A stretch of 64,000 bases of DNA from Egicoccus sp. AB-alg6-2 (lineage in GTDB: Bacteria > Actinomycetota > Nitriliruptoria > Nitriliruptorales > Nitriliruptoraceae). Positions 1-64,000 of this stretch are shown in pieces. A program made the translations under genes and the position numbers. Numbering within the stretch: position 1 is the first letter of the stretch; each line of letters begins with the position of its first letter. Below the pieces are notes generated by a model that did no database searches, was not told the DNA's origin, and saw only the letters and a program-made list of their open reading frames with translations. The stretch lies in NCBI RefSeq assembly GCF_041821025.1, contig NZ_JBGUAY010000006.1:248001-312000 (forward strand), given 5' to 3'.

Positions 1-3005
<3,005 letters not shown>

Positions 3006-3368
3006 CAGGGACCTCCCTGGCGTGGTGGTCGGTGCGTCCCGGCGGGACGGGACGCCGGTGAACGGCGCGAGTGCGCGTAACGGCACGAACATGACCGCGA
3101 GGCGGACGGAGCGCCGGCCCGTCCGAGCGGAGTGGTGGGGCTACATCGGGGCGCACCGGGCGGCGATGCGCCGGGCGGCCCCCTTCCCGGGTGTAGGACC
3201 TACGTTGCACCGCATGTCGTCGGACGGGACGCCACGGACACGGGATCCACCATGGGCACACGTCGGCCACGCCAGCATGCGCGGCGCGACGACGTGGGAA
3301 ATGGCGAGGACCTCGGTCAGCAGGCGACGCCTCGAACGCAGGACGTGAACGGGGCAATACGCATGGCA

Positions 3369-3403
3369 CACGGCAGCCGGGCAGTGTAGGCCCGGCAGCC
3401 GTG
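3369..3403 (-). terminator. rplL-rpoB hairpin 3 (attenuator or processing site)
   Basis: A 14-base-pair stem with one A-A mismatch and a 7-base loop AGTGTAG; arms are CACGGCAGCCGGGC and GCCCGGCAGCCGTG. No T-run follows on the minus strand, so an RNA processing site or partial terminator is as likely as a full terminator. Confidence 0.4.
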
Positions 3404-3420
3404 TCCCGTCAACACCGGAC

Positions 3421-3441
3421 CGCGTGCGCGATACGCACGCG
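3421..3441 (-). terminator. rplL-rpoB hairpin 2
   Basis: Perfect 8-base-pair stem, CGCGTGCG pairing with CGCACGCG, with a 5-base loop CGATA. It is the middle of three consecutive hairpins downstream of rplL. There is no poly-T tract. Confidence 0.35.
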
Positions 3442-3450
3442 ACGGGAACG

Positions 3451-3482
3451 CCACCGCCGCCGGGGCTCCCCAGCGGCGGTGG
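3451..3482 (-). terminator. hairpin 45 bases after the rplL stop
   Basis: Perfect 10-base-pair outer stem (CCACCGCCGC with GCGGCGGTGG), then one C-A mismatch and an inner GGG/CCC stem. It is the strongest of the three hairpins and lies where a partial terminator of the rplJL transcript would be expected. A T-rich tail is missing, as is common in high-GC actinobacteria. Confidence 0.5.
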
Positions 3483-3526
3483 ACCCGGCGGGCCCGCGCG
3501 GTGCGCGAGCCCGGCGAGGGAACGAC

Positions 3527-3910
3527 TCAGGCCAGTTCGACGGTGGCGCCGGCGGCCTCGAGCTTCTCCTTGGCGGCGTTGGCGGCGTCCTTGTCGACCC
3601 CTTCGAGGATCGGCTTGGGCGCGCTCTCGACCAGCTCCTTGGCCTCCTTGAGGCCGAGGTTGGTGAGGCCGCGGACCTCCTTGATGACCTGGATCTTCTT
3701 CTCGCCGGCCGAGGTCAGCACGACGTCGAAGGAGTCCTTCTCCTCCTCCGCGGCGACCTCGCCACCGCCCGCGCCCGCGGCCGCGACGGCGACCGGAGCA
3801 GCAGCGGTGACCTCGAAGGTGTCCTCGAACTTCTTGACGAGCTCGCTCAGCTCCATGAGCGTGAGCTCCTTGAAGGCGTCGATGAGCTCGTCGGTGGTCA
3901 GCTTGGCCAT
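3527..3910 (-). CDS. rplL: 50S ribosomal protein L7/L12
   Basis: Stalk protein that recruits translation GTPases; 127 residues, normal for the family. It begins [20 protein letters not shown] (dimerisation domain), has an Ala/Gly hinge at about residues 35-55, and a C-terminal domain containing [20 protein letters not shown]. Start ATG at 3910 has AAGAGGAA upstream. It follows rplJ by 68 bases and is co-transcribed with it. Further in-frame sequence upstream of this ATG is not part of the protein. Confidence 0.97.
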
Positions 3911-3978
3911 GGTGGTGGTTCCTCTTGCTGTGGTCTGGTGTGGGGGCGTGCACCCGGCGCGGGGCCGGCGGTTCGAAC

Positions 3979-4680
3979 TCAGGCCTGTTCGGCGTCGCCG
4001 TCGGCCTCGGCAGCGGCGTCCTCGGTCGCGGGAGCGTCCTCGGTCGCCTCGGTCACCGGCGTGTCGTCGGCGACCGCGTCCTCGCTGGTGGCGGCGTCGG
4101 CGGCCGGCTCCTCGGCGGGAGCGTCGGCTTCCGGCGCCGGCTCGGCATCGGCCGGGGCGTCGGCGTAACCGCCGGCGTCGACCAGGGCCTGCACGAGACG
4201 GGCCTGCTTCTCGATCGGGGCCTGCAGCAGACGCGCGGTGTTGGCGAGCGCGCCGTACATCAGGCCGACGAACTTGGCGAGCAGGTCCTCGCGGCTGTCG
4301 AGCTCGGCGAGTTTCGCGGCCTCGACGTCGGAGAGCACCGCGCCGTCGAGGTAGCCGCCGCGGACGATCAGGTCCGGGTGGTCCTTGGCGAAGTCGCGCA
4401 GCGCCTTGGCCGGACCGACCGGGTCCTCCTGGCAGAACACCAGGCCGGTGGGACCGGAGAGCAGCTCTTCGAGACCCTCGATGCCGGCGTCGGCCGCAGC
4501 GCGACGGGCGAGGGTGTTCTTGGCGACCCGCATCTCGGCGTTGGCCTCGCGCAGCTTCACGCGCAGTTGGGCCAGCTCCGTGACACTGAGGCCGCGGTAG
4601 TGGGTCAGCAGGGTCGCGGCGGAGTTCGACAGGCCCTCTCGGACCTCGTCGACCACGGCGACCTTGTCGGGACGGGGCAC
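3979..4680 (-). CDS. rplJ: 50S ribosomal protein L10 with long acidic tail
   Basis: Stalk base protein that anchors L7/L12 and, in other bacteria, represses its own mRNA. The first ~165 residues are a standard L10 ([31 protein letters not shown], helical C-terminal L12-binding region). Total length is 233 residues; most L10 proteins have 165-180. The extra ~60 residues are nearly all Ala, Glu, Asp, Pro and Thr, so the tail is acidic and probably disordered. GTG start at 4680 is fixed by GGAGGAA 3-4 bases upstream. A structured leader precedes it (4764-4919). Confidence 0.95.
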
Positions 4681-4763
4681 GGGTTCCTCCGTCGGGGGGA
4701 TGGAAGCGGCCGCTGGTGTCCGGTCGGGTCCGAGGTGGTCGCGCGACGGGCGACAACGAAGAA

Positions 4764-4788
4764 TCCCCCTGCGCACCGCGCGGGGGGA
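4764..4788 (-). terminator. attenuator hairpin in the rplJ leader
   Basis: On the minus strand the arms are TCCCCCcGCGC and GCGCaGGGGGA with a 3-base loop (one C-A mismatch), followed directly by TTCTTCGTTGT. A GC-rich stem plus T-rich tail inside a leader, 84 bases before the rplJ start, is the layout of a transcription attenuator. Confidence 0.55.
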
Positions 4789-4919
4789 CATCGGGACCGG
4801 CACGTCAGGGACGGCTGGCGGATATCTCACCTGCGCGGGACGCACGGGACGCTCGGTCGTGCTGGCGTCGCCGTGACCTTCGGCCCATCGCGGGCATCCG
4901 GCGGTCTTCGGCTTGAAGT
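4764..4919 (-). ncRNA. L10-type ribosomal protein leader
   Basis: The leader RNA contains CCGAAGACCGCCGG near its 5' end and GCGCAGGTGAGATA about 75 bases later. From memory these resemble the conserved blocks of actinobacterial L10 leaders, which bind L10(L12)4. It ends in the attenuator at 4764-4788. The likely role is feedback control of rplJL by free L10. Assignment is by recalled motif, not by covariance search. Confidence 0.6.
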
Positions 4920-4925
4920 GTGGGC

Positions 4926-4955
4926 AGCGTACCGGTCCGCTCGCCTCCTGGCGAA
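4926..4955 (-). promoter_or_regulatory. candidate rplJL promoter
   Basis: A -10 box TACGCT (4926-4931) with a weak -35 TTCGCC 18 bases upstream. It overlaps the rplKA terminator and would start transcription just before the L10 leader. Only the -10 box is convincing. Confidence 0.35.
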
Positions 4956-4970
4956 TGCGAGCGGACCGGT
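4931..4970 (-). terminator. rplKA terminator
   Basis: Perfect 14-base-pair stem (ACCGGTCCGCTCGC / GCGAGCGGACCGGT) with a 12-base loop, starting 12 bases after the rplA stop. It lacks a long T-run but is the most stable simple hairpin in the ribosomal block. Confidence 0.7.
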
Positions 4971-4982
4971 GGGGTGCGTCGG

Positions 4983-5705
4983 CTACGCGTCGTCGTCCTC
5001 GAGCAGGTCGCGCGACTTGGCCGGGTCGAGCGGGACGCTCGGGCTCATCGAGGTCGAGACCGCGACGGTCTGCAGGTAGCGGCCCTTGGCGGCCGACGGA
5101 CGCTGACGGATGATCTCGTCGAGCAGCGCGGCGTAGTTCTCCACCAGCTGCTCGGTGGTGAACGACGCCTTGCCCAGGATGGTGTGGACGTTGCCGTTGC
5201 GGTCCGAGCGGTACTCGATGCGGCCGGCCTTGATCTCCTTGACCGCCTGGCCGACGTTCATCGTCACCGTGCCCGACTTCGGGTTGGGCATCAGGCCGCG
5301 CGGGCCGAGCACCTTTCCGAGCCGCCCGAGCTTGCCCATCATGTCGGGCGTGGCGATCACCGAGTCGATCTGGTCGAGCAGGTCGCCCTGACCGAGTTCC
5401 TCGACGAGCTCGTCGCCACCGACGTGGTCGGCCCCCGCCTCGCGGGCTTCGGCGGCCTTGTCACCGCCGGCGACGACCGCGACGCGGACCGACTTGCCGA
5501 TGCCGTGCGGCAGCGACACGGCGCCGCGGACCATCTGGTCCGCCTTGCGCGGGTCGATGCCGAGCCGGAAGGCGCAGTCGACGGTGCTGTCGTACGCGGC
5601 GCTGTCGATCTCCTTGAGCAGCGCCAGGCCCGCCTTGGGGCCGTAGAGCCGGTCGGCCTCGATCTTGTCGAGGGCCGCGCGGTACTTCTTTCCTCGCTTC
5701 GCCAT
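4983..5705 (-). CDS. rplA: 50S ribosomal protein L1
   Basis: L1 stalk protein, 240 residues, which helps release deacylated tRNA. It begins [22 protein letters not shown] and contains the L1 signature region [23 protein letters not shown] use ATG at 5705, 11 bases after GAGGAG, rather than the GTG four codons upstream, which touches the Shine-Dalgarno sequence. It lies 93 bases after rplK and ends before a strong terminator, so rplK-rplA form one unit. Confidence 0.96.
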
Positions 5706-5798
5706 GACGTCATGCACTCCTCGTGGTCAGGCGACGGATCGCATCCGTCTCCCACGGTAGAAGGGTCGCCCCGCAGGGCCGTGGTGTTCGTGGGCGGT

Positions 5799-6224
5799 TC
5801 AGCCCTCGACGTTGAGACCCATCGAGCGGGCGGTGCCCTCGATGATCTTCATCGCGCCGTCGATGTCGATCGCGTTGAGGTCGGGCATCTTCTTCTCGGC
5901 GATCTCGCGGACCTGGTCACGCGTGACCTTGCCGACCTTGACCGTGTTGGGCGTGCCCGACCCGCCCTGCAGTCCGGCGGCCTTCATCAGCAGCTGGGCG
6001 GCGGGCGGGGTCTTCATGATGAAGGTGAACGAGCGGTCCTCGTAGACCGTGATCTCCACCGGGACGATGTCACCCTGCATCTGCTGGGTGCGCTCGTTGA
6101 ACGCCTTGCAGAACTCCATGATGTTCACGGAGTGCTGACCCAGCGCCGGGCCGACGGGCGGGGCGGGGTTGGCCGCACCGGCCGGGATCTGCAGCTTGAT
6201 GAAGCCTGCGACCTTCTTCGCCAT
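5799..6224 (-). CDS. rplK: 50S ribosomal protein L11
   Basis: GTPase-centre protein, 141 residues, the usual length. It begins [20 protein letters not shown] with the proline-rich N-domain linker [15 protein letters not shown], and the C-domain binding 23S rRNA follows ([18 protein letters not shown]). ATG at 6224 has GAGGAG 10 bases upstream. It lies 99 bases downstream of nusG. Confidence 0.97.
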
Positions 6225-6323
6225 GTTCTCTGTTCTCCTCGCGTGGTCAGGCAGCCGCGTACGGCCTCCCACGTCGTTCGTGCGGCGCGGGTCGCGCCGA
6301 CGGTTTGGTGTGCGTCGCCCCGG

Positions 6324-7514
6324 CTACAGCTTGGCGACGTTGTCGAAAGGCAGCTCGAGCGGCGTCTCGCGACCGAAGACGCTCACGAGCACCTTGAGCT
6401 TGGCCTGGTCGAGGTTGATCTCGGCGATCGTGCCGGTGAAGTCCGCAAACGGCCCGCCGGTGACCCGGACGGTCTCGCCGACCTCGAGGTCGATCTCGGC
6501 GACGACCTTCTCGGGCTGCGCGGGGGCCGCGCCCTCCTCGGGCTCGACCTCCTCGACGTACTCGTCGGGCAGCTTGAGCGTCGTGGCGACCTCGCGCAGC
6601 GGCAGCGGCACGGGGCGCGTGCCCGGCGAGCCGACGAAGCCGGTGACCGCCGGGGTGTGGCGGACGATGCCCCAGACCTCGTCGTCCATCTCCATACGCA
6701 CCAGCACGTAGCCGGGCAGGAACTTCTTCTGCGACGTGGTCTTCTTGCCCTTCTTGTACTCGGTGACCTCTTCGGTCGGGATGTGCACCTCGTAGATGCG
6801 GTCCTCGGCCTCGAGCGCCTCGACACGGCTGAGCAGGTTGTCCTTCACGCGCTGCTCGTAGCCGGCGTAGGTGTGGACGACGTACCAGTCACCGAGCAGG
6901 CGGTTGAGTTCCTTCTTGTCCCGCACGTCCTCGAGCGAGCGCGGACGGCCGCGGCGGACGGGCGCCTCGGTCGTCTCGGCGTCTCCGTCGCCGGTCGGTG
7001 CGTCGGTGGCCGGATCCGCGGGCTCGGCGGCCGGCACGTCGACCGCGTCGACGGCCACGCCACCCGGGTCCACCTCGTCTGTCGCCCCGCCGGAGGCGAT
7101 GCCGAGCAGGTCGTCGAGGTCGTCGGCGCCGAGCGAGTCCGGCGCGTCGGCACCCGCGGCGTCGTCGGTCGTGCCGGGCGCGGTCTCGGTCGCGCCGACG
7201 GCGTCGAGCTCACCGGCCTCGTCCTCGACGGACTCGTCGCCGATGGGCACGACCGCCTCGGCGACCGCGTCGAGGTCGGCGTGCGGAGCCAGGGGCTCGG
7301 CGATTCCGGGCAGGTCGTCGGCCACGGTCAGGCTCTCGTCAGCGGCCGGGACGTTGGCCGGGTTGTCGGCGTTGGACGCCGAGCGCAGCTCGGCGTCGGC
7401 CGGGCGGTCGGGCGCCTCGACGGGAGGCAGTTCCTCACGGACCGGCTCGCGGTCGAGGTCCTGCTCGCCGTCGCTGCGCTCGGCGGCGTCGGGGATGGTG
7501 GCGTCGTCGGACAC
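6324..7514 (-). CDS. nusG: transcription factor NusG with very long acidic N-terminus
   Basis: NusG binds RNA polymerase and links it to Rho or the ribosome. The NGN domain begins at about residue 208 ([19 protein letters not shown]) and the KOW domain lies at about 343-372 ([20 protein letters not shown]). Total length is 396 residues; E. coli has 181 and mycobacteria about 240. The extra N-terminal ~205 residues are Asp/Glu/Ala/Pro-rich without clear fold, followed by a basic patch [11 protein letters not shown] start with AGAGG upstream. It begins 9 bases after secE ends. The core identity is certain; the function of the extension is unknown. Confidence 0.95.
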
Positions 7515-7523
7515 GGTTGCCTC

Positions 7524-7799
7524 TTAGCCCAGGGTGTTGATGACGGCGTTTCGGAAGATGTAGTCCATGCCCCAGACCAGCAGCACGAGGACGAGGGTCA
7601 CCACGAGCACGACGATCGTGTACGAGGTGACCTCCTTGCGGTTGGGCCAGGCGACCTTGCGCAGCTCGCTGCGCACCTCGCGCAGGAACTGCGCCGGCGG
7701 TGTGCGCCCCTCGGAGCGGGGTGCCTCGTCGGCGGCGCTGGCCTGACCGGCGGTGCGCCGTTGCTCACGACCGGCGTTGCGCTTCGATTCGCGACTCAT
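7524..7799 (-). CDS. secE: preprotein translocase subunit SecE
   Basis: Small essential clamp of the SecY channel, 91 residues. A charged cytoplasmic N-terminus is followed by the amphipathic helix FLREVRSELRKVAWPNRKEV (residues 38-57) and one membrane helix (about 60-82), the single-helix form usual outside enterobacteria. ATG at 7799 gives MSRESKRNAG; longer in-frame starts would run toward the tRNA gene and are not credible. It is followed by nusG. Confidence 0.95.
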   Translation of the reverse strand: MSRESKRNAGREQRRTAGQASAADEAPRSEGRTPPAQFLREVRSELRKVAWPNRKEVTSYTIVVLVVTLVLVLLVWGMDYIFRNAVINTLG

Positions 7800-7958
7800 G
7801 TGTGGGACTCCTGCCCGCGTGGCGGTGGGCGAGGGGGACGCGGCGGGTGACAGCGGACTTCGTTCGCGTCCTTGGTGGGCCGTCGGACGCGCCTTGGTGC
7901 GGCGCGGCACGTCGGCCGGGGGATGTGCGCTGGCGCGTCGAGGGGCGTCAGCGCGTCG

Positions 7959-8032
7959 CACGGGAGGAGGGACTTGAACCCCCAACCGCCGGTTTTGGAG
8001 ACCGGTGCTCTACCAAATTGAGCTACTCCCGT
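7959..8032 (-). tRNA. trpT: tRNA-Trp (CCA anticodon)
   Basis: A 74-base cloverleaf: acceptor ACGGGAG/CTCCCGT, D-arm AGCTCAATTTGGTAGAGC, anticodon stem CCGGT/ACCGG around loop CTCCAAA (anticodon CCA), and T-arm with GGTTCAAGTCC. The 3' CCA is not encoded. It sits between hadB and secE, as in mycobacteria. Confidence 0.97.
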
Positions 8033-8090
8033 CCGTCCCCGCATCGGGTTCGACGGCGTCGCGGACGACATCAGCCCCTGACAAGGGAAC

Positions 8091-8111
8091 GCTGCCTCAC
8101 GCGGAGGCAGC
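8091..8111 (-). other. hairpin at the 5' end of the trpT-secE transcript
   Basis: Perfect 8-base-pair stem GCTGCCTC/GAGGCAGC with a 5-base loop. It falls at the predicted transcription start of the promoter at 8118-8147, so it would form a 5'-terminal stem on the RNA rather than a terminator for hadB. Confidence 0.5.
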
Positions 8112-8117
8112 GTCGAC

Positions 8118-8147
8118 AGGGTATCCCCCATCCCCCGTTCGCGACAA
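8118..8147 (-). promoter_or_regulatory. promoter for tRNA-Trp/secE
   Basis: -35 TTGTCG (8142-8147), 18-base spacer, -10 TACCCT (8118-8123), reading toward tRNA-Trp. The same -10 hexamer is seen before the tRNA-Tyr cluster. Confidence 0.55.
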
Positions 8148-8224
8148 CTGGTGTCGACCGGACCCGCCGTCGTGCGCGCGGGTACGGGCGGCGCGGCGCA
8201 CGACGCGGGACCGTGGCCCGGCCC

Positions 8225-8617
8225 TCAGGCGCGGATTCGGCCGACCCCCTTGAGGATCTGGTCACCGTTGTCGTTGCGGCCCCACAGCTGCACGGTGGCG
8301 AGGTCGCCATCGACGTTGGTGACGGTCCCGCCGAACGTCGACGAGGTGTGCAGCGGCCACGGACGGGTGAACCGGACGTTGATCTCGACGACGTGTTCGG
8401 GGCCACCGGCGAAGGCGGTCAGCACACGCGACGCGAGTCCCATCGCATACATCCCGTGGGCGATGATCCCGCCCGTCGGACTCACCTTTCCGGCGAACTC
8501 GGGGTCGTAGTGCAGCGGGTTGAGGTCCCCGGACGCGGCCGCGTAGGCCACCGACGTGGTGAGCTGGGAGCGCTCGGTGACCTCCGGCAGCACGGTGCCG
8601 ACCTCGAAGCGACTCAT
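8225..8617 (-). CDS. MaoC-family (R)-hydratase, HadB-like
   Basis: Hot-dog-fold 3-hydroxyacyl dehydratase subunit, 130 residues. The hydratase motif GDLNPLHYDPEFAG supplies the catalytic Asp and His five residues apart, followed by TGGIIAHGMYAMGLASR. Position between rpmG/hadA and tRNA-Trp matches mycobacterial hadB (Rv0636), where HadAB dehydrates FAS-II intermediates. No hadC follows, and nothing here shows that this organism makes mycolic acids, so a general fatty-acid or hydroxyacyl role is safer. Its start overlaps the hadA stop by 4 bases, implying coupling and a heterodimer. Confidence 0.85.
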   Translation of the reverse strand: MSRFEVGTVLPEVTERSQLTTSVAYAAASGDLNPLHYDPEFAGKVSPTGGIIAHGMYAMGLASRVLTAFAGGPEHVVEINVRFTRPWPLHTSSTFGGTVTNVDGDLATVQLWGRNDNGDQILKGVGRIRA

Positions 8618-9135
8618 GCCGCACCCCCCTGCTCCGCCGCTCGCGCAGAACCGTCGCCGCCGGCATCAGCCGCCGGGGCAGAACCGTCGCCGCCGGCGTC
8701 AGCCGCCGGCGCAGAACCGAGGAAGACGATGACGGCCTTGGACCGCACGGCCAGGGCATCGTCGTCGGCGAAGCGGCAGTCCACCTCGATGGTGAGCAGC
8801 TCGTTGCGTCCGCGGATGGTGATGTCGGCGATGCGTGGTGTGCAGCGGAGCACGTCGCCCGGCCGGACCGGGCGCTCGCCGTAGGTGTAGCCCTGCGAGC
8901 CGTGGACCAGGGTCCAGTGGGCACCGAGTTCGGGGTCGGCGAAGACCGCCTGGCCGCCCTTGGTGATGGTGAAGGCGGCGGCGAACGTGGGTGGCGCGAC
9001 GCAGTCGTCGCCGTCGCTGAAGTAGCGCGGGTCGTGTTCGCCGAGGGCGGACGCGTACTCGCGGATCTTCTCGCGCGACACCTCGTAGGTGTAGGCGGGG
9101 TAGGTGGTCCCGACCTTGTCGGTGTTGAGCGCCAT
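8614..9135 (-). CDS. FAS1-like dehydratase subunit, HadA-like
   Basis: N-terminal-MaoC type hot-dog protein, 173 residues, likely the substrate-binding partner of the HadB-like subunit. It begins MALNTDKVGTTYPAYTYEVS; YASALGEHDPRYFSD occupies the position of the active-site loop but lacks the Asp-x4-His pair, as in known HadA/HadC. The C-terminus ends in a low-complexity tail with two copies of an 11-residue unit GSAPAADAGGD, from a 33-bp DNA repeat. It follows the rpmG terminator. Confidence 0.82.
   Translation of the reverse strand: MALNTDKVGTTYPAYTYEVSREKIREYASALGEHDPRYFSDGDDCVAPPTFAAAFTITKGGQAVFADPELGAHWTLVHGSQGYTYGERPVRPGDVLRCTPRIADITIRGRNELLTIEVDCRFADDDALAVRSKAVIVFLGSAPAADAGGDGSAPAADAGGDGSARAAEQGGAA
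8645..8719. repeat. 33-bp tandem repeat inside hadA 3' end
   Basis: A 33-bp unit starts at 8645, 8678 and (partial) 8711, with a single base change between the complete copies. It keeps frame and encodes the GSAPAADAGGD units at the end of the HadA-like protein. Confidence 0.85.
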
Positions 9136-9201
9136 TGGCTCCTCGTCGCTCGCCTCGGGGCCGCATCCTAGAGGCCTCGGGGGAACGACCCCGAAACGCC
9201 G

Positions 9202-9237
9202 ACGACCCGCTGCCCCGTGTCGGGGGCGGCGGGTCGT
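9202..9237 (-). terminator. rpmG terminator
   Basis: A 15-base-pair stem with one mismatch (ACGACCCGCtGCCCC with GGGGGCgGCGGGTCGT) and a 5-base loop, 22 bases downstream of the rpmG stop. On the minus strand it is followed by CGGCGTTTCGG. Confidence 0.65.
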
Positions 9238-9258
9238 TCGGACCTGCGTCGCCTGGGC

Positions 9259-9423
9259 TCAACGGGTCTCGCGGTGCACCTGGTGCTGGCGGCAGCGCGA
9301 GCAGAACTTGCGCAGCTCGATGCGCTCACGCTGGTTCACGCGGTGCTTGGAGGTGATGTAGTTGCGCTCCTTGCACTCGGTGCAAGCCAGCGTCACCTTG
9401 GGGCGGTTGTCGTTCTTGGGCAT
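9259..9423 (-). CDS. rpmG: 50S ribosomal protein L33 (zinc-ribbon form)
   Basis: 54 residues, read directly from the sequence: it begins [20 protein letters not shown] and ends with [15 protein letters not shown]. Two Cys pairs (CTEC and CSRC) form the zinc ribbon, so this is the zinc-containing paralogue. ATG at 9423; GGAGGA lies upstream. In many actinobacteria rpmG precedes the hadAB/secE region, as here. Confidence 0.95.
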
Positions 9424-9771
9424 GGTCTTCGATCTCCTCCCCCGTCGCGGCCGCGTCGGGAGGACGCGCCTCGGGCGAACCCCTCGGCGCTCGTGTGCGA
9501 GCGACGCCGGAGGACAGGGCGACTACTGCAGTGGGACGGTGCGCGAACGCGCTCACCGCCAAGCGTACGCCCTCCACCCCCATTCGGCATCCGCGGTCGC
9601 GTCCGCGCTCAGGGAGGGCGTTGATCTTCGTCGATGCGTGTCGTGGGTGTTGCGGAGCCGGTCTTCGGTGGTGGAGCCGGTGGCTGCCGTAGGGAGCGAT
9701 GGAGGGCGGGCGGGTACGGCTCCCGAAGGCAACCACTGGCGTAACCACCGAAGACCGGCGGAAGAACAGAC
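9424..9771. other. rpmG-tuf intergenic region, no gene
   Basis: 348 bp without a supported gene. The tuf-proximal third holds a nested inverted repeat (9657-9759). The rest should contain the rpmG promoter and leader, but I see no convincing -35/-10 pair. Confidence 0.6.
9657..9759. repeat. nested inverted repeat downstream of tuf
   Basis: Perfect 16-bp inverted arms, GCCGGTCTTCGGTGGT (9657-9672) and its reverse complement (9744-9759), enclose 71 bases. A second inverted pair (GGAGCCG / CGGCTCC) lies inside. The structure starts 12 bases after the tuf stop. It could be the tuf terminator, or a small MITE-like insertion. Confidence 0.6.
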
Positions 9772-10959
9772 CTACTTGAGGATCTTGGTGACGCGGCCAG
9801 CACCAACGGTGCGGCCACCCTCACGGATGGCGAACTTCAGACCCTCGTCCATCGCGATCGGCTGGATCAACTCCACCGTCATCTCGGTGTTGTCACCCGG
9901 CATCACCATCTCCACACCATCAGGCAACGTGACCGCACCGGTCACATCCGTGGTCCGGAAATAGAACTGCGGCCGATAGTTGTTGAAGAACGGCGTGTGA
10001 CGGCCACCCTCTTCCTTGGACAGGATGTACACCTGCGCCTCGAAATCGGTGTGCGGCGTGATCGAACCCGGCGCAGCGAGCACCTGACCCCGCTCCACAT
10101 CCTCCTTCTTGGTCCCACGCAACAACACACCCACGTTGTCGCCCGCCATGCCCTCATCGAGCAACTTGCGGAACATCTCCACACCGGTCACCGTCGTCGA
10201 CGTGGTGTCCTTGAGACCGATGATCTCGATCGTGTCACCCACGTTGACCTTGCCACCCTCGATCCGACCCGTGACCACCGTGCCACGACCCGTGATCGAA
10301 AACACATCCTCGATCGGCATGATGAACGGCTTGTCCAACGCCCGCTCGGGCTCGACGAAGAACTCGTCGACCGCACCCATCAACTCCATGATCGCCGACT
10401 CGTACGCCTCATCACCCTCGAGCGCACGCAGAGCCGACACCCGAACCACCGGCGTGTCATCACCCGGGAAATCGTAGGAATCGAGGAGCTCACGCACCTC
10501 CATCTCCACCAGCTCGAGCAACTCCTCATCATCGACCATGTCGACCTTGTTGAGCGCCACGATCAACTTGGGCACCCCAACCTGACGCGCCAACAACACA
10601 TGCTCACGCGTCTGCGGCATCGGACCATCCGCCGCCGACACCACCAGGATCGCCCCATCCATCTGCGCCGCACCCGTGATCATGTTCTTCACATAATCGG
10701 CGTGCCCGGGAGCATCCACATGCGCATAGTGACGCGCATCGGTCTCATACTCCACATGCGACACATTGATCGTGATCCCACGCTCACGCTCCTCAGGCGC
10801 CTTGTCGATCGCATCAAACGCCATCGACTGCACATTCGGATTGTGCTTGTGCAACACATTCGTGATCGCCGCCGTCAACGTCGTCTTCCCATGATCGACG
10901 TGACCAATCGTGCCGATATTCATGTGCGGCTTGGTCCGCTCGAACTTCTCCTTGGCCAT
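9772..10959 (-). CDS. tuf: translation elongation factor Tu
   Basis: GTPase that delivers aminoacyl-tRNA; 395 residues, full length. It starts [20 protein letters not shown], with G1 GHVDHGKT, G3 DAPGHADY and G4 NKVD, and ends [13 protein letters not shown] at 10959 follows GAGGAG by 8 bases. It lies downstream of three tRNA genes, like E. coli tufB, and no fusA or rps genes adjoin it. Codon use is unlike every neighbour: 13 of the first 16 Asp codons are GAT and five of seven early Asn codons are AAT, with CGT, GTG and TTG frequent, whereas adjacent genes use GAC, AAC, CGC, GTC and CTC/CTG. Codons near the 3' end look more native. Protein identity is certain. Confidence 0.98.
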
Positions 10960-11045
10960 CGAGTTCGCTCCTCGTGGTGACCGTGGTGGCCGGCGGATCC
11001 GGCCCGCAGTCGCGTGTCGTCGTTGTTGGACGGTTGATGGTGGGA

Positions 11046-11060
11046 CGTGTCCCGGACACG
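11046..11060. promoter_or_regulatory. 15-bp palindrome upstream of tuf
   Basis: CGTGTCCCGGACACG: seven-base arms around one central base, 87 bases before the tuf start, in the tRNA-Met-tuf spacer. The loop is too small for a stable RNA hairpin, so a protein-binding site is possible. I do not recognise the site. Confidence 0.35.
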
Positions 11061-11116
11061 ACCACTGGCCCTTCTACGTCACCACCTGGGCGAGCCGAAG
11101 GGCCATGGTCGGCTCG

Positions 11117-11188
11117 TAGCGGCGGGTGGACTCGAACCACCGACACAGCGATTATGAGTCGCTTGCTCTACCTCTGAGCTACGCCGCC
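11117..11188 (-). tRNA. tRNA-Met (CAT anticodon)
   Basis: 72-base cloverleaf with acceptor GGCGGCG/CGCCGCT (first pair G-U), D-arm AGCTCAGAGGTAGAGC, anticodon stem around ACTCATAA (anticodon CAT), and T-arm GGTGG-TTCGAGT-CCACC. It looks like elongator tRNA-Met. A CAT anticodon could also belong to a lysidine-modified tRNA-Ile, which sequence alone does not exclude. CCA is not encoded. Confidence 0.9.
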
Positions 11189-11262
11189 GTGACGAAGCGT
11201 CCGACGGTGGGCGCGGCCCGGGAGCCGCACCACACTGTCCGTACGAGCCCGGATGGACTCGG

Positions 11263-11335
11263 AGCCCTGGCGCGGAATCGAACCGCGGACCTCTTCCTTA
11301 CCATGGAAGCGCTCTGCCGACTGAGCTACCAGGGC
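11263..11335 (-). tRNA. tRNA-Thr (GGT anticodon)
   Basis: 73-base cloverleaf: acceptor GCCCTGG/CCAGGGC, D-arm TAGCTCAGTCGGCAGAGC, anticodon stem CTTCC/GGAAG with loop ATGGTAA (anticodon GGT), T-arm GCGGTTCGATTCCGC. It is the second tRNA in the Tyr-Thr-Met-tuf transcript. Confidence 0.96.
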
Positions 11336-11429
11336 GGGCTTGCGGGGGCGCAGCCTAGCCAGCGCCCCGTGAGGCGTCGAACCGATCGAACGGTCCGTGC
11401 GCCGAGGCGCTGGCCGAGCCGAACCTGGG

Positions 11430-11511
11430 TGGTGGGAGCAGGATTCGAACCTGCGTAGGCATAGCCGCGCGGTTTACAGCCGCGATCCTTTGGCCACTCG
11501 GACATCCCACC
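11430..11511 (-). tRNA. tRNA-Tyr (GTA anticodon)
   Basis: 82-base class II tRNA: acceptor GGTGGGA/TCCCACC, anticodon stem CGCGG/CCGCG around loop CTGTAAA (anticodon GTA), and a long variable arm between the anticodon and T arms, as bacterial tRNA-Tyr requires. It is the first gene after the promoter at 11542-11570. Confidence 0.96.
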
Positions 11512-11541
11512 GTGGCACCCGGATGGACCGGGCGGATGCGC

Positions 11542-11570
11542 AGGGTACGCAGGTGCGTAGCCGGCAGCAA
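11542..11570 (-). promoter_or_regulatory. promoter of the tRNA-Tyr-Thr-Met-tuf unit
   Basis: -35 TTGCTG (11565-11570), 17-base spacer, -10 TACCCT (11542-11547), about 31 bases before the tRNA-Tyr 5' end. It is the best sigma-70-type match I found in the window, and no other promoter is obvious before tuf. Confidence 0.65.
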
Positions 11571-11606
11571 GACGACCGCACCGCTGCGTGACCGCATGCG
11601 CCCACC

Positions 11607-12092
11607 TCACAACTGGTAGGCGGCCATGCTCGTCCCGAGATTCAGTGTCGTACGCGAGCGGAAGGCGCCGCTCGGGATGAGGTACCGCGAGCGGCCCTCG
11701 GCCAGGACGTACAGGAGGTCCACGGCAGCGTGGTCGAACGGTTTCGAGGTGTGGAAGCTCTGGTTGCCACCCCGTGTCGCCAGCGAGACCACGTACACGC
11801 CGTACCGGGTGCGGTAGGTCGTGGTCTTCACCTGGACACGATGGAGTCGTTCGCCATCGTCGACGACGAGGTCGTAGGGTTGACTGTCGATCAGGGGCAC
11901 GCTGAGGCTCCAGCCCCGGCGGCCGAACCAGCCGATGGCGTCGGTGACTCCGATCAGACCCTGCTCGCGCGGGTTGGCACGCCAGATCGTGTCGGCAGGT
12001 CGTCGATCCCGCTTGGCGAGGTGCGCGGCGGCGCCGTCGGATTGCCCCGTTGCGGCATGGTCGTCGGACACCAGCTGTGGTTGGTCGGGCAT
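11607..12092 (-). CDS. PD-(D/E)XK endonuclease-like protein
   Basis: 161 residues, resembling the group I intron-associated PD-(D/E)XK endonuclease family. The core QPYDLVVDDGERLHRVQVKT gives a nuclease-type Asp74 and Gln87-x-Lys89 arrangement; an N-terminal helix REQGLIGVTDAIGWFGRRGW matches the usual helix before the core, and YLIPSGAFRSRTTLNLG closes the fold. No intron is visible in the neighbouring tRNA genes, which read as intact cloverleaves. It is oriented toward tRNA-Tyr (96 bases away) and divergent from yajQ. It may be a homing remnant, a restriction/repair nuclease, or a domesticated gene. Confidence 0.65.
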   Translation of the reverse strand: MPDQPQLVSDDHAATGQSDGAAAHLAKRDRRPADTIWRANPREQGLIGVTDAIGWFGRRGWSLSVPLIDSQPYDLVVDDGERLHRVQVKTTTYRTRYGVYVVSLATRGGNQSFHTSKPFDHAAVDLLYVLAEGRSRYLIPSGAFRSRTTLNLGTSMAAYQL

Positions 12093-12199
12093 CGCGCCTC
12101 CACTGGAGCGGGTACGGCAGACCGTGGCCCCATGGTGCGACAGCGACGGGAGTAGGCTCGTCGCCTGTCCACAGGCCCGTTCGACACGAGGAGACCACC

Positions 12200-12691
12200 G
12201 TGGCCGAGTCCAGCTTCGACATCGAGGCCGGCGTCGACCGTCAGGAGGTCGACAACGCCATCAACCAGGCCGCCCGCGAGGTCGGGACCCGGTTCGACTT
12301 CAAGGACACCGACACCGTCATCGAGTGGTCCGGCGAGGAGGGCATCCGGGTCGAGTCGGCGTCGGAGGACCGCGTCCGGGCCGCCCTCGAGGTGCTGCGC
12401 GACAAGGTCGTCAAGCGCAAGGTGTCGCTCAAGGCCCTCGACATCGGCGAGCCCCGTGACGTGTCGGGCGGGCGCAGCCGTATCGACGTCACGCTGATCA
12501 ACACGTTGCCGGCCGACCTGGCCAAGACGATCGTCAAGGACATCAAGGCCACCAAGCTCAAGGTCACCCCCACCAACATGGGTGACCACATCCGGGTGGC
12601 CGGCAAGAAGCGCGACGACCTGCAGGAGATCCAGGCGATGGTCAAGTCCAAGGACTACGACGCGCCGCTGCGCTTCACCAACTACAAGTAG
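12200..12691 (+). CDS. yajQ: YajQ-family nucleotide-binding protein
   Basis: 163 residues, the standard YajQ length. It begins (GTG) AESSFDIEAGVDRQEVDNAI and shows the twin-domain signature: RFDFKDTDTVIEWSGE, then DVTLINTLPADLAKTIVKDIK and KVTPTNMGDHIRVAGKKRDD, ending YDAPLRFTNYK. Xanthomonas members bind cyclic di-GMP; the role in actinobacteria is unsettled. The GTG at 12200 has GAGGAG 6 bases upstream; longer frames to 12050 lack a ribosome site. Confidence 0.93.
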   Translation: MAESSFDIEAGVDRQEVDNAINQAAREVGTRFDFKDTDTVIEWSGEEGIRVESASEDRVRAALEVLRDKVVKRKVSLKALDIGEPRDVSGGRSRIDVTLINTLPADLAKTIVKDIKATKLKVTPTNMGDHIRVAGKKRDDLQEIQAMVKSKDYDAPLRFTNYK

Positions 12692-12701
12692 TCCCATCGT
12701 C

Positions 12702-13367
12702 GTGCGGTGCGGGTCCCCGCTGACCCACCGGGAACGCCTGGTCGCGGTCGCCGCCGTCGCGGCACTGGCCTGGTACGTCACCTCGTGGGCCGTCGCCGGG
12801 CTCGTCGAGGTCGGCTACGACCCGGCCGAGCAGGCCATCAGCGAGCTGTTCGACCACGGCGCCTCGTGGCTGCCCCGGACGCTCCTCGTGTCCGGTCTGC
12901 TCGCCAGCGCGGTGGCGCTGGTCGCCTTCGGGCTGCTGTTGCACCGGCGCCTGCCCGGTGCCTCGCCGTTGGGTCCCGCCGCCATCGTCGGCTCCGGGAT
13001 CGCGACGGGGTCGATCGTGGCGTTCCCCTGCACCGCCGGCTGCCCGGGCGCGGGCGCGACCTGGACCGACACCGGCCACGGGGTCCTCGCCACCCTCGGC
13101 TACGGGCTGCTGGTCGTCGCACCGCTCCTGGTCGGTTGGCGCGTGCGGCACGCACTGCCGACGCTGGCGGCATGGTCGTTCGCGCTGGGCGGAGCCGCGG
13201 TCGCGGTGTTCGTGATCAACCAGGTCGGACTGCTGGGACTCGGCGCCGGAACCGCCCAGCGGGTCTTCAACACCACCGCCGACCTCTGGTACGTGGTCGC
13301 GGCGGTGTGGCTGTTGCGCGGCGCCCACCTCCCGTCCCCGTCCATTCACAGCGAGGAGTTGGCATGA
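12702..13367 (+). CDS. six-helix membrane protein, DUF998-like
   Basis: 221 residues with about six hydrophobic segments, beginning near VAVAAVAALAWYVTSWAVAG and ending at LWYVVAAVWLLRG. Between helices 1 and 2 lies YDPAEQAISELFDHGASWLP, where DUF998 proteins have their conserved SELG-like loop. Start is uncertain: GTG at 12702 has no clear ribosome site and lies 10 bases after yajQ. The stop overlaps the next start by 4 bases. Function unknown. Confidence 0.65.
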   Translation: MRCGSPLTHRERLVAVAAVAALAWYVTSWAVAGLVEVGYDPAEQAISELFDHGASWLPRTLLVSGLLASAVALVAFGLLLHRRLPGASPLGPAAIVGSGIATGSIVAFPCTAGCPGAGATWTDTGHGVLATLGYGLLVVAPLLVGWRVRHALPTLAAWSFALGGAAVAVFVINQVGLLGLGAGTAQRVFNTTADLWYVVAAVWLLRGAHLPSPSIHSEELA

Positions 13368-13783
13368 GCGACTGCATCTTCTGCGCCATCGTGGCCGGCG
13401 ACGCGCCGGCGCGGATCGTCCACGAGACCGAGCGCACCGTCGCCTTCCTCGATCTCAATCCGGCGACGCGCGGTCACACGCTCGTGGTGCCGCGCGCCCA
13501 CGCGCGCGACATCCACGACGTCGCCCCGGCCGACCTCGCCGAGGTCGCCACCGCGGCGCAGCAGGTGGCCGCGGCGGCCGTCGACGAACTCGGCGCCGCC
13601 GGCGTCAACCTGATTCAGTCCAGCGGCGCCGCCGCGTTCCAGACCGTGTTCCACCTCCACCTGCACGTCGTCCCCCGGTATGCCGAGGACGGCCTGGTGC
13701 TGCCGTGGGTGCCGGCGCCGGGCGATGCCGCGGACATGGACGCCGCCGCCGGACAACTGCGGGCCGCGCTCGCTCTTCGCTAG
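13364..13783 (+). CDS. HIT-family nucleotide hydrolase
   Basis: 139 residues. N-terminal zinc-type CIFCAIVAGDAPARIVHE, then FLDLNPATRGHTLVVPRAHA, and the histidine triad FHLHLHVVPRY near residue 103. This is the Hint/HIT pattern of AMP-lysine or nucleoside phosphoramidate hydrolases. Coupled to the preceding membrane-protein gene by an ATGA overlap. Confidence 0.93.
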   Translation: MSDCIFCAIVAGDAPARIVHETERTVAFLDLNPATRGHTLVVPRAHARDIHDVAPADLAEVATAAQQVAAAAVDELGAAGVNLIQSSGAAAFQTVFHLHLHVVPRYAEDGLVLPWVPAPGDAADMDAAAGQLRAALALR

Positions 13784-13924
13784 TCACCGGTCGCGCCACT
13801 CCTCGAAGCGACGCGGAGCGACGCGGAGCGCCCGCCGGGCGTGGGCAGGCGCCTCGGTCGCCGTACCCTCCGCGGCCCGCGCCGAACCCGTCGACGCGGG
13901 CACGCCGCCCCGCGAGGTCTCCAC

Positions 13925-14764
13925 GTGCCCGAAGGTCACACCCTGCACCGGCTGGCGCGCGACCACGCGGCCTGGCTCGGTGGACAGCGGGTGGCGGTGA
14001 GCTCGCCACAGGGTCGCTTCGCCGCGGGCGCCGCGCTGCTCGACGGCGGCCGGTTCGTCGGTGCCGACGCCTACGGCAAGCACCTCTTCCACCGCTACGA
14101 GGGCGACCGCGTCGTCCACGTCCACCTCGGCCTGTACGGCGCGTTCCACCGGCACGATCTGCCGGCTCCGACGCCTCGCGACACTGTGCGCTACCGCGTC
14201 GTCGGCGGCGAGGTGTGCCTCGACCTCATCGGCGCGATCGCCTGCGAGCTGCTCCACGCCGACGAGGTCGCCCGTGTCACCCGGCGCCTCGGACCGGACC
14301 CGCTCCGCGCCGACGCCGATCCCGACCGGGCCTTCGCCGCCCTGCAGCGCCGGCGCGTCGGGATCGGCCAGGCGCTGATGGACCAGTCGGTCCTGGCCGG
14401 GGTCGGCAACGTGTTCCGCGCCGAACTGCTGTTCGTGCACGGGCTGCACCCCGAGGTCCCGGCGAACGCGGTGTCGCGCGAGCAGTGGCTGCAGATGTGG
14501 TCCACCCTGCAGGCCTGGTTGCGATACGGCGTGCGTTCCAACCGCATCGTGACGGTCGACCCGGCCGAGGTGGGCATCGCCCGCGCGAAGCTCACCCGTG
14601 AACAGGCCACCCACGTCTACCGCTCCGAGCGCTGTCCACGCTGTGACACCGAGGTGCGCCGCTGGGAGATCGCCGGCCGCTGGGCCTACGCGTGCGAGAC
14701 CTGCCAGCCCCGACCGCGACGGCGCCGAACCGGTTCGACGACGACGAAACGGACGACCTCGTGA
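13925..14764 (+). CDS. nei: endonuclease VIII / Nei-type DNA glycosylase
   Basis: 279 residues. The catalytic N-terminal proline must follow the start, so GTG at 13925 (giving PEGHTLHRLARDH) is right; longer forms to 13841 are not. SSPQGRFAAGAALLDG and YGKHLFHRYEGD match mycobacterial Nei1. The helix-two-turn-helix region contains MDQSVLAGVGNVFRAELLF, and the C-terminal zinc finger uses CPRC and CETC. It removes oxidised bases with lyase activity. The stop overlaps the next start. Confidence 0.92.
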   Translation: MPEGHTLHRLARDHAAWLGGQRVAVSSPQGRFAAGAALLDGGRFVGADAYGKHLFHRYEGDRVVHVHLGLYGAFHRHDLPAPTPRDTVRYRVVGGEVCLDLIGAIACELLHADEVARVTRRLGPDPLRADADPDRAFAALQRRRVGIGQALMDQSVLAGVGNVFRAELLFVHGLHPEVPANAVSREQWLQMWSTLQAWLRYGVRSNRIVTVDPAEVGIARAKLTREQATHVYRSERCPRCDTEVRRWEIAGRWAYACETCQPRPRRRRTGSTTTKRTTS

Positions 14765-15462
14765 GCTCGACGCCGATCGCCGAAACGCCGTCCGACCGGG
14801 CCGTGCTCCGGCGCCTGCTGCTGGGGATCGCGGCGTTGCGGGTCGTGGTTCCCATCGCGATGCTGCCGTTGATCCCGGTGATGCTCGGCGAGCGGTTCCT
14901 CCTGCTGCTCGCCCTGCGGCCCGGCAAGGAACTGCTGCTGCTGGGAGGTGGACGGGCCCGAGTGGCCGACGACCCGACGATCCTGCAGATGTGGTTGGTC
15001 GTGCTGCCCTTCTTCGTGGTGGCCGTCTGGGCCTTCTTCGCGCTCGGCCGGCTCTACCGCGACGCGCTGCGCACCGGCGAGGGACCGGCGTGGCTGCACC
15101 GCGCCGTGCCGGCGGACAAGCTCGCCCTCGCCGACGGGATCCTCGCCAAGCGCGGCCCGACCATCGCGATCCTGGGCCGCATCGCCACGTTGCCGCCGAC
15201 CGTGCTCGCGGCCGCTGCCGGCGCCTCGGAGGTCTCCGCCCGCCGCTACCTGGCGGCCGACTTCGTCGGTGCCGTGGCCGGCTTCACCACCACGGTCGGT
15301 GCCGGCTATCTGCTCGGCGGCGCGTACGAGCGCGGTGGGCGCTGGTTGACCGGATTCGGAATCGTGCTGGTGGTCGTGCTGGTCATGCTGCTCACCAACT
15401 GGATCCAGCGCGAGGGAGCCGGCGACTCCGCCGACTCCGCCGGCTCCGCTGGCGCGGCCTGA
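14761..15462 (+). CDS. DedA/VTT-like membrane protein
   Basis: 233 residues if GTG at 14761 (overlapping the nei stop) is used; a start at 14692 would add 23 polar residues. Hydrophobic segments include VVVPIAMLPLIPVMLG and a C-terminal helix FGIVLVVVLVMLLTNWI. The core RIATLPPTVLAAAAGASEVS then FVGAVAGFTTTVGAGYLLG matches the VTT (SNARE-associated) re-entrant signature of DedA proteins, linked to undecaprenyl-phosphate or lipid flipping. The tail GDSADSAGSAGAA is low complexity. It converges on htpX with only 4 bases between them. Confidence 0.65.
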   Translation: MSSTPIAETPSDRAVLRRLLLGIAALRVVVPIAMLPLIPVMLGERFLLLLALRPGKELLLLGGGRARVADDPTILQMWLVVLPFFVVAVWAFFALGRLYRDALRTGEGPAWLHRAVPADKLALADGILAKRGPTIAILGRIATLPPTVLAAAAGASEVSARRYLAADFVGAVAGFTTTVGAGYLLGGAYERGGRWLTGFGIVLVVVLVMLLTNWIQREGAGDSADSAGSAGAA

Positions 15463-15466
15463 GCGC

Positions 15467-16378
15467 TCAGCGGCGCGGTCCGGGACCGAGCTGCCCCATG
15501 CGACGGGCCTGTTCCTCGAGCGCCGCGATGCGCTCGGGGATCGGCGGGTGCGTGGAGAACATCTTCATCGCGGCGCGTCCGCCGAACGGAGCGGCGATGA
15601 ACAGGTGCTGCATGGCGGGGTTGGTCTCGGCCTTCGTGGCGCCGGCCCGGTGCATCCGTGGGTCGTTGGCCCCACGCTCGAGCTTCGCCAGCGCGCTGGC
15701 CAGCGCCAGCGGTTTGCCGGTCAGCTCCGCGCCGGTGTGGTCGGCCAGCGACTCGCGCGAGCGGGTGATCGACGCCTGGATGACCATGGCGACGATCGGC
15801 GCGATGATGGACGCCGCGATCGCCGCGATGGGATTCATACCGCCACGGTCGTTGCTGTTTCCCATGATGGGCAGCCAGCGCAGCATCAGCGCGAGATAGC
15901 TGATCGCCGTACCGATCATCGCGGCGACCGAGCCGATCAGGATGTCGCGGTTGTAGACGTGCTGCAGCTCGTGACCGATGACGCCCTCGAGCTCGTCGCG
16001 GTCGAGCGCCCGGTACAACCCCTCGTTGATGCACACGGCGGCGTGACTGGGGTTGCGGCCGGTCGCGAAGGCGTTGAGCTGCGGCGAAGGCGAGATGTAC
16101 AGCCGCGGCATCGGCTGGCCGGCGCGCCGGGCGAGGTCGCGGACGATCGCGTAGACGTCGGGGTAGCGGGCCTCGTCCATCGGCTGCGCGCGCGCCATCT
16201 TGATGGCGAGCTTGTCCGAGTAGAAGTAGCCGAAGAAGTTCATGCCGATGGCGACGATCATCATGATCGTGAGGAAGCCGCCGCCACCGCCGTCGAACAT
16301 CGCGCCGATCAGCAGCAGCAGCCCCGACATCGCCGCCAGCAGGACGAACGTCTTCGCGCTCTTGAACATCTCACCCAT
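15467..16378 (-). CDS. htpX: membrane zinc metalloprotease HtpX
   Basis: 303 residues. Two N-terminal membrane helices (about 10-27 and 35-53), then the M48 catalytic motif HELQH (residues 136-140), two further hydrophobic stretches, and RESLADHTGAELTG, whose Glu is the usual third zinc ligand. ATG at 16378. It degrades damaged membrane proteins. In mycobacteria htpX lies directly after grcC1; here it follows the end of the second nuo cluster, 146 bases downstream of nuoN. Confidence 0.94.
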   Translation of the reverse strand: MGEMFKSAKTFVLLAAMSGLLLLIGAMFDGGGGGFLTIMMIVAIGMNFFGYFYSDKLAIKMARAQPMDEARYPDVYAIVRDLARRAGQPMPRLYISPSPQLNAFATGRNPSHAAVCINEGLYRALDRDELEGVIGHELQHVYNRDILIGSVAAMIGTAISYLALMLRWLPIMGNSNDRGGMNPIAAIAASIIAPIVAMVIQASITRSRESLADHTGAELTGKPLALASALAKLERGANDPRMHRAGATKAETNPAMQHLFIAAPFGGRAAMKMFSTHPPIPERIAALEEQARRMGQLGPGPRR

Positions 16379-16524
16379 CTCGTCGCGTGAACCCGGAACT
16401 CGAGGGTACGCACGCCGACGAGCGGGCCACCTCGGGTCGGACAATGGCCCCGCGAGGAATCTGCGTCGCGCCGGCGCAGGCCCGCCACCGTGGCCGCCTC
16501 CGGCGCCGCCGGCGGCCCGCCGGG

Positions 16525-17991
16525 TCAGTTGGCCGCGAGGATCCCGCTGAGCGAGGAGTAGTCCGTCACCAGGCCCGGTAGGACGCCGAGCAGCAGGGTG
16601 CCGGCCATGAGCACCAGCACGACGAGCGACAGCTGGAAGCCGGGCTGCAACACGGGCAGGCCCTCGCGGGCGGTGTCCATCCACATCGTCTTGACGATGC
16701 GCAGGTAGTAGAAGAAGGCGATGACCGAGTTGATGGCCAGGAAGACCATCAGCACGATCCCGAAGACGCTGACCTCGACCAGCGCCGCCTCGATGATCGC
16801 GAACTTCGCCCACAGCCCGACGGTCGGCGGTGCCCCACCGAGGCTGAGCAGGAACACCGTCATCGCCAGCGCCATCAGCGGGCTCTTCTGGCCCAGGCCG
16901 GCGAAGTCGGCGATGGAGCGCAGGCCCGTCCGCCGGTTGACGGCCACCGCGACCCCGAAGGCGCCGATGTTCATCACGGCGTAGGCGACGAGGTAGAACA
17001 CGACCGCCTGGACCGCCGCCTCGTTCACCTCGGTCGCGCCCGAGCGGGCGAGCCCGAACGGGATCAGCATGTAGCCGGCCTGGGCCACCGAGGAGTAGGC
17101 GAGCAGGCGGATCAGGTCGCGCTGCTGCATGGCGACCAGGTTGCCGATCGTCATGGTGAGGATGGCGAGCACGCCCAGCACCGGCGCCCAGACGTCGGCC
17201 AGGGGCTCGAAGGCGATGAACGTGATCGCCATGAGCCCGGCGAACCCGGCGGCCTTGGACGCCACCGCCAGCATCGCGGCGACGGGGATCGGCGCGCCGG
17301 CGTAGGTGTCAGGGGCCCAGAAGTGGAACGGCACCGCCGAGATCTTGAAGGCGAAGCCGACGATGATCAGCATCACCGAGGCGAGCAGCAGCGGTGTGGT
17401 GGTCGCGTCGTCGCCGATCGCGAGCGCGATGCCCTCGAGCGCGGTGGTCCCGGTGAAGCCGTAGACCATCGACATGCCGAACAGCATCAGCGCCACCGAG
17501 AGCACGCCGATGAGGAAGAACTTCAGCGCCGCCTCGGAGGAGTACAGGTCGCGCTTGCGCAGCCCGGCCATCACGAAGGCGGGGATCGACACCGTTTCGA
17601 GGGCGATGAACAGCAGCAGCAGGTCCCGCGACGACGGCATCAGCAGCATGCCGATGAACGAGGTCAGCAGCAGGAAGTAGTACTCGCCCTGGAAGTAGCG
17701 ACCCTCGGCGAAGAAACGCCAGCTGATGCCGAGGATGGCCAGCAGGCTGCCGAGGAACAGCAGCTTGAACACGACCGCGAAGTCGTTGACGACGAACATC
17801 TCGCCGAAGGTGGTGCGGTCCTGGCCCCAGAGCGCGACGGTGAAGCCGATCGCGACGATGGTGCCGAGCGCGGCCACGGGATTGACCAGCTGCTTGGCCT
17901 CGCCGCGGAGGGCGAGGTCGGCCGCCAGCACGATGAGTGCCGTGACCGTCAGCGCGATCTCTGGTGCGATCGCGAAGAAGTCGATGGCCAT
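16525..17991 (-). CDS. nuoN: complex I subunit N, 11-gene cluster
   Basis: Proton-pumping membrane subunit, 488 residues, about 14 helices. The lumenal-half glutamate is in FIALETVSIPAFVMAGLRKR, and the broken-helix lysine region reads AFKISAVPFHFWAPDTYAGA, as in all NuoN. It starts MAIDFFAIAPEI at ATG 17991. It is the last gene of the nuoABCDHIJKLMN set, 64 bases after nuoM. It diverges strongly from the other NuoN in this window (31512-33155), so the two are not a recent duplication. Confidence 0.95.
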   Translation of the reverse strand: MAIDFFAIAPEIALTVTALIVLAADLALRGEAKQLVNPVAALGTIVAIGFTVALWGQDRTTFGEMFVVNDFAVVFKLLFLGSLLAILGISWRFFAEGRYFQGEYYFLLLTSFIGMLLMPSSRDLLLLFIALETVSIPAFVMAGLRKRDLYSSEAALKFFLIGVLSVALMLFGMSMVYGFTGTTALEGIALAIGDDATTTPLLLASVMLIIVGFAFKISAVPFHFWAPDTYAGAPIPVAAMLAVASKAAGFAGLMAITFIAFEPLADVWAPVLGVLAILTMTIGNLVAMQQRDLIRLLAYSSVAQAGYMLIPFGLARSGATEVNEAAVQAVVFYLVAYAVMNIGAFGVAVAVNRRTGLRSIADFAGLGQKSPLMALAMTVFLLSLGGAPPTVGLWAKFAIIEAALVEVSVFGIVLMVFLAINSVIAFFYYLRIVKTMWMDTAREGLPVLQPGFQLSLVVLVLMAGTLLLGVLPGLVTDYSSLSGILAAN

Positions 17992-18055
17992 GGTCTTCGT
18001 TCCCGTCTGGTTCGGTGTTCGGTGCCGGGTCCGGCGTGTCGGTGCTCTGGCGGGT

Positions 18056-19591
18056 CTAGCTCAGCACCCAGCCCATGAGGTTGCTGACGGCGGCGTCCTG
18101 GACGCCGAACAGCAGCCGCGGGAAGATCCCGAGCGCGAGGATGAGCAGGAGCAGCGGCACCCAGGAGACCCACTCGACCGTCATGACGTCCTGCAGGGGC
18201 TCGTCGGCCCACTTCGCCGAGGGGCGGCCGAGGTTGACGCGCTGGAGCAGCCACAGGAAGTAGCCGGCGGTCAGCACGGTGCCGATGGCGGCGAACACCA
18301 CCAGGCCGAGGTAGAGGCCCTGGTAGGTGTCCGCGAGCCCGCCGCCGGGGTTGATCGCGGCCCACATCGCCGCGAACTCGCCCCAGAAGCCGGCCAGGCC
18401 GGGCAGCCCGAGCGAGGCGACCGCCACGTAGGTGAACAGCACGCCGTAGCGCGGGATCTTGGTGAACATCCCGCCGCCGATCTCGGCGATCTCGCGGGTG
18501 TGGTAGCGCTCGTGCAGCGAGCCGGCGAGGAAGAACAGCATGCCGGTGACCACGCCGTGGGCGATGTTGCCGAACAGCGCCGCCTGGATGCCGGCCTCGT
18601 TCATGGCCGCGATGCCCAGCATCACGAACCCCATGTGGCCGACCGAGGAGAATGCGATGAGGCGCTTGACGTCGGTCTGGGCCAGGCAGCACAGCGAGCC
18701 GTAGATGATGCCGATGACCGCGAGCACCCCGATGATCGGCGCGAACCGCATGGCACCGTCGGGCAGGATCGGCAGCGCGATCCGGATGAAGCCGTAGGTA
18801 CCCATCTTCAGCAGCACGCCGGCCAACAGCACGGAGCCGACCGTCGGCGCCTCGGTGTGGGCGTCGGGAAGCCAGGTGTGGAACGGCCACATCGGGACCT
18901 TGATGGCCAGGCCGAGGAAGATGCCCAGGAACGCCCAGGTCTGGAAGGTGGCACCGCCGACGCCACCGGCGGCCGACAGGGCCTGGATGTCCCAGGTCTG
19001 CGCGCCGGCCTGGAAGTAGATCGCCAGGAACGCGACCAGCATGAAGATCGACCCGAACAACGTGTAGAGGAAGAACTTGACGCTGGCGTAGTCACGCCGC
19101 GGGCCACCCCACATGCCGATCATGAAGAACATCGGGACCAGGACCAGTTCCCAGAACACGAAGAACAGGATCAGGTCGAAGGCGACGAACGTGCCGGCCA
19201 TGCCGGTCTGCAGCAGCAGCATCAGGGCGAGGAACGCCTTGGGGCGGCCGGGCGACGGCAGGATCTTGGTGGTGTAGATCGCGCACAGCAGCGGCAGCAG
19301 GTAGGTCAGGAAGAACAGCGGCAGGCTGATGCCGTCCAACGCGATGTGGAAGTTGGCGTTGATCGCCGAGATCCACGCGACGTCGGTCTGGAACTGCAGC
19401 TGCCCGGACGCGCCGAAGTCGAACGCTGCGGTGATCGCGGCCACCACGGCGAAGGCGACAGCGGTGATGCCCACCGCGGCCCATCGGATCTCGCGGTCCA
19501 GCCGGGCGGGCATCAACGCCAGCAGTCCGGCCCCGACGAGGGGCAGGAACAGGGCGATGATCAGGGCCCATCCTGCGGTCTGCGGGTCCAT
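18056..19591 (-). CDS. nuoM: complex I subunit M, 11-gene cluster
   Basis: Antiporter-like membrane subunit, 511 residues. Key elements: FWELVLVPMFFMIGMWGG with the conserved Glu, KVPMWPFHTWLPDAHTEAP with the broken-helix motif, and DVKRLIAFSSVGHMGFVMLG. Start ATG at 19591. It is separated from nuoL by 116 bases that fold into two hairpins, the largest internal gap in this cluster. Confidence 0.95.
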   Translation of the reverse strand: MDPQTAGWALIIALFLPLVGAGLLALMPARLDREIRWAAVGITAVAFAVVAAITAAFDFGASGQLQFQTDVAWISAINANFHIALDGISLPLFFLTYLLPLLCAIYTTKILPSPGRPKAFLALMLLLQTGMAGTFVAFDLILFFVFWELVLVPMFFMIGMWGGPRRDYASVKFFLYTLFGSIFMLVAFLAIYFQAGAQTWDIQALSAAGGVGGATFQTWAFLGIFLGLAIKVPMWPFHTWLPDAHTEAPTVGSVLLAGVLLKMGTYGFIRIALPILPDGAMRFAPIIGVLAVIGIIYGSLCCLAQTDVKRLIAFSSVGHMGFVMLGIAAMNEAGIQAALFGNIAHGVVTGMLFFLAGSLHERYHTREIAEIGGGMFTKIPRYGVLFTYVAVASLGLPGLAGFWGEFAAMWAAINPGGGLADTYQGLYLGLVVFAAIGTVLTAGYFLWLLQRVNLGRPSAKWADEPLQDVMTVEWVSWVPLLLLILALGIFPRLLFGVQDAAVSNLMGWVLS

Positions 19592-19608
19592 CTTCTCGTT
19601 CCCTCCTG

Positions 19609-19654
19609 CTCGCCCCTTCAGGGGCGAGAGCGGCGCCGGCGCGAGCCGGTGCCG
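19609..19654 (-). other. two hairpins between nuoL and nuoM
   Basis: CTCGCCCC-TTCA-GGGGCGAG (19609-19628, perfect) and CGGCGCCGGC-GCGA-GCCGGTGCCG (19631-19654, one wobble/mismatch). They lie just before the nuoM ribosome site inside an otherwise tightly packed operon. Transcript processing or stabilisation is more likely than termination, since no T-run follows. Confidence 0.5.
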
Positions 19655-19707
19655 TCACCGTGTTCTGGTTGTCGCGGCCGCGAGCGGCCCTGGGTCGTCT
19701 GTCACCG

Positions 19708-22119
19708 TCAGCGTGCGGCCGCGAAGGCCAGCACCAGCACGATGGTCCCGGCCACGATCGCGCCGGCGTAGCGCTGCACGTCACCGGACTGCAGTCGCTT
19801 GAGGCGGTCGCTCCACCAGGCGGCACTGAAGGCGGCGCCGTTCACACCACCGTCGATGACGCGCTGGTCGACCACCTGGTAGGTCGAGGTCGCGACCCGC
19901 TTGGTGGCGGTCCCGGCCCCGGCGACGATGCGGTCGATGACCTCGTTGCTGGTGTAGGTGGCCCAGCCGGCGAGGCGGTCGCGCACCGGCACCACGACGT
20001 AGCGGTAACCGAAGGTGTCGAGGCCGTACTTCGCCACCAGCACCCGTGACAGCGCACCCATCTTGAAGGTCGGGTCCTCGTCGGGCTGCCCGCGGCCGTA
20101 GAACCGCCAGGCCAGGGCGACGGCGGCGAGGAAGGCCACCAGTGCCAGTGCCAGGACGTCGAAGTGCCAGCTCGGGGGGCCGTGCAGGATCTCGGGGTGC
20201 GCGCCCTCCTCGGCGGCCAGCACCGTCGGCCCGGCCGCGAGCACGCCGCCACCGCGCAGGCCCGACGCCTCCTCGCCGTGGTCGTCGGTCTCGGCGCCGT
20301 ACCCGCCACCCTCGACGAAGGGATAGGTCGCGTGCTCGAGGATGGGCGTCGCGGTCCAGGTCTCGAAGCTGTTCTCGGCGGTCCACAGCGGCGAACCGAT
20401 CAGCCCGACCGTCAGCGAAAGGACCGCCAGGATCACCAGCGGAACCACCATCTGCAGTCCGGACTCGTGCGGCTCGTGGTGCGCGCCGTGCCCGTGGTCG
20501 TCGGTGTCGTGGGCGTCGTGCGAACCGGCGCCGTGGGCGACGTCGTGCGAGCCGGAACCGTGGGCGACCGCGTGCGAGCCGGAACCGTGCCCGTCGCCGT
20601 GTGCGTCGTCCGGTCCGCCGTCGTGTGCGCCGACGGACGCGAGCTCGGCCGCACGCTCGGCCTGCTCATGACCGGCGGACTCGGGGTCGAGCCCGCCGGC
20701 CTGCGCTGCCTGGTGCCGCACGTCGGGGTCGCCGTGGGTGTCGTGGCCGCCGCGGAACTCGCCACCGAAGATCAGGAAGCAGGCACGCGCCATGTAGAAG
20801 GTGGTCACGAAGGCGGCGGCGAGACCGACCCAGAACACGAGGTCACCGGTGACGTAGCCGTTTCCGGACCAGATCTGGCCCGAGACCAGGATCTCGTCCT
20901 TCGAGAAGAACCCGGCCGTCATCGGGAACCCGGCAAGCGCCAGCGAGCCCACGATGAAGGTCCAGAACGTGTGCGGCATGTACTTCCGCATGCCGCCCAT
21001 GTCGGACATGTTGTTGCTGTGCACGGCGTGGATGAGTGACCCCGAGCCGAGGAACAACAGCGCCTTGAAGAAGCCGTGGGTGAACAGGTGGAAGATGCCG
21101 GCGGTGTAGCCACCGACGCCGAGCGCGGCGACCATGTAGCCGAGCTGGGACACGGTCGAGTACGCCAGCACCTTCTTGATGTCGTCCTGCACGAGGGCGA
21201 CCAGGCCCCCGAAGAACAGCGTGATCACGCCGACCACCGCGACCACCGTCATCACGGTGATCGACTGGGCGAGCACCGGGTACAGGCGGGCCAGCAGGAA
21301 CACGCCGGCGGTGACCATCGTGGCCGCGTGGATGAGGGCGGACACGGGGGTCGGACCCGCCATGGCGTCGGGCAGCCACACGTGCAGCGGCATCTGGCCC
21401 GACTTGGAGATGCAGGCCAGGAAGATCAGCAACATGCCCAGCACGATCGGGCCCGTACCGATCTCGCCGGCTGCGGCCGCTTCGTTGAGCAGCAGGATGT
21501 TGAAGGCGCGGCCGTCCTCGACCAGTGCGAACATCGGGACCGAGAGCACGATGACGCCGACGATGAGCCCCACGTCGCCGAACTTGGTGACGAGGAACGC
21601 CTTGTTGGCCGCGTCCTGGTTCGACTTCTCCTCCCAGTAGAAGCCGATCAGCAGGAACGAGCACACGCCGACCAGTTCCCAGCCGACCAGCGCCTGCACC
21701 GTGTTGTTGGCGATCACCAGGACCAGCATCGAGAACGTGAACAGGCCCAGCATCGCGAAGAAGTACGTGAAGCGCGGCTCGTGGGCCATGTACTCACGCG
21801 AGTAGATGTGCACCAGCAGCGACACGGTCGTGACGAGCACGAACATCATCGACGTCAGCCCGTCGACGAGCATGCCCAGCTCCAGCACGAAGCCGTCCCC
21901 GAGCGGCGCCCACAGCAGGAAGTGTTCGACCGGCTCGATGGTGCCGTTGGTGAAGGTGTGCCAGGCGATGGCGAGCGAGAGGAGCCAGGCGATGCCGATG
22001 AAGGCGATACCGAACTCGCTGCCACGCAGGGGCATGAGCCGACCGAAGGCGGCCGTGAGCACGGCAGCCGCCAGCGGCAGGGCGACGACCACCCACGCGT
22101 AGTCCAGAAGTGCTTCCAC
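19708..22119 (-). CDS. nuoL: complex I subunit L with His-rich insertion
   Basis: Distal antiporter subunit plus lateral helix, 803 residues; NuoL is usually 610-650. VGWELVGVCSFLLIGFYWEE carries the channel Glu, MPLHVWLPDAMAGPTPVSAL the broken-helix motif, and DIKKVLAYSTVSQLGYMVAA follows. Residues ~455-553 are an insertion rich in His, Asp, Gly and Ser, with 14 His between 499 and 551 and repeats such as AHGSGSHD. It replaces the short loop before HESGLQMVVPLVIL. A second hydrophilic insertion lies at about 603-648. The lateral helix and final anchor at the C-terminus are intact. Confidence 0.94.
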   Translation of the reverse strand: MEALLDYAWVVVALPLAAAVLTAAFGRLMPLRGSEFGIAFIGIAWLLSLAIAWHTFTNGTIEPVEHFLLWAPLGDGFVLELGMLVDGLTSMMFVLVTTVSLLVHIYSREYMAHEPRFTYFFAMLGLFTFSMLVLVIANNTVQALVGWELVGVCSFLLIGFYWEEKSNQDAANKAFLVTKFGDVGLIVGVIVLSVPMFALVEDGRAFNILLLNEAAAAGEIGTGPIVLGMLLIFLACISKSGQMPLHVWLPDAMAGPTPVSALIHAATMVTAGVFLLARLYPVLAQSITVMTVVAVVGVITLFFGGLVALVQDDIKKVLAYSTVSQLGYMVAALGVGGYTAGIFHLFTHGFFKALLFLGSGSLIHAVHSNNMSDMGGMRKYMPHTFWTFIVGSLALAGFPMTAGFFSKDEILVSGQIWSGNGYVTGDLVFWVGLAAAFVTTFYMARACFLIFGGEFRGGHDTHGDPDVRHQAAQAGGLDPESAGHEQAERAAELASVGAHDGGPDDAHGDGHGSGSHAVAHGSGSHDVAHGAGSHDAHDTDDHGHGAHHEPHESGLQMVVPLVILAVLSLTVGLIGSPLWTAENSFETWTATPILEHATYPFVEGGGYGAETDDHGEEASGLRGGGVLAAGPTVLAAEEGAHPEILHGPPSWHFDVLALALVAFLAAVALAWRFYGRGQPDEDPTFKMGALSRVLVAKYGLDTFGYRYVVVPVRDRLAGWATYTSNEVIDRIVAGAGTATKRVATSTYQVVDQRVIDGGVNGAAFSAAWWSDRLKRLQSGDVQRYAGAIVAGTIVLVLAFAAAR
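20461..20757 (-). repeat. His/Gly/Asp-rich repetitive insertion in nuoL
   Basis: The segment encoding NuoL residues ~455-553. Degenerate in-frame repeats of the type GTGGGCGACGTCGTGCGAGCC (plus strand, about 20535-20590) give the AHGSGSH-like series. It adds a charged loop where other NuoL proteins have about ten residues. Confidence 0.75.
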
Positions 22120-22132
22120 GAAGATTCGCTCC

Positions 22133-22450
22133 CTACCAGCGCATCAGGTCGACGTCGTCGACGTTCACCGACGCACGGTTGCGGAACATGTTGAAGATGA
22201 TGGCGAGCCCGACGCCGACCTCGGCGGCCGCGACGGCGATGATGAACAGGGCGAACATCTGGCCGCTGACCGCCGCGTCCTCGCTGAGGGGCCACAGCAG
22301 GTTCTGGAACGCGACCAGGTTGATGTTGACCGCGTTGAGCATCAACTCGACGCTCATCAGCACCAGCACGGCGTTACGGCGGGCGATGATGCCGTAGACG
22401 CCGACGCAGAACAGCAACGTCGCGAGCAGCAGTGGGCCGAGAGGACTCAT
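22133..22450 (-). CDS. nuoK: complex I subunit K, 11-gene cluster
   Basis: Three-helix subunit of 105 residues. Both conserved membrane glutamates are present: [10 protein letters not shown] in helix 2 and AVAAAEVGVGLAI in helix 3. Its start overlaps the nuoJ stop by 4 bases; nuoL follows after 13 bases. Confidence 0.96.
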   Translation of the reverse strand: MSPLGPLLLATLLFCVGVYGIIARRNAVLVLMSVELMLNAVNINLVAFQNLLWPLSEDAAVSGQMFALFIIAVAAAEVGVGLAIIFNMFRNRASVNVDDVDLMRW

Positions 22451-23085
22451 CGCGGCTCGCCTCCCCGCGTGCCGGTGCCCGCCTCGGCGGTGCCAGCCTC
22501 GAGCTCGCCCGGGGGGGTGCTCGCGCGGCCCTGCTCGGTCGACGGCGCGTCCCCGAAGTCGATGATCGCCTGGTCGAGGGTCTCGCCGGAGTCGCCGGCC
22601 TCGCGGCGGGCCAGCAGGATCGCACCGATCAGTGCCGCCAGCAGCAGCATCGACAGCGCCTCGAAGGGCAGGACCCAGTGCGAGAAGATCACCGTGCCGA
22701 TGGCCTCGGTGGGCACGCGCTCGGGCGTCGCGCCGGTCTGGCCGCCGTAGGCCAGAACGATCAGCGTGGACAGCGTGACGAACAACCCGCCGGCCACGGC
22801 GATGCCGAGGCCACGGTTCTGGCTGTCCAGTGCCTCGCGACCGATCGGTGCGCGCGTGAGCATGAGACCGAACAGGAACAGCACGGTCACGGCGCCGACG
22901 TAGACGATCAGCTGCACCAGGGCGAGGAAGTCGGCGTGCAGCACCAGGAAGACCCCGGCGATGCCGGCCAGCGTCACCGCCAGGTGCAGGGCGGCGTGGA
23001 CCAGGTTCTTGGAGGTGACGGTCAGGATCGACGCACCTGCGGTCACCAGTCCGACGAGGACGAAGACGACGTCATGTCCCGTCAT
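22447..23085 (-). CDS. nuoJ: complex I subunit J, 11-gene cluster
   Basis: 212 residues, five helices, with the pi-bulge helix [22 protein letters not shown] at 23085 ([14 protein letters not shown]) has GGAG upstream and overlaps the nuoI stop by 4 bases; the in-frame extension above it is inside nuoI. The last ~50 residues, after LLARREAGD, are polar and Gly/Glu-rich. Confidence 0.95.
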
Positions 23086-24392
23086 GCATCGTCTCCTGCA
23101 TCGAGCTGCTCCTGCTTCTTCTTCTTGACCCACGCGGCCTTCGCCTTGGAGCGCGCGATCCGCTCCGACTTTCCCTCGGCGATCAGCGCGTCGTAGGTCT
23201 CCTGGTCGATCTCGCCAGCACCCTCGACGTGGATGTCACCGAGCTTCTTCTGCGGCGCAGCCGGCTCAGCCGCTTCGGCTGGGTCGGCCGTCTCGACCGG
23301 GGCCGGCTGGGGCGCCTCGGCCGCGGGGCCGGCGGCGTCCTCGGGTTCGCCGGTGCGATCGACGGGCTCGGCGGGAGGGGTGTCGACCTGCGAGGCGTCG
23401 CCGCCGGAGGCCGCCTCCTCGCGCAGGCGTGCCTTCTCCTTCTTGACCCAGGCCGCCTTGGCCTTCGCCCGGGCCATGCGCTCGGGCTTGCCCTCGGCGA
23501 TCAGCGCGTCGTAGGTCTCCTGGTCGATCTGTCCCGCCTCGACGTGGACCTCGGCGGGCTTGGGCGCGGCGGCCGGGGCCTCGGCGGTGCCGGCCGCCGC
23601 GGTCTCGGCCTCGGCGTCGGCGGCCGGCGCCGCGGCCTGCTCCTCGCGAAGCTTCGCCTTCTGCTTCTTGACGTAGGCGGCCTTGGCCTTCGACCGCGCG
23701 ATCCGCTCGGACTTGCCCTCGGCGATCAGCGCGTCGTAGGTCTCCTGGTCGATCTCGCCGGCCTCGACCTTGGGCTCGTCCGCGCGCGCCTTGCCCGCCG
23801 CCGGAGCCGTCGCGGCCTTCGCCTGCTCCGCCTGCTGGGCGGCCTGCTCGGCCTGCTGCGCCGCCTGCTCGAGTTCCTTCTCGGCCTTGGCGATCGCGTC
23901 GGAGACCTCGGCCGGGATCACGGCGCCCGCATCGAGGGCGGGCGGCGGCGGGACCGTGTCCATCCACTCGCGCAGCTTGCCCTTCTCGTGCAGCAGCCGG
24001 TCCATCTGATACTCGGCGTACTCGAACTCCGGCGACCAGAACAGCGCGTCGAACGGGCACACCTCGACACAGATGCCGCAGTACATGCAGAGCGCGAAGT
24101 CGATCGCGAAGCGGTCCAGCACGTTGCGGGTGCGGGCGCGTCCGCCCTCCTTGGCCGGCGGCACCGTCTCCTTGTGGGAGTCGATGTAGATGCACCAGTC
24201 CGGGCACTCGCGGCTGCACAGCATGCAGACGGTGCAGTTCTCGTCCATGAGGGCGATCACGCCGCGGGTGCGCGGCGGCAGGTCCGGCCGCTCGTGCGGG
24301 TACAGCTGTGTCGCCGGCGTCTTGAACAGGTGCTTCAGCGTGACGCCGAGGCCCTTGAGCAGGCCGACGCCCGGGAGCGAGGTCGTTGCCAT
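23082..24392 (-). CDS. nuoI: complex I subunit I with triplicated C-terminal module
   Basis: Two-cluster ferredoxin subunit that carries electrons to NuoB. Cluster ligands: Cys53, 56, 59, 63 ([11 protein letters not shown]) and Cys102, 105, 108, 112 ([11 protein letters not shown]); an extra Cys67 follows the first motif. The conserved core ends near residue 145, yet the protein has 436 residues; typical NuoI has 160-210. The extension has a coiled-coil-like stretch (about 163-192, repeated EQAAQQA), then three near-identical modules at about 209-251, 284-326 and 389-429. Each contains [19 protein letters not shown] or a close variant followed by a Lys/Ala-rich helix. Acidic Ala/Pro linkers separate them. 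I do not recognise the module. Confidence 0.94.
23106..23768 (-). repeat. three NuoI C-terminal modules
   Basis: DNA copies lie at about 23640-23768, 23415-23543 and 23106-23228. The first and third are almost identical at base level over roughly 65 bases. Spacing between modules differs (about 75 and 105 residues) because the linkers vary, which argues for module duplication plus linker drift rather than one simple tandem array. Confidence 0.85.
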
Positions 24393-25499
24393 CTAGAACA
24401 CCACCTTGGCGACTGCGACCACCGCGAGGTTGAGCAGCGACAGCGGGACGAGCACGAGCCACGACATCCGCTGCAGCTGGTCCTCGCGCAGACGCGGGTA
24501 GGCGACGCGCAGCCACACCATCACGAAGGTCAGCAGCAGGATCTTGCCCATGGTCACGCCCAGGCCGATCACGGTCCCGAGCGCGCCGCAGTCGAACAAC
24601 CCGCCGGCGCCCTCGCAGCCCGGCAACGGAACCCCGGGCAGGATCTGCCAGCCACCGAGGTAGAGCACCACCATCAGCGCCGACATCGACACCATGCCCG
24701 CGTACTCGGTGAGCAGGTACATCGCGAACTTGATGCCCGTGTACTCGGTCATGTAGCCGAACACGAGCTCGGAGTCGGCGATGGGCATGTCGAACGGCGG
24801 ACGCGAGAGTTCCGCGAGCGCCGCGACGAAGAAGATGCCGAACCCGAGGATCTGCGGGAACACGAACCACAGGTTGAGGTCGGTGCCCGCCAGCGTGAAC
24901 GTGGCCTGCGACTCGACGATCCCGACCAGCGACAGCGTCCCGGCCTGCACGGCGACGGCGATCGCGGCGAGGATCAGCGGCAGCTCGTAGGCGATCAGCT
25001 GGGCGGCGGCGCGCAGGCCACCGATCAGCGAGAACTTGTTCGCGCTCGCCCAGCCACCCATCATCACGCCGAGCACGGAGATGGAGGTGATGGCCAGCGC
25101 GTAGAAGAGCCCGAGCTCGAGGTCGGCGGCCCACAGTCCCGGCGCCAGCGGCAGCACGAAGAAGATGAGCATCGCCGGCACGAGCGCCATGCCCGGCGCA
25201 ATGGCGAAGACCCACTTGTCCGCGGCCCGCGGGATCAGGTCCTCCTTCTGGAGGAACTTGATGCCGTCGGCGACCAGCTGCAACGAGCCGGCCGGACCGG
25301 CGAACATCGGGCCGCGTCGGTGCTGGAGCCGGGCCATGGCCTTGTGCTCCATGTAGCCGACGACGAGCGGCACGACGAAGAACAGGCCGAGGACGAGCGC
25401 GACCTTGAGCGCGACCGACAGCGCGAACGTGTCGGTGTCGAGCAGGCCGGCGGTCTGCGCCACCAGCCCCGTCGACGTCACCAGGAGCGAATCCATCAT
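24393..25499 (-). CDS. nuoH: complex I subunit H, 11-gene cluster
   Basis: Quinone-chamber membrane subunit, 368 residues. Loop 1 reads MEHKAMARLQHRRGPMFAGP, against [20 protein letters not shown] in the other NuoH here. The loop with acidic residues reads ELSRPPFDMPIADSELVFGY and then MTEYTGIKFAMYLLTEY. ATG at 25499 overlaps the nuoD stop as ATGA. Nothing suggests damage. Confidence 0.95.
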   Translation of the reverse strand: MMDSLLVTSTGLVAQTAGLLDTDTFALSVALKVALVLGLFFVVPLVVGYMEHKAMARLQHRRGPMFAGPAGSLQLVADGIKFLQKEDLIPRAADKWVFAIAPGMALVPAMLIFFVLPLAPGLWAADLELGLFYALAITSISVLGVMMGGWASANKFSLIGGLRAAAQLIAYELPLILAAIAVAVQAGTLSLVGIVESQATFTLAGTDLNLWFVFPQILGFGIFFVAALAELSRPPFDMPIADSELVFGYMTEYTGIKFAMYLLTEYAGMVSMSALMVVLYLGGWQILPGVPLPGCEGAGGLFDCGALGTVIGLGVTMGKILLLTFVMVWLRVAYPRLREDQLQRMSWLVLVPLSLLNLAVVAVAKVVF

Positions 25500-26683
25500 C
25501 GGTCGACGTCCCCCACCACGAAGAAGACGGACCCGAGGACGGAGATGGCGTCGGGCACCAGCGTCCCTTCCAGCAGATACGGCAGCGCCTGGACGTTGGA
25601 GAACGACGCCGTGCGCATCTTCAGCCGCCACGGGGTGCGGCCGCCGTCGGACTCGAGCCAGTACCCCAGCGAGCCGAGCGGGTTCTCGACGCGCACGTAG
25701 GTCGCGCCTTCGGGCGCCTTGACCATCTTCGGCAGCTTGACGTTGACGGGCCCGCCGGGGATGAGGTCGTGGATCTGCTCGATGATGTACAGCGACGCCT
25801 TCATGCGCCCGAGCAGGCAGTAGAACCGGTCCCAGCTGTCGCCGTTCTCACCGACGGGGACGGGCACCTCGACCTGGTCGTACTTGAGGTAGGGCTCGGA
25901 GACGCGGACGTCCTCGGGGATGCCGGTGGCCTGCAGCGTCGGGCCGGACACGCCGTACGACAGCGCGACCTCGGTCGGCAGCGGTCCCACGCCCTTGGTG
26001 CGCGCGATGAAGATCTCGTTGCCGAGCAGCAGGTCCTCGAGGTCCTGGACGCGCTGGTGCATCGAGGCGACGAGGTCGACCGACTGGTGCAGGAAGCCCT
26101 TCGGCAGGTCGATCTTGACCCCGCCGGGCTGGTTGTAGGTGTAGTGGAGGCGGCCACCGGTCGCGGACTCGAGCAGGTACTGGATCCGCTCACGCTCGCG
26201 GGTGGCGTAGAACATCGGCGTGATGGCGCCGAGTTCCAGGCCGTAGGAGCCCACGAACAGCAGGTGGTTGAGGATGCGGTTCCACTCGGCGCCGAGCATC
26301 CGGATCCACTGCGCGCGTTCGGGCACCTCCATCTCGAGCATGCGCTCGACCGTCAGCGCCAGGCCGATCTCGTTGGTCATGCCCGACAGCCAGTCGTGGC
26401 GGTTGACCAGGGCCATGTTCTGGCGGAAGTCACGGTGCTCGGCCAGCTTCTCGAAGCCGCGGTGCATGTAGCCGATGACGGGGTGGGCGGACTTGACCCG
26501 CTCGCCGTCCATCTCGAGCACGACGCGCAGCACCCCGTGCGTGGCCGGATGTGCGGGACCGACGGACAGGGTCATGTCGGCGGTGGTGAACGCACCGTCA
26601 CCGACGATCTCGAGGTTGAGGTTCTCGCCGGGGGCGGTCGCGGGATGGTGGATCTGCCGCGCGCTGAGGTCGCTGACGCTCAT
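25496..26683 (-). CDS. nuoD: complex I subunit D with Tyr-to-Trp at quinone site
   Basis: 49-kDa subunit forming the quinone pocket with NuoB, 395 residues. The beta-hairpin motif GPAHPATHGVLRVV keeps its His. In the helix that normally carries the quinone-hydrogen-bonding Tyr (Thermus Nqo4 Tyr87, context DYxx), this protein reads NRHDWLSGMTNE, with Trp98 encoded by TGG at 26392-26390. The other NuoD in this window has the normal [11 protein letters not shown]. The rest is well conserved, e.g. TYNQPGGVKIDLPKGF. It overlaps nuoC and nuoH by 4 bases each. Confidence 0.94.
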   Translation of the reverse strand: MSVSDLSARQIHHPATAPGENLNLEIVGDGAFTTADMTLSVGPAHPATHGVLRVVLEMDGERVKSAHPVIGYMHRGFEKLAEHRDFRQNMALVNRHDWLSGMTNEIGLALTVERMLEMEVPERAQWIRMLGAEWNRILNHLLFVGSYGLELGAITPMFYATRERERIQYLLESATGGRLHYTYNQPGGVKIDLPKGFLHQSVDLVASMHQRVQDLEDLLLGNEIFIARTKGVGPLPTEVALSYGVSGPTLQATGIPEDVRVSEPYLKYDQVEVPVPVGENGDSWDRFYCLLGRMKASLYIIEQIHDLIPGGPVNVKLPKMVKAPEGATYVRVENPLGSLGYWLESDGGRTPWRLKMRTASFSNVQALPYLLEGTLVPDAISVLGSVFFVVGDVDR

Positions 26684-27993
26684 GACCGCTCCTCCCCGTC
26701 CGAGTCGGGCGTGTCGCCGCCCTCGCGTTCGTCGAGGTCGTCGCTCTGGCCGGCCGTGCCCTGGTAGGGCGCGTCGTCGTCCGCGCGTTCGTCGACGTGC
26801 TCGCCGCCGGGCATCTCGTCCCCCGGTGCCACGGGGGTGCCGGGGCTGCCCGCCGCCGTCGCCGGCGCGTTCGAGGTCTCGGTCGGATCGGTCGGGTCGC
26901 CCTCGGCCCCGGCCGGCTCGCCCGGGGTCGACTCGTCCCCCGGCGCCGTCGGCTCGTCGGCGTCGCGGTCGGCCGGCGCCTCGGCGCCGACCGGCGGCGC
27001 ACCGGGGCCGTCGGACTCGTTGCCCCAGCCGCCCTCGCCGGTGGCCTCGGCGGTCGCTTCCTCGGGGAACTGGTCCTCGCCGGGCTCCACCGCTCCGCCG
27101 GCGGACGCCGCCAGCTCGGCGTCGTCGCCGGCGGCACGCTCGGCCGCCTTGCGGGCGCGGGCCTCGGCGGCCGCCTTGCGCTTCTCCTCGGCCTTCTCGC
27201 GGGCCTCGGACTTGACGTCCTCGTGCTGTTCCTGGGCGTGCTCGACGTCGCCGGCCAGCACCGCGCCGCTGTCGGGTGCCTGTTCGGCCCCGGTGCCGAG
27301 CGCGTCCTCGATCTCCTCGCCCTCGCGGGTGGCGGGGTCGAGCGCGGCCTGCGGGTTGGCGAGCTTGGCCTGTTCGGCCATCGCCTTGTCGAGCTCGTAG
27401 GGACCGGGGGCGTCGCCGAGCTGGGGCACCCGCTCGAGGACGTTGCCGTCCTCGTCGAGCTCGGCCGGTTCCTTGACCCCCGGCCACGGCTTGGCGACGC
27501 GGGTGGCCAGCGGGAAGTCCTTGCGCAGCGGCCAGCCCTCGAAGGTCTCGATGGTGAAGATGCGCGGCTCGAGCGCCGGGTGGTCGGGGAACTCGATGCC
27601 GAACATGTCCCACGCCTCGCGCTCGTGCCAGTTGGCACCGCGGTAGACGTCGGTCAGCGAGGGACAGGTGGGGGCTTCGCGGCCACCGGGGCACCGGGTG
27701 CGCAGGGCGACCCGGTTCCCGGTGGAGGTCGAGTACAGGATCGCGACGACGTCGAAACCCTCGTCGCGGGCGTCGACGCCGAACAGGCAGTCGAAGAAGT
27801 CGTAGGCCAGGACGCGCTCGTCGCGGCAGGCACGGGCGACCGCGGCGAAGTGCTCGTTGTCGACGTGGAGGGTGAACGTGCCGTACTCGACGGTGCTGCC
27901 GAGCACGGCGGCATCGCCCACCTTGGCCCGGATGAGCTCGGCGGTCTCCTCTGGGGAGAGCGCCTGGTCTCTGCGCGCGAGGACGTCCGACAC
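26680..27993 (-). CDS. nuoC: complex I subunit C with long charged tail
   Basis: 30-kDa peripheral-arm subunit, 437 residues; the usual length is about 160-240. The family core ends near residue 172 and includes YRGANWHEREAWDMFGIEF and FEGWPLRKDFPLA. The remaining ~260 residues have no recognisable fold. They comprise an Asp/Glu-rich stretch, a Lys/Glu/Ala helix at about 252-289 (KSEAREKAEEKRKAAAEAR), and a Gly/Pro/Asp/Glu/Thr-rich end. GTG at 27993 with AGGA upstream. Placement beside NuoI suggests the two tails could meet on the peripheral arm. Confidence 0.93.
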   Translation of the reverse strand: MSDVLARRDQALSPEETAELIRAKVGDAAVLGSTVEYGTFTLHVDNEHFAAVARACRDERVLAYDFFDCLFGVDARDEGFDVVAILYSTSTGNRVALRTRCPGGREAPTCPSLTDVYRGANWHEREAWDMFGIEFPDHPALEPRIFTIETFEGWPLRKDFPLATRVAKPWPGVKEPAELDEDGNVLERVPQLGDAPGPYELDKAMAEQAKLANPQAALDPATREGEEIEDALGTGAEQAPDSGAVLAGDVEHAQEQHEDVKSEAREKAEEKRKAAAEARARKAAERAAGDDAELAASAGGAVEPGEDQFPEEATAEATGEGGWGNESDGPGAPPVGAEAPADRDADEPTAPGDESTPGEPAGAEGDPTDPTETSNAPATAAGSPGTPVAPGDEMPGGEHVDERADDDAPYQGTAGQSDDLDEREGGDTPDSDGEERS

Positions 27994-28000
27994 GGTGTTC

Positions 28001-28552
28001 CTAGCCCTCCGCGGTCAGGAGTTCGGGGGCGACGTCCGGTCCGTCGTGCGGGACGACGATCGGATCACGACGGCGCTGCGCCATGCGGTCCTTGAGGCTC
28101 TCGCCCTGGATCCGGTTCTGCAGCGCGACGATGCCGTCGAGCAGGGCCTCGGGCCGCGGCGGGCAGCCGGGCACGTAGACGTCGACGGGCAGGATCTGGT
28201 CGACGCCCTTGGTCACCGAGTAACTGTCCCAGTAGGGCCCGCCGCAGTTGGCGCAGGAGCCGAACGAGATCACGTACTTGGGCTCGGGCATCTCCTCGTA
28301 GAGGCGACGCAGGGCCGGTGCCATCTTGTCGGTCAGCGTGCCCGACACGACCAGCAGGTCGGCCTGTCGGGGCGCGTGGGCGAACGGGATGACGCCGAGA
28401 CGGATGAAGTCGTGGCGGGACCCCGATGCGGCGATGAACTCGATCGCGCAGCAGGCGAGACCGAAGTTGAAGCACCACAGCGAGTACTTGCGGCCCCAGT
28501 TGAAGACGTACTTGATCGGCTTGGGCAGTTCGAACTGGTCGACTACTCCCAC
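28001..28552 (-). CDS. nuoB: complex I subunit B, 11-gene cluster
   Basis: Carries cluster N2, 183 residues. Ligands are Cys34-Cys35 (GLACCAIEF), Cys100 (FGSC) and Cys130 ([10 protein letters not shown]). An extra Cys103 follows in [15 protein letters not shown]; the paralogue here has [17 protein letters not shown] at 28552 overlaps the nuoA stop by 10 bases, so translation is probably coupled. Confidence 0.95.
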
Positions 28553-28926
28553 TTGAGCACCCCCTTCTTCCAGGCGTACATCAGGCCTTCGAGGAGCGTC
28601 CCGATGAACAGGAACATCGCCACGAGGGCGTACAACGCCGAGGGGGTCGTGTTGCCATCGAGGTCACCGATGACCACGGCCCAGGGGAACAAGAAGATCG
28701 CCTCGACGTCGAAGATGACGAACAGGAACGCGAACACGTAGTAGCGGATGTTCATCTGGGACCATCCCGTCCCCACGGCTTCGATCCCACATTCGTAGGT
28801 CGTGAGCTTGAGCGGGGTCGGGACGCTGGGGCGCATCAGCCGGTTGCCCAGCATGATGACGGCATACAGGACGCAGCCCACGATCACCAGGATCGCGAAG
28901 GCCCCGTACTGCTCGGTGAAACTCAC
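28543..28926 (-). CDS. nuoA: complex I subunit A, 11-gene cluster
   Basis: Three-helix subunit, 127 residues. It has the ND3-type loop [11 protein letters not shown] (with Cys) and [21 protein letters not shown] chose GTG at 28926 because AGGAGG lies 6 bases upstream; an ATG at 28953 would add nine residues and has no ribosome site. It is the first gene of the 11-gene cluster and follows a GNAT gene after 116 bases, where an internal promoter could sit, although I see no clear one. Confidence 0.94.
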
Positions 28927-29042
28927 CCCGGTCCTCCTGTCGAGGGTATCCATCGGCTCGCGGGCCGGATCCCGCCACGTGGTGCTCGGACCGGATGGGG
29001 CGCGCGCACCGTGACCCGGCGACGGGTCGCGGGCCCGGGATG

Positions 29043-29693
29043 CTAGCAACCGGCCGGACACCGCCCCAACGGGCGGGTCGGGGCGTGCTGGAGGCGCCTG
29101 CCGAACACGACCGACCCCCGCGGTCGACCCAGCTCCTCGAAGCCGACCCGGCCGTAGAAGGCCAACGCCGCGGTGTTGCGGGCGTCGACGACGAGGTGGA
29201 CGCCCGTTGCGCCGGCCCTGGCGGCGCCCACGCAGAACTGCTCGATCAGCGCACGCCCGAGCCCGCGCCCCTGCGCGGACGGCAGCAGGTCGACGTGCAG
29301 GTGGGCGGGGTGGGTCGCCGCCCAGGCCGAGAGCAGGTGTTCGGGTCGGTGCAGCCGCGCCACGTGCTGTTCGTAGGCGCCGCTCGGGTCGGGCACGGGC
29401 GGGGGGTGACGGGCGGCGACGACGGGCAGCCAGCGCGCGCGCCACGCCGCCACGAACGTCTCGGTGTCCGCGGTGCCGAGCACGTAGCCGACGACCCGCC
29501 CGGCGGCCTCGTCCTCGACGACGGTGACCAGGTCCGGTTCGAGCCGCAGATAGGGCTCGGCGTACAGGTCGGGCAGGACGCCGACGTCGGGCAACGTGCC
29601 CGTGGCGTCCCGGCCGACGTCGCCGGTGCGGACACAGACCGTCCGGATGTCGTCGAGGTCGTCGAGGCGGCCGGCCCGCAGTCGCAGGCTCAC
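29043..29693 (-). CDS. GNAT-family N-acetyltransferase
   Basis: 216 residues. The acetyl-CoA pyrophosphate loop is [20 protein letters not shown], followed by [26 protein letters not shown], both typical of GNAT domains. Substrate unknown. GTG start overlaps the ung stop by 4 bases. Nothing ties it functionally to complex I beyond operon position. Confidence 0.85.
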
Positions 29694-30436
29694 GGCAGGC
29701 GCCAGTCGACCGGGGGCGCCCCCTGCTCCTCGAGCAGGGCGTTGGCCCGGCTGAAGGGGCGCGAGCCGAAGAACCCGGCCCGGGCGGACAGCGGGCTCGG
29801 GTGCGCCGACTCGATCCGCGGCACCGTCCCGAGGCGCCGCGCCAGCGACCGCGCGTCACGGCCCCACAGGATCGCGACCAGCGGGCCTCCCCGGGCGACG
29901 AGCGCGTCGATGGCCGCGTCCGTCACGTGCTCCCAGCCCTTGCCGCGGTGCGATCCCGGGGCACCGGGTGCGACGGTCAGGCAGCGGTTGAGCAGCAGCA
30001 CCCCCTGCCCGACCCACGGCGAGAGGTCACCGGTGGTCGGTTCCGGAAGGCCGAGGTCGGCGCGGTACTCGGTGAAGACGTTGCGCAGCGAGGCCGGCAG
30101 CGGCCGGACGTCGGCGGCGACCGAGAAGCACAGGCCGATGGCGTGTCCCGGGGTCGGATAGGGGTCCTGGCCCACGAGCAGGACGCGCACCGCATCGAAG
30201 GGTTGCTGGAAGGCGGCGAACACCCGCTCGCCGCGGGGCAGGAACCGTCGGCCGGCCGCCTGTTCGGCCCGCAGGAAGTCCCCCATGGCGCGGATGCGGT
30301 CGTGCACCGGTGCCAGCGCCTCGGCCCAGCCGGGACCGAGCACGTCGGCGAGCCCGGCGCCCGACGCGGCCGTCACCGGCCCGTGGCAGCCGGCATCGAG
30401 GCAGCGCACGGAAGCCGAGCTGCCGACACGACTCAC
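29690..30436 (-). CDS. ung: uracil-DNA glycosylase, family 1
   Basis: 248 residues. Catalytic water-activating motif [17 protein letters not shown], and the DNA-intercalation loop [24 protein letters not shown] at 30436 overlaps the prenyl-synthase stop; the first ~25 residues (with CLDAGC) are not conserved, so an internal start is possible. It removes uracil from DNA. Confidence 0.93.
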
Positions 30437-31515
30437 CCGACCCGGTCGAGGGCGTACTCGGCCAGGCGGGTCAGCGCCGTGACGACCGGCCGGTCCCCGA
30501 AGACCTCGAGTTCGGCGACCGCCTGCTCGACGTAGCGGGCCGCGTGGTCACGTGAGCGCCCGAGCGCGTCGCTGTCGCGCAGCAGCGCCAGGGCCCGGGC
30601 GAGCTCGACGTCACCGAGGTCGCCGTCGAGCAGGGCGGCGAACTCGCCGCCGGGGTCGTCGGCGAGGGCGTAGAGCACCGGCAGGGTGTGCACACCCTCG
30701 CGCAGGTCGGTGCCGGGGGTCTTGCCGGATTCCTCGGTGTCGGACGCGACGTCGAGGATGTCGTCGGAGAGCTGGAAGGCCATCCCGACGTGCCAGCCGT
30801 AGCGCGCGGCGGCGTCGACCTCGGCGGGCGACGCGCCGGAGAGCAGGGCGCCGTAGCGGCAGGAGGTCTCGATCAGCGAGGCGGTCTTGCCCGAGATCAC
30901 CTCGAGGTAGTGCTCCAGCGTCGGCTCGAGCTGCGGCACGTCGGGCAGGGCGCCCATCGATCCCTGCACCTCGCGGATCTGTCCCTCGCACAGCCGCGCG
31001 AGGGTCCGCGCCATGATGCGGGTCACCTCGACACCGAGGTCGGCGGACAGGTCCGAGGCGCAGGCGAACAGGTAGTCGCCGGTCAGGATGGCGACGGTGT
31101 TGTCCCACCGTGAGTTCGCCGACGGCGTGCCGCGCCGTGCGGGTGCCTCGTCGATGACGTCGTCGTGGTACAGCGTGGCGAGGTGCACCAGTTCGACGAT
31201 CGTGCCGGCGTCCACGAGGGCCGACAGGGTGTCGCCGGCGTTCCCGGTCCCGGCGGCCGCGGGGGGGCGCGGTCCCAGGTAGCCGGTGAGCGCCACCATC
31301 AGCGGGCGGAACCGCTTGCCGCCGGCGCTGATGAGGTAGCGCGCGACCTCGTCGACGAACGCGTGGTTGGAGCTCACCTGCTCGTGCAGGCGCTGTTCGA
31401 CCCCGTCGAGCACCAGCGCGACGGGCAGGCCGTTGGCCTCGAGCTCGTCGAGCACCGGGGCAGGGATCGACAGCCGCGCGGCACGCGGCTGGCCGGCGTG
31501 GAGGTCGGCCGTCAC
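30433..31515 (-). CDS. all-trans polyprenyl diphosphate synthase
   Basis: Makes the isoprenoid tail for menaquinone; 360 residues. First aspartate-rich motif [10 protein letters not shown] and second [10 protein letters not shown], plus [17 protein letters not shown] and the [20 protein letters not shown] helix. Residues before the first DDxxD are bulky/aliphatic, consistent with a long-chain (C35-C50) product, but length cannot be read reliably. GTG at 31515 overlaps nuoN. Corresponds by position to mycobacterial grcC1. Confidence 0.93.
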
Positions 31516-33155
31516 CGCACCACTGCCGCGGCGTGGTCGGCCAGTTGCAGCAGCAGTTGCGGCTGGATGCCGAGGAACAGCACGAGGGTCGCGGCGACCG
31601 ACACCCCGGCGGACAGGCCGGTGGTGACCAGCGGCAGGCCACGGCGTTCGTCGGCGTCCTCGAGGAACATCATCCCGGCCAGGCGCAGGTAGAAGAACGC
31701 CGCGATGACGCTGCTGACCACCCCGACGACGACCAGCCAGGTGTGCCCGGCGGCCACGCCGGCCTGGAACACGACCAGCTTGCCGATGAAGCCCGCGGTG
31801 GCCGGAACCCCGGCCAGCGACAGCAGACACAGCGTGAAGATGCCGGCGAGCATCGGTGAGGTGCGCCCGAGGCCGCGCAGGTCGACCAGGGTCACCTCGC
31901 CGCGACGGACGCGTTCGATCGCCACCACGCACCCGAACGCGCCCAGCGTCGCGACCGCGTAGGTCAGCAGGTACCACAGCGTGGAGGAGACGCCGGCGTC
32001 GGAGTTGCTGACCACGCCGATCGTGGCGTAGCCGGCGTGGGTGACCGAGGAGTAGGCGAGCATGCGCTTGACGTCGTGCTGCACGATCGCGACCCAGGCG
32101 CCGTACAGCATCGACAGGGCCGCCAGGACCGACAGCACCGGCACCCACAACGCCTCGAGGTTGGGGAACGCGACGATGTACAGGCGCAACAGCGCCGCGA
32201 ACCCGGCCGCCTTCACCGCCGCCGCCATGAACGCCGTGACGTTGGTCGGGGCGCCCTGGTAGACGTCGGGCGTCCACAGGTGGAACGGCGCCAGCGCGAC
32301 CTTGAACCCGACGCCGACGGTGACCAGCGCGAGGCCGAGCACGGCGACGACGCGCGGCGTCGTGACCAGGCCGAGGCCGGCGCCGATGGCCCCGAGTTCG
32401 ACCGAGCCGGTCGCGGTGTACAGCAGCGCCATGCCGTAGAGCAGGATCGCCGAGGCGACCGAACCGAGCACGAAGTACTTGAGCGAGCTCTCCTGCGACC
32501 GCCGGTCACGGCGGGCCAGCCCGGTCAGCACGTACAGCGCCATCGACAGCACCTCGAGGCTGACGAACAGCGTGATGAGGTCGTTGGCGCTGCCCAGGAA
32601 CGCCATCCCGGCGACGCAGAGCAGCATCAGCGGCTCGACCTCGGCACGTCCGATCTGGCGGTCGCGCAGGTAGCCGTAGCCGATCGGGATCACCAGCAGG
32701 GCGGCGAGGTACACCGTGATCCGCGTGAAGAACGCGATGCCGTCGTTGGCGAGCGCACCCTCGAGGGCTGCCTGCGGCGCGATGAGACCGCCCTGCGGGG
32801 CGAGCACCTCGGCGTACTGCCAGAAGGTGAGCAGCAGCGCGGCGAACAGCGTCAGCCCCGCGCCCCACGCCTGGGTCAGGGAGGGACGGCCGGGGAAGGC
32901 GATCACGAGGGCGGGCGCGGCCGCACCCAGCGCGATGGCGATGGCGCCCGGGAGCACCAATCCGGTGCTGACGAGCCAGACGCCGGCGGCGACGGCCGGC
33001 AGTCCGGTGAGGATGCCGACCAGCAGACGGGAGGAGCCGGCGACCGCCAGCAGGAGCAGGACCATCGCGGCAGCGACGACCGCCAGCTCCGGCGCGAAGC
33101 TGGACCAGGCGACCTGGATCCCGTCGATGGAGGACTGGGCGAGGAACACGGACAC
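31512..33155 (-). CDS. nuoN: complex I subunit N, 14-gene cluster
   Basis: 547 residues. SLEVLSMALYVLTGLARRDR carries the channel Glu; FKVALAPFHLWTPDVYQGAP is the broken-helix motif; DVKRMLAYSSVTHAGYATIG follows. GTG at 33155. Last of the 14 nuo genes, with its stop overlapping the prenyl synthase start, so menaquinone tail synthesis is translationally coupled to the complex. Confidence 0.95.
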   Translation of the reverse strand: MSVFLAQSSIDGIQVAWSSFAPELAVVAAAMVLLLLAVAGSSRLLVGILTGLPAVAAGVWLVSTGLVLPGAIAIALGAAAPALVIAFPGRPSLTQAWGAGLTLFAALLLTFWQYAEVLAPQGGLIAPQAALEGALANDGIAFFTRITVYLAALLVIPIGYGYLRDRQIGRAEVEPLMLLCVAGMAFLGSANDLITLFVSLEVLSMALYVLTGLARRDRRSQESSLKYFVLGSVASAILLYGMALLYTATGSVELGAIGAGLGLVTTPRVVAVLGLALVTVGVGFKVALAPFHLWTPDVYQGAPTNVTAFMAAAVKAAGFAALLRLYIVAFPNLEALWVPVLSVLAALSMLYGAWVAIVQHDVKRMLAYSSVTHAGYATIGVVSNSDAGVSSTLWYLLTYAVATLGAFGCVVAIERVRRGEVTLVDLRGLGRTSPMLAGIFTLCLLSLAGVPATAGFIGKLVVFQAGVAAGHTWLVVVGVVSSVIAAFFYLRLAGMMFLEDADERRGLPLVTTGLSAGVSVAATLVLFLGIQPQLLLQLADHAAAVVR

Positions 33156-33159
33156 GCTC

Positions 33160-34665
33160 CTACTGATCGGTCGTGTCGGCGGCGGCCGGTTCGACCGCCG
33201 GCACGTCGACGCCGACCTCGGTCAGGACCCGCTCGACCGACGGCTCGACGAGCTCGAACAGCGGACGGGGGTAGAGGCCGATGGCGACGATCAGGACGAC
33301 GATGGGGGCGAGCACGCCGATCTCGCGCAGCTTGAGGTCGGTGGTGTGCTCGTTGTCGGCGCCGACGAGCGGGCCGTGGAACATGCGCTGGTAGGCCCAG
33401 AGCAGGTAGAGCGCCGCGAGCACGGCGCCGAACGCGGCCAGGACGCCGGCCCACCGGGCGGTCTGGAACGTGCCGAGCAGGATCGGGAACTCGCCGACGA
33501 ATCCGTTGAGCCCGGGCAGGGCGAGCGAGGACATCGACACCAGCAGCCACAGGCCGGCCATGATCGGCACGCGCTTGGCGAGCCCACCGAACGCGGCGAT
33601 CTGGCGCGTGTGCCGCCGTTCGTAGAGGAAGCCGATCAGCAGGAACAGCGCGCCGGTCGACAGGCCGTGGTTGACCATCTGCACCACCGAGGCGGTGGTG
33701 GCCGTGGCGTTGAGCGCGAAGGTGCCCAGGACCACGAAGCCCATGTGCGCCACCGACGAGTAGGCGATGAGCCGCTTGATGTCGGACTGCATCAGGGCGA
33801 CGACCGAGCCGTACAGGATGCCGATCACCGAGATCACCAGCAGGGCCGGCGCCCAGGAGATGGTCGCCTCGGGGAACAGCGGCAGCGCGTAGCGGATGAG
33901 CCCGAACGTGCCCATCTTCAACAGCACGCCGGCCAGGAACACCGAGCCGCCCGTCGGTGCTTCGGTGTGGGCGTCCGGCAGCCAGGTGTGGACCGGGAAG
34001 ATCGGCACCTTGATCGCGAAGGCGAGCAGGAACGCGGCGAACAGCCAGTGCTGCTCGGTCGTGCTCAGCGTCAGCCCGCGGATGGCCTCGTAGTCGAACG
34101 ACCCGGCCTGCGAGAACAGGTACAGGATCGCCACCAGCATGAGCAGGCCGCCCAGCGTGGTGTAGAGGAAGAACTTCACGGCCGCGTACTTGCGCTTGGC
34201 GCCGCCCCAGATCCCGATGATGAAGTACATCGGGATCAGGGTGAGCTCGAAGAAGACGGCGAACAGCAGCAGGTCGGTCGCCGCGAAGACGCCGAGCACG
34301 GCGGCCTCGAGCGCGAGGAACGCGACCACGTAGCCCTTGAGGTTGTCCTTCACGCTGTCGAACGAGGCGAGCAGGATCAGCGGCACGAGAAACGTGGTCA
34401 GCAGGATCAGCGCGAGACTGACCCCGTCGACGGCCAGGGCGAAGTCCGCCCCGAGCGACGGGATCCAGCTCATCCGCTCCTCGAGCTGCAACGCCGGGTT
34501 GGCGAGGTCGAAGTCGACCAGGATCAGCAGCGACGCGACGAAGGTCGCCACCGACGCGACGAGTCCGACGATCCGCACGACCCGGGGGTCGTCGGCGACG
34601 AAGGCGAGGACCAGCGCGCCGAAGAGCGGCAACGCCACGGTCAGGGTGATCGGTCCGAATGCCAT
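33160..34665 (-). CDS. nuoM: complex I subunit M, 14-gene cluster
   Basis: 501 residues, begins MAFGPITLTVALPLFGALVL. FFELTLIPMYFIIGIWGG has the conserved Glu; KVPIFPVHTWLPDAHTEAP the broken helix. The C-terminus ends in a polar tail VPAVEPAAADTTDQ. Gap to nuoN is 4 bases. Confidence 0.95.
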   Translation of the reverse strand: MAFGPITLTVALPLFGALVLAFVADDPRVVRIVGLVASVATFVASLLILVDFDLANPALQLEERMSWIPSLGADFALAVDGVSLALILLTTFLVPLILLASFDSVKDNLKGYVVAFLALEAAVLGVFAATDLLLFAVFFELTLIPMYFIIGIWGGAKRKYAAVKFFLYTTLGGLLMLVAILYLFSQAGSFDYEAIRGLTLSTTEQHWLFAAFLLAFAIKVPIFPVHTWLPDAHTEAPTGGSVFLAGVLLKMGTFGLIRYALPLFPEATISWAPALLVISVIGILYGSVVALMQSDIKRLIAYSSVAHMGFVVLGTFALNATATTASVVQMVNHGLSTGALFLLIGFLYERRHTRQIAAFGGLAKRVPIMAGLWLLVSMSSLALPGLNGFVGEFPILLGTFQTARWAGVLAAFGAVLAALYLLWAYQRMFHGPLVGADNEHTTDLKLREIGVLAPIVVLIVAIGLYPRPLFELVEPSVERVLTEVGVDVPAVEPAAADTTDQ

Positions 34666-34668
34666 CGT

Positions 34669-36615
34669 CTACCTCACCGAGTACACGAGGAACCCGACCA
34701 GGGCCAGCATCCCCAGCACGAGGCTGGCGACGTAGCCGCGGACGAGTCCCGTCTGCGCGCGTCGCGTGACCCGCCCGAGGGCGAGTGACGTGGCGCCAGC
34801 ACCGTTGACGAGCCCGTCGACGAGGCGGGTGTCGACCCACACCATGGCGTCGGCGAGGCGACCCCCGATGCGGACGAACACCAACGAGTACAGCTCGTCG
34901 ACGTAGAACTTGCGCTCGAGCACCTCGGCGGTGGTCCCCCGGATCGGCTCGAGCATGCGCCCACGCGAGAGGTCGCCGCGGACGTAGACGGTGTAGGCGA
35001 GGCCGATGCCGATCAGGCCGGCCAGCAGGGCCGCGCCGATCAGGCCGAGTTCGGGGATCCCGCCGGCGGCCTCGTAACCGACGCCGGACACGTCGGCGAC
35101 GGCCGGTTCGAGGAAGTTGTAGAGCCAGCCGTGGTGCTGGACGTTGAGCAGGCCGCCGGCTGCGCTGAGCACGCCGAGCACGATCAGCGGCGCGGTCATC
35201 GAGGCCGGGGACTCGTGCGGGTGGACGTCGCTGCCGAAGCGGGGCTTGCCGAGGAAGATCAGGAAGAACCAGCGCGACATGTAGAAGGCGGTCAGGACGG
35301 CCCCGAGCAGGCCGAGCAGCCAGATCCCGAAGTAGCCGTGCATGTAGGCCTCGGTCAGGATCTGGTCCTTCGAGAAGAAGCCCGAGAACGGGAAGATCCC
35401 GGCGATCGCGAGCCAGCCGACCGCCGAGGTCCAGAACGTGATCGGCATCGCCTTGCGCAGGCCACCCATCCCCCAGGCGTCGGTGCGGTTGGCCATGGCG
35501 TGCATGACCGAGCCGGCGGCGAGGAACAGCAGGCCCTTGAAGAACGCGTGGGTGACGAGGTGGAAGATGCCCTCGCGGAACGCGCCGACACCGACGCCCA
35601 CGAACATGTAGCCGAGCTGGGACACCGTGGAGTACGCCAGGATCTTCTTGATGTCGTCCTGGCGCAGCGCGATCAGGGCGCCCAGCAGGACCGTGGCCAC
35701 ACCGATGTAGGCGATGACCTCCATGCCGGTGACGGACTGGACCAGGATCGGCGACAGGCGGACCGTCAGGTAGACGCCCGCGGTGACCATCGTGGCGGCG
35801 TGGATCAGGGCCGAGACCGGGGTCGGGCCGGCCATGGCGTCGGGCAGCCAGACGTACAGCGGGATCTGGGCCGACTTCGCCGCCGCGCCACCGAGGAAGA
35901 GCAGGACCAGGGCGAGGGCCGTGCCGCTGGCGAGCGTCTCGGCGTTGGGCAGCACCTCGAGGAAGTCCAGGGTGCCGAAGATCGCGAAGGTGAGGAACAT
36001 CGCCACCATGAACGAGACGTCACCGACCCGGTTGGTGATGAACGCCTTCTTGGCGGCCGACGCGTACTCGGCCTTCTCGAACCAGAAGCCGATGAGCAGG
36101 TAGCTGGACAGCCCGACCAGCTCCCAGCCGACGAACAACGTCACGAGGTTGGCACCGAGCACCAGCACCAGCATCGAGAACAGGAACAGGTTGAGGTAGG
36201 CGAAGAACCGCTCGTAGCGGGCGTCGCCGTGCATGTAGCCCAGCGAGTAGATGTGGACCAGCAGACCGACGCCGGTCACCACCAGCAGCATCACGGTGGT
36301 CAGCTGGTCGATGTAGAGGTCCCACGCGACCGAGAACGCACCCGCCTCGATGAACGTGCCCAGCGGCCGCACGTAGGTCGCCGGGTCGGCGAAGACCTGG
36401 GCCGCCACACCGACCGAGAGCAGGAAGCTGACGGCGGCCGCACCGATCGCGACGAAGGCCGCGGTCTCGCGCAGGGTCCGGGTCAGGGCGAGGACGAGGA
36501 CGAAGCCGAGGAGCGGCACGGCCGGGATCAGCCACGCGAGGCCGACGAAGCCGGACGTGGCCTCGATGACCTCGTTGGCGGCGCCGTGGCCCTCAGCTGC
36601 GAGCAGGAGCGTCAC
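34669..36615 (-). CDS. nuoL: complex I subunit L, 14-gene cluster
   Basis: 648 residues, a normal NuoL. GWELVGLSSYLLIGFWFEKA, IPLYVWLPDAMAGPTPVSAL and DIKKILAYSTVSQLGYMFVG are intact. The loop before helix 13 is short (VHPHESPASMTAPLIVLG), so it lacks the His-rich insertion of the paralogue at 19708-22119. GTG at 36615. Confidence 0.95.
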   Translation of the reverse strand: MTLLLAAEGHGAANEVIEATSGFVGLAWLIPAVPLLGFVLVLALTRTLRETAAFVAIGAAAVSFLLSVGVAAQVFADPATYVRPLGTFIEAGAFSVAWDLYIDQLTTVMLLVVTGVGLLVHIYSLGYMHGDARYERFFAYLNLFLFSMLVLVLGANLVTLFVGWELVGLSSYLLIGFWFEKAEYASAAKKAFITNRVGDVSFMVAMFLTFAIFGTLDFLEVLPNAETLASGTALALVLLFLGGAAAKSAQIPLYVWLPDAMAGPTPVSALIHAATMVTAGVYLTVRLSPILVQSVTGMEVIAYIGVATVLLGALIALRQDDIKKILAYSTVSQLGYMFVGVGVGAFREGIFHLVTHAFFKGLLFLAAGSVMHAMANRTDAWGMGGLRKAMPITFWTSAVGWLAIAGIFPFSGFFSKDQILTEAYMHGYFGIWLLGLLGAVLTAFYMSRWFFLIFLGKPRFGSDVHPHESPASMTAPLIVLGVLSAAGGLLNVQHHGWLYNFLEPAVADVSGVGYEAAGGIPELGLIGAALLAGLIGIGLAYTVYVRGDLSRGRMLEPIRGTTAEVLERKFYVDELYSLVFVRIGGRLADAMVWVDTRLVDGLVNGAGATSLALGRVTRRAQTGLVRGYVASLVLGMLALVGFLVYSVR

Positions 36616-36616
36616 G

Positions 36617-36916
36617 TCAGTACCTCAACAGCTGGGGGACGTCGACGTCGACCGTGCCGCGCCGGAAGAAGAGGTTGACGATCAGCGCGAGGCCGACCAC
36701 CACCTCCGCCGCGGCGACCACGATGACGAAGAAGACGAAGACCTGCCCGTCGGGTCCGCCCCACATGCGAGCGGCGGCGGCGAGGGTCAGGTTGACGGCG
36801 TTGAGCATCAACTCGATGCACATGAACAGCACGATGGCGTTGCGGCGGACGAGCACGCCGACGAGCCCGACACAGAACAGCAGTGCCGACAGGGCGAAGT
36901 AGTAGCCGATCTCCAC
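36617..36916 (-). CDS. nuoK: complex I subunit K, 14-gene cluster
   Basis: 99 residues, begins [20 protein letters not shown] (GTG). Membrane glutamates in [12 protein letters not shown] and [13 protein letters not shown]. Separated by 1 base from nuoL and 3 from nuoJ. Confidence 0.96.
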
Positions 36917-36919
36917 GAC

Positions 36920-37726
36920 TCAGCCCTCCCGGTCGTCGCGCACGTTGGAGCCGCGCGACGCGTCGTTCTCGCCGTACACGGCCCGCTCCTCGCGCAGTTC
37001 GTCGGCCGTCACGTCGGTGCCCTCCTCGGCGATGTGGTCGCCGCGTGCCAACGCGTCGGCGTCGGAGACCGGCACGTCCTCGACGTCGTCGGGGGCCAGG
37101 TCGCGACGCCGGGCGAGCAGCACCGCGCCGATGGTGGCGACGGTCAGCAGCAGGGCGGACAGCTCGAACGGCAGCGTGTAGCGGGTGAACAGCGACCGTC
37201 CGATGAACGCGACGCCGGCCTCGTCCCCGTCGTCCTTGGCCTCGGCGAGTCCGACGCAGCGGACGCCGTCCTGGTCCGCGCCGGCTGCGGGCTGGGCGGC
37301 CGCGCCGTCGGCGGGACACACGGATGCCTCACCGGTGTAGGGCCCGACGAAGCCGAAGAGCAACGCCCCGGCGAGCAGGGCCCCGCCGACGACGGCGGCG
37401 ATGCGCGACCGGACGTCGGTCGCGAGCAGCAAATCGTCGCGGTCGACACCGAGCAGCATGACCACGAACAGGAACAGCACCATGATCGCGCCGGCGTAGA
37501 CCAGCACCTGGATGATCGACAGGAACGGCGACTCGAGGCCGAGGTACAGACCGGCGACGGCGAGCAGGTTGAGCACCAGCATCAGCGCGCCGTGCACGAT
37601 GTTGCGCATCATGACGACGCCGATGGCGGCCCCGAGCGCGATCACGGCGAAGATCCAGAACAGGACCACTTCGGCCGTGGCGGCACCAGTGGCCGCGTCC
37701 GCGGCGGCCTGGGCGAGCAGGGACAT
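36920..37726 (-). CDS. nuoJ: complex I subunit J, 14-gene cluster
   Basis: 268 residues. Helix VLVYAGAIMVLFLFVVMLLG is the conserved pi-bulge helix. A hydrophilic loop with two Cys (ASVCPADG and GVRCVGLAEAKDDGD) separates helices 4 and 5; it should face outside, so a disulfide is conceivable. A ~60-residue acidic tail follows RRRDLAPDD. The next upstream gene nuoI abuts it with no gap. Confidence 0.94.
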   Translation of the reverse strand: MSLLAQAAADAATGAATAEVVLFWIFAVIALGAAIGVVMMRNIVHGALMLVLNLLAVAGLYLGLESPFLSIIQVLVYAGAIMVLFLFVVMLLGVDRDDLLLATDVRSRIAAVVGGALLAGALLFGFVGPYTGEASVCPADGAAAQPAAGADQDGVRCVGLAEAKDDGDEAGVAFIGRSLFTRYTLPFELSALLLTVATIGAVLLARRRDLAPDDVEDVPVSDADALARGDHIAEEGTDVTADELREERAVYGENDASRGSNVRDDREG

Positions 37727-38506
37727 CTAGCGTTCCCCTCGTCGGTCGGTGTTCCCCTGCTGCGGCGCGTTGTCGCCGTCGCGGCGGGACGTCCTGGTGG
37801 TGTTGGCACGGCTGACGATGGCCGAGTCGACCGGGTCCTCGCTGGTGGAGGGCAGCTCACCCGAGGGGATGACCTGTCCGGCCCGCGCGGAAGGCGCGTT
37901 CGCTGCGGGCTCGAAGCGACCGCCGTGGAGGTTGGGCGGCGTGACCGCGAGGCCACCGTAGTAGTTGAAGCCGCGACGGCGCACCTCACGGTCCGTCTGC
38001 GGCGTGTCCTCCGCTCCCGGGGGCGTTGGGACCAGCAGGTTCTCCTTGGTCCAGATCAGCCCCTTGCGGGTGTCGGCGGAGAACTCGTAGTCGTGGGTCA
38101 TCGTCAGGGCCCGGGTGGGGCACGCCTCGATGCACAGCCCGCACAGGATGCAGCGGTTGTAGTTGATCTGGTAGTCCTCGGCGAAGCGCTCCCCCGGCGA
38201 GTAGCGCGCCTCGAGGGTGTTGTCCGCGCCCTGGACGTAGATCGCGTCCGCGGGGCAGGCCCACGCGCACAGCTCGCAGCCGATGCACTTCTCGAGTCCG
38301 TCGGCGTAGCGGTTGAGCTGGTGACGCCCGTGGAAGCGCGGCGTGACCGGACGCGGCTGTTCGGGGTACTGCGCCGTCTCGGGCGTGCGGACCATCGCCC
38401 GCAGCGGCACCAGGAAGCCGCGGCCCCAGGCGGTCCGGGTCAAAAAGATCGCCAGCAACGCGACGATCGCGACGAAGAACAGCAGGGTGACGAGGGGGGC
38501 GGGCAT
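37727..38506 (-). CDS. nuoI: complex I subunit I, 14-gene cluster
   Basis: 259 residues. An N-terminal hydrophobic helix (about 5-23) precedes the ferredoxin core with Cys74, 77, 80, 84 ([12 protein letters not shown]) and Cys119, 122, 125, 129 ([12 protein letters not shown]). A ~90-residue Pro/Arg/Asn-rich tail follows but has no repeats, unlike the paralogue. ATG at 38506 overlaps the nuoH stop by one base, with GGAGGAA upstream. Confidence 0.95.
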
Positions 38507-39750
38507 CAGCCGTTCCTCCCGGTGGTCGAGGACGCGGGCGGGTTCACCGGCGAGGCGTGCGTGTCGACGGGCCGGGCACGGTCTGCGGGACCGGACCCGC
38601 CGGACGTGTCGTCGTCCTTGGGACGGACGAACACGAGCAACGCGAGGATCAGCACCGCGCCGACCCCGAGGGCGATGCGGACCTGCGGGCCGATGCCGCC
38701 CTGCTCGGCGAGCAGGACGAACGCGGCGGTGACCATCGTCCACAGCAGCGCGATCGGGATCAGCACCTTCCACCCGAGCGCCATCAGGCGGTCGTAGCGG
38801 TAGCGCGGCAGCGCGCCGCGCAGCAGGACGAAGAAGAACACGAAGAAGCCGGTCTTGAGCAGGAACCACACGAAGCCGAGGAGGCCGGCGGCCGTGCCCT
38901 CGAGACCGAACGTCGGGCCGCTCGGTCCACCGAAGAACAGCGTGACCATGATGGCGGACTGCACGATCGCGCCCATGAACTCGGCGATCATGAACAAGCC
39001 GAAGCGCATCGAGGAGTACTCGGTCACGAACCCGCCGACGAGTTCGCCCTCGGCCTCGGCGAGGTCGAACGGGGTGCGGCCGGCTTCGGCCACCATCCCG
39101 ACGAGGAACACCAGGAACGCCGGGAACAGCGGAACGACGAACCAGCCCGGCATGCCGGCCACGAGGCCGTCACCGGACTGCGCTGCCACGATGTCGCTGA
39201 CGCGCAGCGACCCGACGTAGATGAACACGCTGGCGACGGCGAGGCCCTGGGCGATCTCGTAGCTGATCATCTGCGCGCTGGCGCGGACGCCACCGATCAG
39301 CGGGTAGGGCGAGGTCGAGGCCCAGCCGGCGAGGAACAGGCCGTAGACGTGGATCGAGCCGATCGCGAGCACCCACAGGATGCCGACGCCGAGGTCGGCG
39401 ACCTGCAACGGGAAGGTGTGGCCGGCGATGGTGATCGGGCCGCTGATGGGGATGACGGCGACCGACAGCAGGCCGGTGACGACCCCGATCAGCGGCGCGA
39501 TGCGGAACAGCGGCTTGCTGACCATGCCCGGGGTGACGTCTTCCTTGAACAGCATCTTCACGGCGTCGACCAGGAACTGACCGATGCCGAGCGGGCCGAC
39601 CCGGTTGGGGCCCTGGCGCGACTGCATGCGCCCCAGCAGGCGCCGCTCGCCCCAGGTCAGCAGCGCCGTGCCGACGAGGAAGAACAGGAAGACCGCCAGC
39701 ACCCGGATCAGGTGGGCCCACAGTGGCAGGTCCTGCGTGGTCTCGGTCAT
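38506..39750 (-). CDS. nuoH: complex I subunit H, 14-gene cluster
   Basis: 414 residues. Conserved loop 1 [20 protein letters not shown], and [20 protein letters not shown] then [18 protein letters not shown]-terminal tail after [12 protein letters not shown] is polar and proline-rich. Overlaps nuoG by 4 bases. Confidence 0.95.
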
Positions 39751-42161
39751 GCGGGATCCCCTGCGGGTTCGAGCGCGGACACGGTCACGACCCCCGCACC
39801 GTCGGCACCGAGCAGTGCGGCGGCCGGCACGTCGGTGGAGTTGGCCGGCACGACCGCGACGCCGGGAACCACGTCGTGGCCGACGCGTGCCACCAGGCGC
39901 AGGGTGTTCCCGGCGCCGGACAGCTCGACCTCGTCGCCGTCCGTGATGCCCGACGACGCGGCGTCCGCCGTGTTGAGGTCGACCACGGGTGTACGGGCCG
40001 TCGCCAACAGCTCGCTCGCCCCGGTCAGCATGCTGCCGCGGTCGAGCAGCAGCGGGCGGACGACGAGTCGGAGCCCGCCGTCCTCCGCCTCCTCGGCCGG
40101 CGTCGCCGCGGCGGCGTCCGGCCAGGCGTGGGGCGTCTCGCGGACGCCGAGGCGGGCGAGTTCGGCGCGCAGTTGCTCGAGGTCGGAGAAGCCGAGGTCC
40201 TCGCCGAGCAGCGCCGCGAGCTGGACCACGATCTCCCAGTCCTCCTGGGCGAGCACCGGTCCGTCGACGGCCTTGGCGAACCGCTGCGTGCGGCCCTCCC
40301 AGTTGGTCTGGCTGCCGAAGCGTTCCTGGGTGCCGGTGGCGGGCAGGACGACGTCGGCGAACCCGCTGACGGTCTCGGTCGCGGCCAGGTCCTGGGCGAC
40401 GACGAGCTTGACCTTCTCGAGCGCCCTGCGTGCCAGGTCGGGCGAGGCGCAGTCACGGACGAGGTCGACGCCGATGAGGTGGAGCACGTCGATCCGGCCG
40501 GCGGCGGCGTCGGTGAGGATCTGGTGCAGGTCACGGCCGCGCTCGGCGGGCAGGTCGACCCCCCACACCTGCTCGACCTCGGCGCGGTCCGCGGCGTCGT
40601 CCAGACGGCGGCCACCGGGAAGGATCCCGGCGGCCAGGCCGGCCTCGAGGCAGCCGCGGGCGTTGGCGCGCCGCGGGACCCACGCCATCTTGCCGCCGAC
40701 GGCGTCGGCCAGGGCGGCGCCCGCCGTCACGGACCCGGCACCGGCGCGCTCGCCGACGAGCACGACCGGGGCGCCCTCGCCCCGCAGTGCTTCGGCGACC
40801 TCGCCGTCGTCGTCGAGCAACGCCCGCAGTGCGGCCGCCTCGTCGCCGGGGGCGGTCGGGACGCGACGCCAGGCGATGTCCGCCAGGGTGCCCAGGTGCG
40901 GACCGACCACGACGATGCGGGCCTTGTGGGCCCGCCACGCCTTGCGGATCCGCAGGTGCAGGATCGGCACCTCTTCCTCGGGATCGAGGCCGGCGACCAC
41001 GATCACCGGGGCGTCCTCGACGTCGCGGTATTCCGCCGTCTCGTGGCCGACCAGCGCCGTCAGTTCCGCGTCCTCGCCCGGCGCGGCGAAGCGCGTGCGG
41101 TGGTCGAGGTCGTCGCTGTGGAGCACGGTCCGCACGTACTTGGCGACCGCGTAGGCGTCCTCGTCGGCGAGCCGGGAGCCGGCGACGACGGCGACGCGGC
41201 CGGGGCCGGCGTCACGCGCTTCCTGGATCGCTCCCGTGACGCGCAGCAGCACGTCGGACCACGACGCCTTCTCGAGGCCGTCCGTGCCACGCAGCTTCGG
41301 CTCGGCGATGCGCAGCTCGCTGGTGAGGTGGGCGTAGCCGAAGCGGCCCTTGTCACAGTTCCAGGCCTCGTTGACGGCCATGTTGGTACGGGCGAGCTGA
41401 CGCTGGATCTCGCCGCGGCGGGACTGGACGGTGAGGGTGCAGCCGGCCGAGCAGTGGTCGCAGACCGACGGCGTCGTGACGACGTCGAACGGGCGCGCCT
41501 TGAACCGGTAACCGGCCGACGTCAACGCGCCGACCGGGCAGATCTGGATCACGTTGCCGGAGAAGTAGCTCTCGTACGGCTCGTCCTCGTAGATGGCGAC
41601 CTGTTCGAGGGCGCCGCGCTCGAACAGCTCGATGAACGGGTCGCCCGAGACCTGCTCGCTGAAACGGGTGCAGCGGGCACACAGCACGCACCGCTCGCGG
41701 TCGAGCAGGATCTGGGAGCTGACCGCGACCGGCTTGCTGTAGCGCCGCTTCTGGTCCACGAACCGCGAGATGTTGGCGCCGTGCGCCAGCGCCTGGTCCT
41801 GCAGCGGGCACTCGCCGCCCTTGTCGCACATCGGGCAGTCGAGGGGGTGGTTGATGAGCAGGAACTCGAGCGTGCCCTCCTGCGCCTTCTTGGCCATGTC
41901 GGAGCTGAGGTGGGTCTTGACCACCATGTCCGGGGCGACCGGCATCGTGCAGGACATCACCGGCTTGCGTTGGCCCTCGACCTCGACGACGCACTGGCGG
42001 CAGGCACCGACGGGGTCGAGCAGTGGGTGGTCGCAGAAGCGGGGCACGATCGTGCCGAGCTGTTCGGCGGCCCGGATGATCAGCGTCCCCTTGGGAACGG
42101 TGACCTCCTGGCCGTCGATGGTCAGCGTGACGGTGTCCACGGGGTTCTCCGGAGCAGTCAT
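39747..42161 (-). CDS. nuoG: complex I subunit G, iron-sulfur/molybdopterin-fold
   Basis: 804 residues. N-terminal [2Fe-2S] ligands in FCDHPLLDPVGACRQC; His-type cluster HPLDCPMCDKGGECPLQD; two further Cys sets in CVLCARCTRF and VIQICPVGALTS. CDHCSAGCTLTV plus a Cys in NEAWNCDKGRFG supplies the four ligands of the extra N7 cluster found in some bacteria. The C-terminal two thirds is the inactive oxidoreductase fold. ATG at 42161; only 1 base from nuoF. Confidence 0.95.
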   Translation of the reverse strand: MTAPENPVDTVTLTIDGQEVTVPKGTLIIRAAEQLGTIVPRFCDHPLLDPVGACRQCVVEVEGQRKPVMSCTMPVAPDMVVKTHLSSDMAKKAQEGTLEFLLINHPLDCPMCDKGGECPLQDQALAHGANISRFVDQKRRYSKPVAVSSQILLDRERCVLCARCTRFSEQVSGDPFIELFERGALEQVAIYEDEPYESYFSGNVIQICPVGALTSAGYRFKARPFDVVTTPSVCDHCSAGCTLTVQSRRGEIQRQLARTNMAVNEAWNCDKGRFGYAHLTSELRIAEPKLRGTDGLEKASWSDVLLRVTGAIQEARDAGPGRVAVVAGSRLADEDAYAVAKYVRTVLHSDDLDHRTRFAAPGEDAELTALVGHETAEYRDVEDAPVIVVAGLDPEEEVPILHLRIRKAWRAHKARIVVVGPHLGTLADIAWRRVPTAPGDEAAALRALLDDDGEVAEALRGEGAPVVLVGERAGAGSVTAGAALADAVGGKMAWVPRRANARGCLEAGLAAGILPGGRRLDDAADRAEVEQVWGVDLPAERGRDLHQILTDAAAGRIDVLHLIGVDLVRDCASPDLARRALEKVKLVVAQDLAATETVSGFADVVLPATGTQERFGSQTNWEGRTQRFAKAVDGPVLAQEDWEIVVQLAALLGEDLGFSDLEQLRAELARLGVRETPHAWPDAAAATPAEEAEDGGLRLVVRPLLLDRGSMLTGASELLATARTPVVDLNTADAASSGITDGDEVELSGAGNTLRLVARVGHDVVPGVAVVPANSTDVPAAALLGADGAGVVTVSALEPAGDPA

Positions 42162-42162
42162 G

Positions 42163-43602
42163 TCAGGCCTGCCCTTGGGGCTGGCGGCCCGCGGTCGAAG
42201 CGTCGGTCGCTCCCGTGGTCGCCGCAGTACTTCTCGCGGGCATGGCCGGGATCTCGGCGCGGCCGGTCTCGGGGGCGTAGCCGGCGCCACCGCCCACCTC
42301 GAGCATGGCGATGTCGCTGCGGGGCTCGCTGGCACCCAGCGGGCACCGCCGTTCCACGATGTGTGCCTCGAACTCGTCGCGGAAGTACTCGAGCCCGGAC
42401 GTGATCGACGACGTCATGCCGTCTCCGAGGGCGCAGAAGCTGCGGCCGAAGATGTTGTCGCAGACGTCCTGCAGCAACTCGAGGTCGTCCATGCGGCCGC
42501 TGCCGGTCTCGATGCGACGGAGTACCTGTGAGAGCCAGTAGCCGCCCTCGCGACAGGGGGTGCACTTGCCGCAGGACTCGTGCTCGTAGAACTCGGTGAA
42601 CCGCAGGACCGTGTCGACGACGCAGGTCTGGTCCGAGTACACCATCAGGGCGCCCGTGCCGAGCATCGACCCGGCCTCCATGATGTCCTCGTAGGTGTAG
42701 GGCACGTCCGCCTTCGACGCGGGCAGCATCGGGGTCGACGACCCGCCGGGGCAGAAGAACTTGAGGTTTCGTCCCTCGAGCATCCCGCCGCACGCCTCGA
42801 TCATCTCGCTGACCGGCGTACCGAGCGCGAACTCGTAGTTGCCCGGCTTCTCGAGCTCACCCGAGATGCACATCAGCTTCGGGCCCGGGCTCTTCTCGGT
42901 GCCCCACTGGCGGTACCAGTCGACGCCGTGGCGCAGGATGAACGGCACCGACGAGATGGACTCGACGTTGTTGACCGTGGTCGGGCAGCCGTACAGCCCG
43001 TGCGTCGCCGGGAACGGCGGCCGCAGGCGTGGCTGGCCGCGGCGTCCCTCGAGCGAGTCGAGCAGCGCGGTCTCCTCGCCACAGATGTAGGCGCCGGCGC
43101 CGCGGTGCAGCGTGAGGTCGAAGCGCTTGCCCGAACCCATCACGTCCGCGCCGAGGTAGCCCTTGGCGTAGGCCTGCCGGATCGCCTTGGCCAGCTGACG
43201 GCCCGCGTGGGCGAACTCGCCGCGCAGGTAGATGTAGCCCTGCACCGAGTTGAGCGCCAGGCCGCCCACGATCATGCCCTCGACGAGCTGATGGGGGTCC
43301 TTCTCCATCAGTTCGCGGTCCTTGAAGGTGCCCGGTTCGCCCTCGTCGGCGTTGCAGACGATGTAGACCGGCTTGCCGGTGTCCTGGGCCACGAACGACC
43401 ACTTCATCCCGGTCGGGAACCCGGCACCACCTCGGCCGCGGACCCCGGCCTCCTTGACGACGTCGATGATCTCGGACGGCGCCATCTCGAGTGCCTTGCG
43501 CAGCCCGACGTAGCCGCCGTGCTGCTCGTAGACCTCGAGGTCGTCCGCGCCCTCGATGCCGTAGCGTTCGGTCAGGGCGACGCAGGTCCCGGTCTGTCCC
43601 AT
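42163..43602 (-). CDS. nuoF: complex I subunit F, NADH/FMN-binding
   Basis: 479 residues. FMN-binding loop GRGGAGFPTGMKW, NADH-binding glycine/glutamate region GAGAYICGEETALLDSLEG, and [4Fe-4S] ligands ESCGKCTPCREGG. All catalytic features for NADH oxidation are present, so this 14-gene set is a true NADH dehydrogenase. ATG at 43602 with GAGGAGGG upstream. A ~60-residue Ala/Thr/Gly-rich tail is unusual but ends cleanly. Confidence 0.96.
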   Translation of the reverse strand: MGQTGTCVALTERYGIEGADDLEVYEQHGGYVGLRKALEMAPSEIIDVVKEAGVRGRGGAGFPTGMKWSFVAQDTGKPVYIVCNADEGEPGTFKDRELMEKDPHQLVEGMIVGGLALNSVQGYIYLRGEFAHAGRQLAKAIRQAYAKGYLGADVMGSGKRFDLTLHRGAGAYICGEETALLDSLEGRRGQPRLRPPFPATHGLYGCPTTVNNVESISSVPFILRHGVDWYRQWGTEKSPGPKLMCISGELEKPGNYEFALGTPVSEMIEACGGMLEGRNLKFFCPGGSSTPMLPASKADVPYTYEDIMEAGSMLGTGALMVYSDQTCVVDTVLRFTEFYEHESCGKCTPCREGGYWLSQVLRRIETGSGRMDDLELLQDVCDNIFGRSFCALGDGMTSSITSGLEYFRDEFEAHIVERRCPLGASEPRSDIAMLEVGGGAGYAPETGRAEIPAMPARSTAATTGATDASTAGRQPQGQA

Positions 43603-43603
43603 G

Positions 43604-44728
43604 TCAGCCCTCCTCTGGTGTGTCGTCGTCGGAGCGCCGCTCACCCTGGTAGGTGCGCAGGTCCTCGTCGCCCGAACCGGTCGGCTCGCCGCCGCTCACG
43701 TCGGGATCGTTGTCGGGCGCCTTGTCCGTCGGAGGGTCGTCGACCTCCTCGGCGCCGGCCTCACCGGCCACCGAGTCCTGCGGGTCCTGCTCGGAGCCGG
43801 CCGCCGCACGGTCGCGCTCGGCCTCGGCCGGCTTCGACGAACCACCGTCGGCCGCGACCGAGGGCTGCTCCTGCGCGGACGGGGTCTCGGGCCGCGGCGA
43901 CTGCAGGTGCTCGGCGAGTTCACCCGCCACGCCGGTCTGCTTCTGCGCGATGTCGTCGACCTTCGCCGCCTCGGTGGGGCTGAGCTGCTCGACCTGCTGC
44001 TCGGGCCGCTCGCTGGTGTCGCCCAGCCGGGCCTGGCTGCGGAACGCCTCGCCGCCGTGCCCGAACGGGTCACCGCCGGGGTGGGTGACGGGCAGGTCGG
44101 TCTCGCCGGTGCGGTACGCCGGCGGCACCTCGGCCAGCGCCTGCAGCCGGGCCGCCTCGACGAGGTGGTCGTCGGTGCCGTCCTCGATGCCCGACAGCTG
44201 GCGTTCGACGCCGCGGAAGTCGGTCGGCACCTCGTTCGACCAGTTCGAGGCCGGGGGCGAGCCCGCCTTCGCCTGCTCGAACAGCTCCATCGCCTGGTCG
44301 TGACTGACCGGACCGTACATCTCGTAGTTGATCTGCACCACGGGCGCGGCGTCGCAGATCCCGAGGCACTCGGCGTGTTCGACGGTCACCCCCGACCCCT
44401 CGTCGGTGTGGTGGCCACCCCCGCACTTGTCGACGTAGGCCTCGTAGATGTCCTGGGCGCCCGCGATCTTGCAGGTCGGGTTGGTGCAGACGCTGAGCAG
44501 GTAGTCGCCCACCGGCTGGCGCTTGAACATGGTGTAGAAGGTGGCGACGGCGCCCACCTCGGCCTTGGTGAGGCCGAGCACCTGGGCGCACAGGGCGATG
44601 CCGTCCTCGCTGACGTAGCCCTCGTCGGACTGCACCAGGTGCAACATCGGCAACAGCGCGGAGCGCGCGACGGGATAGCGCCTGGCCAGGCGCTGCGCTT
44701 CCTCGCGGGTGTTCTCGGAGATGGGCAC
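43604..44728 (-). CDS. nuoE: complex I subunit E with long acidic tail
   Basis: 24-kDa subunit with [2Fe-2S] ligands in CTNPTC and CLGIC. The thioredoxin-like core ends near residue 158; total is 374 residues against about 160-240 in relatives. The extra ~215 residues are Asp/Glu/Pro/Gln/Ser-rich. Two in-frame GTG codons are possible: 44734 is 3 bases from GAGGAG, 44728 is 9 bases away, so I use 44728. The change affects only two residues. Confidence 0.94.
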   Translation of the reverse strand: MPISENTREEAQRLARRYPVARSALLPMLHLVQSDEGYVSEDGIALCAQVLGLTKAEVGAVATFYTMFKRQPVGDYLLSVCTNPTCKIAGAQDIYEAYVDKCGGGHHTDEGSGVTVEHAECLGICDAAPVVQINYEMYGPVSHDQAMELFEQAKAGSPPASNWSNEVPTDFRGVERQLSGIEDGTDDHLVEAARLQALAEVPPAYRTGETDLPVTHPGGDPFGHGGEAFRSQARLGDTSERPEQQVEQLSPTEAAKVDDIAQKQTGVAGELAEHLQSPRPETPSAQEQPSVAADGGSSKPAEAERDRAAAGSEQDPQDSVAGEAGAEEVDDPPTDKAPDNDPDVSGGEPTGSGDEDLRTYQGERRSDDDTPEEG

Positions 44729-44776
44729 GGGCACGTGCTCCTCGGGGTGAAGGCTGTCTCGCGCGGGTGGGGCGAC

Positions 44777-46105
44777 CTAGCGGTCGCACCCGCCCATGAC
44801 GGGGTCGATGCTGGCGACGACGACGATCACGTCGGAGATGCCGTGACCGCGGCTCATGTGGTCGATGGCCTGCAGGCCGACGAACGACGAGTCGCGCAGG
44901 TGGAGCCGGTAGGGCTTGTTGGTGCCGTTGGAGGTGAGCGCGCAGCCCAGTTCGCCGCGCGGCGACTCGGTGGCGACGTAGACCTGGCCCGCCGGCACGG
45001 TGAAGCCCTGGGTCACCAGCTTGAAGTGGTTGATCAGCGACTCCATCGACTCACCCATGATGTGGCGGATGTAGTCGGGGTCGTTGCCGATGCCGTCGGG
45101 CCCGAGGGCCTGTTGCGAGGGCCAGCGGATCTTCTTGTCGGCGACCATGACCTCGCCGCCCGGCAGCGTGTCGAGGGCCTGACGGATGATGCGCAGCGAC
45201 TGGCGCATCTCCTCCATCCGCACGAGGTAGCGCGCGTAGGAGTCGCCGGCGGTCTCGGTCGGGACGTCGAACTCGTACTGCTCGTAGCCCGAGTGCGGCT
45301 GGGCCTTGCGCAGATCGTGCGGGACGCCCGCGGCCCGCAGCAGCGGACCGGTCACGCCGAAGGCGAGCGCGTCCTCGGCGGTGAGGACGCCGATGCCCTG
45401 GGTGCGGTCGACGAAGATCGGGTTGCGCGTGAGCAGGTCCTCGAGGTCGGCGATCTTGCGCGGCAGGTACGCCAGCAGCGACTCGCAGCGTTCGACGAAG
45501 TCCTCGGTGACGTCCTGCGCGAGCCCGCCCGGACGGAAGAAGGCGTGGTTCATGCGCAGGCCGGACTGGGACTCGAACAGGTCGAGGATGTGCTCGCGGG
45601 CCCCGAAGCCGTTGGTCATCACCGTGGTCGCGCCGAGCTCCATGCCGCCCGTCGCGACCCACACGAGGTGGCTCGAGATGCGGTTGAACTCGGACAGGAT
45701 CACGCGGACCGCCTGGGCCCGCTCGGGCACCTCGACGTCGAGCAGCCGCTCGACCCCCATGGCGTAGACCCACTCGTTGAACAGTGGGGCGACGTAGTCC
45801 ATGCGGGTCACGAACGTCGAGCCCTGCACCCAGGTGCGGTACTCGGCGTTCTTCTCGATACCGGTGTGCAGGTAGCCGATGATCGGCGACACCTTGAGCA
45901 CGGTCTCGCCGTCGAGTTCGAGCACCAGGCGCAGTACGCCGTGGGTCGACGGGTGCTGGGGCCCCATGTTGACCGTGAGGGTCTCGTCCTCGATCGCGTC
46001 GACGACGGTCTCCCAGTCGGCGCCCTCGACGAACAGCTCGTTGGCCGGGTCCACGCTTCGCGTCCCGGTGGCCGGGTCGACGGCGGCGTTCTGGTCGAGG
46101 CTCAT
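44777..46105 (-). CDS. nuoD: complex I subunit D, 14-gene cluster
   Basis: 442 residues. Quinone-site residues are standard: [14 protein letters not shown] with His, and [11 protein letters not shown] with Tyr104 at the Nqo4 Tyr87 position. ATG at 46105 overlaps nuoC by 4 bases. Ends [15 protein letters not shown]. It provides the in-window control for the altered NuoD at 25496-26683. Confidence 0.95.
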
Positions 46106-46782
46106 TCGACCACCTCGCGGAGGTTGCGCTCGTGCGGCGGTGGGATGAACTTGTCGTTCTCGTAGTTGATCTCGACGCCGCCCAGTGGGTAGTCCTTGCG
46201 CTGCGGATGCCCGAGCCAGTCGTCGGGCATCAGGATCCGGTTGAGGGCCGGGTGCCCGGGGAAGTCGACCCCGAACATGTCGAACACCTCGCGCTCGTGG
46301 AAGTTCGCCGTCGGGTACAGCGAGGTGACCGACGGGATGCTGGCCGCGTCGTCGGGGGTGCCGACCGACACGCGCAGGACGTGGTTGCGGCGCACCGAGC
46401 GCAGGATGTAGTTGACCTCGATGACGCCCTGCTCCCGCGAGACGCGGTACTCGGGCCACCCCGTGGTCGAGATCTGGCGCTCGATGACGTGGTCGCCTGC
46501 GGGCCAGTGGACGCCCGAGAGGTCCGACAGCAGCTCGCAGGCGAGCTCGTCGTCGTCGCGGCAGAACGTCATGACCTCGAGCAGCTGCTCGGGCGCGACG
46601 AACACCGTGAGCTCGCCGCGGTACTCGTCGGCGCGCAGGTCCGGGAAGCGCCGCAGGATCCGCTCGCGCAACTGCTCGAGGTTCAACGCGTCGCCGCCCG
46701 TGCCGCGGCCGGGAGCCGGGACGTCGGTGCCGAGCCGACCGCTGAGGTCGCCGTCGCTGGGGGCCGCTGCCGCACTGCTCAT
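46102..46782 (-). CDS. nuoC: complex I subunit C, 14-gene cluster
   Basis: 226 residues. [21 protein letters not shown] and [11 protein letters not shown] are the family signatures near the C-terminus. The first ~40 residues are Ala/Gly/Asp-rich. It lacks the long tail of the other NuoC here. Overlaps nuoB and nuoD by 4 bases each. Confidence 0.95.
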
Positions 46783-47267
46783 GAGCGCGCCGCCTTGTCC
46801 GCGAACTCCTCGCCGCGGACCTTGGCGTGCAGCTTGAGGATCCCGTCCATCAGCATCTCCGGACGCGGCGGGCAGCCGGGGACGTACATGTCCACCGGAA
46901 CGACGTGGTCGACGCCCTGCACCAGCGCGTAGTTGTTGAACATCCCGCCGGAGGTGGCGCAGACGCCCATCGAGATGACCCACTTCGGGTCGGACATCTG
47001 GTCGTAGATCCGGCGCAGCACGGGGGCCATCTTGTTCGACAGGCGGCCCGCCACGATCATCAGGTCGGCCTGGCGCGGCGAGGCACGGAACACCTCCATG
47101 CCGAAACGCGCCATGTCGTGGCGCGGACCGCCGGCGCTCATCATCTCGATGGCGCAGCACGCCAACCCGAAGGTGGCCGGCCACATCGAGGTGGAGCGGC
47201 CGTAGTTGACGAACTTCTCGAGGTTCGTCAGCAGCACGCCGTTCGGAAGCTTGCTCTCTAGTCCCAT
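46779..47267 (-). CDS. nuoB: complex I subunit B, 14-gene cluster
   Basis: 162 residues with N2 ligands in [21 protein letters not shown] and [13 protein letters not shown] at 47267, beginning [20 protein letters not shown], lies 10 bases inside the end of nuoA. Confidence 0.96.
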
Positions 47268-47617
47268 TCGAGACCTCCACGGCCGAGTTCGTACACGAAC
47301 GCGACCCCGAGGATCACGACGAAGATGCCCATCTGGGCCAGCCCGAACCAGCCGAGTTCGCGGAAGACGACCGCCCACGGGTAGAGGAAGACCGCCTCGA
47401 CGTCGAAGATGAGGAACAACATGGCCACCATGTAGAACTTCACGGTGAACCGGGTGCCGCGGATCTTGGCGAGCGGCTCGTTGCCGGACTCGTAGGCACC
47501 GAGCTTGGTCGGGTTGGGCGCCTTGGGACCGATGAAGGCGCTGGTCACCGCACCGCCCGCCGCGAAGAGCATGGCGAGCCCGAACAACAGCAGGATCGGG
47601 AAGTAGTCGGAGAGCAC
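47258..47617 (-). CDS. nuoA: complex I subunit A, 14-gene cluster
   Basis: 119 residues, three helices; YESGNEPL takes the place of the YECG loop, and [20 protein letters not shown] follows. GTG at 47617 ([12 protein letters not shown]) with AAAGAGA upstream; a longer frame to 47731 would run through the promoter region. First gene of the 14-gene operon. Confidence 0.94.
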
Positions 47618-47701
47618 GGTCAATCTCTTTCGGCGTCCGGCCCGACCGGGGCCGTGCGAAGGCAGCACAACGGGGACGGCGATACCCCGGCGACGCGCCC
47701 A

Positions 47702-47731
47702 ACGGTAGGGGCCGGCCGACGAGGCTCGCAA
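47702..47731 (-). promoter_or_regulatory. candidate promoter of the 14-gene nuo operon
   Basis: -35 TTGCGA (47726-47731), 18-base spacer, -10 TACCGT (47702-47707), with predicted start near 47695, about 78 bases before nuoA. It would drive nuoA-N, the prenyl synthase, ung, the GNAT gene and possibly the 11-gene cluster, since gaps along that 31 kb are short. Confidence 0.45.
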
Positions 47732-47798
47732 GACGCGTGCCGGTCGGCTGACCGGGACCGAGGCGGTCCCCAGGCGGCGGGGTGGCAGGCGGTTGCGC

Positions 47799-49118
47799 TC
47801 ATGCCGCCGGCGCCAGGCGCTGCAGGGTGTTGATGATCACGTCCTTGGCATCCGAGGGACGGGCGTCGGTCAGGTGCGCCATCAGCTTGAGCACCAGCTC
47901 CATCAGGGGCCGGTTGGGCATCCCGTACTCGGTGCACACGTGCATGACCGCCGGATGCCCGACGAGTTCGGCGAACACCTTGCCGAGCGTGTAGTAGCCG
48001 CCCCAACGCTGACGCAGCTCGGCGTCGTAGGCGTCGAGGTCCGCGGTCCGCCGCCGGTCGAGCGCGCCGTCGACGACCTCGGCGGCGAGCTTGGCCGCCT
48101 CCATCGCGTAGCTGATGCCCTCGCCGTTGAAGGGGTTGACCATGCCGCCGCTGTCACCGACCAGGAGCACGCCCCGCTGGTGCAGCGGGGTGCGGTTGAA
48201 GCCCATCGGGATGGGGCCGGACCGGATCCGGTCGGTGCGGTTGGCCGGCGTGGTCTCCCACTCGTCCTCGAGACCGCCCGCCCACGACTCGAGCAGCTTG
48301 CGGTAGCTGACGCCCTGGAACTCCTTCGAGGTCGACAGCAGCCCGAGTCCGACGTTGAGCGTGCCGTCGTCGAGGGGGAAGATCCACCCGTACCCCGACA
48401 GCAGGTCACCCTCGGCGTCGCGCAGGTCGAGGAAGGAGCTGATCCACGGGTCGTCCGACCGCGACGAGCGGTAGTAGGTCCGGGCCGCGACCGCCATGGG
48501 GCGGTCCTCGCGTCGCTTGAGGCCGAGCGCCCGCGCCATGCTGCCGCTGGCGCCGTCCGCGGCGATGACGACCGGTGCACGGACCACGCCCTCGCGGTCG
48601 TCCGCATCCCGCCAGGTCACGCCGGCGACCCGACGCTCGCTGGGGTCGCGCCACACGGGACCGGTGACGGTGACGCCCTCGTGCAGGCGGGCACCCCGGC
48701 GCTGCGCCAGTCGCGCCACCGCCTCGTCGAAGACCTTGCGCGTCGCGGTCGCGCCCCAACCGGGCCAGTCGTCGAGTTCGGGCCAGGGCAGCTCCATGAC
48801 GGTGTGCCCACCGTGGATGCGCAGGCCCTTCTGCGTCGCCCAGCCGTCGACGCGCCCGTGCGCCTCGTCGACCATGCCGAGGTCGAGCAGTTCCCTGATC
48901 ACCCGCGGGGTCAGGCCGTCACCGCAGACCTTGTCGCGGGGGAACGCGTCCTTCTCGAGCAGCACGACGTCGCGACCCATGGCCGCGAGGTGTGCGGCGG
49001 CGGCGGCGCCACCCGGACCGGCGCCGACGACCACGACGTCCGCGTCGGTCGTCGTCGGCAAGGCCGCATCGCCCCTGGGCCCCACCTGTGGCGGGAGACC
49101 GGCGGCGTCGGGTGCCAT
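47799..49118 (-). CDS. menJ: geranylgeranyl reductase-family FAD enzyme, MenJ-like
   Basis: 439 residues. N-terminal FAD fold VVVVGAGPGGAAAAAHLA, KVCGDGLTPRVIREL, and the second FAD motif LVGDSGGMVNPFNGEGI. In mycobacteria the neighbour of menG and grcC1 is MenJ, which saturates the second isoprene of menaquinone; gene order supports that here. Archaeal-type geranylgeranyl lipid reductase is the main alternative. The first ~20 residues are unconserved. A palindromic operator lies 71-92 bases upstream. Confidence 0.82.
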   Translation of the reverse strand: MAPDAAGLPPQVGPRGDAALPTTTDADVVVVGAGPGGAAAAAHLAAMGRDVVLLEKDAFPRDKVCGDGLTPRVIRELLDLGMVDEAHGRVDGWATQKGLRIHGGHTVMELPWPELDDWPGWGATATRKVFDEAVARLAQRRGARLHEGVTVTGPVWRDPSERRVAGVTWRDADDREGVVRAPVVIAADGASGSMARALGLKRREDRPMAVAARTYYRSSRSDDPWISSFLDLRDAEGDLLSGYGWIFPLDDGTLNVGLGLLSTSKEFQGVSYRKLLESWAGGLEDEWETTPANRTDRIRSGPIPMGFNRTPLHQRGVLLVGDSGGMVNPFNGEGISYAMEAAKLAAEVVDGALDRRRTADLDAYDAELRQRWGGYYTLGKVFAELVGHPAVMHVCTEYGMPNRPLMELVLKLMAHLTDARPSDAKDVIINTLQRLAPAA

Positions 49119-49188
49119 GGACGACTCCTCACGGACGATCGGGTCGAGGTGGCGGGCCGAGGTGCCAGCGCGTGGCGGAGCGGACCCT

Positions 49189-49222
49189 GCTCGTGAACAT
49201 GTTCACAAGCACCTCCAGTCTA
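49189..49222 (-). promoter_or_regulatory. menJ promoter with palindromic operator
   Basis: GTGAACATGTTCAC (49193-49206) is a perfect 14-bp palindrome, extending to 22 bp with one mismatched pair (GCTc...aAGC). A -10 box TAGACT lies at 49217-49222, which puts the palindrome across the predicted start of transcription. That is a classic repressor position. The site looks like TetR- or GntR-family operators; the regulator is not identifiable here. Confidence 0.6.
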
Positions 49223-49278
49223 GCCATTGCCGCCGCAGGCGGCGCACCGCGGCCGTGGTGGAGGCGGCAGGCCGCCGG

Positions 49279-50022
49279 TCAGGGCGTGCGGTAGCCGCGG
49301 TGGACGGCGACGATCCCGCCGGCGAGATCCTTCACCTGCACCTGCTCGTAGCCGGCGGACGCGATCCACGTCGCGACCGCACGCCGATCCGGCCACGCCA
49401 GGATGGAGTCCGCCAGGTAGCGGTAGGCGGCCGGCGCCGACGACACCACCTTCGCGGCGGCAGGCAGGGCACCGACGAGGTAGCGGCGGTAGACGGCACG
49501 AAAGGGCGCCCACGTCGGGTTCGCGAACTCGCACACCACCACGCGGCCGCCGGGACGGGTCACGCGCGCGAACTCGCGCAGAGCCAGTTCCGGATCGGGG
49601 ACGTTGCGCAACCCGAACGAGATCGTCACGGCGTCGAACGAGGCGTCGGGAAACGGCAGCGCACGGGCGTCCCCGTTGACCCAGGCGATGCGTTCGTGGC
49701 CGCGCCGCGCGCCCTCGGCCAGCATGTTGAACGACAGGTCGAGGGCGGTCACGCGTGCGGCCCCCCTGGCCACGAGCTCGACCGCCACGTTGCCCGGCCC
49801 CGCCGCGACGTCGAGCACCTCGGCGCCTTCGGGCCCGGCCGCCTGTGCCGTCACCCGCCGCCAGTGTGCGTCCTGGCCCAGCGACAGCGCCGCGTTGGCG
49901 AGGTCGTAGCGGGCCGCGACCTTGTCGAACATCGCCTGCACCAGCGCCGCATCCTTGCCCTCGCGACCGGCCGCCGGCAGCACGTCGGCGTCCGGAACGA
50001 TTGGCGGGGCGGCGTCTGGCAT
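49279..50022 (-). CDS. menG: demethylmenaquinone methyltransferase
   Basis: 247 residues, UbiE/MenG family. FDKVAARYDLANAALSLGQD, the SAM-binding loop EVLDVAAGPGNVAVEL, and ISFGLRNVPDPELALREFAR are diagnostic. It methylates demethylmenaquinone, the last ring step. ATG at 50022 has a poor ribosome site; 5-10 residues of uncertainty remain. It precedes menJ on the same strand. Confidence 0.93.
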   Translation of the reverse strand: MPDAAPPIVPDADVLPAAGREGKDAALVQAMFDKVAARYDLANAALSLGQDAHWRRVTAQAAGPEGAEVLDVAAGPGNVAVELVARGAARVTALDLSFNMLAEGARRGHERIAWVNGDARALPFPDASFDAVTISFGLRNVPDPELALREFARVTRPGGRVVVCEFANPTWAPFRAVYRRYLVGALPAAAKVVSSAPAAYRYLADSILAWPDRRAVATWIASAGYEQVQVKDLAGGIVAVHRGYRTP

Positions 50023-50322
50023 GGTCACGGTCGGCCTTGGGCACGGTGTGGCGCGGGCAGCAGCGGGACGACGTTCGAGGCTACTGCACGTGATCGGGCG
50101 GGTCCCCCGTCTCGGTCGCTGCGGTCCCTCGTTGCCCCCCGGCCCCGCCGGCCGGGTCCCCCGTCTCGGTCGCTGCGCTCCCTCGTTGCCCCCCGGCCCC
50201 GCTGGCCGGGTCCCCCGTCTCGGTCGCGGCAGCTCTTGCGGCGCCTGCTGACCGGGTGTCCGGTCGGCGCGGTGGCGTAGCCTGCCCGCGCAGCGCCCCT
50301 TCTCCGAACGTGAGCGACGCCG
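50023..50322. other. menG / MerR-like divergent intergenic region
   Basis: 300 bp between divergent genes. About half is a 54-bp tandem repeat (50100-50232). The remaining 90 bases before the plus-strand gene should hold its promoter; I see no clear -35/-10 pair. Long open frames across it are repeat artefacts. Confidence 0.55.
50100..50232. repeat. 54-bp tandem repeat, about 2.4 copies
   Basis: Copies begin at 50100, 50154 and 50208 (partial), each starting GGGTCCCCCGTCTCGGTCGC. The two full copies differ at two positions. The unit is GC-rich and includes CGGCCGG-type palindromic sequence. It lies between divergent menG and the menF operon. Confidence 0.85.
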
Positions 50323-50880
50323 ATGGCCTCCGACCGCGACCTCGATGCGCCCGACGCCGCGCTGGCACAGGCCGTCGTACGTCCCCCCGCACCGCCGACT
50401 GCGGACGACGACCTCGAGGCGCCCTACACCCTCGACGACGTCGCGGCCGAGGTCGGTGCCGGCCGTGCGCTGCTGGACGCGGTCGCGCGCACCGGCCTGC
50501 TCCTCCCCCACCACGTCGACGAGGACGGCGAAGCGCGCTACTCGGCCGCCGACCTCGCCGCCGTCCGGGCCGGACTGACCCTGCTGGACGCCGGTCTGCC
50601 GCTGGGTGAACTGCTCGACCTGGCCCGGCGGACCGACGCGGCGGTCGGCGAGGTCGCCACCGCGGCCGTCGACGCGTTCCTGCGTTTCGTCCGCGACCCG
50701 GTGCGCGGCACCTCGGCGAGCGAGACCGAGGCCGCGCAACGCCTGGTCACCGCCTACGAGCAGATGCTGCCGGCCACCGAGCGGCTGGTCGCCCACCACG
50801 TCCGTCGCCGGGTGCTGCAGGAGGCGGCGCAGCGCGTGCCGGGCGCGCTGGCCGGCGACGACACGGACGGCGGGGCATGA
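50323..50880 (+). CDS. MerR-like DNA-binding protein
   Basis: 185 residues. Residues ~35-75, YTLDDVAAEVGAGRALLDAV, then LLLPHHVDEDGEARYSAADL, resemble a MerR winged helix (recognition helix, wing, Arg-Tyr-Ser). A helical region follows, GLTLLDAGLPLGELLDLARR, similar to MerR dimer helices. No effector domain is evident. Stop overlaps menF start (ATGA), so it may regulate menF or the divergent menG. Confidence 0.55.
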   Translation: MASDRDLDAPDAALAQAVVRPPAPPTADDDLEAPYTLDDVAAEVGAGRALLDAVARTGLLLPHHVDEDGEARYSAADLAAVRAGLTLLDAGLPLGELLDLARRTDAAVGEVATAAVDAFLRFVRDPVRGTSASETEAAQRLVTAYEQMLPATERLVAHHVRRRVLQEAAQRVPGALAGDDTDGGA

Positions 50881-52154
50881 CGCTGCGCGCCCGCACGGTC
50901 GCGCTCGACGACGACCGGCCGCTGCTGTCGCTGCTGCCCCGCGACCACGGCGGACGCGGCCCCGCGGACGCCCTGGCCTGGGTGCACACGGCCGCCGGGT
51001 CGGACGAGGGCCTGGTCGGCTGGGGCGTCGCGGCCCGGCTCGTCCCCGCGCCCGGCGCCGACCGGTTCGCCGCCGCCGAGCAGGCGTTCCGCGACCTCGA
51101 CATCGAGGTGGACGACGAGGTCGGCGCCCTCGGCACGGGGCCGGTGGCGTTCGGCACCTTCGCCTTCACCGACGACGCGCCGGGCTCGCTGCTCGCCCTG
51201 CCGCGCGTCATCGTCGGCCGGCGCGACGGGAGGACCTGGCTGACCACGATCGATCCGGCGGACGGCACCGCTCCCGCGCCGGTCGGGCTCCCCGACCCGG
51301 CGGCCGCGCGATCGGAACCGGCACGCGACCGGGCGCGTTTCGCGGGGTCGTCGCAACCGGACCGGTACTGGCTCGAGGCGGTCGCGACCGCGGTCGAGCG
51401 GATCCGCGCCGGTGCCCTCGACAAGGTCGTGCTCGCCCGCGACCACGCCGTGTGGTCGCAGCAGCCGTTCGACGCCGCCGACCTGGCGCGACGCCTCTTC
51501 GCCCGCTTCCCCAGCTGCCACACCTTCATCGTCGATGGCTTCGTCGGCGCCACGCCCGAGTTGCTGCTCTCGCGCCGCGACCGCGAGGTGTTCTCCCGGG
51601 TCCTGGCAGGCACGGCCGGCCGTAGCGAGGACGAGGCCGACGACGCCGCACTCGGCGCGGCGCTGCTGGCCTCGGCGAAGGAGCAGGCCGAGCACCGGTT
51701 CGCCGCGGACTCGGTGCGCGACGTCCTGCGACCCTTGACCGACGCCCTGCATCACGACCCGACCCCACGGCTGCTGCGACTGGACAACGTCCAGCACCTG
51801 GCGACCACGTTCACCGGCACGCTGGCCGAGGACCGGTCGGCGTTGGAGGTCGTCGCGGCCCTGCACCCGACGGCGGCCGTCGGCGGCACGCCGCGCCGCG
51901 AAGCGGTCGAGCTCATCGCCGAACTCGAGGGCATGGACCGCGGCCGCTATGCCGCGCCGGTCGGCTGGACCGACCTGACGGGCAACGGCGAGTGGGGCAT
52001 CGCCCTGCGCTGCGCGTCACTCGACGGGGCCCGGGCGCGGCTCTTCGCAGGTGTCGGCGTCGTCGCGGGGTCGCTTCCCGAGGCCGAGCTCGAGGAGACC
52101 CGGCTCAAGCTGCTCGCCATGCAGACCGCCCTGGGTGAAGACCCCACCGCCTGA
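50877..52154 (+). CDS. menF: isochorismate synthase
   Basis: 425 residues, chorismate-utilising family. LDKVVLARDH, HTFIVDGFVGATPELLLSRR, SRVLAGTAGRS, LHPTAAVGGTPRREAV and GEWGIALRCASL are the conserved blocks. It converts chorismate to isochorismate, the first committed menaquinone step. An EntC-type siderophore role is disfavoured by the men context. Converges on the NUDIX-kinase gene with 11 bases between stops. Confidence 0.92.
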   Translation: MTLRARTVALDDDRPLLSLLPRDHGGRGPADALAWVHTAAGSDEGLVGWGVAARLVPAPGADRFAAAEQAFRDLDIEVDDEVGALGTGPVAFGTFAFTDDAPGSLLALPRVIVGRRDGRTWLTTIDPADGTAPAPVGLPDPAAARSEPARDRARFAGSSQPDRYWLEAVATAVERIRAGALDKVVLARDHAVWSQQPFDAADLARRLFARFPSCHTFIVDGFVGATPELLLSRRDREVFSRVLAGTAGRSEDEADDAALGAALLASAKEQAEHRFAADSVRDVLRPLTDALHHDPTPRLLRLDNVQHLATTFTGTLAEDRSALEVVAALHPTAAVGGTPRREAVELIAELEGMDRGRYAAPVGWTDLTGNGEWGIALRCASLDGARARLFAGVGVVAGSLPEAELEETRLKLLAMQTALGEDPTA

Positions 52155-52165
52155 TCCGCTCGGCG

Positions 52166-53470
52166 TCAGCGAAGGTCGCCCGCATGGCGTCGCAGCCAGG
52201 CCTCGACACGCGAGAACCCGGCGGGTTGCCCGGCATCGAGGTAGGCGTCGAAGGGCCGGATGGCGAGCGCACCGAGCTCCTCGACCCGTCGCCGTTCCCA
52301 CCGCAACACCGGCGGGATCGCCTCGAGCAGGGTGTCGACCGTGACCCCGGCCCCGGCGGCAAGGGCGTGGAGCCGGGCGCGGCGGTCGGGGCTCGCGTCG
52401 AAGCCGCGACGCTCGTGGTCGAAGTCGGTCAGCGGCACGAGCCAGACCGCCGCACCCGCGAGGTCGTGCAGTGGCTGCGCCGGGTGCGCGAACTCCCAGT
52501 CGATCAGCGCCGGAGCGCCGTCAGGGCGCCAGACCAGATTTCCGTGCCCGACGTCGCCGTGGGCGATCACCTCGCCCTCGAGCCGCGGTCGCGGCCCCGT
52601 TCGCCACACCGCGTCCGGAGGCGCGACGAAGCCGGCGGACGCCCGCCACAGGAGGCGGAGCAGCCGACCGAGCCGAGCCATGCCCTCGTCGCTACGGAGC
52701 GACGCGGGCCAAAGGGCTGTGGAGACCTCGCCGTCGACGAAGGACACCGCCTCGCGGCCGTTGGCATCGATGCCGAGCGGCGCCGGTACATCGTCGACAC
52801 CGAACTCGCGAAGGTGGGCCAGCCAGGCCTGCACGGTCGCCGACCAGGGGGCAGCGTCACGAACGACCAGGCGCTGGTCGAGAATGGTCGCGCGGGCGCC
52901 GTCGTCCAGGGGCTGCCCGTCGGGCGCGTCGTCACTCCAGCACACGACGTCGCGGTCGGTGAGACGCCGCGGGACGAAGCGGCCGGCCAGGGCGTCACGG
53001 GCCAGTTCGCGAATCTCGGGCAGGTCGAGTCGGCGTCCGTCGGCCACCTCGTCCAACGTGCACCAGGCCAGATCGAGCAGACCAGCCGTCTCGAGTTCGT
53101 CCATGCGTCGCGGGCACCGCCGACGGCTCCGCAACCAGGCGACGTGGACCACCGTGTGTTGTTCCGCGACGTGTGTGGCGCTGCGGTAGCGCACGCGGAC
53201 GGTGGCGAGTGCGGGGCCGACGTCCACGTCGTCGTATCCGGTCTCCTCCGCCACCTCACGGGCCGCAGCTTCCGCGGTGGTCTCCGTGCCCTCGAGACCA
53301 CCGCCCGGGAGCTCCCACCAGCTGCCCTGCTCGGGCTGGCCGTGCACACGGACGTGTTCGAGCAGCACCCGGTCGCCGTCCAACAGGACGACGCGCGCCG
53401 CCCGGCGGTGGACGTCGGCCGGGACCACGTCAGGATCCAGGAAGGAACGGGCCGGTGCCGGCACGCTCAT
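52166..53470 (-). CDS. NUDIX hydrolase fused to aminoglycoside-kinase-like domain
   Basis: 434 residues, two domains. N-terminal NUDIX box at about 57-78: GGLEGTETTAEAAAREVAEE with Gly-x5-Glu-x7-Arg-Glu-x2-Glu-Glu-x-Gly complete. C-terminal APH/choline-kinase-like domain with catalytic AHGDVGHGNLVWRPDG and metal-binding ALIDWEFAHP. It is the distal gene of menB-A-C-D and overlaps menD by 4 bases. No known menaquinone enzyme has this layout. Substrate unknown; nucleotide or alcohol phosphate handling is only a guess. Confidence 0.85.
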   Translation of the reverse strand: MSVPAPARSFLDPDVVPADVHRRAARVVLLDGDRVLLEHVRVHGQPEQGSWWELPGGGLEGTETTAEAAAREVAEETGYDDVDVGPALATVRVRYRSATHVAEQHTVVHVAWLRSRRRCPRRMDELETAGLLDLAWCTLDEVADGRRLDLPEIRELARDALAGRFVPRRLTDRDVVCWSDDAPDGQPLDDGARATILDQRLVVRDAAPWSATVQAWLAHLREFGVDDVPAPLGIDANGREAVSFVDGEVSTALWPASLRSDEGMARLGRLLRLLWRASAGFVAPPDAVWRTGPRPRLEGEVIAHGDVGHGNLVWRPDGAPALIDWEFAHPAQPLHDLAGAAVWLVPLTDFDHERRGFDASPDRRARLHALAAGAGVTVDTLLEAIPPVLRWERRRVEELGALAIRPFDAYLDAGQPAGFSRVEAWLRRHAGDLR

Positions 53471-55224
53471 GCGAAGTCGGCGAGCGCGGCGTCGACCTCG
53501 TGCTGGATGCGGCGGTGGAGCGCCAGGTTCTCGTCGCGATCGGTGCGGACGTGGACGAGGTGGATGCCACCGGCCTCGCGCGCCGCGTCGACCGCGGGCA
53601 TCAGCTCGGCGGCGGTCGAGACGTCCGCGTGCCCGAGGTCGTGGAACCGGGCCAGTTCGGCGAGGTCGCGCCCGTGGGGGGTGCCGAAGACGCGCTCGAA
53701 GGAGGCCTCGAACCGACGTTGGGGCAGGAACGAGAAGATGCCGCCGCCGTCGTTGTCGACGACCACGAGGACCAGGTCGATGCCGGGCGCGTCCGGGGAC
53801 AGCAGGAACCCGTTGGCGTCGTGCAGCAGCGACAGGTCCCCGGTGAGCGCCACCGTCGGGCGGCCGCCGCCGAGGGCGACGCCGAGCGCGGTCGAGACGA
53901 ACCCGTCGATGCCCGACGCACCGCGGTTGGAGATCACGCGCAGGTGGTCACGCGGCGCGAGGAAGGCGTCGAGGTCGCGGGCGGGCATCGAGGAGGCGAC
54001 GACCAGGGTGGCGCCGTCCGGCAGTCCCGCCCCGAGGTCGCGGGCGACGCGCGGCTCGCTCGGCCGGTCGTGTTCGTCGAGGACCGAGCCGACGACCCGA
54101 CGGACGCGCCGGTCGGCCTCGAGCCAGCGGTCGGCCCAGTCGGACCCGGCGGTCACGGCCAGCAACGCGGTCAGCCCGGCCGCCGTCGCCGCGACGTCGG
54201 CGACCAGCAGCTCGGAGACCGCCCGGTCCGGGTCGTGCCAGCCGCCGTGCGGGTCGATCAGCAGCTGGGGGACGTCGGGCCCGAGCAGGGCGGCGACGTT
54301 GCGGGACAGTCCCGTCCGCCCGATGCGCAACACGAGATCCGGACGGTGGGCCCGTGCGAAGGCGGCGTTGCCGAGCAGGTGGTGGGCCGCGCCGACGACC
54401 GGGTCGCCGGTGCGCACGTTGGAGGCCGGCTCGGCGATGACGGGCCAGCCGGCGGCCCGGGCCAGGTCGAGCACGACCGCCACGTTCGCGTCGGTCTGGC
54501 CGACCACGACCAGGCCGCGCTCGGTACCCGCGATGCGGGCCGCGAGCGACCGCAGCTCCGCGGATGGGACGTGGCGCGGGGCCCGGCCGACGATCGTCCA
54601 CGGTCGCCCGCCGGAGCGGCCCGCCAGGGACGCCTCGAAGGGGCCGGCCACCCGCGCGCGACCGTCGTCGGTGAGCGGGACGGTCGGCTCCCGGAAGGCG
54701 AGGTTGAGGTGCACCGGTCCCGGCGGGCCGGACAGGCCCCCCGCCTCGGCGAGCGCCCGGCAGGCCGTCGCGCGCCAGTAGCCGACCGCGCCCGGCCGAT
54801 CCTCGGGAACCCCCACCTCGACGAACCAGCGCACGGACCGTCCGAAGATGCCGAGCTGGTCGATGGCCTGGTTCGCACCGGTGTGACGCAACTCGGGCGG
54901 ACGGTCGGCCGTCAGCAGCAGCAGGGGCACCTGCCCGGTGTCGGCCTCGACGACGGCGGGGTGGAGGTTGGCCACCGCCGACCCGCTGGTGACGACGACA
55001 GGGGCGGGCCGGCCGGTCGCCCGGGCGAGTCCGAGGGCGAGGAAACCGGCCGAGCGCTCGTCGATCTCGACGTGCAGGCGGATCCGCGGGTCCTCGTGCA
55101 GCGCCAGCGCCAAGGCGGTCGAGCGCGATCCGGGCGCCAGCACCGCATCGGTGATCCCGCCGCGGGCGAGTTCGTCGACCAGGACCAGCGCCAGCGCGTG
55201 CGAGGGATTCGCGGCGGACTCCAT
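53467..55224 (-). CDS. menD: SEPHCHC synthase MenD
   Basis: 585 residues, thiamine-diphosphate enzyme joining 2-oxoglutarate to isochorismate. Cofactor-activating Glu in RLHVEIDERSAGFLALGLAR; substrate-binding LAPGSRSTALALAL and VISNRGASGIDGFVSTALG; metal/diphosphate motif LTGDLSLLHDANGF. ATG at 55224, 4 bases after menC. Longer frames upstream lie inside menC. Confidence 0.95.
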   Translation of the reverse strand: MESAANPSHALALVLVDELARGGITDAVLAPGSRSTALALALHEDPRIRLHVEIDERSAGFLALGLARATGRPAPVVVTSGSAVANLHPAVVEADTGQVPLLLLTADRPPELRHTGANQAIDQLGIFGRSVRWFVEVGVPEDRPGAVGYWRATACRALAEAGGLSGPPGPVHLNLAFREPTVPLTDDGRARVAGPFEASLAGRSGGRPWTIVGRAPRHVPSAELRSLAARIAGTERGLVVVGQTDANVAVVLDLARAAGWPVIAEPASNVRTGDPVVGAAHHLLGNAAFARAHRPDLVLRIGRTGLSRNVAALLGPDVPQLLIDPHGGWHDPDRAVSELLVADVAATAAGLTALLAVTAGSDWADRWLEADRRVRRVVGSVLDEHDRPSEPRVARDLGAGLPDGATLVVASSMPARDLDAFLAPRDHLRVISNRGASGIDGFVSTALGVALGGGRPTVALTGDLSLLHDANGFLLSPDAPGIDLVLVVVDNDGGGIFSFLPQRRFEASFERVFGTPHGRDLAELARFHDLGHADVSTAAELMPAVDAAREAGGIHLVHVRTDRDENLALHRRIQHEVDAALADFA

Positions 55225-55228
55225 CAGC

Positions 55229-56203
55229 TCACGCTCCGTTCCCCACCGGCGGCAGGTGCTCCGACGCCGCTTGCAGGCGCTCGAGCAGCTGCAACATCTG
55301 CTCGGGGTCGGGTGCGGCCTGGTCGAGCATGGCGGGTTCGGGGGCGACGCGCCGGACCGGCAGGTGGCCGTCCTCGGGCAGCAGCGGGCGGTCGGTGACG
55401 TCGGCCGCCAGCAGCGTGCCGGTGCCGAGCCCGCAGGCGTAGGGCAGCTCCGGCAGTGCCGCGGCCAGCGCGACTCCGGCCGCCAGCCCGACCGAGGTCT
55501 CCAGCGCCGAGGACACGACGGCCGGCAGCCCGGCCGCGTCGATGACCTCCAGGGCGCGGTGCACCCCACCCAGCGGCTGGACCTTGACGACCAGGACGTC
55601 GGCGGCGTCGAGCCCGGCGATCCGCAGCGGGTCGTCGGCGGTGCGCACGGACTCGTCGGCGGCCAACGGCACGTCGACGCGGCGCCGGAGGTCCCGCAGT
55701 TCCTCGAGGGTCGCGCAGGGCTGCTCGGCGTACTGCAGGCCACCGGCGGCCCGCGCAAGGCGGGTCAGCGCGAGCGCCGCGGACGCGACGTCCCAGCCGC
55801 CGTTGGCGTCGACGCGGACGTGTCCGTGCGGGCCGAGCGCGTCCCGGACGGCGGCCACCCTGGCGACGTCCGCGGCGAGGTCCTGCCCGGTCTCGGCCAC
55901 CTTGACCTTCGCGGTGGTGCAGCCGCTGGCGGCCACCAGCGCATGTGCGCGGTCGGGATCGACGGCGGGCACGGTCGTGTTGACGGGCACCCGGTCGCGG
56001 ACCGGCTCGGGAAAGGGCCGGGTGGCCGCGTCCTGTGCCGCCGCCAGCCAGCGGGACGCGTACGCGGGTCCGTAGTCGGGGAACGGCGAGAACTCGCCCC
56101 ACCCCGCGGGGCCGCGCAGCAGGACGCCCGCACGGGTGGTGACCCGACGGAACCGCAGGCGCATGGGGACCACGAACGGCCGCAGTTCGCTGACCTGGTT
56201 CAT
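55229..56203 (-). CDS. menC: o-succinylbenzoate synthase
   Basis: 324 residues, enolase superfamily. Catalytic Lys in TTAKVKVAE, metal ligands in RVDANGGWD, YAEQPC and ADESVR, and second Lys in VVKVQPLGG. ATG at 56203 overlaps menA by 4 bases. Confidence 0.94.
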   Translation of the reverse strand: MNQVSELRPFVVPMRLRFRRVTTRAGVLLRGPAGWGEFSPFPDYGPAYASRWLAAAQDAATRPFPEPVRDRVPVNTTVPAVDPDRAHALVAASGCTTAKVKVAETGQDLAADVARVAAVRDALGPHGHVRVDANGGWDVASAALALTRLARAAGGLQYAEQPCATLEELRDLRRRVDVPLAADESVRTADDPLRIAGLDAADVLVVKVQPLGGVHRALEVIDAAGLPAVVSSALETSVGLAAGVALAAALPELPYACGLGTGTLLAADVTDRPLLPEDGHLPVRRVAPEPAMLDQAAPDPEQMLQLLERLQAASEHLPPVGNGA

Positions 56204-57105
56204 CCGAGCGCCCCCGTCCGCGACGTCACGCCGGTGGCCAACGCCAACGCGACCGCGAACAGCACCGCGTAGGCCAGCTGCCCCTTCGCGGTCGCCTCGA
56301 GCGCATCGACCAGGCGCGGCCCGATCGCCGCGTGGCGGACCAGCGCGACGCCGGGCCAGAGCACGGGCACGCTGAGGAGCGGCAGGACCAGCCACGTCTG
56401 CGCCGTCATCAACGCCAGCGGGAGCAGGACGAGGTAGGCGAGTCCGACCAGCGCGACATAGAGCCGCCGTGTACGCGCCTCGCCGAGTCGGACGGCGAGC
56501 GTCACCTTGCCGGCCTCGCGGTCGGTGGGGATGTCGCGCAGGTTGTTGACGACCAGCAGCGCCGTGGCCAGGCATCCCATCGGGATGGCGGCCAGGACGA
56601 CCACCGCCGTGACGTAGCCGTCCTGCACGTAGGCCGAGCCGATCGTGGCGACCAGTCCGAAGAAGACGAACACGAACACCTCGCCGAGGCCCGCGGACGC
56701 GTACGGCTTCGGGCCACCGCTGTAGCCGAGTGCGGCGAGGATTCCCGCGCCGCCGACCGCCACCAGGACCCAGCCGGCCAGGAACGCGAGCACCAGGCCG
56801 GCGAGGGCGGCCACCACCAGCGCCACGACGATCGCGCGCTTCATCGCCGGAGGGGCGATCAGGCCCGCGGCGACGGCACGCCGCGGACCGACGCGCGCCT
56901 CGGTGTCGACGCCCTTGACGCCGTCGAAGTAGTCGTTGGCGTAGTTGACGGCGACCTGCAGCGCCAGGGCCACCAGCAACGCGAGCGCGAACCGCAGCCA
57001 CGACACCGTGACGAGCGGCCGGGTCGCCGCGGCCGTTCCGACCAGCACGGGCGCCACGGCGGCCGGCAGGGTGCGCGGTCGCGCCGCCTCGACGTAGGGG
57101 TTCAT
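56200..57105 (-). CDS. menA: DHNA polyprenyltransferase MenA
   Basis: 301 residues, UbiA-type membrane enzyme that attaches the prenyl tail to 1,4-dihydroxy-2-naphthoate. First Asp motif NYANDYFDGVKGVD and second NNLRDIPTDREAGK are intact; about nine hydrophobic segments. ATG at 57105 overlaps the menB stop by one base. Confidence 0.95.
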   Translation of the reverse strand: MNPYVEAARPRTLPAAVAPVLVGTAAATRPLVTVSWLRFALALLVALALQVAVNYANDYFDGVKGVDTEARVGPRRAVAAGLIAPPAMKRAIVVALVVAALAGLVLAFLAGWVLVAVGGAGILAALGYSGGPKPYASAGLGEVFVFVFFGLVATIGSAYVQDGYVTAVVVLAAIPMGCLATALLVVNNLRDIPTDREAGKVTLAVRLGEARTRRLYVALVGLAYLVLLPLALMTAQTWLVLPLLSVPVLWPGVALVRHAAIGPRLVDALEATAKGQLAYAVLFAVALALATGVTSRTGALG

Positions 57106-58058
57106 CAGTAGTGGTAGGGGAAGGCGGACCAGTCGGGGTCGCGTTTCTCGAGGAAGGCGTCGCGCCCCTCCTGCGCCTCGTCGGTGCCGTAGATCAGCCG
57201 CGTCGCCTCGCCGGCGAAGACCTGCTGGCCGACGAGCCCGTCGTCGGCGAGGTTCATGGCGAACTTGAACATCCGCATGGCGGTCGGTGACTTGGCGTTG
57301 ATCTTCGCGGCCCACGCCAGCGCGGCGTCCTCGAGGCGGTCGTGGTCGACGACGAGGTTGACCATGCCCATGCGGTGGGCGTCGTCGGCAGAGTACTCCT
57401 CGCCGAGCAGGAAGATCTCCCGGGCGAACTTCTGGCCCACCTGCTTGGCGAGGTAGGCCGACCCGTACCCACCGTCGACCGAGGCGACGTCGAGGTCGGT
57501 CTGCTTGAAGCGGCCGTGTTGCCGGCTGGCGATGGTGAGGTCCGCGACGACGTGCAGCGAGTGGCCGCCGCCGGCCGCCCAGCCGGGCACCACGCAGATC
57601 ACGGCCTTGGGCATCATGCGGATCAGCCGCTGCACCTCGAGGATGTGCAGTCGCCCCGCCCGGGCCGGGTCGATCGCCTCGGCGTGTTCTCCGGGTACGC
57701 CCGGGTCAGCGGGATCCGGCGTGGTGTAGCGGTAGCCGTCGCGGCCGCGGATGCGCTGGTCGCCTCCGGAACAGAAGGCCCACCCGCCGTCCTTCGGTGA
57801 CGGGCCGTTTCCGGTCAGCAGCACGCAGCCGACGTCGGGGGTCATGCGGGCGTGGTCGAGGGCGCGGTACAGCTCGTCGACGGTGTGCGGCCGGAACGCG
57901 TTGCGGACCTCGGGCCGGTCGAACGCGATGCGCACGGTGCCGCGGTCGACGGACGTGCCGTCCGGTCCGGGACCCACCTCGCGGTGGTAGGTGACGTCGG
58001 TGAGGTCGAAGCCTTCGACGGCACGCCAACGGCTGGCGTCGAACAGTTCGGAGACCAC
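57105..58058 (-). CDS. menB: DHNA-CoA synthase MenB
   Basis: 317 residues, crotonase fold. AFCSGGDQRIRGRDGYRY, VVPGWAAGGGHSLHVVADLT and VASVDGGYGSAYLAKQVG are MenB-specific, and it ends AFPYHY. I chose GTG at 58058 because GAGGA sits 5 bases upstream; a TTG at 58076 is possible but lacks a ribosome site. Divergent from menE. Confidence 0.95.
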   Translation of the reverse strand: MVSELFDASRWRAVEGFDLTDVTYHREVGPGPDGTSVDRGTVRIAFDRPEVRNAFRPHTVDELYRALDHARMTPDVGCVLLTGNGPSPKDGGWAFCSGGDQRIRGRDGYRYTTPDPADPGVPGEHAEAIDPARAGRLHILEVQRLIRMMPKAVICVVPGWAAGGGHSLHVVADLTIASRQHGRFKQTDLDVASVDGGYGSAYLAKQVGQKFAREIFLLGEEYSADDAHRMGMVNLVVDHDRLEDAALAWAAKINAKSPTAMRMFKFAMNLADDGLVGQQVFAGEATRLIYGTDEAQEGRDAFLEKRDPDWSAFPYHY

Positions 58059-58108
58059 GTTCGTCCTCGCGTCCAAGGCCCGGGCATTCCGGCTCTACGC
58101 TAACACCG

Positions 58109-58139
58109 GGGCGGAGTCCCTCCGCCCACCGCCGGTGGG
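58109..58139. promoter_or_regulatory. overlapping inverted repeats in the menB-menE spacer
   Basis: GGGCGGA-GTCCC-TCCGCCC (58109-58127) and CCCACC-GCC-GGTGGG (58125-58139) are both perfect and share bases, so they are mutually exclusive as hairpins. They lie in the 144-bp divergent promoter region; a control site for both genes is plausible. Confidence 0.4.
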
Positions 58140-58202
58140 CGTCCGGGACCCGTGAGGGGTGCCGGTACGGCGCCGGCGACGAGACCGCGGTTGGAGGTTC
58201 GC

Positions 58203-59396
58203 GTGCCCGCACGTCTGGTCGCGCTCCGGTTGCCACCGGAGCGGTTCGTCACCGAGCTCGACCGTGTCTGGTCCGACGGCGACGCCGTGCTCCCCATCGC
58301 CTTCGGCGCGCCCGCGGCGACCGTGCAGCGGATGCTGCGCGCGTTGCGGCCCGCGGTGCTGCGCCACCTCGACGCCGACGGCCAGCTCGTCGACGAACCG
58401 CTCGCGGACGCGCCCGGCGTCGCCGACGGCACCGCGTTGGTCGTGTCCACTTCCGGCTCGTCGGGTCATCCGAAGGGCGTGGTGCTCGGCCACGACGCCC
58501 TGCGTACCTCGGTCGAGGCCAGCATCGAACGCCTCGGCTGCGAGCCCGGCGACCGGTGGCTGCTCGCACTGCCCGTCCACCACGTGGCCGGCATCCAGGT
58601 CGTGCTGCGCGCGCGTGCCCTCGGCGGCGAGCCCGACACCACACCACCGGGAGGCGACGACCTCGGCGACAGCGACGCCAACCACGTCTCGCTGGTCCCG
58701 ACCCAGCTCACCCGGCTGCTCGACGCCGGGGTGGACCTCAGCCGCTTCCGCACCATCCTGCTGGGCGGCGCCCGCCCGGAGCCGGCACTGCTCGCGGCTG
58801 CCAAGGCCGCCGGCGTCCGTGTCGTGGTGTCCTACGGCATGACCGAGACCGCCGGCGGCTGCGTCTACGACGGCCGGCCGCTCGAGGGTGTCGAGGTCGA
58901 CGTGGAGCCCGCGGACGGTCACGGCGACACCGGGGTCGGGCGCATCCGCGTGCGCGGCTCGGTCCTCGCCGACGGCTACCGGACCCGTCACGACACCCGG
59001 CCGCTCACCGACGACGACGGCTGGTTCATGACCGGCGACCATGGGCGCCTGCGCGAAACCGGCAGCCTGGAGGTCTTTGGTCGGGTCGACGACGTCATCG
59101 TGTCCGGTGGGGTCAACGTCCCGGCCAACGCCGTCGCCGCCACCCTGCGCACGCACCCCCAGGTCGGCGACGTCGCGGTCGCCGGACGCCCCGACGCGGA
59201 GTGGGGTGAGACGGTCGTCGCGGTGATCGTGCCGCGCGACCCGCAGCAGCCACCTTCGCTCGACGACCTGCGCGAACACGTCCGGCGCGAGTACCCCGCC
59301 TCCTATGCGCCGCGCGCACTGGTCGTGGTCGAGGCGCTCCCCCGAGACGCCATGGGCAAGCTGCCGCGGACCGCGGTCAAGTTGCTCGCCGAATGA
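58203..59396 (+). CDS. menE: o-succinylbenzoate-CoA ligase MenE
   Basis: 397 residues, AMP-forming ligase. P-loop STSGSSGHPKGVVLGHDALR, adenine-binding YGMTETAGG, hinge FGRVDDVIVSGGVNV and catalytic Lys in DAMGKLPRTAVK. GTG at 58203 has GGAGG 5 bases upstream. Shorter than typical acyl-CoA ligases, as MenE usually is in actinobacteria. Confidence 0.92.
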   Translation: MPARLVALRLPPERFVTELDRVWSDGDAVLPIAFGAPAATVQRMLRALRPAVLRHLDADGQLVDEPLADAPGVADGTALVVSTSGSSGHPKGVVLGHDALRTSVEASIERLGCEPGDRWLLALPVHHVAGIQVVLRARALGGEPDTTPPGGDDLGDSDANHVSLVPTQLTRLLDAGVDLSRFRTILLGGARPEPALLAAAKAAGVRVVVSYGMTETAGGCVYDGRPLEGVEVDVEPADGHGDTGVGRIRVRGSVLADGYRTRHDTRPLTDDDGWFMTGDHGRLRETGSLEVFGRVDDVIVSGGVNVPANAVAATLRTHPQVGDVAVAGRPDAEWGETVVAVIVPRDPQQPPSLDDLREHVRREYPASYAPRALVVVEALPRDAMGKLPRTAVKLLAE

Positions 59397-59457
59397 CTCG
59401 GCGCACCTGGACCCTCTGAGCGCGCAGGGCATCGCCTGGCCACGCCCGGCGGCCGTC

Positions 59458-60180
59458 TCACGTGCCCAGTTCGAGCACCATGACGGGGTCGGAGGTGGGC
59501 GCCGGCGAGCCGCCCGCCGGCTCCACGGTGACCCCGATCGCGGCCGCCTCGGCGAAGTCGCCGCTGAGCAGGTGGGTCACCCGACCGTCCTCGTCGACGT
59601 CGAAGAGTCCGGCCGGCTGCGCGTCGGCCTCGCCGATGAGCCACAGTTCGTAGACGTGCTCGTGCGGCGCCGGTTCCATCCCGTCGACCATGAACATCGC
59701 CTCGCCACGGCTCACCGCGAGCACGACGCGTCCCATCGACCCGTCCGCGCCCCGCGTCTCGACCATCTGGACGTCGGGCGCGGCGAGCAACTCGGTGTAG
59801 CGCGACTGCGTCTCCTCCAGCGAGCTGACGCGGCCGTACAGGCCACCGGCCAGGACACCGGCGGCGACGGCGAGCACGAGCAGCACGGCCGCGGCCGGCG
59901 CGAGGACCCGGCCCCACCACGGGGCGCCCTGGCGTCGGTCCCCGGCGGGGCGGCGTTCCTGCCGGATGGCGTCGACATCGGCCATGACACGCGCCTTCAG
60001 GCCCGGCGGTGGGGTCTCGGCCGCCGCGCCGCCGAGGCGGGCGGCGGTGGCCTGCAGCTCGCGCACCTCCAGGGCACAGGCATCGCAGTCCTGCAGGTGC
60101 CGCTCGAAGAACGCCCGCTCGTCGTCGTCGAGCGCGTCGACGGCGTAGGCGCCGGTGAGGGTGTGGATGTCCGCGGTCAT
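59458..60180 (-). CDS. rskA: anti-sigma factor, RskA-like
   Basis: 240 residues. Zinc-binding anti-sigma domain at the N-terminus (AFFERHLQDCDACALEVREL, His-x3-Cys-x2-Cys), one membrane helix near residues 93-117, and an extracytoplasmic domain of the anti-sigma-K type (MVDGMEPAPHEHVYELWLIG). Start overlaps the sigma gene by 4 bases. Expected to hold the sigma factor inactive at the membrane. Confidence 0.88.
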   Translation of the reverse strand: MTADIHTLTGAYAVDALDDDERAFFERHLQDCDACALEVRELQATAARLGGAAAETPPPGLKARVMADVDAIRQERRPAGDRRQGAPWWGRVLAPAAAVLLVLAVAAGVLAGGLYGRVSSLEETQSRYTELLAAPDVQMVETRGADGSMGRVVLAVSRGEAMFMVDGMEPAPHEHVYELWLIGEADAQPAGLFDVDEDGRVTHLLSGDFAEAAAIGVTVEPAGGSPAPTSDPVMVLELGT

Positions 60181-60797
60181 GCCGTGACCCCGATCGCGTC
60201 GCGCAGCCGGATCAGTCCGTCCCGCATACGGGTCTTGATGGTGCCGAGGGGCGTGTCGAGCAGCTCGGCCACCTCCCGGTAGGTGTGGCCCTGGTAGTAC
60301 GCCAACTCCACCGCCTCGCGCTGCAGCTCGGTCAGGGTCGCCAGGGCGGCGCGCACCTGCTGGTGCTCGAACGCCACCTCGACCTCCTCGGCGACCATGT
60401 CGAAGTCGCGCTGGTGCTGGCCGCTGCCCACCCGGTCGGTGCGGTCGCGGCTGGCCTGCTCCGACCGGACCCGGTCGATGGCGCGTCGGTGCGCCATCGT
60501 CAGGATCCAGGTGTTCGCGCTGCCCCGGTCGGGATCGAAGCGCGTGGCCGTCCGCCACACCTCGGTCAGGACCTCCTGGGCCACCTCCTCGGACTGGGCC
60601 GGGTCGCGCACGACACGCCGGACCACGCCGAACACCCGGCCCGCGACCCGGTCGAACAGCTCCTCGTACGCCTGCTGGTCACCACGGGCGACCTCGAGCA
60701 ACAGGTCCTCGTCGGTCGGAGCGGGTCGGCTCGCGGCGACGGGTCGCAACCGGCGGCGGCCGCCCGAGGCGTCACCGGAGTCTGGCACCTCGCCCAT
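60177..60797 (-). CDS. sigK: ECF sigma factor, SigK-like
   Basis: 206 residues. Region 2: LFDRVAGRVFGVVRRVVRDP, EEVAQEVLTEVWRTATRFDP and NTWILTMAHRRAIDRVRSE. Region 4: LTELQREAVELAYYQGHTYR then LDTPLGTIKTRMRDGLIRLR. I prefer ATG at 60797; a GTG at 60905 would place a terminator-like hairpin inside the coding region and add a non-conserved Arg-rich stretch. In mycobacteria SigK/RskA is redox-linked; here it follows cytochrome c maturation genes. Confidence 0.88.
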   Translation of the reverse strand: MGEVPDSGDASGGRRRLRPVAASRPAPTDEDLLLEVARGDQQAYEELFDRVAGRVFGVVRRVVRDPAQSEEVAQEVLTEVWRTATRFDPDRGSANTWILTMAHRRAIDRVRSEQASRDRTDRVGSGQHQRDFDMVAEEVEVAFEHQQVRAALATLTELQREAVELAYYQGHTYREVAELLDTPLGTIKTRMRDGLIRLRDAIGVTA

Positions 60798-60825
60798 GCT
60801 GCCGTCCGCCTGTCGTCGCCTCCGA

Positions 60826-60843
60826 CCTCCCCGGGTGGGGAGG
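60826..60843 (-). terminator. hairpin between ccsB and the sigma gene
   Basis: Perfect 7-base-pair stem CCTCCCC/GGGGAGG with a 4-base loop; alternative pairing CGCCTCC/GGAGGCG extends around it. Lies 82 bases after ccsB. Suggests partial termination before sigK, and supports the shorter sigK start. Confidence 0.45.
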
Positions 60844-60924
60844 CGCTGCCGCAGGTGGTTCGGCGTGCTCGCCTCCGCGGGTTGCCGGACGCGCTGCTCC
60901 GTCACGTGCGTACGCCGGCCGACG

Positions 60925-62139
60925 TCAGGACAGGCCGGCGTAGGAGTGCAGACCGACGAAGACGAGGTTGACGGCGTAGTAGGTGAACATCAGCACGGCG
61001 AACGCCCCGATGCCGATCCACGCCGCGCCACGGCCACGGGTACCCCGCGTCGCGCGCGCGTGCAGGTAGGCGGCGTAGGCGATCCAGGTCAGAAACGACG
61101 CCGTCTCCTTGGGGTCCCAGCCCCAGAACCGGCCCCAGCTCTGTTCGGCCCACATCGCGCCGGCGATGACCCCGAAGGTCCAGGCGAAGAACGCCAGGGC
61201 GATGGTGCGGTAGGCGAGGCCGTCCAGCGTCGCCGCCTGCGGCAGGAACGGGACGAACCAGCGCGCGATGAGCGCGACGGCCACCAGCGTCAGGTTGACG
61301 GTCAGCGCCCGCGTGATGCCCTCCCGCATGGTGGTGGTCGGCGTCGCGATGAAGACCCACGACACGGTCGAGGTGCCGAGGAAGGTGCCGACGGCCAGTC
61401 GCAGCGGCGAGATGGCCGCGCGCATGGCGCCACGCTCGGCCTCCACGGGACCCGCCGCACCGACATGGTCCTCGTCGGGCATGACCCGGCCGGAGACCTC
61501 ACCTTCGGCGGTCAGCGTCGCCAGGCCACCGCGGCTGTCGCCACTGCCACTGGCAGCGGTGACGCCGCCCGTGCGGGCCGAGGCGCGCGCGTCGGCCAGG
61601 CCCTGCTCGGCCGTGTCGCGCAGCAGGTGGAGACCGTTGAACAGGAACCCGACCGTGAAGATGCCGGCGGCGATCACGATCACGCTGACGTGGAACGACC
61701 GCCACCAGGTGTCGAGGATCGGCATCAGCGGACCGGGGTCGGCGTAGGTCAGCATCGCCGAACTGACCACCACGGCCGCACCCAGCATGACGAAGCCGAC
61801 CAGCTCCGGTCGCTTGCGGACGATCGTGAGGTAGACCAGCCCGGCAACGGCGCCTGCCAGCGCCATCAGCGACGTGAACTCGAACATGTTGCCCAGCGGG
61901 AGCCGGCTCTGGGCCAGCCCACGAACGACCTCGTGCGTGACGTGCGCGGCCACGGCGGTCCACGACAGGGCGAGCCCGACGCGCAGCAGGAACTGGCCCG
62001 CGGGACGTCCCTTGCGGGTCAGGACCGCGGCCCGGGTCGTGAGCGAGTACAGGCACACGATCGCTGCGCTCACGTACAGCAACAGCGTGACGGGGCTGTA
62101 CAGCAGCCGCGACAGGTCCGCGAGCTGATCCTGGCTCAT
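60925..62139 (-). CDS. ccsB: cytochrome c biogenesis protein CcsB/ResC
   Basis: 404 residues, multi-helix haem-handling protein. The WWD-type signature SWGRFWGWDPKETASFLTW is intact, with HVTHEVVRG and FHVSVIVIAAG supplying His residues. A ~60-residue hydrophilic loop (about 200-262, ASARTGGVTAASGSGD onwards) separates two helices. ATG at 62139 uses GGAGGAGA, the same ribosome site repeated in the two mini-ORFs upstream. Works with ResB in haem delivery to apocytochromes (system II). Confidence 0.93.
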   Translation of the reverse strand: MSQDQLADLSRLLYSPVTLLLYVSAAIVCLYSLTTRAAVLTRKGRPAGQFLLRVGLALSWTAVAAHVTHEVVRGLAQSRLPLGNMFEFTSLMALAGAVAGLVYLTIVRKRPELVGFVMLGAAVVVSSAMLTYADPGPLMPILDTWWRSFHVSVIVIAAGIFTVGFLFNGLHLLRDTAEQGLADARASARTGGVTAASGSGDSRGGLATLTAEGEVSGRVMPDEDHVGAAGPVEAERGAMRAAISPLRLAVGTFLGTSTVSWVFIATPTTTMREGITRALTVNLTLVAVALIARWFVPFLPQAATLDGLAYRTIALAFFAWTFGVIAGAMWAEQSWGRFWGWDPKETASFLTWIAYAAYLHARATRGTRGRGAAWIGIGAFAVLMFTYYAVNLVFVGLHSYAGLS

Positions 62140-62204
62140 TCCATCTCCTCCGAGACCGGCTGCGGCCTCCCAAACCACCACACGAGGCCTGCGCCGCCGC
62201 TCAT
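62136..62204 (-). CDS. 22-codon mini-ORF, copy 2
   Basis: Begins MSGGAGLVWWFGRPQ and ends PVSEEME; its stop overlaps the ccsB start as ATGA and its start overlaps the stop of copy 1. Ribosome site GGAGGAGA directly upstream. May be translated through coupling. It was probably created by the 65-bp duplication, and no function is claimed. Confidence 0.4.
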   Translation of the reverse strand: MSGGAGLVWWFGRPQPVSEEME

Positions 62205-62269
62205 TCCATCTCCTCCGAGACCGGCTGCGGCCTCCCAAACCACCACACGAGGCCTGCGCCGCCGCTCAT
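62201..62269 (-). CDS. 22-codon mini-ORF, copy 1
   Basis: Same peptide as copy 2, starting inside the resB stop (ATGA) with the same ribosome site. The last seven residues equal the C-terminus of ResB, showing the duplicated segment included the resB end. The central Trp-Trp-Phe is hydrophobic but too short for a membrane helix. Confidence 0.4.
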   Translation of the reverse strand: MSGGAGLVWWFGRPQPVSEEME

Positions 62270-63948
62270 TCCATCTCCTCCGAGACCGGCTCGAGGATGC
62301 GGTCGGGGTCGTCCGCGTCGCTCGGCGTGGCATCGAGGTGCCGGGCGAGCCGGGTGACGAACGCCGCGTGCTCGTCGTCGAACGCCTGTGGGCGCTGGAA
62401 CGCCCGCCCCGCGACGGTGACGATCGTATGGCCGCTGCCGGGATCGCGCTCCGCCACCACCCACAGGCGGCGGCGGAAGGCGTACAGCGCCGGCCACAAC
62501 CCGGCGAGCAGCATGCCGCTGGCCAGCAGCAGGTACGGGATCTGCGGCCGGGCGCTCACCTGGAAGCCGACCCAGCGGCGCAGCTCGACGAAGCGCACCA
62601 CCACGCCGTCACCCATGTCGACCTCGGCGCCCTCGCGCAACCACGCGCCACCCGCACTCTCGAGGGCCGAGGTGTCGAGCTCGTTGATCGTCTGGGGTGT
62701 CCGGCCGAGCTGCAGGTCGCCGCGGAAGAGCTGGAACAACACCAGCGGCGCGTCGGCGAACGGCGCGCCCGTCGGCACCGGCTCGCCGGCCTCGTTGTCG
62801 GGCGCGTAGGGATAGAAGAACACCGACATGCCGAGGTCGGGGTCGGCCGACGGCGCCTTGACCGCCGCCCGGAAGTGCCCCGCGTCGGTGGCGGTGGCGG
62901 TCAGGTAGTCCTCGTAGACGAGCTCGCCGTCCACCTCGACCTGCACCAGCGGCGCATACCCCCAGTCGAGCTGGTGGATCTTCATGCCGTCCACCACCAG
63001 CGGACGGTTGCCCTCGATGACCGTCTGTCGGGTCGAGCCGTCGGGGCGGGTCACCTCGACGTCGGACCGGAACAGCGTGGGCTGCCCGGCGCCGGGCGCC
63101 AGGGGATCGCGGACCCAGTCGACGTGGAACTGCTCGAGATCGAGGATCCAGCCACGGTGGCTGTCCTCGCCCCACCAGCGTCCCGGCCCGTAGGTCCAGT
63201 ACGACACCGGGGTGTCGGCGAACCGCTCGCCCTCGACGACCGCGCGCTGGCCCTCGAAGCTGAGCAACTGCCCGAAGACGATCGCTGCCAGCAGCACGTA
63301 GAAACTCAGGTGGAACAGCAGGCTGCCGCCTTCACGCGACCACAGGCCCTTCTCGGCCGCGACCTGGGGTGGCGGACCCGACTCGACCACGCCGTCCTCG
63401 CCGGCGTCGGTCTCGGTGCGCACGCGCCAACGGTTGGCGCGCAGCAGGTCGGCGGCGGCGCGATGGGCCTCGTCGACCCCACGGCTGGTCGTGAGCCGGG
63501 CGACGACCTCCTGCCGGCCGGCGCTGCGCGTCAGCGGCGGGCGGCTGTACCGGACCAGCCGGACCCAGGCCCGGATGCGCGGGATCAGGCAGGCGGTCAG
63601 GCTGAGGAACAACAGCAACAGCAGCGCGAGGAAGGCCGGTGAGCCGTAGACGTCGTAGCCACCGACGAGATCGATGAGCCCCGACACCAGCGTCCCCGGA
63701 CCCTCGGCGCCGGTCCGCCAGGCGTCGACGGTCGCCGCGACGTTGGGTTCCTGCGGCACGACGGTCGCGATGAGCGTCTCGAGGCCGAGCAGCCCCAGCA
63801 GGTACAGCGCCGTGCGCATCCGTACGAGCCAGCGCCATCCCATGACCACCGACGACCAGACGAACCCGAGCGGGCCGTCGCCACCGCGGCGCGGAGGACG
63901 GACCTGCGGGTTCGCCTCGGGGGGCGCGGCGGAATCGGTGCGGCTCAC
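62266..63948 (-). CDS. resB: cytochrome c biogenesis protein ResB
   Basis: 560 residues. Three N-terminal membrane helices (about 43-63, 100-122, 213-233), a large extracytoplasmic domain including GMKIHQLDWGYAPLVQVEVD, and a final helix PYLLLASGMLLAGLWPALYA. Partner of CcsB. GTG at 63948 with GGAGG 12 bases upstream. C-terminal PVSEEME is the sequence copied in the downstream repeat. Only 52 bases remain to the window end, with no feature seen. Confidence 0.93.
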   Translation of the reverse strand: MSRTDSAAPPEANPQVRPPRRGGDGPLGFVWSSVVMGWRWLVRMRTALYLLGLLGLETLIATVVPQEPNVAATVDAWRTGAEGPGTLVSGLIDLVGGYDVYGSPAFLALLLLLFLSLTACLIPRIRAWVRLVRYSRPPLTRSAGRQEVVARLTTSRGVDEAHRAAADLLRANRWRVRTETDAGEDGVVESGPPPQVAAEKGLWSREGGSLLFHLSFYVLLAAIVFGQLLSFEGQRAVVEGERFADTPVSYWTYGPGRWWGEDSHRGWILDLEQFHVDWVRDPLAPGAGQPTLFRSDVEVTRPDGSTRQTVIEGNRPLVVDGMKIHQLDWGYAPLVQVEVDGELVYEDYLTATATDAGHFRAAVKAPSADPDLGMSVFFYPYAPDNEAGEPVPTGAPFADAPLVLFQLFRGDLQLGRTPQTINELDTSALESAGGAWLREGAEVDMGDGVVVRFVELRRWVGFQVSARPQIPYLLLASGMLLAGLWPALYAFRRRLWVVAERDPGSGHTIVTVAGRAFQRPQAFDDEHAAFVTRLARHLDATPSDADDPDRILEPVSEEME

Positions 63949-64000
63949 GTGGGGAACGTACCTCCGGCGGCCACCGTGGACGGCGGCCGTTGCGGGCTCA

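Follow-up and report, generated by a model that had tools for sequence, protein, structure and literature searches.

The quinone-binding tyrosine of complex I, described as strictly conserved and essential in NuoD and its 49-kDa homologs (PMC7434922, PMC8119997, PMC10396290), is replaced by tryptophan in the NuoD subunit of an 11-gene nuo set from Egicoccus sp. AB-alg6-2. The substitution, Trp98, is real and lineage-defining and, as far as the literature searched shows, undescribed; no published report of Trp at this site was found in that literature, which covers few subscription journals. It is part of a wider rebuild in which the canopy residues of NuoD, Met51 and an arginine of NuoB, and Glu223 of NuoH are largely lost. 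Current models have the conserved His and Tyr supply the two protons of the quinone, with the leftover negative charge triggering proton pumping (PMC7434922, PMC8119997, PMC10396290).

The 64,000-nucleotide stretch of DNA analyzed here (the window) encodes a full 14-gene nuo set and an 11-gene set, nuoABCDHIJKLMN, with no nuoEFG nearby. This layout, in which the 11-gene set follows the 14-gene set head to tail (window positions 16525–48000), recurs in several Actinomycetota families, at loci that include L042, L044, L069, L071, L073, L078, L140, and L143. The NuoL of the 11-gene set contains a long His-rich insert (HGDGHGSGSHAVAHGSGSHDVAHG...).

Table 1 Coordinates of the features discussed, in window positions.
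Feature	Position	Strand	Remarks
11-gene set nuoA-B-C-D-H-I-J-K-L-M-N	16525..28953	-	no nuoE/F/G
NuoL of 11-gene set	19708..22119	-	long His-rich insert
NuoI of 11-gene set	23082..24392	-	C-terminal tail with three motif copies
nuoH of 11-gene set	24393..25499	-	
NuoH Ile240	24780..24782	-	replaces Nqo8 Glu223, TM5-6 loop
nuoD of 11-gene set	25499..26683	-	394 residues (P0001), then Arg and stop; NCBIfam NuoD families
NuoD Phe387	25523..25525	-	replaces canopy Asp422 (bovine) / Asp458 (Yarrowia)
NuoD Leu336	25676..25678	-	replaces canopy Lys371 (bovine) / Lys407 (Yarrowia); numbering via mouse alignment
NuoD Arg293	25805..25807	-	position of Yarrowia Glu339, proposed proton path to bulk
NuoD His180	26144..26146	-	bovine His190, redox-Bohr His of N2
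NuoD Glu150	26234..26236	-	Nqo4 Asp139
NuoD Trp98 (TGG)	26390..26392	-	position of Thermus Nqo4 Tyr87 / bovine Tyr108
NuoD Arg75	26459..26461	-	bovine Arg85, near N2
NuoD His49	26537..26539	-	Nqo4 His38 / bovine His59, kept, 127/127
nuoB of 11-gene set	28001..28552	-	Met51 (Thermus) = Ile40; first Arg of canonical FRxSPRQ = Ala58
NuoB Ile40	28433..28435	-	replaces Nqo6 Met51 (quinone-ring contact)
nuoD of full 14-gene set	44777..46105	-	Tyr104, canopy Arg/Asp
ORF with UbiE/MenG methyltransferase domain	49279..50799	-	PF01209
MenD match (classical menaquinone synthesis)	53872..55191	-	TIGR00173, E 2e-133

Codon 98 reads cca on the plus strand, or TGG on the coding strand, in the context NRHDWLSG. 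The encoded protein passes the PRK06075 model (394.9 bits, cut-off 360), as expected of a NuoD/49-kDa homolog, and its AlphaFold2 model (pLDDT 81.7) finds its best PDB match in the NuoD of mycobacterial complex I (8e9h_D; Z 47.5, 357 residues aligned, rmsd 2.0). In a gapless phmmer alignment of Thermus Nqo4 (2fug_4) residues 23–315 with residues 34–326 of the window NuoD, Trp98 coincides with Tyr87, and an alignment with mouse NDUFS2 places it on bovine Tyr108. No alignment gap lies near Trp98 and so no shifted Tyr is found nearby, which rules out both misalignment and a displaced Tyr taking over the site. A sequencing error is likewise ruled out, as NRHDW is present in all 30 of the related class genomes examined first and all 120 distinct clade sequences have Trp. 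The original prediction of this replacement is therefore confirmed, together with its statements that the NuoD of the full set, encoded 18 kb away, has the usual RMDYVAP and that the partner His of the ATHG hairpin is kept (residue 49, in 127 of 127 clade rows).

Matches to the 11-type NuoD were recovered from 44 of 66 genomes of the class (63–100% identity), and one further genome contains a fragment. A search across Actinomycetota covered 396 genomes, 146 of which have a NuoD match at E ≤ 1e-95; representatives taken down this phylum-wide list with their gene neighborhoods, along with 80 loci from named genomes, made up the sample surveyed for Tyr or Trp. All 127 rows of the resulting clade (120 distinct sequences) have Trp, while Tyr occurs in 60 of the 61 other NuoDs compared, the remaining one having a gap here. 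In a tree built without the trait columns, the Trp clade is strongly supported (UFBoot 100, SH-aLRT 99) and a single Tyr/Trp change suffices; the Trp sequences, which share that one origin, do not count as independent replicates. The clade belongs to Actinomycetota, apart from one MAG titled Acidobacteria (L143), whose 11-gene set sits on short branches inside the actinobacterial part of the tree, so that the bin is probably misnamed. Tyr is the residue found in EFG-less clusters of Bacillota, Chloroflexota, Bacteroidota, Ignavibacteriota, Calditrichota, Planctomycetota, and other Actinomycetota lineages; Trp is thus the mark of a lineage rather than of the loss of NuoEFG, although it could also have arisen independently in a distant phylum. 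It is fixed in this one actinobacterial clade (120/120) and is no mark of EFG-less sets in general.

The original prediction missed a larger change in the same protein, the loss of the charged canopy pair. This pair (K371:D422 in bovine, K407/D458 in Yarrowia) is called conserved and required for quinone reductase activity (PMC9474812, PMC10396290). The window NuoD has Leu and Phe instead: Leu occupies the first column in 118 of 127 clade rows and Phe or Tyr the second in 118 of 127, against R/K and D/E, respectively, in nearly all other NuoDs. Among the 120 distinct clade sequences the combinations are L+F (90), L+Y (22), K+D (7), and R+D (1), with no mixed pairs, such that the canopy is lost in 112 and intact in 8. 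The 61 other NuoDs comprise 58 with R/K and D/E, one with L+M, and two with gaps. Canopy state needs two changes on the tree, and monophyly of all canopy-less Trp sequences is weakly rejected (p-AU 0.043); Trp therefore arose no later than canopy loss, which may have happened twice. At the Yarrowia Glu339 column, 94 of 127 clade rows have R or Q, compared with E in 59 of 59 others. Most clade members have Glu at the Asp139 column, but Glu is also usual there in Tyr-type actinobacterial 14-gene sets, which rules out loss of this Asp as a special feature of the clade. One Trp subclade (L069–L076, L078, L140–L143, and L145) has Gln at this partner position of the hairpin His, so that the usual ion pair cannot form there.

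Changes extend to the partner subunits. Thermus NuoB Met51, which touches the quinone ring (PMC7434922), is retained in only 7 of 68 clade NuoB rows vs. 52 of 55 others, and Ala or Pro takes the place of the first Arg in its FRxSPRQ motif in 69 of 69 clade rows. In NuoH, the Nqo8 Glu223 column has I or V in 84 of 86 clade rows and E in 50 of 59 others. Because the phenol is gone from the whole clade and many further changes at the quinone and N2 sites accompany its loss, altered quinone handling, as originally predicted, is very likely.

Together with the gene content, these residues make it fairly probable that the 11-gene set encodes a proton-pumping complex I that lacks the NADH module and passes electrons through a rebuilt pocket from cluster N2 to menaquinone, with ferredoxin as the most likely source. 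Cluster N2 would still reduce menaquinone, while the ring of Trp98 would pack against the menaquinone head or its indole NH would hydrogen-bond to the head. The two protons of the quinol would be delivered by the hairpin His with its Glu/Gln partner, or from the membrane side, and not from Tyr or through the canopy. A related claim, quite possible although a little short of probable, is that an entire lineage of complex I reduces menaquinone and pumps protons without the Tyr and canopy groups through which current models protonate quinone, or else that the site no longer takes part in quinone chemistry at all. If menaquinone is reduced and protons are pumped, neither the Tyr nor the canopy groups would be needed for catalysis or coupling. 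With Tyr replaced by Trp and the two charged neighbors lost in most members, the clade separates the roles of Tyr and canopy and provides a natural test of proton delivery to quinone.

An unlikely alternative, albeit the strongest, is a pocket without quinone reduction, serving another acceptor or belonging to an electron-transfer complex that has its redox exit at a different place. Tyr, both canopy residues (Lys and Asp), Met51 and the Arg of NuoB, and Glu223 of NuoH are all changed, and canopy mutants are impaired in quinone reduction (PMC9474812). However, the features expected of a quinone-reactive complex I persist: the hairpin His, the four Cys ligands of N2 in NuoB, and NuoH E227/E235 are invariant in the clade, the fold matches that of complex I NuoD across the 357 aligned residues, and no Cys occurs among the invariant NuoD alignment columns as a candidate ligand for a new cofactor.

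The surroundings of cluster N2 also differ from those in the 14-gene sets. His at the bovine His190 column and Arg at the bovine Arg85 column are each present in 127 of 127 clade rows, whereas 14-gene sets of the same phylum have Asn (16 of 18 rows) and Thr (16 of 18 rows), as does the 14-gene set of the window genome. Arg85 is not clade-specific, being common to EFG-less NuoDs outside the Trp clade, from which His190 is mostly absent; bovine Arg105 is kept in the clade. Arg85 and His190 have been linked to a higher N2 potential and to its pH dependence (PMC4893023), and N2 of the 11-gene set would have a potential that varies with pH and lies above that of its counterpart in the 14-subunit enzyme. 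In the clade NuoB motif GSCANCGG, an N2 ligand is followed three residues later by an extra Cys (65 of 70 clade rows vs. 7 of 56 others), which could influence or ligate N2. Less probable still than a pocket without quinone reduction is that the complex runs in reverse, with menaquinol and the proton motive force driving ferredoxin reduction and the altered site favoring quinol oxidation. The NADH module is absent, and the N2 signature suggests a potential closer to that of menaquinone; yet a higher N2 potential would help both directions, sequence cannot give the direction, and the clade is spread over Streptomyces and other lineages whose Kor enzymes could supply reduced ferredoxin.

For the favored reading, 2-oxoacid:ferredoxin oxidoreductases such as KorAB would reduce the ferredoxin that supplies the electrons. 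Of the 125 genomes that encode a Trp-type NuoD, 108 have KorA, vs. 92 of the 271 other genomes, as raw counts uncorrected for shared ancestry, with the Trp type assigned by match strength after representatives had been read; 17 of the 125 Trp genomes have no Kor match. KorA is encoded on another contig in the window genome and ends ~4.5 kb from the D-less nuo cluster of genome G087 described below. Ferredoxin has also been proposed as the donor for a different 11-subunit enzyme (PMC11238625). Input from F420H2 was rejected, as FrhB (PF04432, the F420 module) has no match in the window genome at E ≤ 0.001; the window NuoD scores 303.7 bits against the FpoD model, below its cut-off of 600 for F420H2 dehydrogenase (Fpo).

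On the quinone side, a MenD match and an ORF with a UbiE/MenG domain are present, and MqnA of the futalosine route has no match in the window genome, which speaks against that route and indicates menaquinone made by the classical one. Menaquinone alone cannot explain Trp, since the 14-gene set of the same genome is of the Tyr type and Thermus uses menaquinone with Tyr87. The same observations make adaptation to a different quinone species, which had been raised as a possible fit to the Tyr loss, very improbable, even though a change in a headgroup ligand is fixed. Relaxed drift of a redundant paralog, whose role the 14-gene set of the same genome could cover, is hardly credible and already disfavored, given that Trp is invariant within the clade at 44–93% identity, that the two canopy residues are always replaced together, and that Trp-type NuoD is under purifying selection (dN/dS 0.11–0.16 between congeneric genomes).

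The 11-gene set can be placed among known complexes. It has the same subunit set without NuoE/F/G as the D. hafniense-type enzyme, for which ferredoxin is the proposed donor (PMC11238625), but the EFG-less sets read from Bacillota and other phyla have Tyr together with both canopy residues (Lys/Arg and Asp), in contrast to Trp and mostly Leu/Phe in the actinobacterial clade. The canonical 14-subunit complexes of Thermus and the actinobacterial 14-gene sets have the same fold and align without gaps across the quinone site; Thermus differs by its Tyr87, and the actinobacterial 14-gene sets differ in having Tyr and the canopy Arg/Asp and in mostly lacking Arg85 and the redox-Bohr His. Cyanobacterial and plastid NDH-1 is another EFG-less relative of complex I. 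Solved NdhH chains are among the matches of the window NuoD, which nevertheless scores under the curated cut-off of the NdhH model.

Streptomycete-like and other genomes encode a Trp-type NuoD that stands alone, and named Streptomyces loci carry such an unlinked nuoD. These are not orphans without partners, as NuoB loci revealed D-less nuo clusters elsewhere in nine of ten such genomes. The D-less cluster of G087 contains 10 genes, nuoA-B-C-H-I-J-K-L-M-N, with the Trp-type nuoD ~200 kb away. D-less clusters occur in several Actinomycetota lineages (L206, L207, L209, L211, L213, L215, L216, L218, and L221), with unlinked Trp-type nuoD partners at L047–L051, L054, L058–L061, L064, and L068, and it takes three changes on the tree to account for where nuoD is linked and where it is not. 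In S. coelicolor, nuo2 has been listed without NuoC, D, E, F, G, and L, with an unclear function (PMC9239103). The D-less 11-type clusters read here share their NuoB type with the window 11-gene set, and genomes that hold them also hold a Trp-type nuoD; we infer that the unlinked gene is probably the D subunit of Streptomyces nuo2 (SCO4599–SCO4608, genes taken from the description). Apart from the unlinked nuoD, the published account, which lacks NuoC and NuoL, differs from the G087 cluster, which has nuoC- and nuoL-like genes. Trp-type nuoD would thus offer the missing subunit of nuo2, and it would open the clade to study in Streptomyces, as the unlinked nuoD and the 10 genes of nuo2 are separately deletable there.

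The C-terminal tail of the window NuoI, with its three motif copies, gives no Pfam domain match at E ≤ 1e-4, and a single copy of the motif is present in the NuoC tails of some relatives. A similar motif (E 1.6e-9) occurs in a cytochrome b/subunit-IV-like protein encoded 5 kb to the right of the window (L230:6219-7238, minus strand), adjoined by Rieske-like and cytochrome c-like genes. The motif could be a docking link between the 11-gene-set complex and a menaquinol:cytochrome c reductase.
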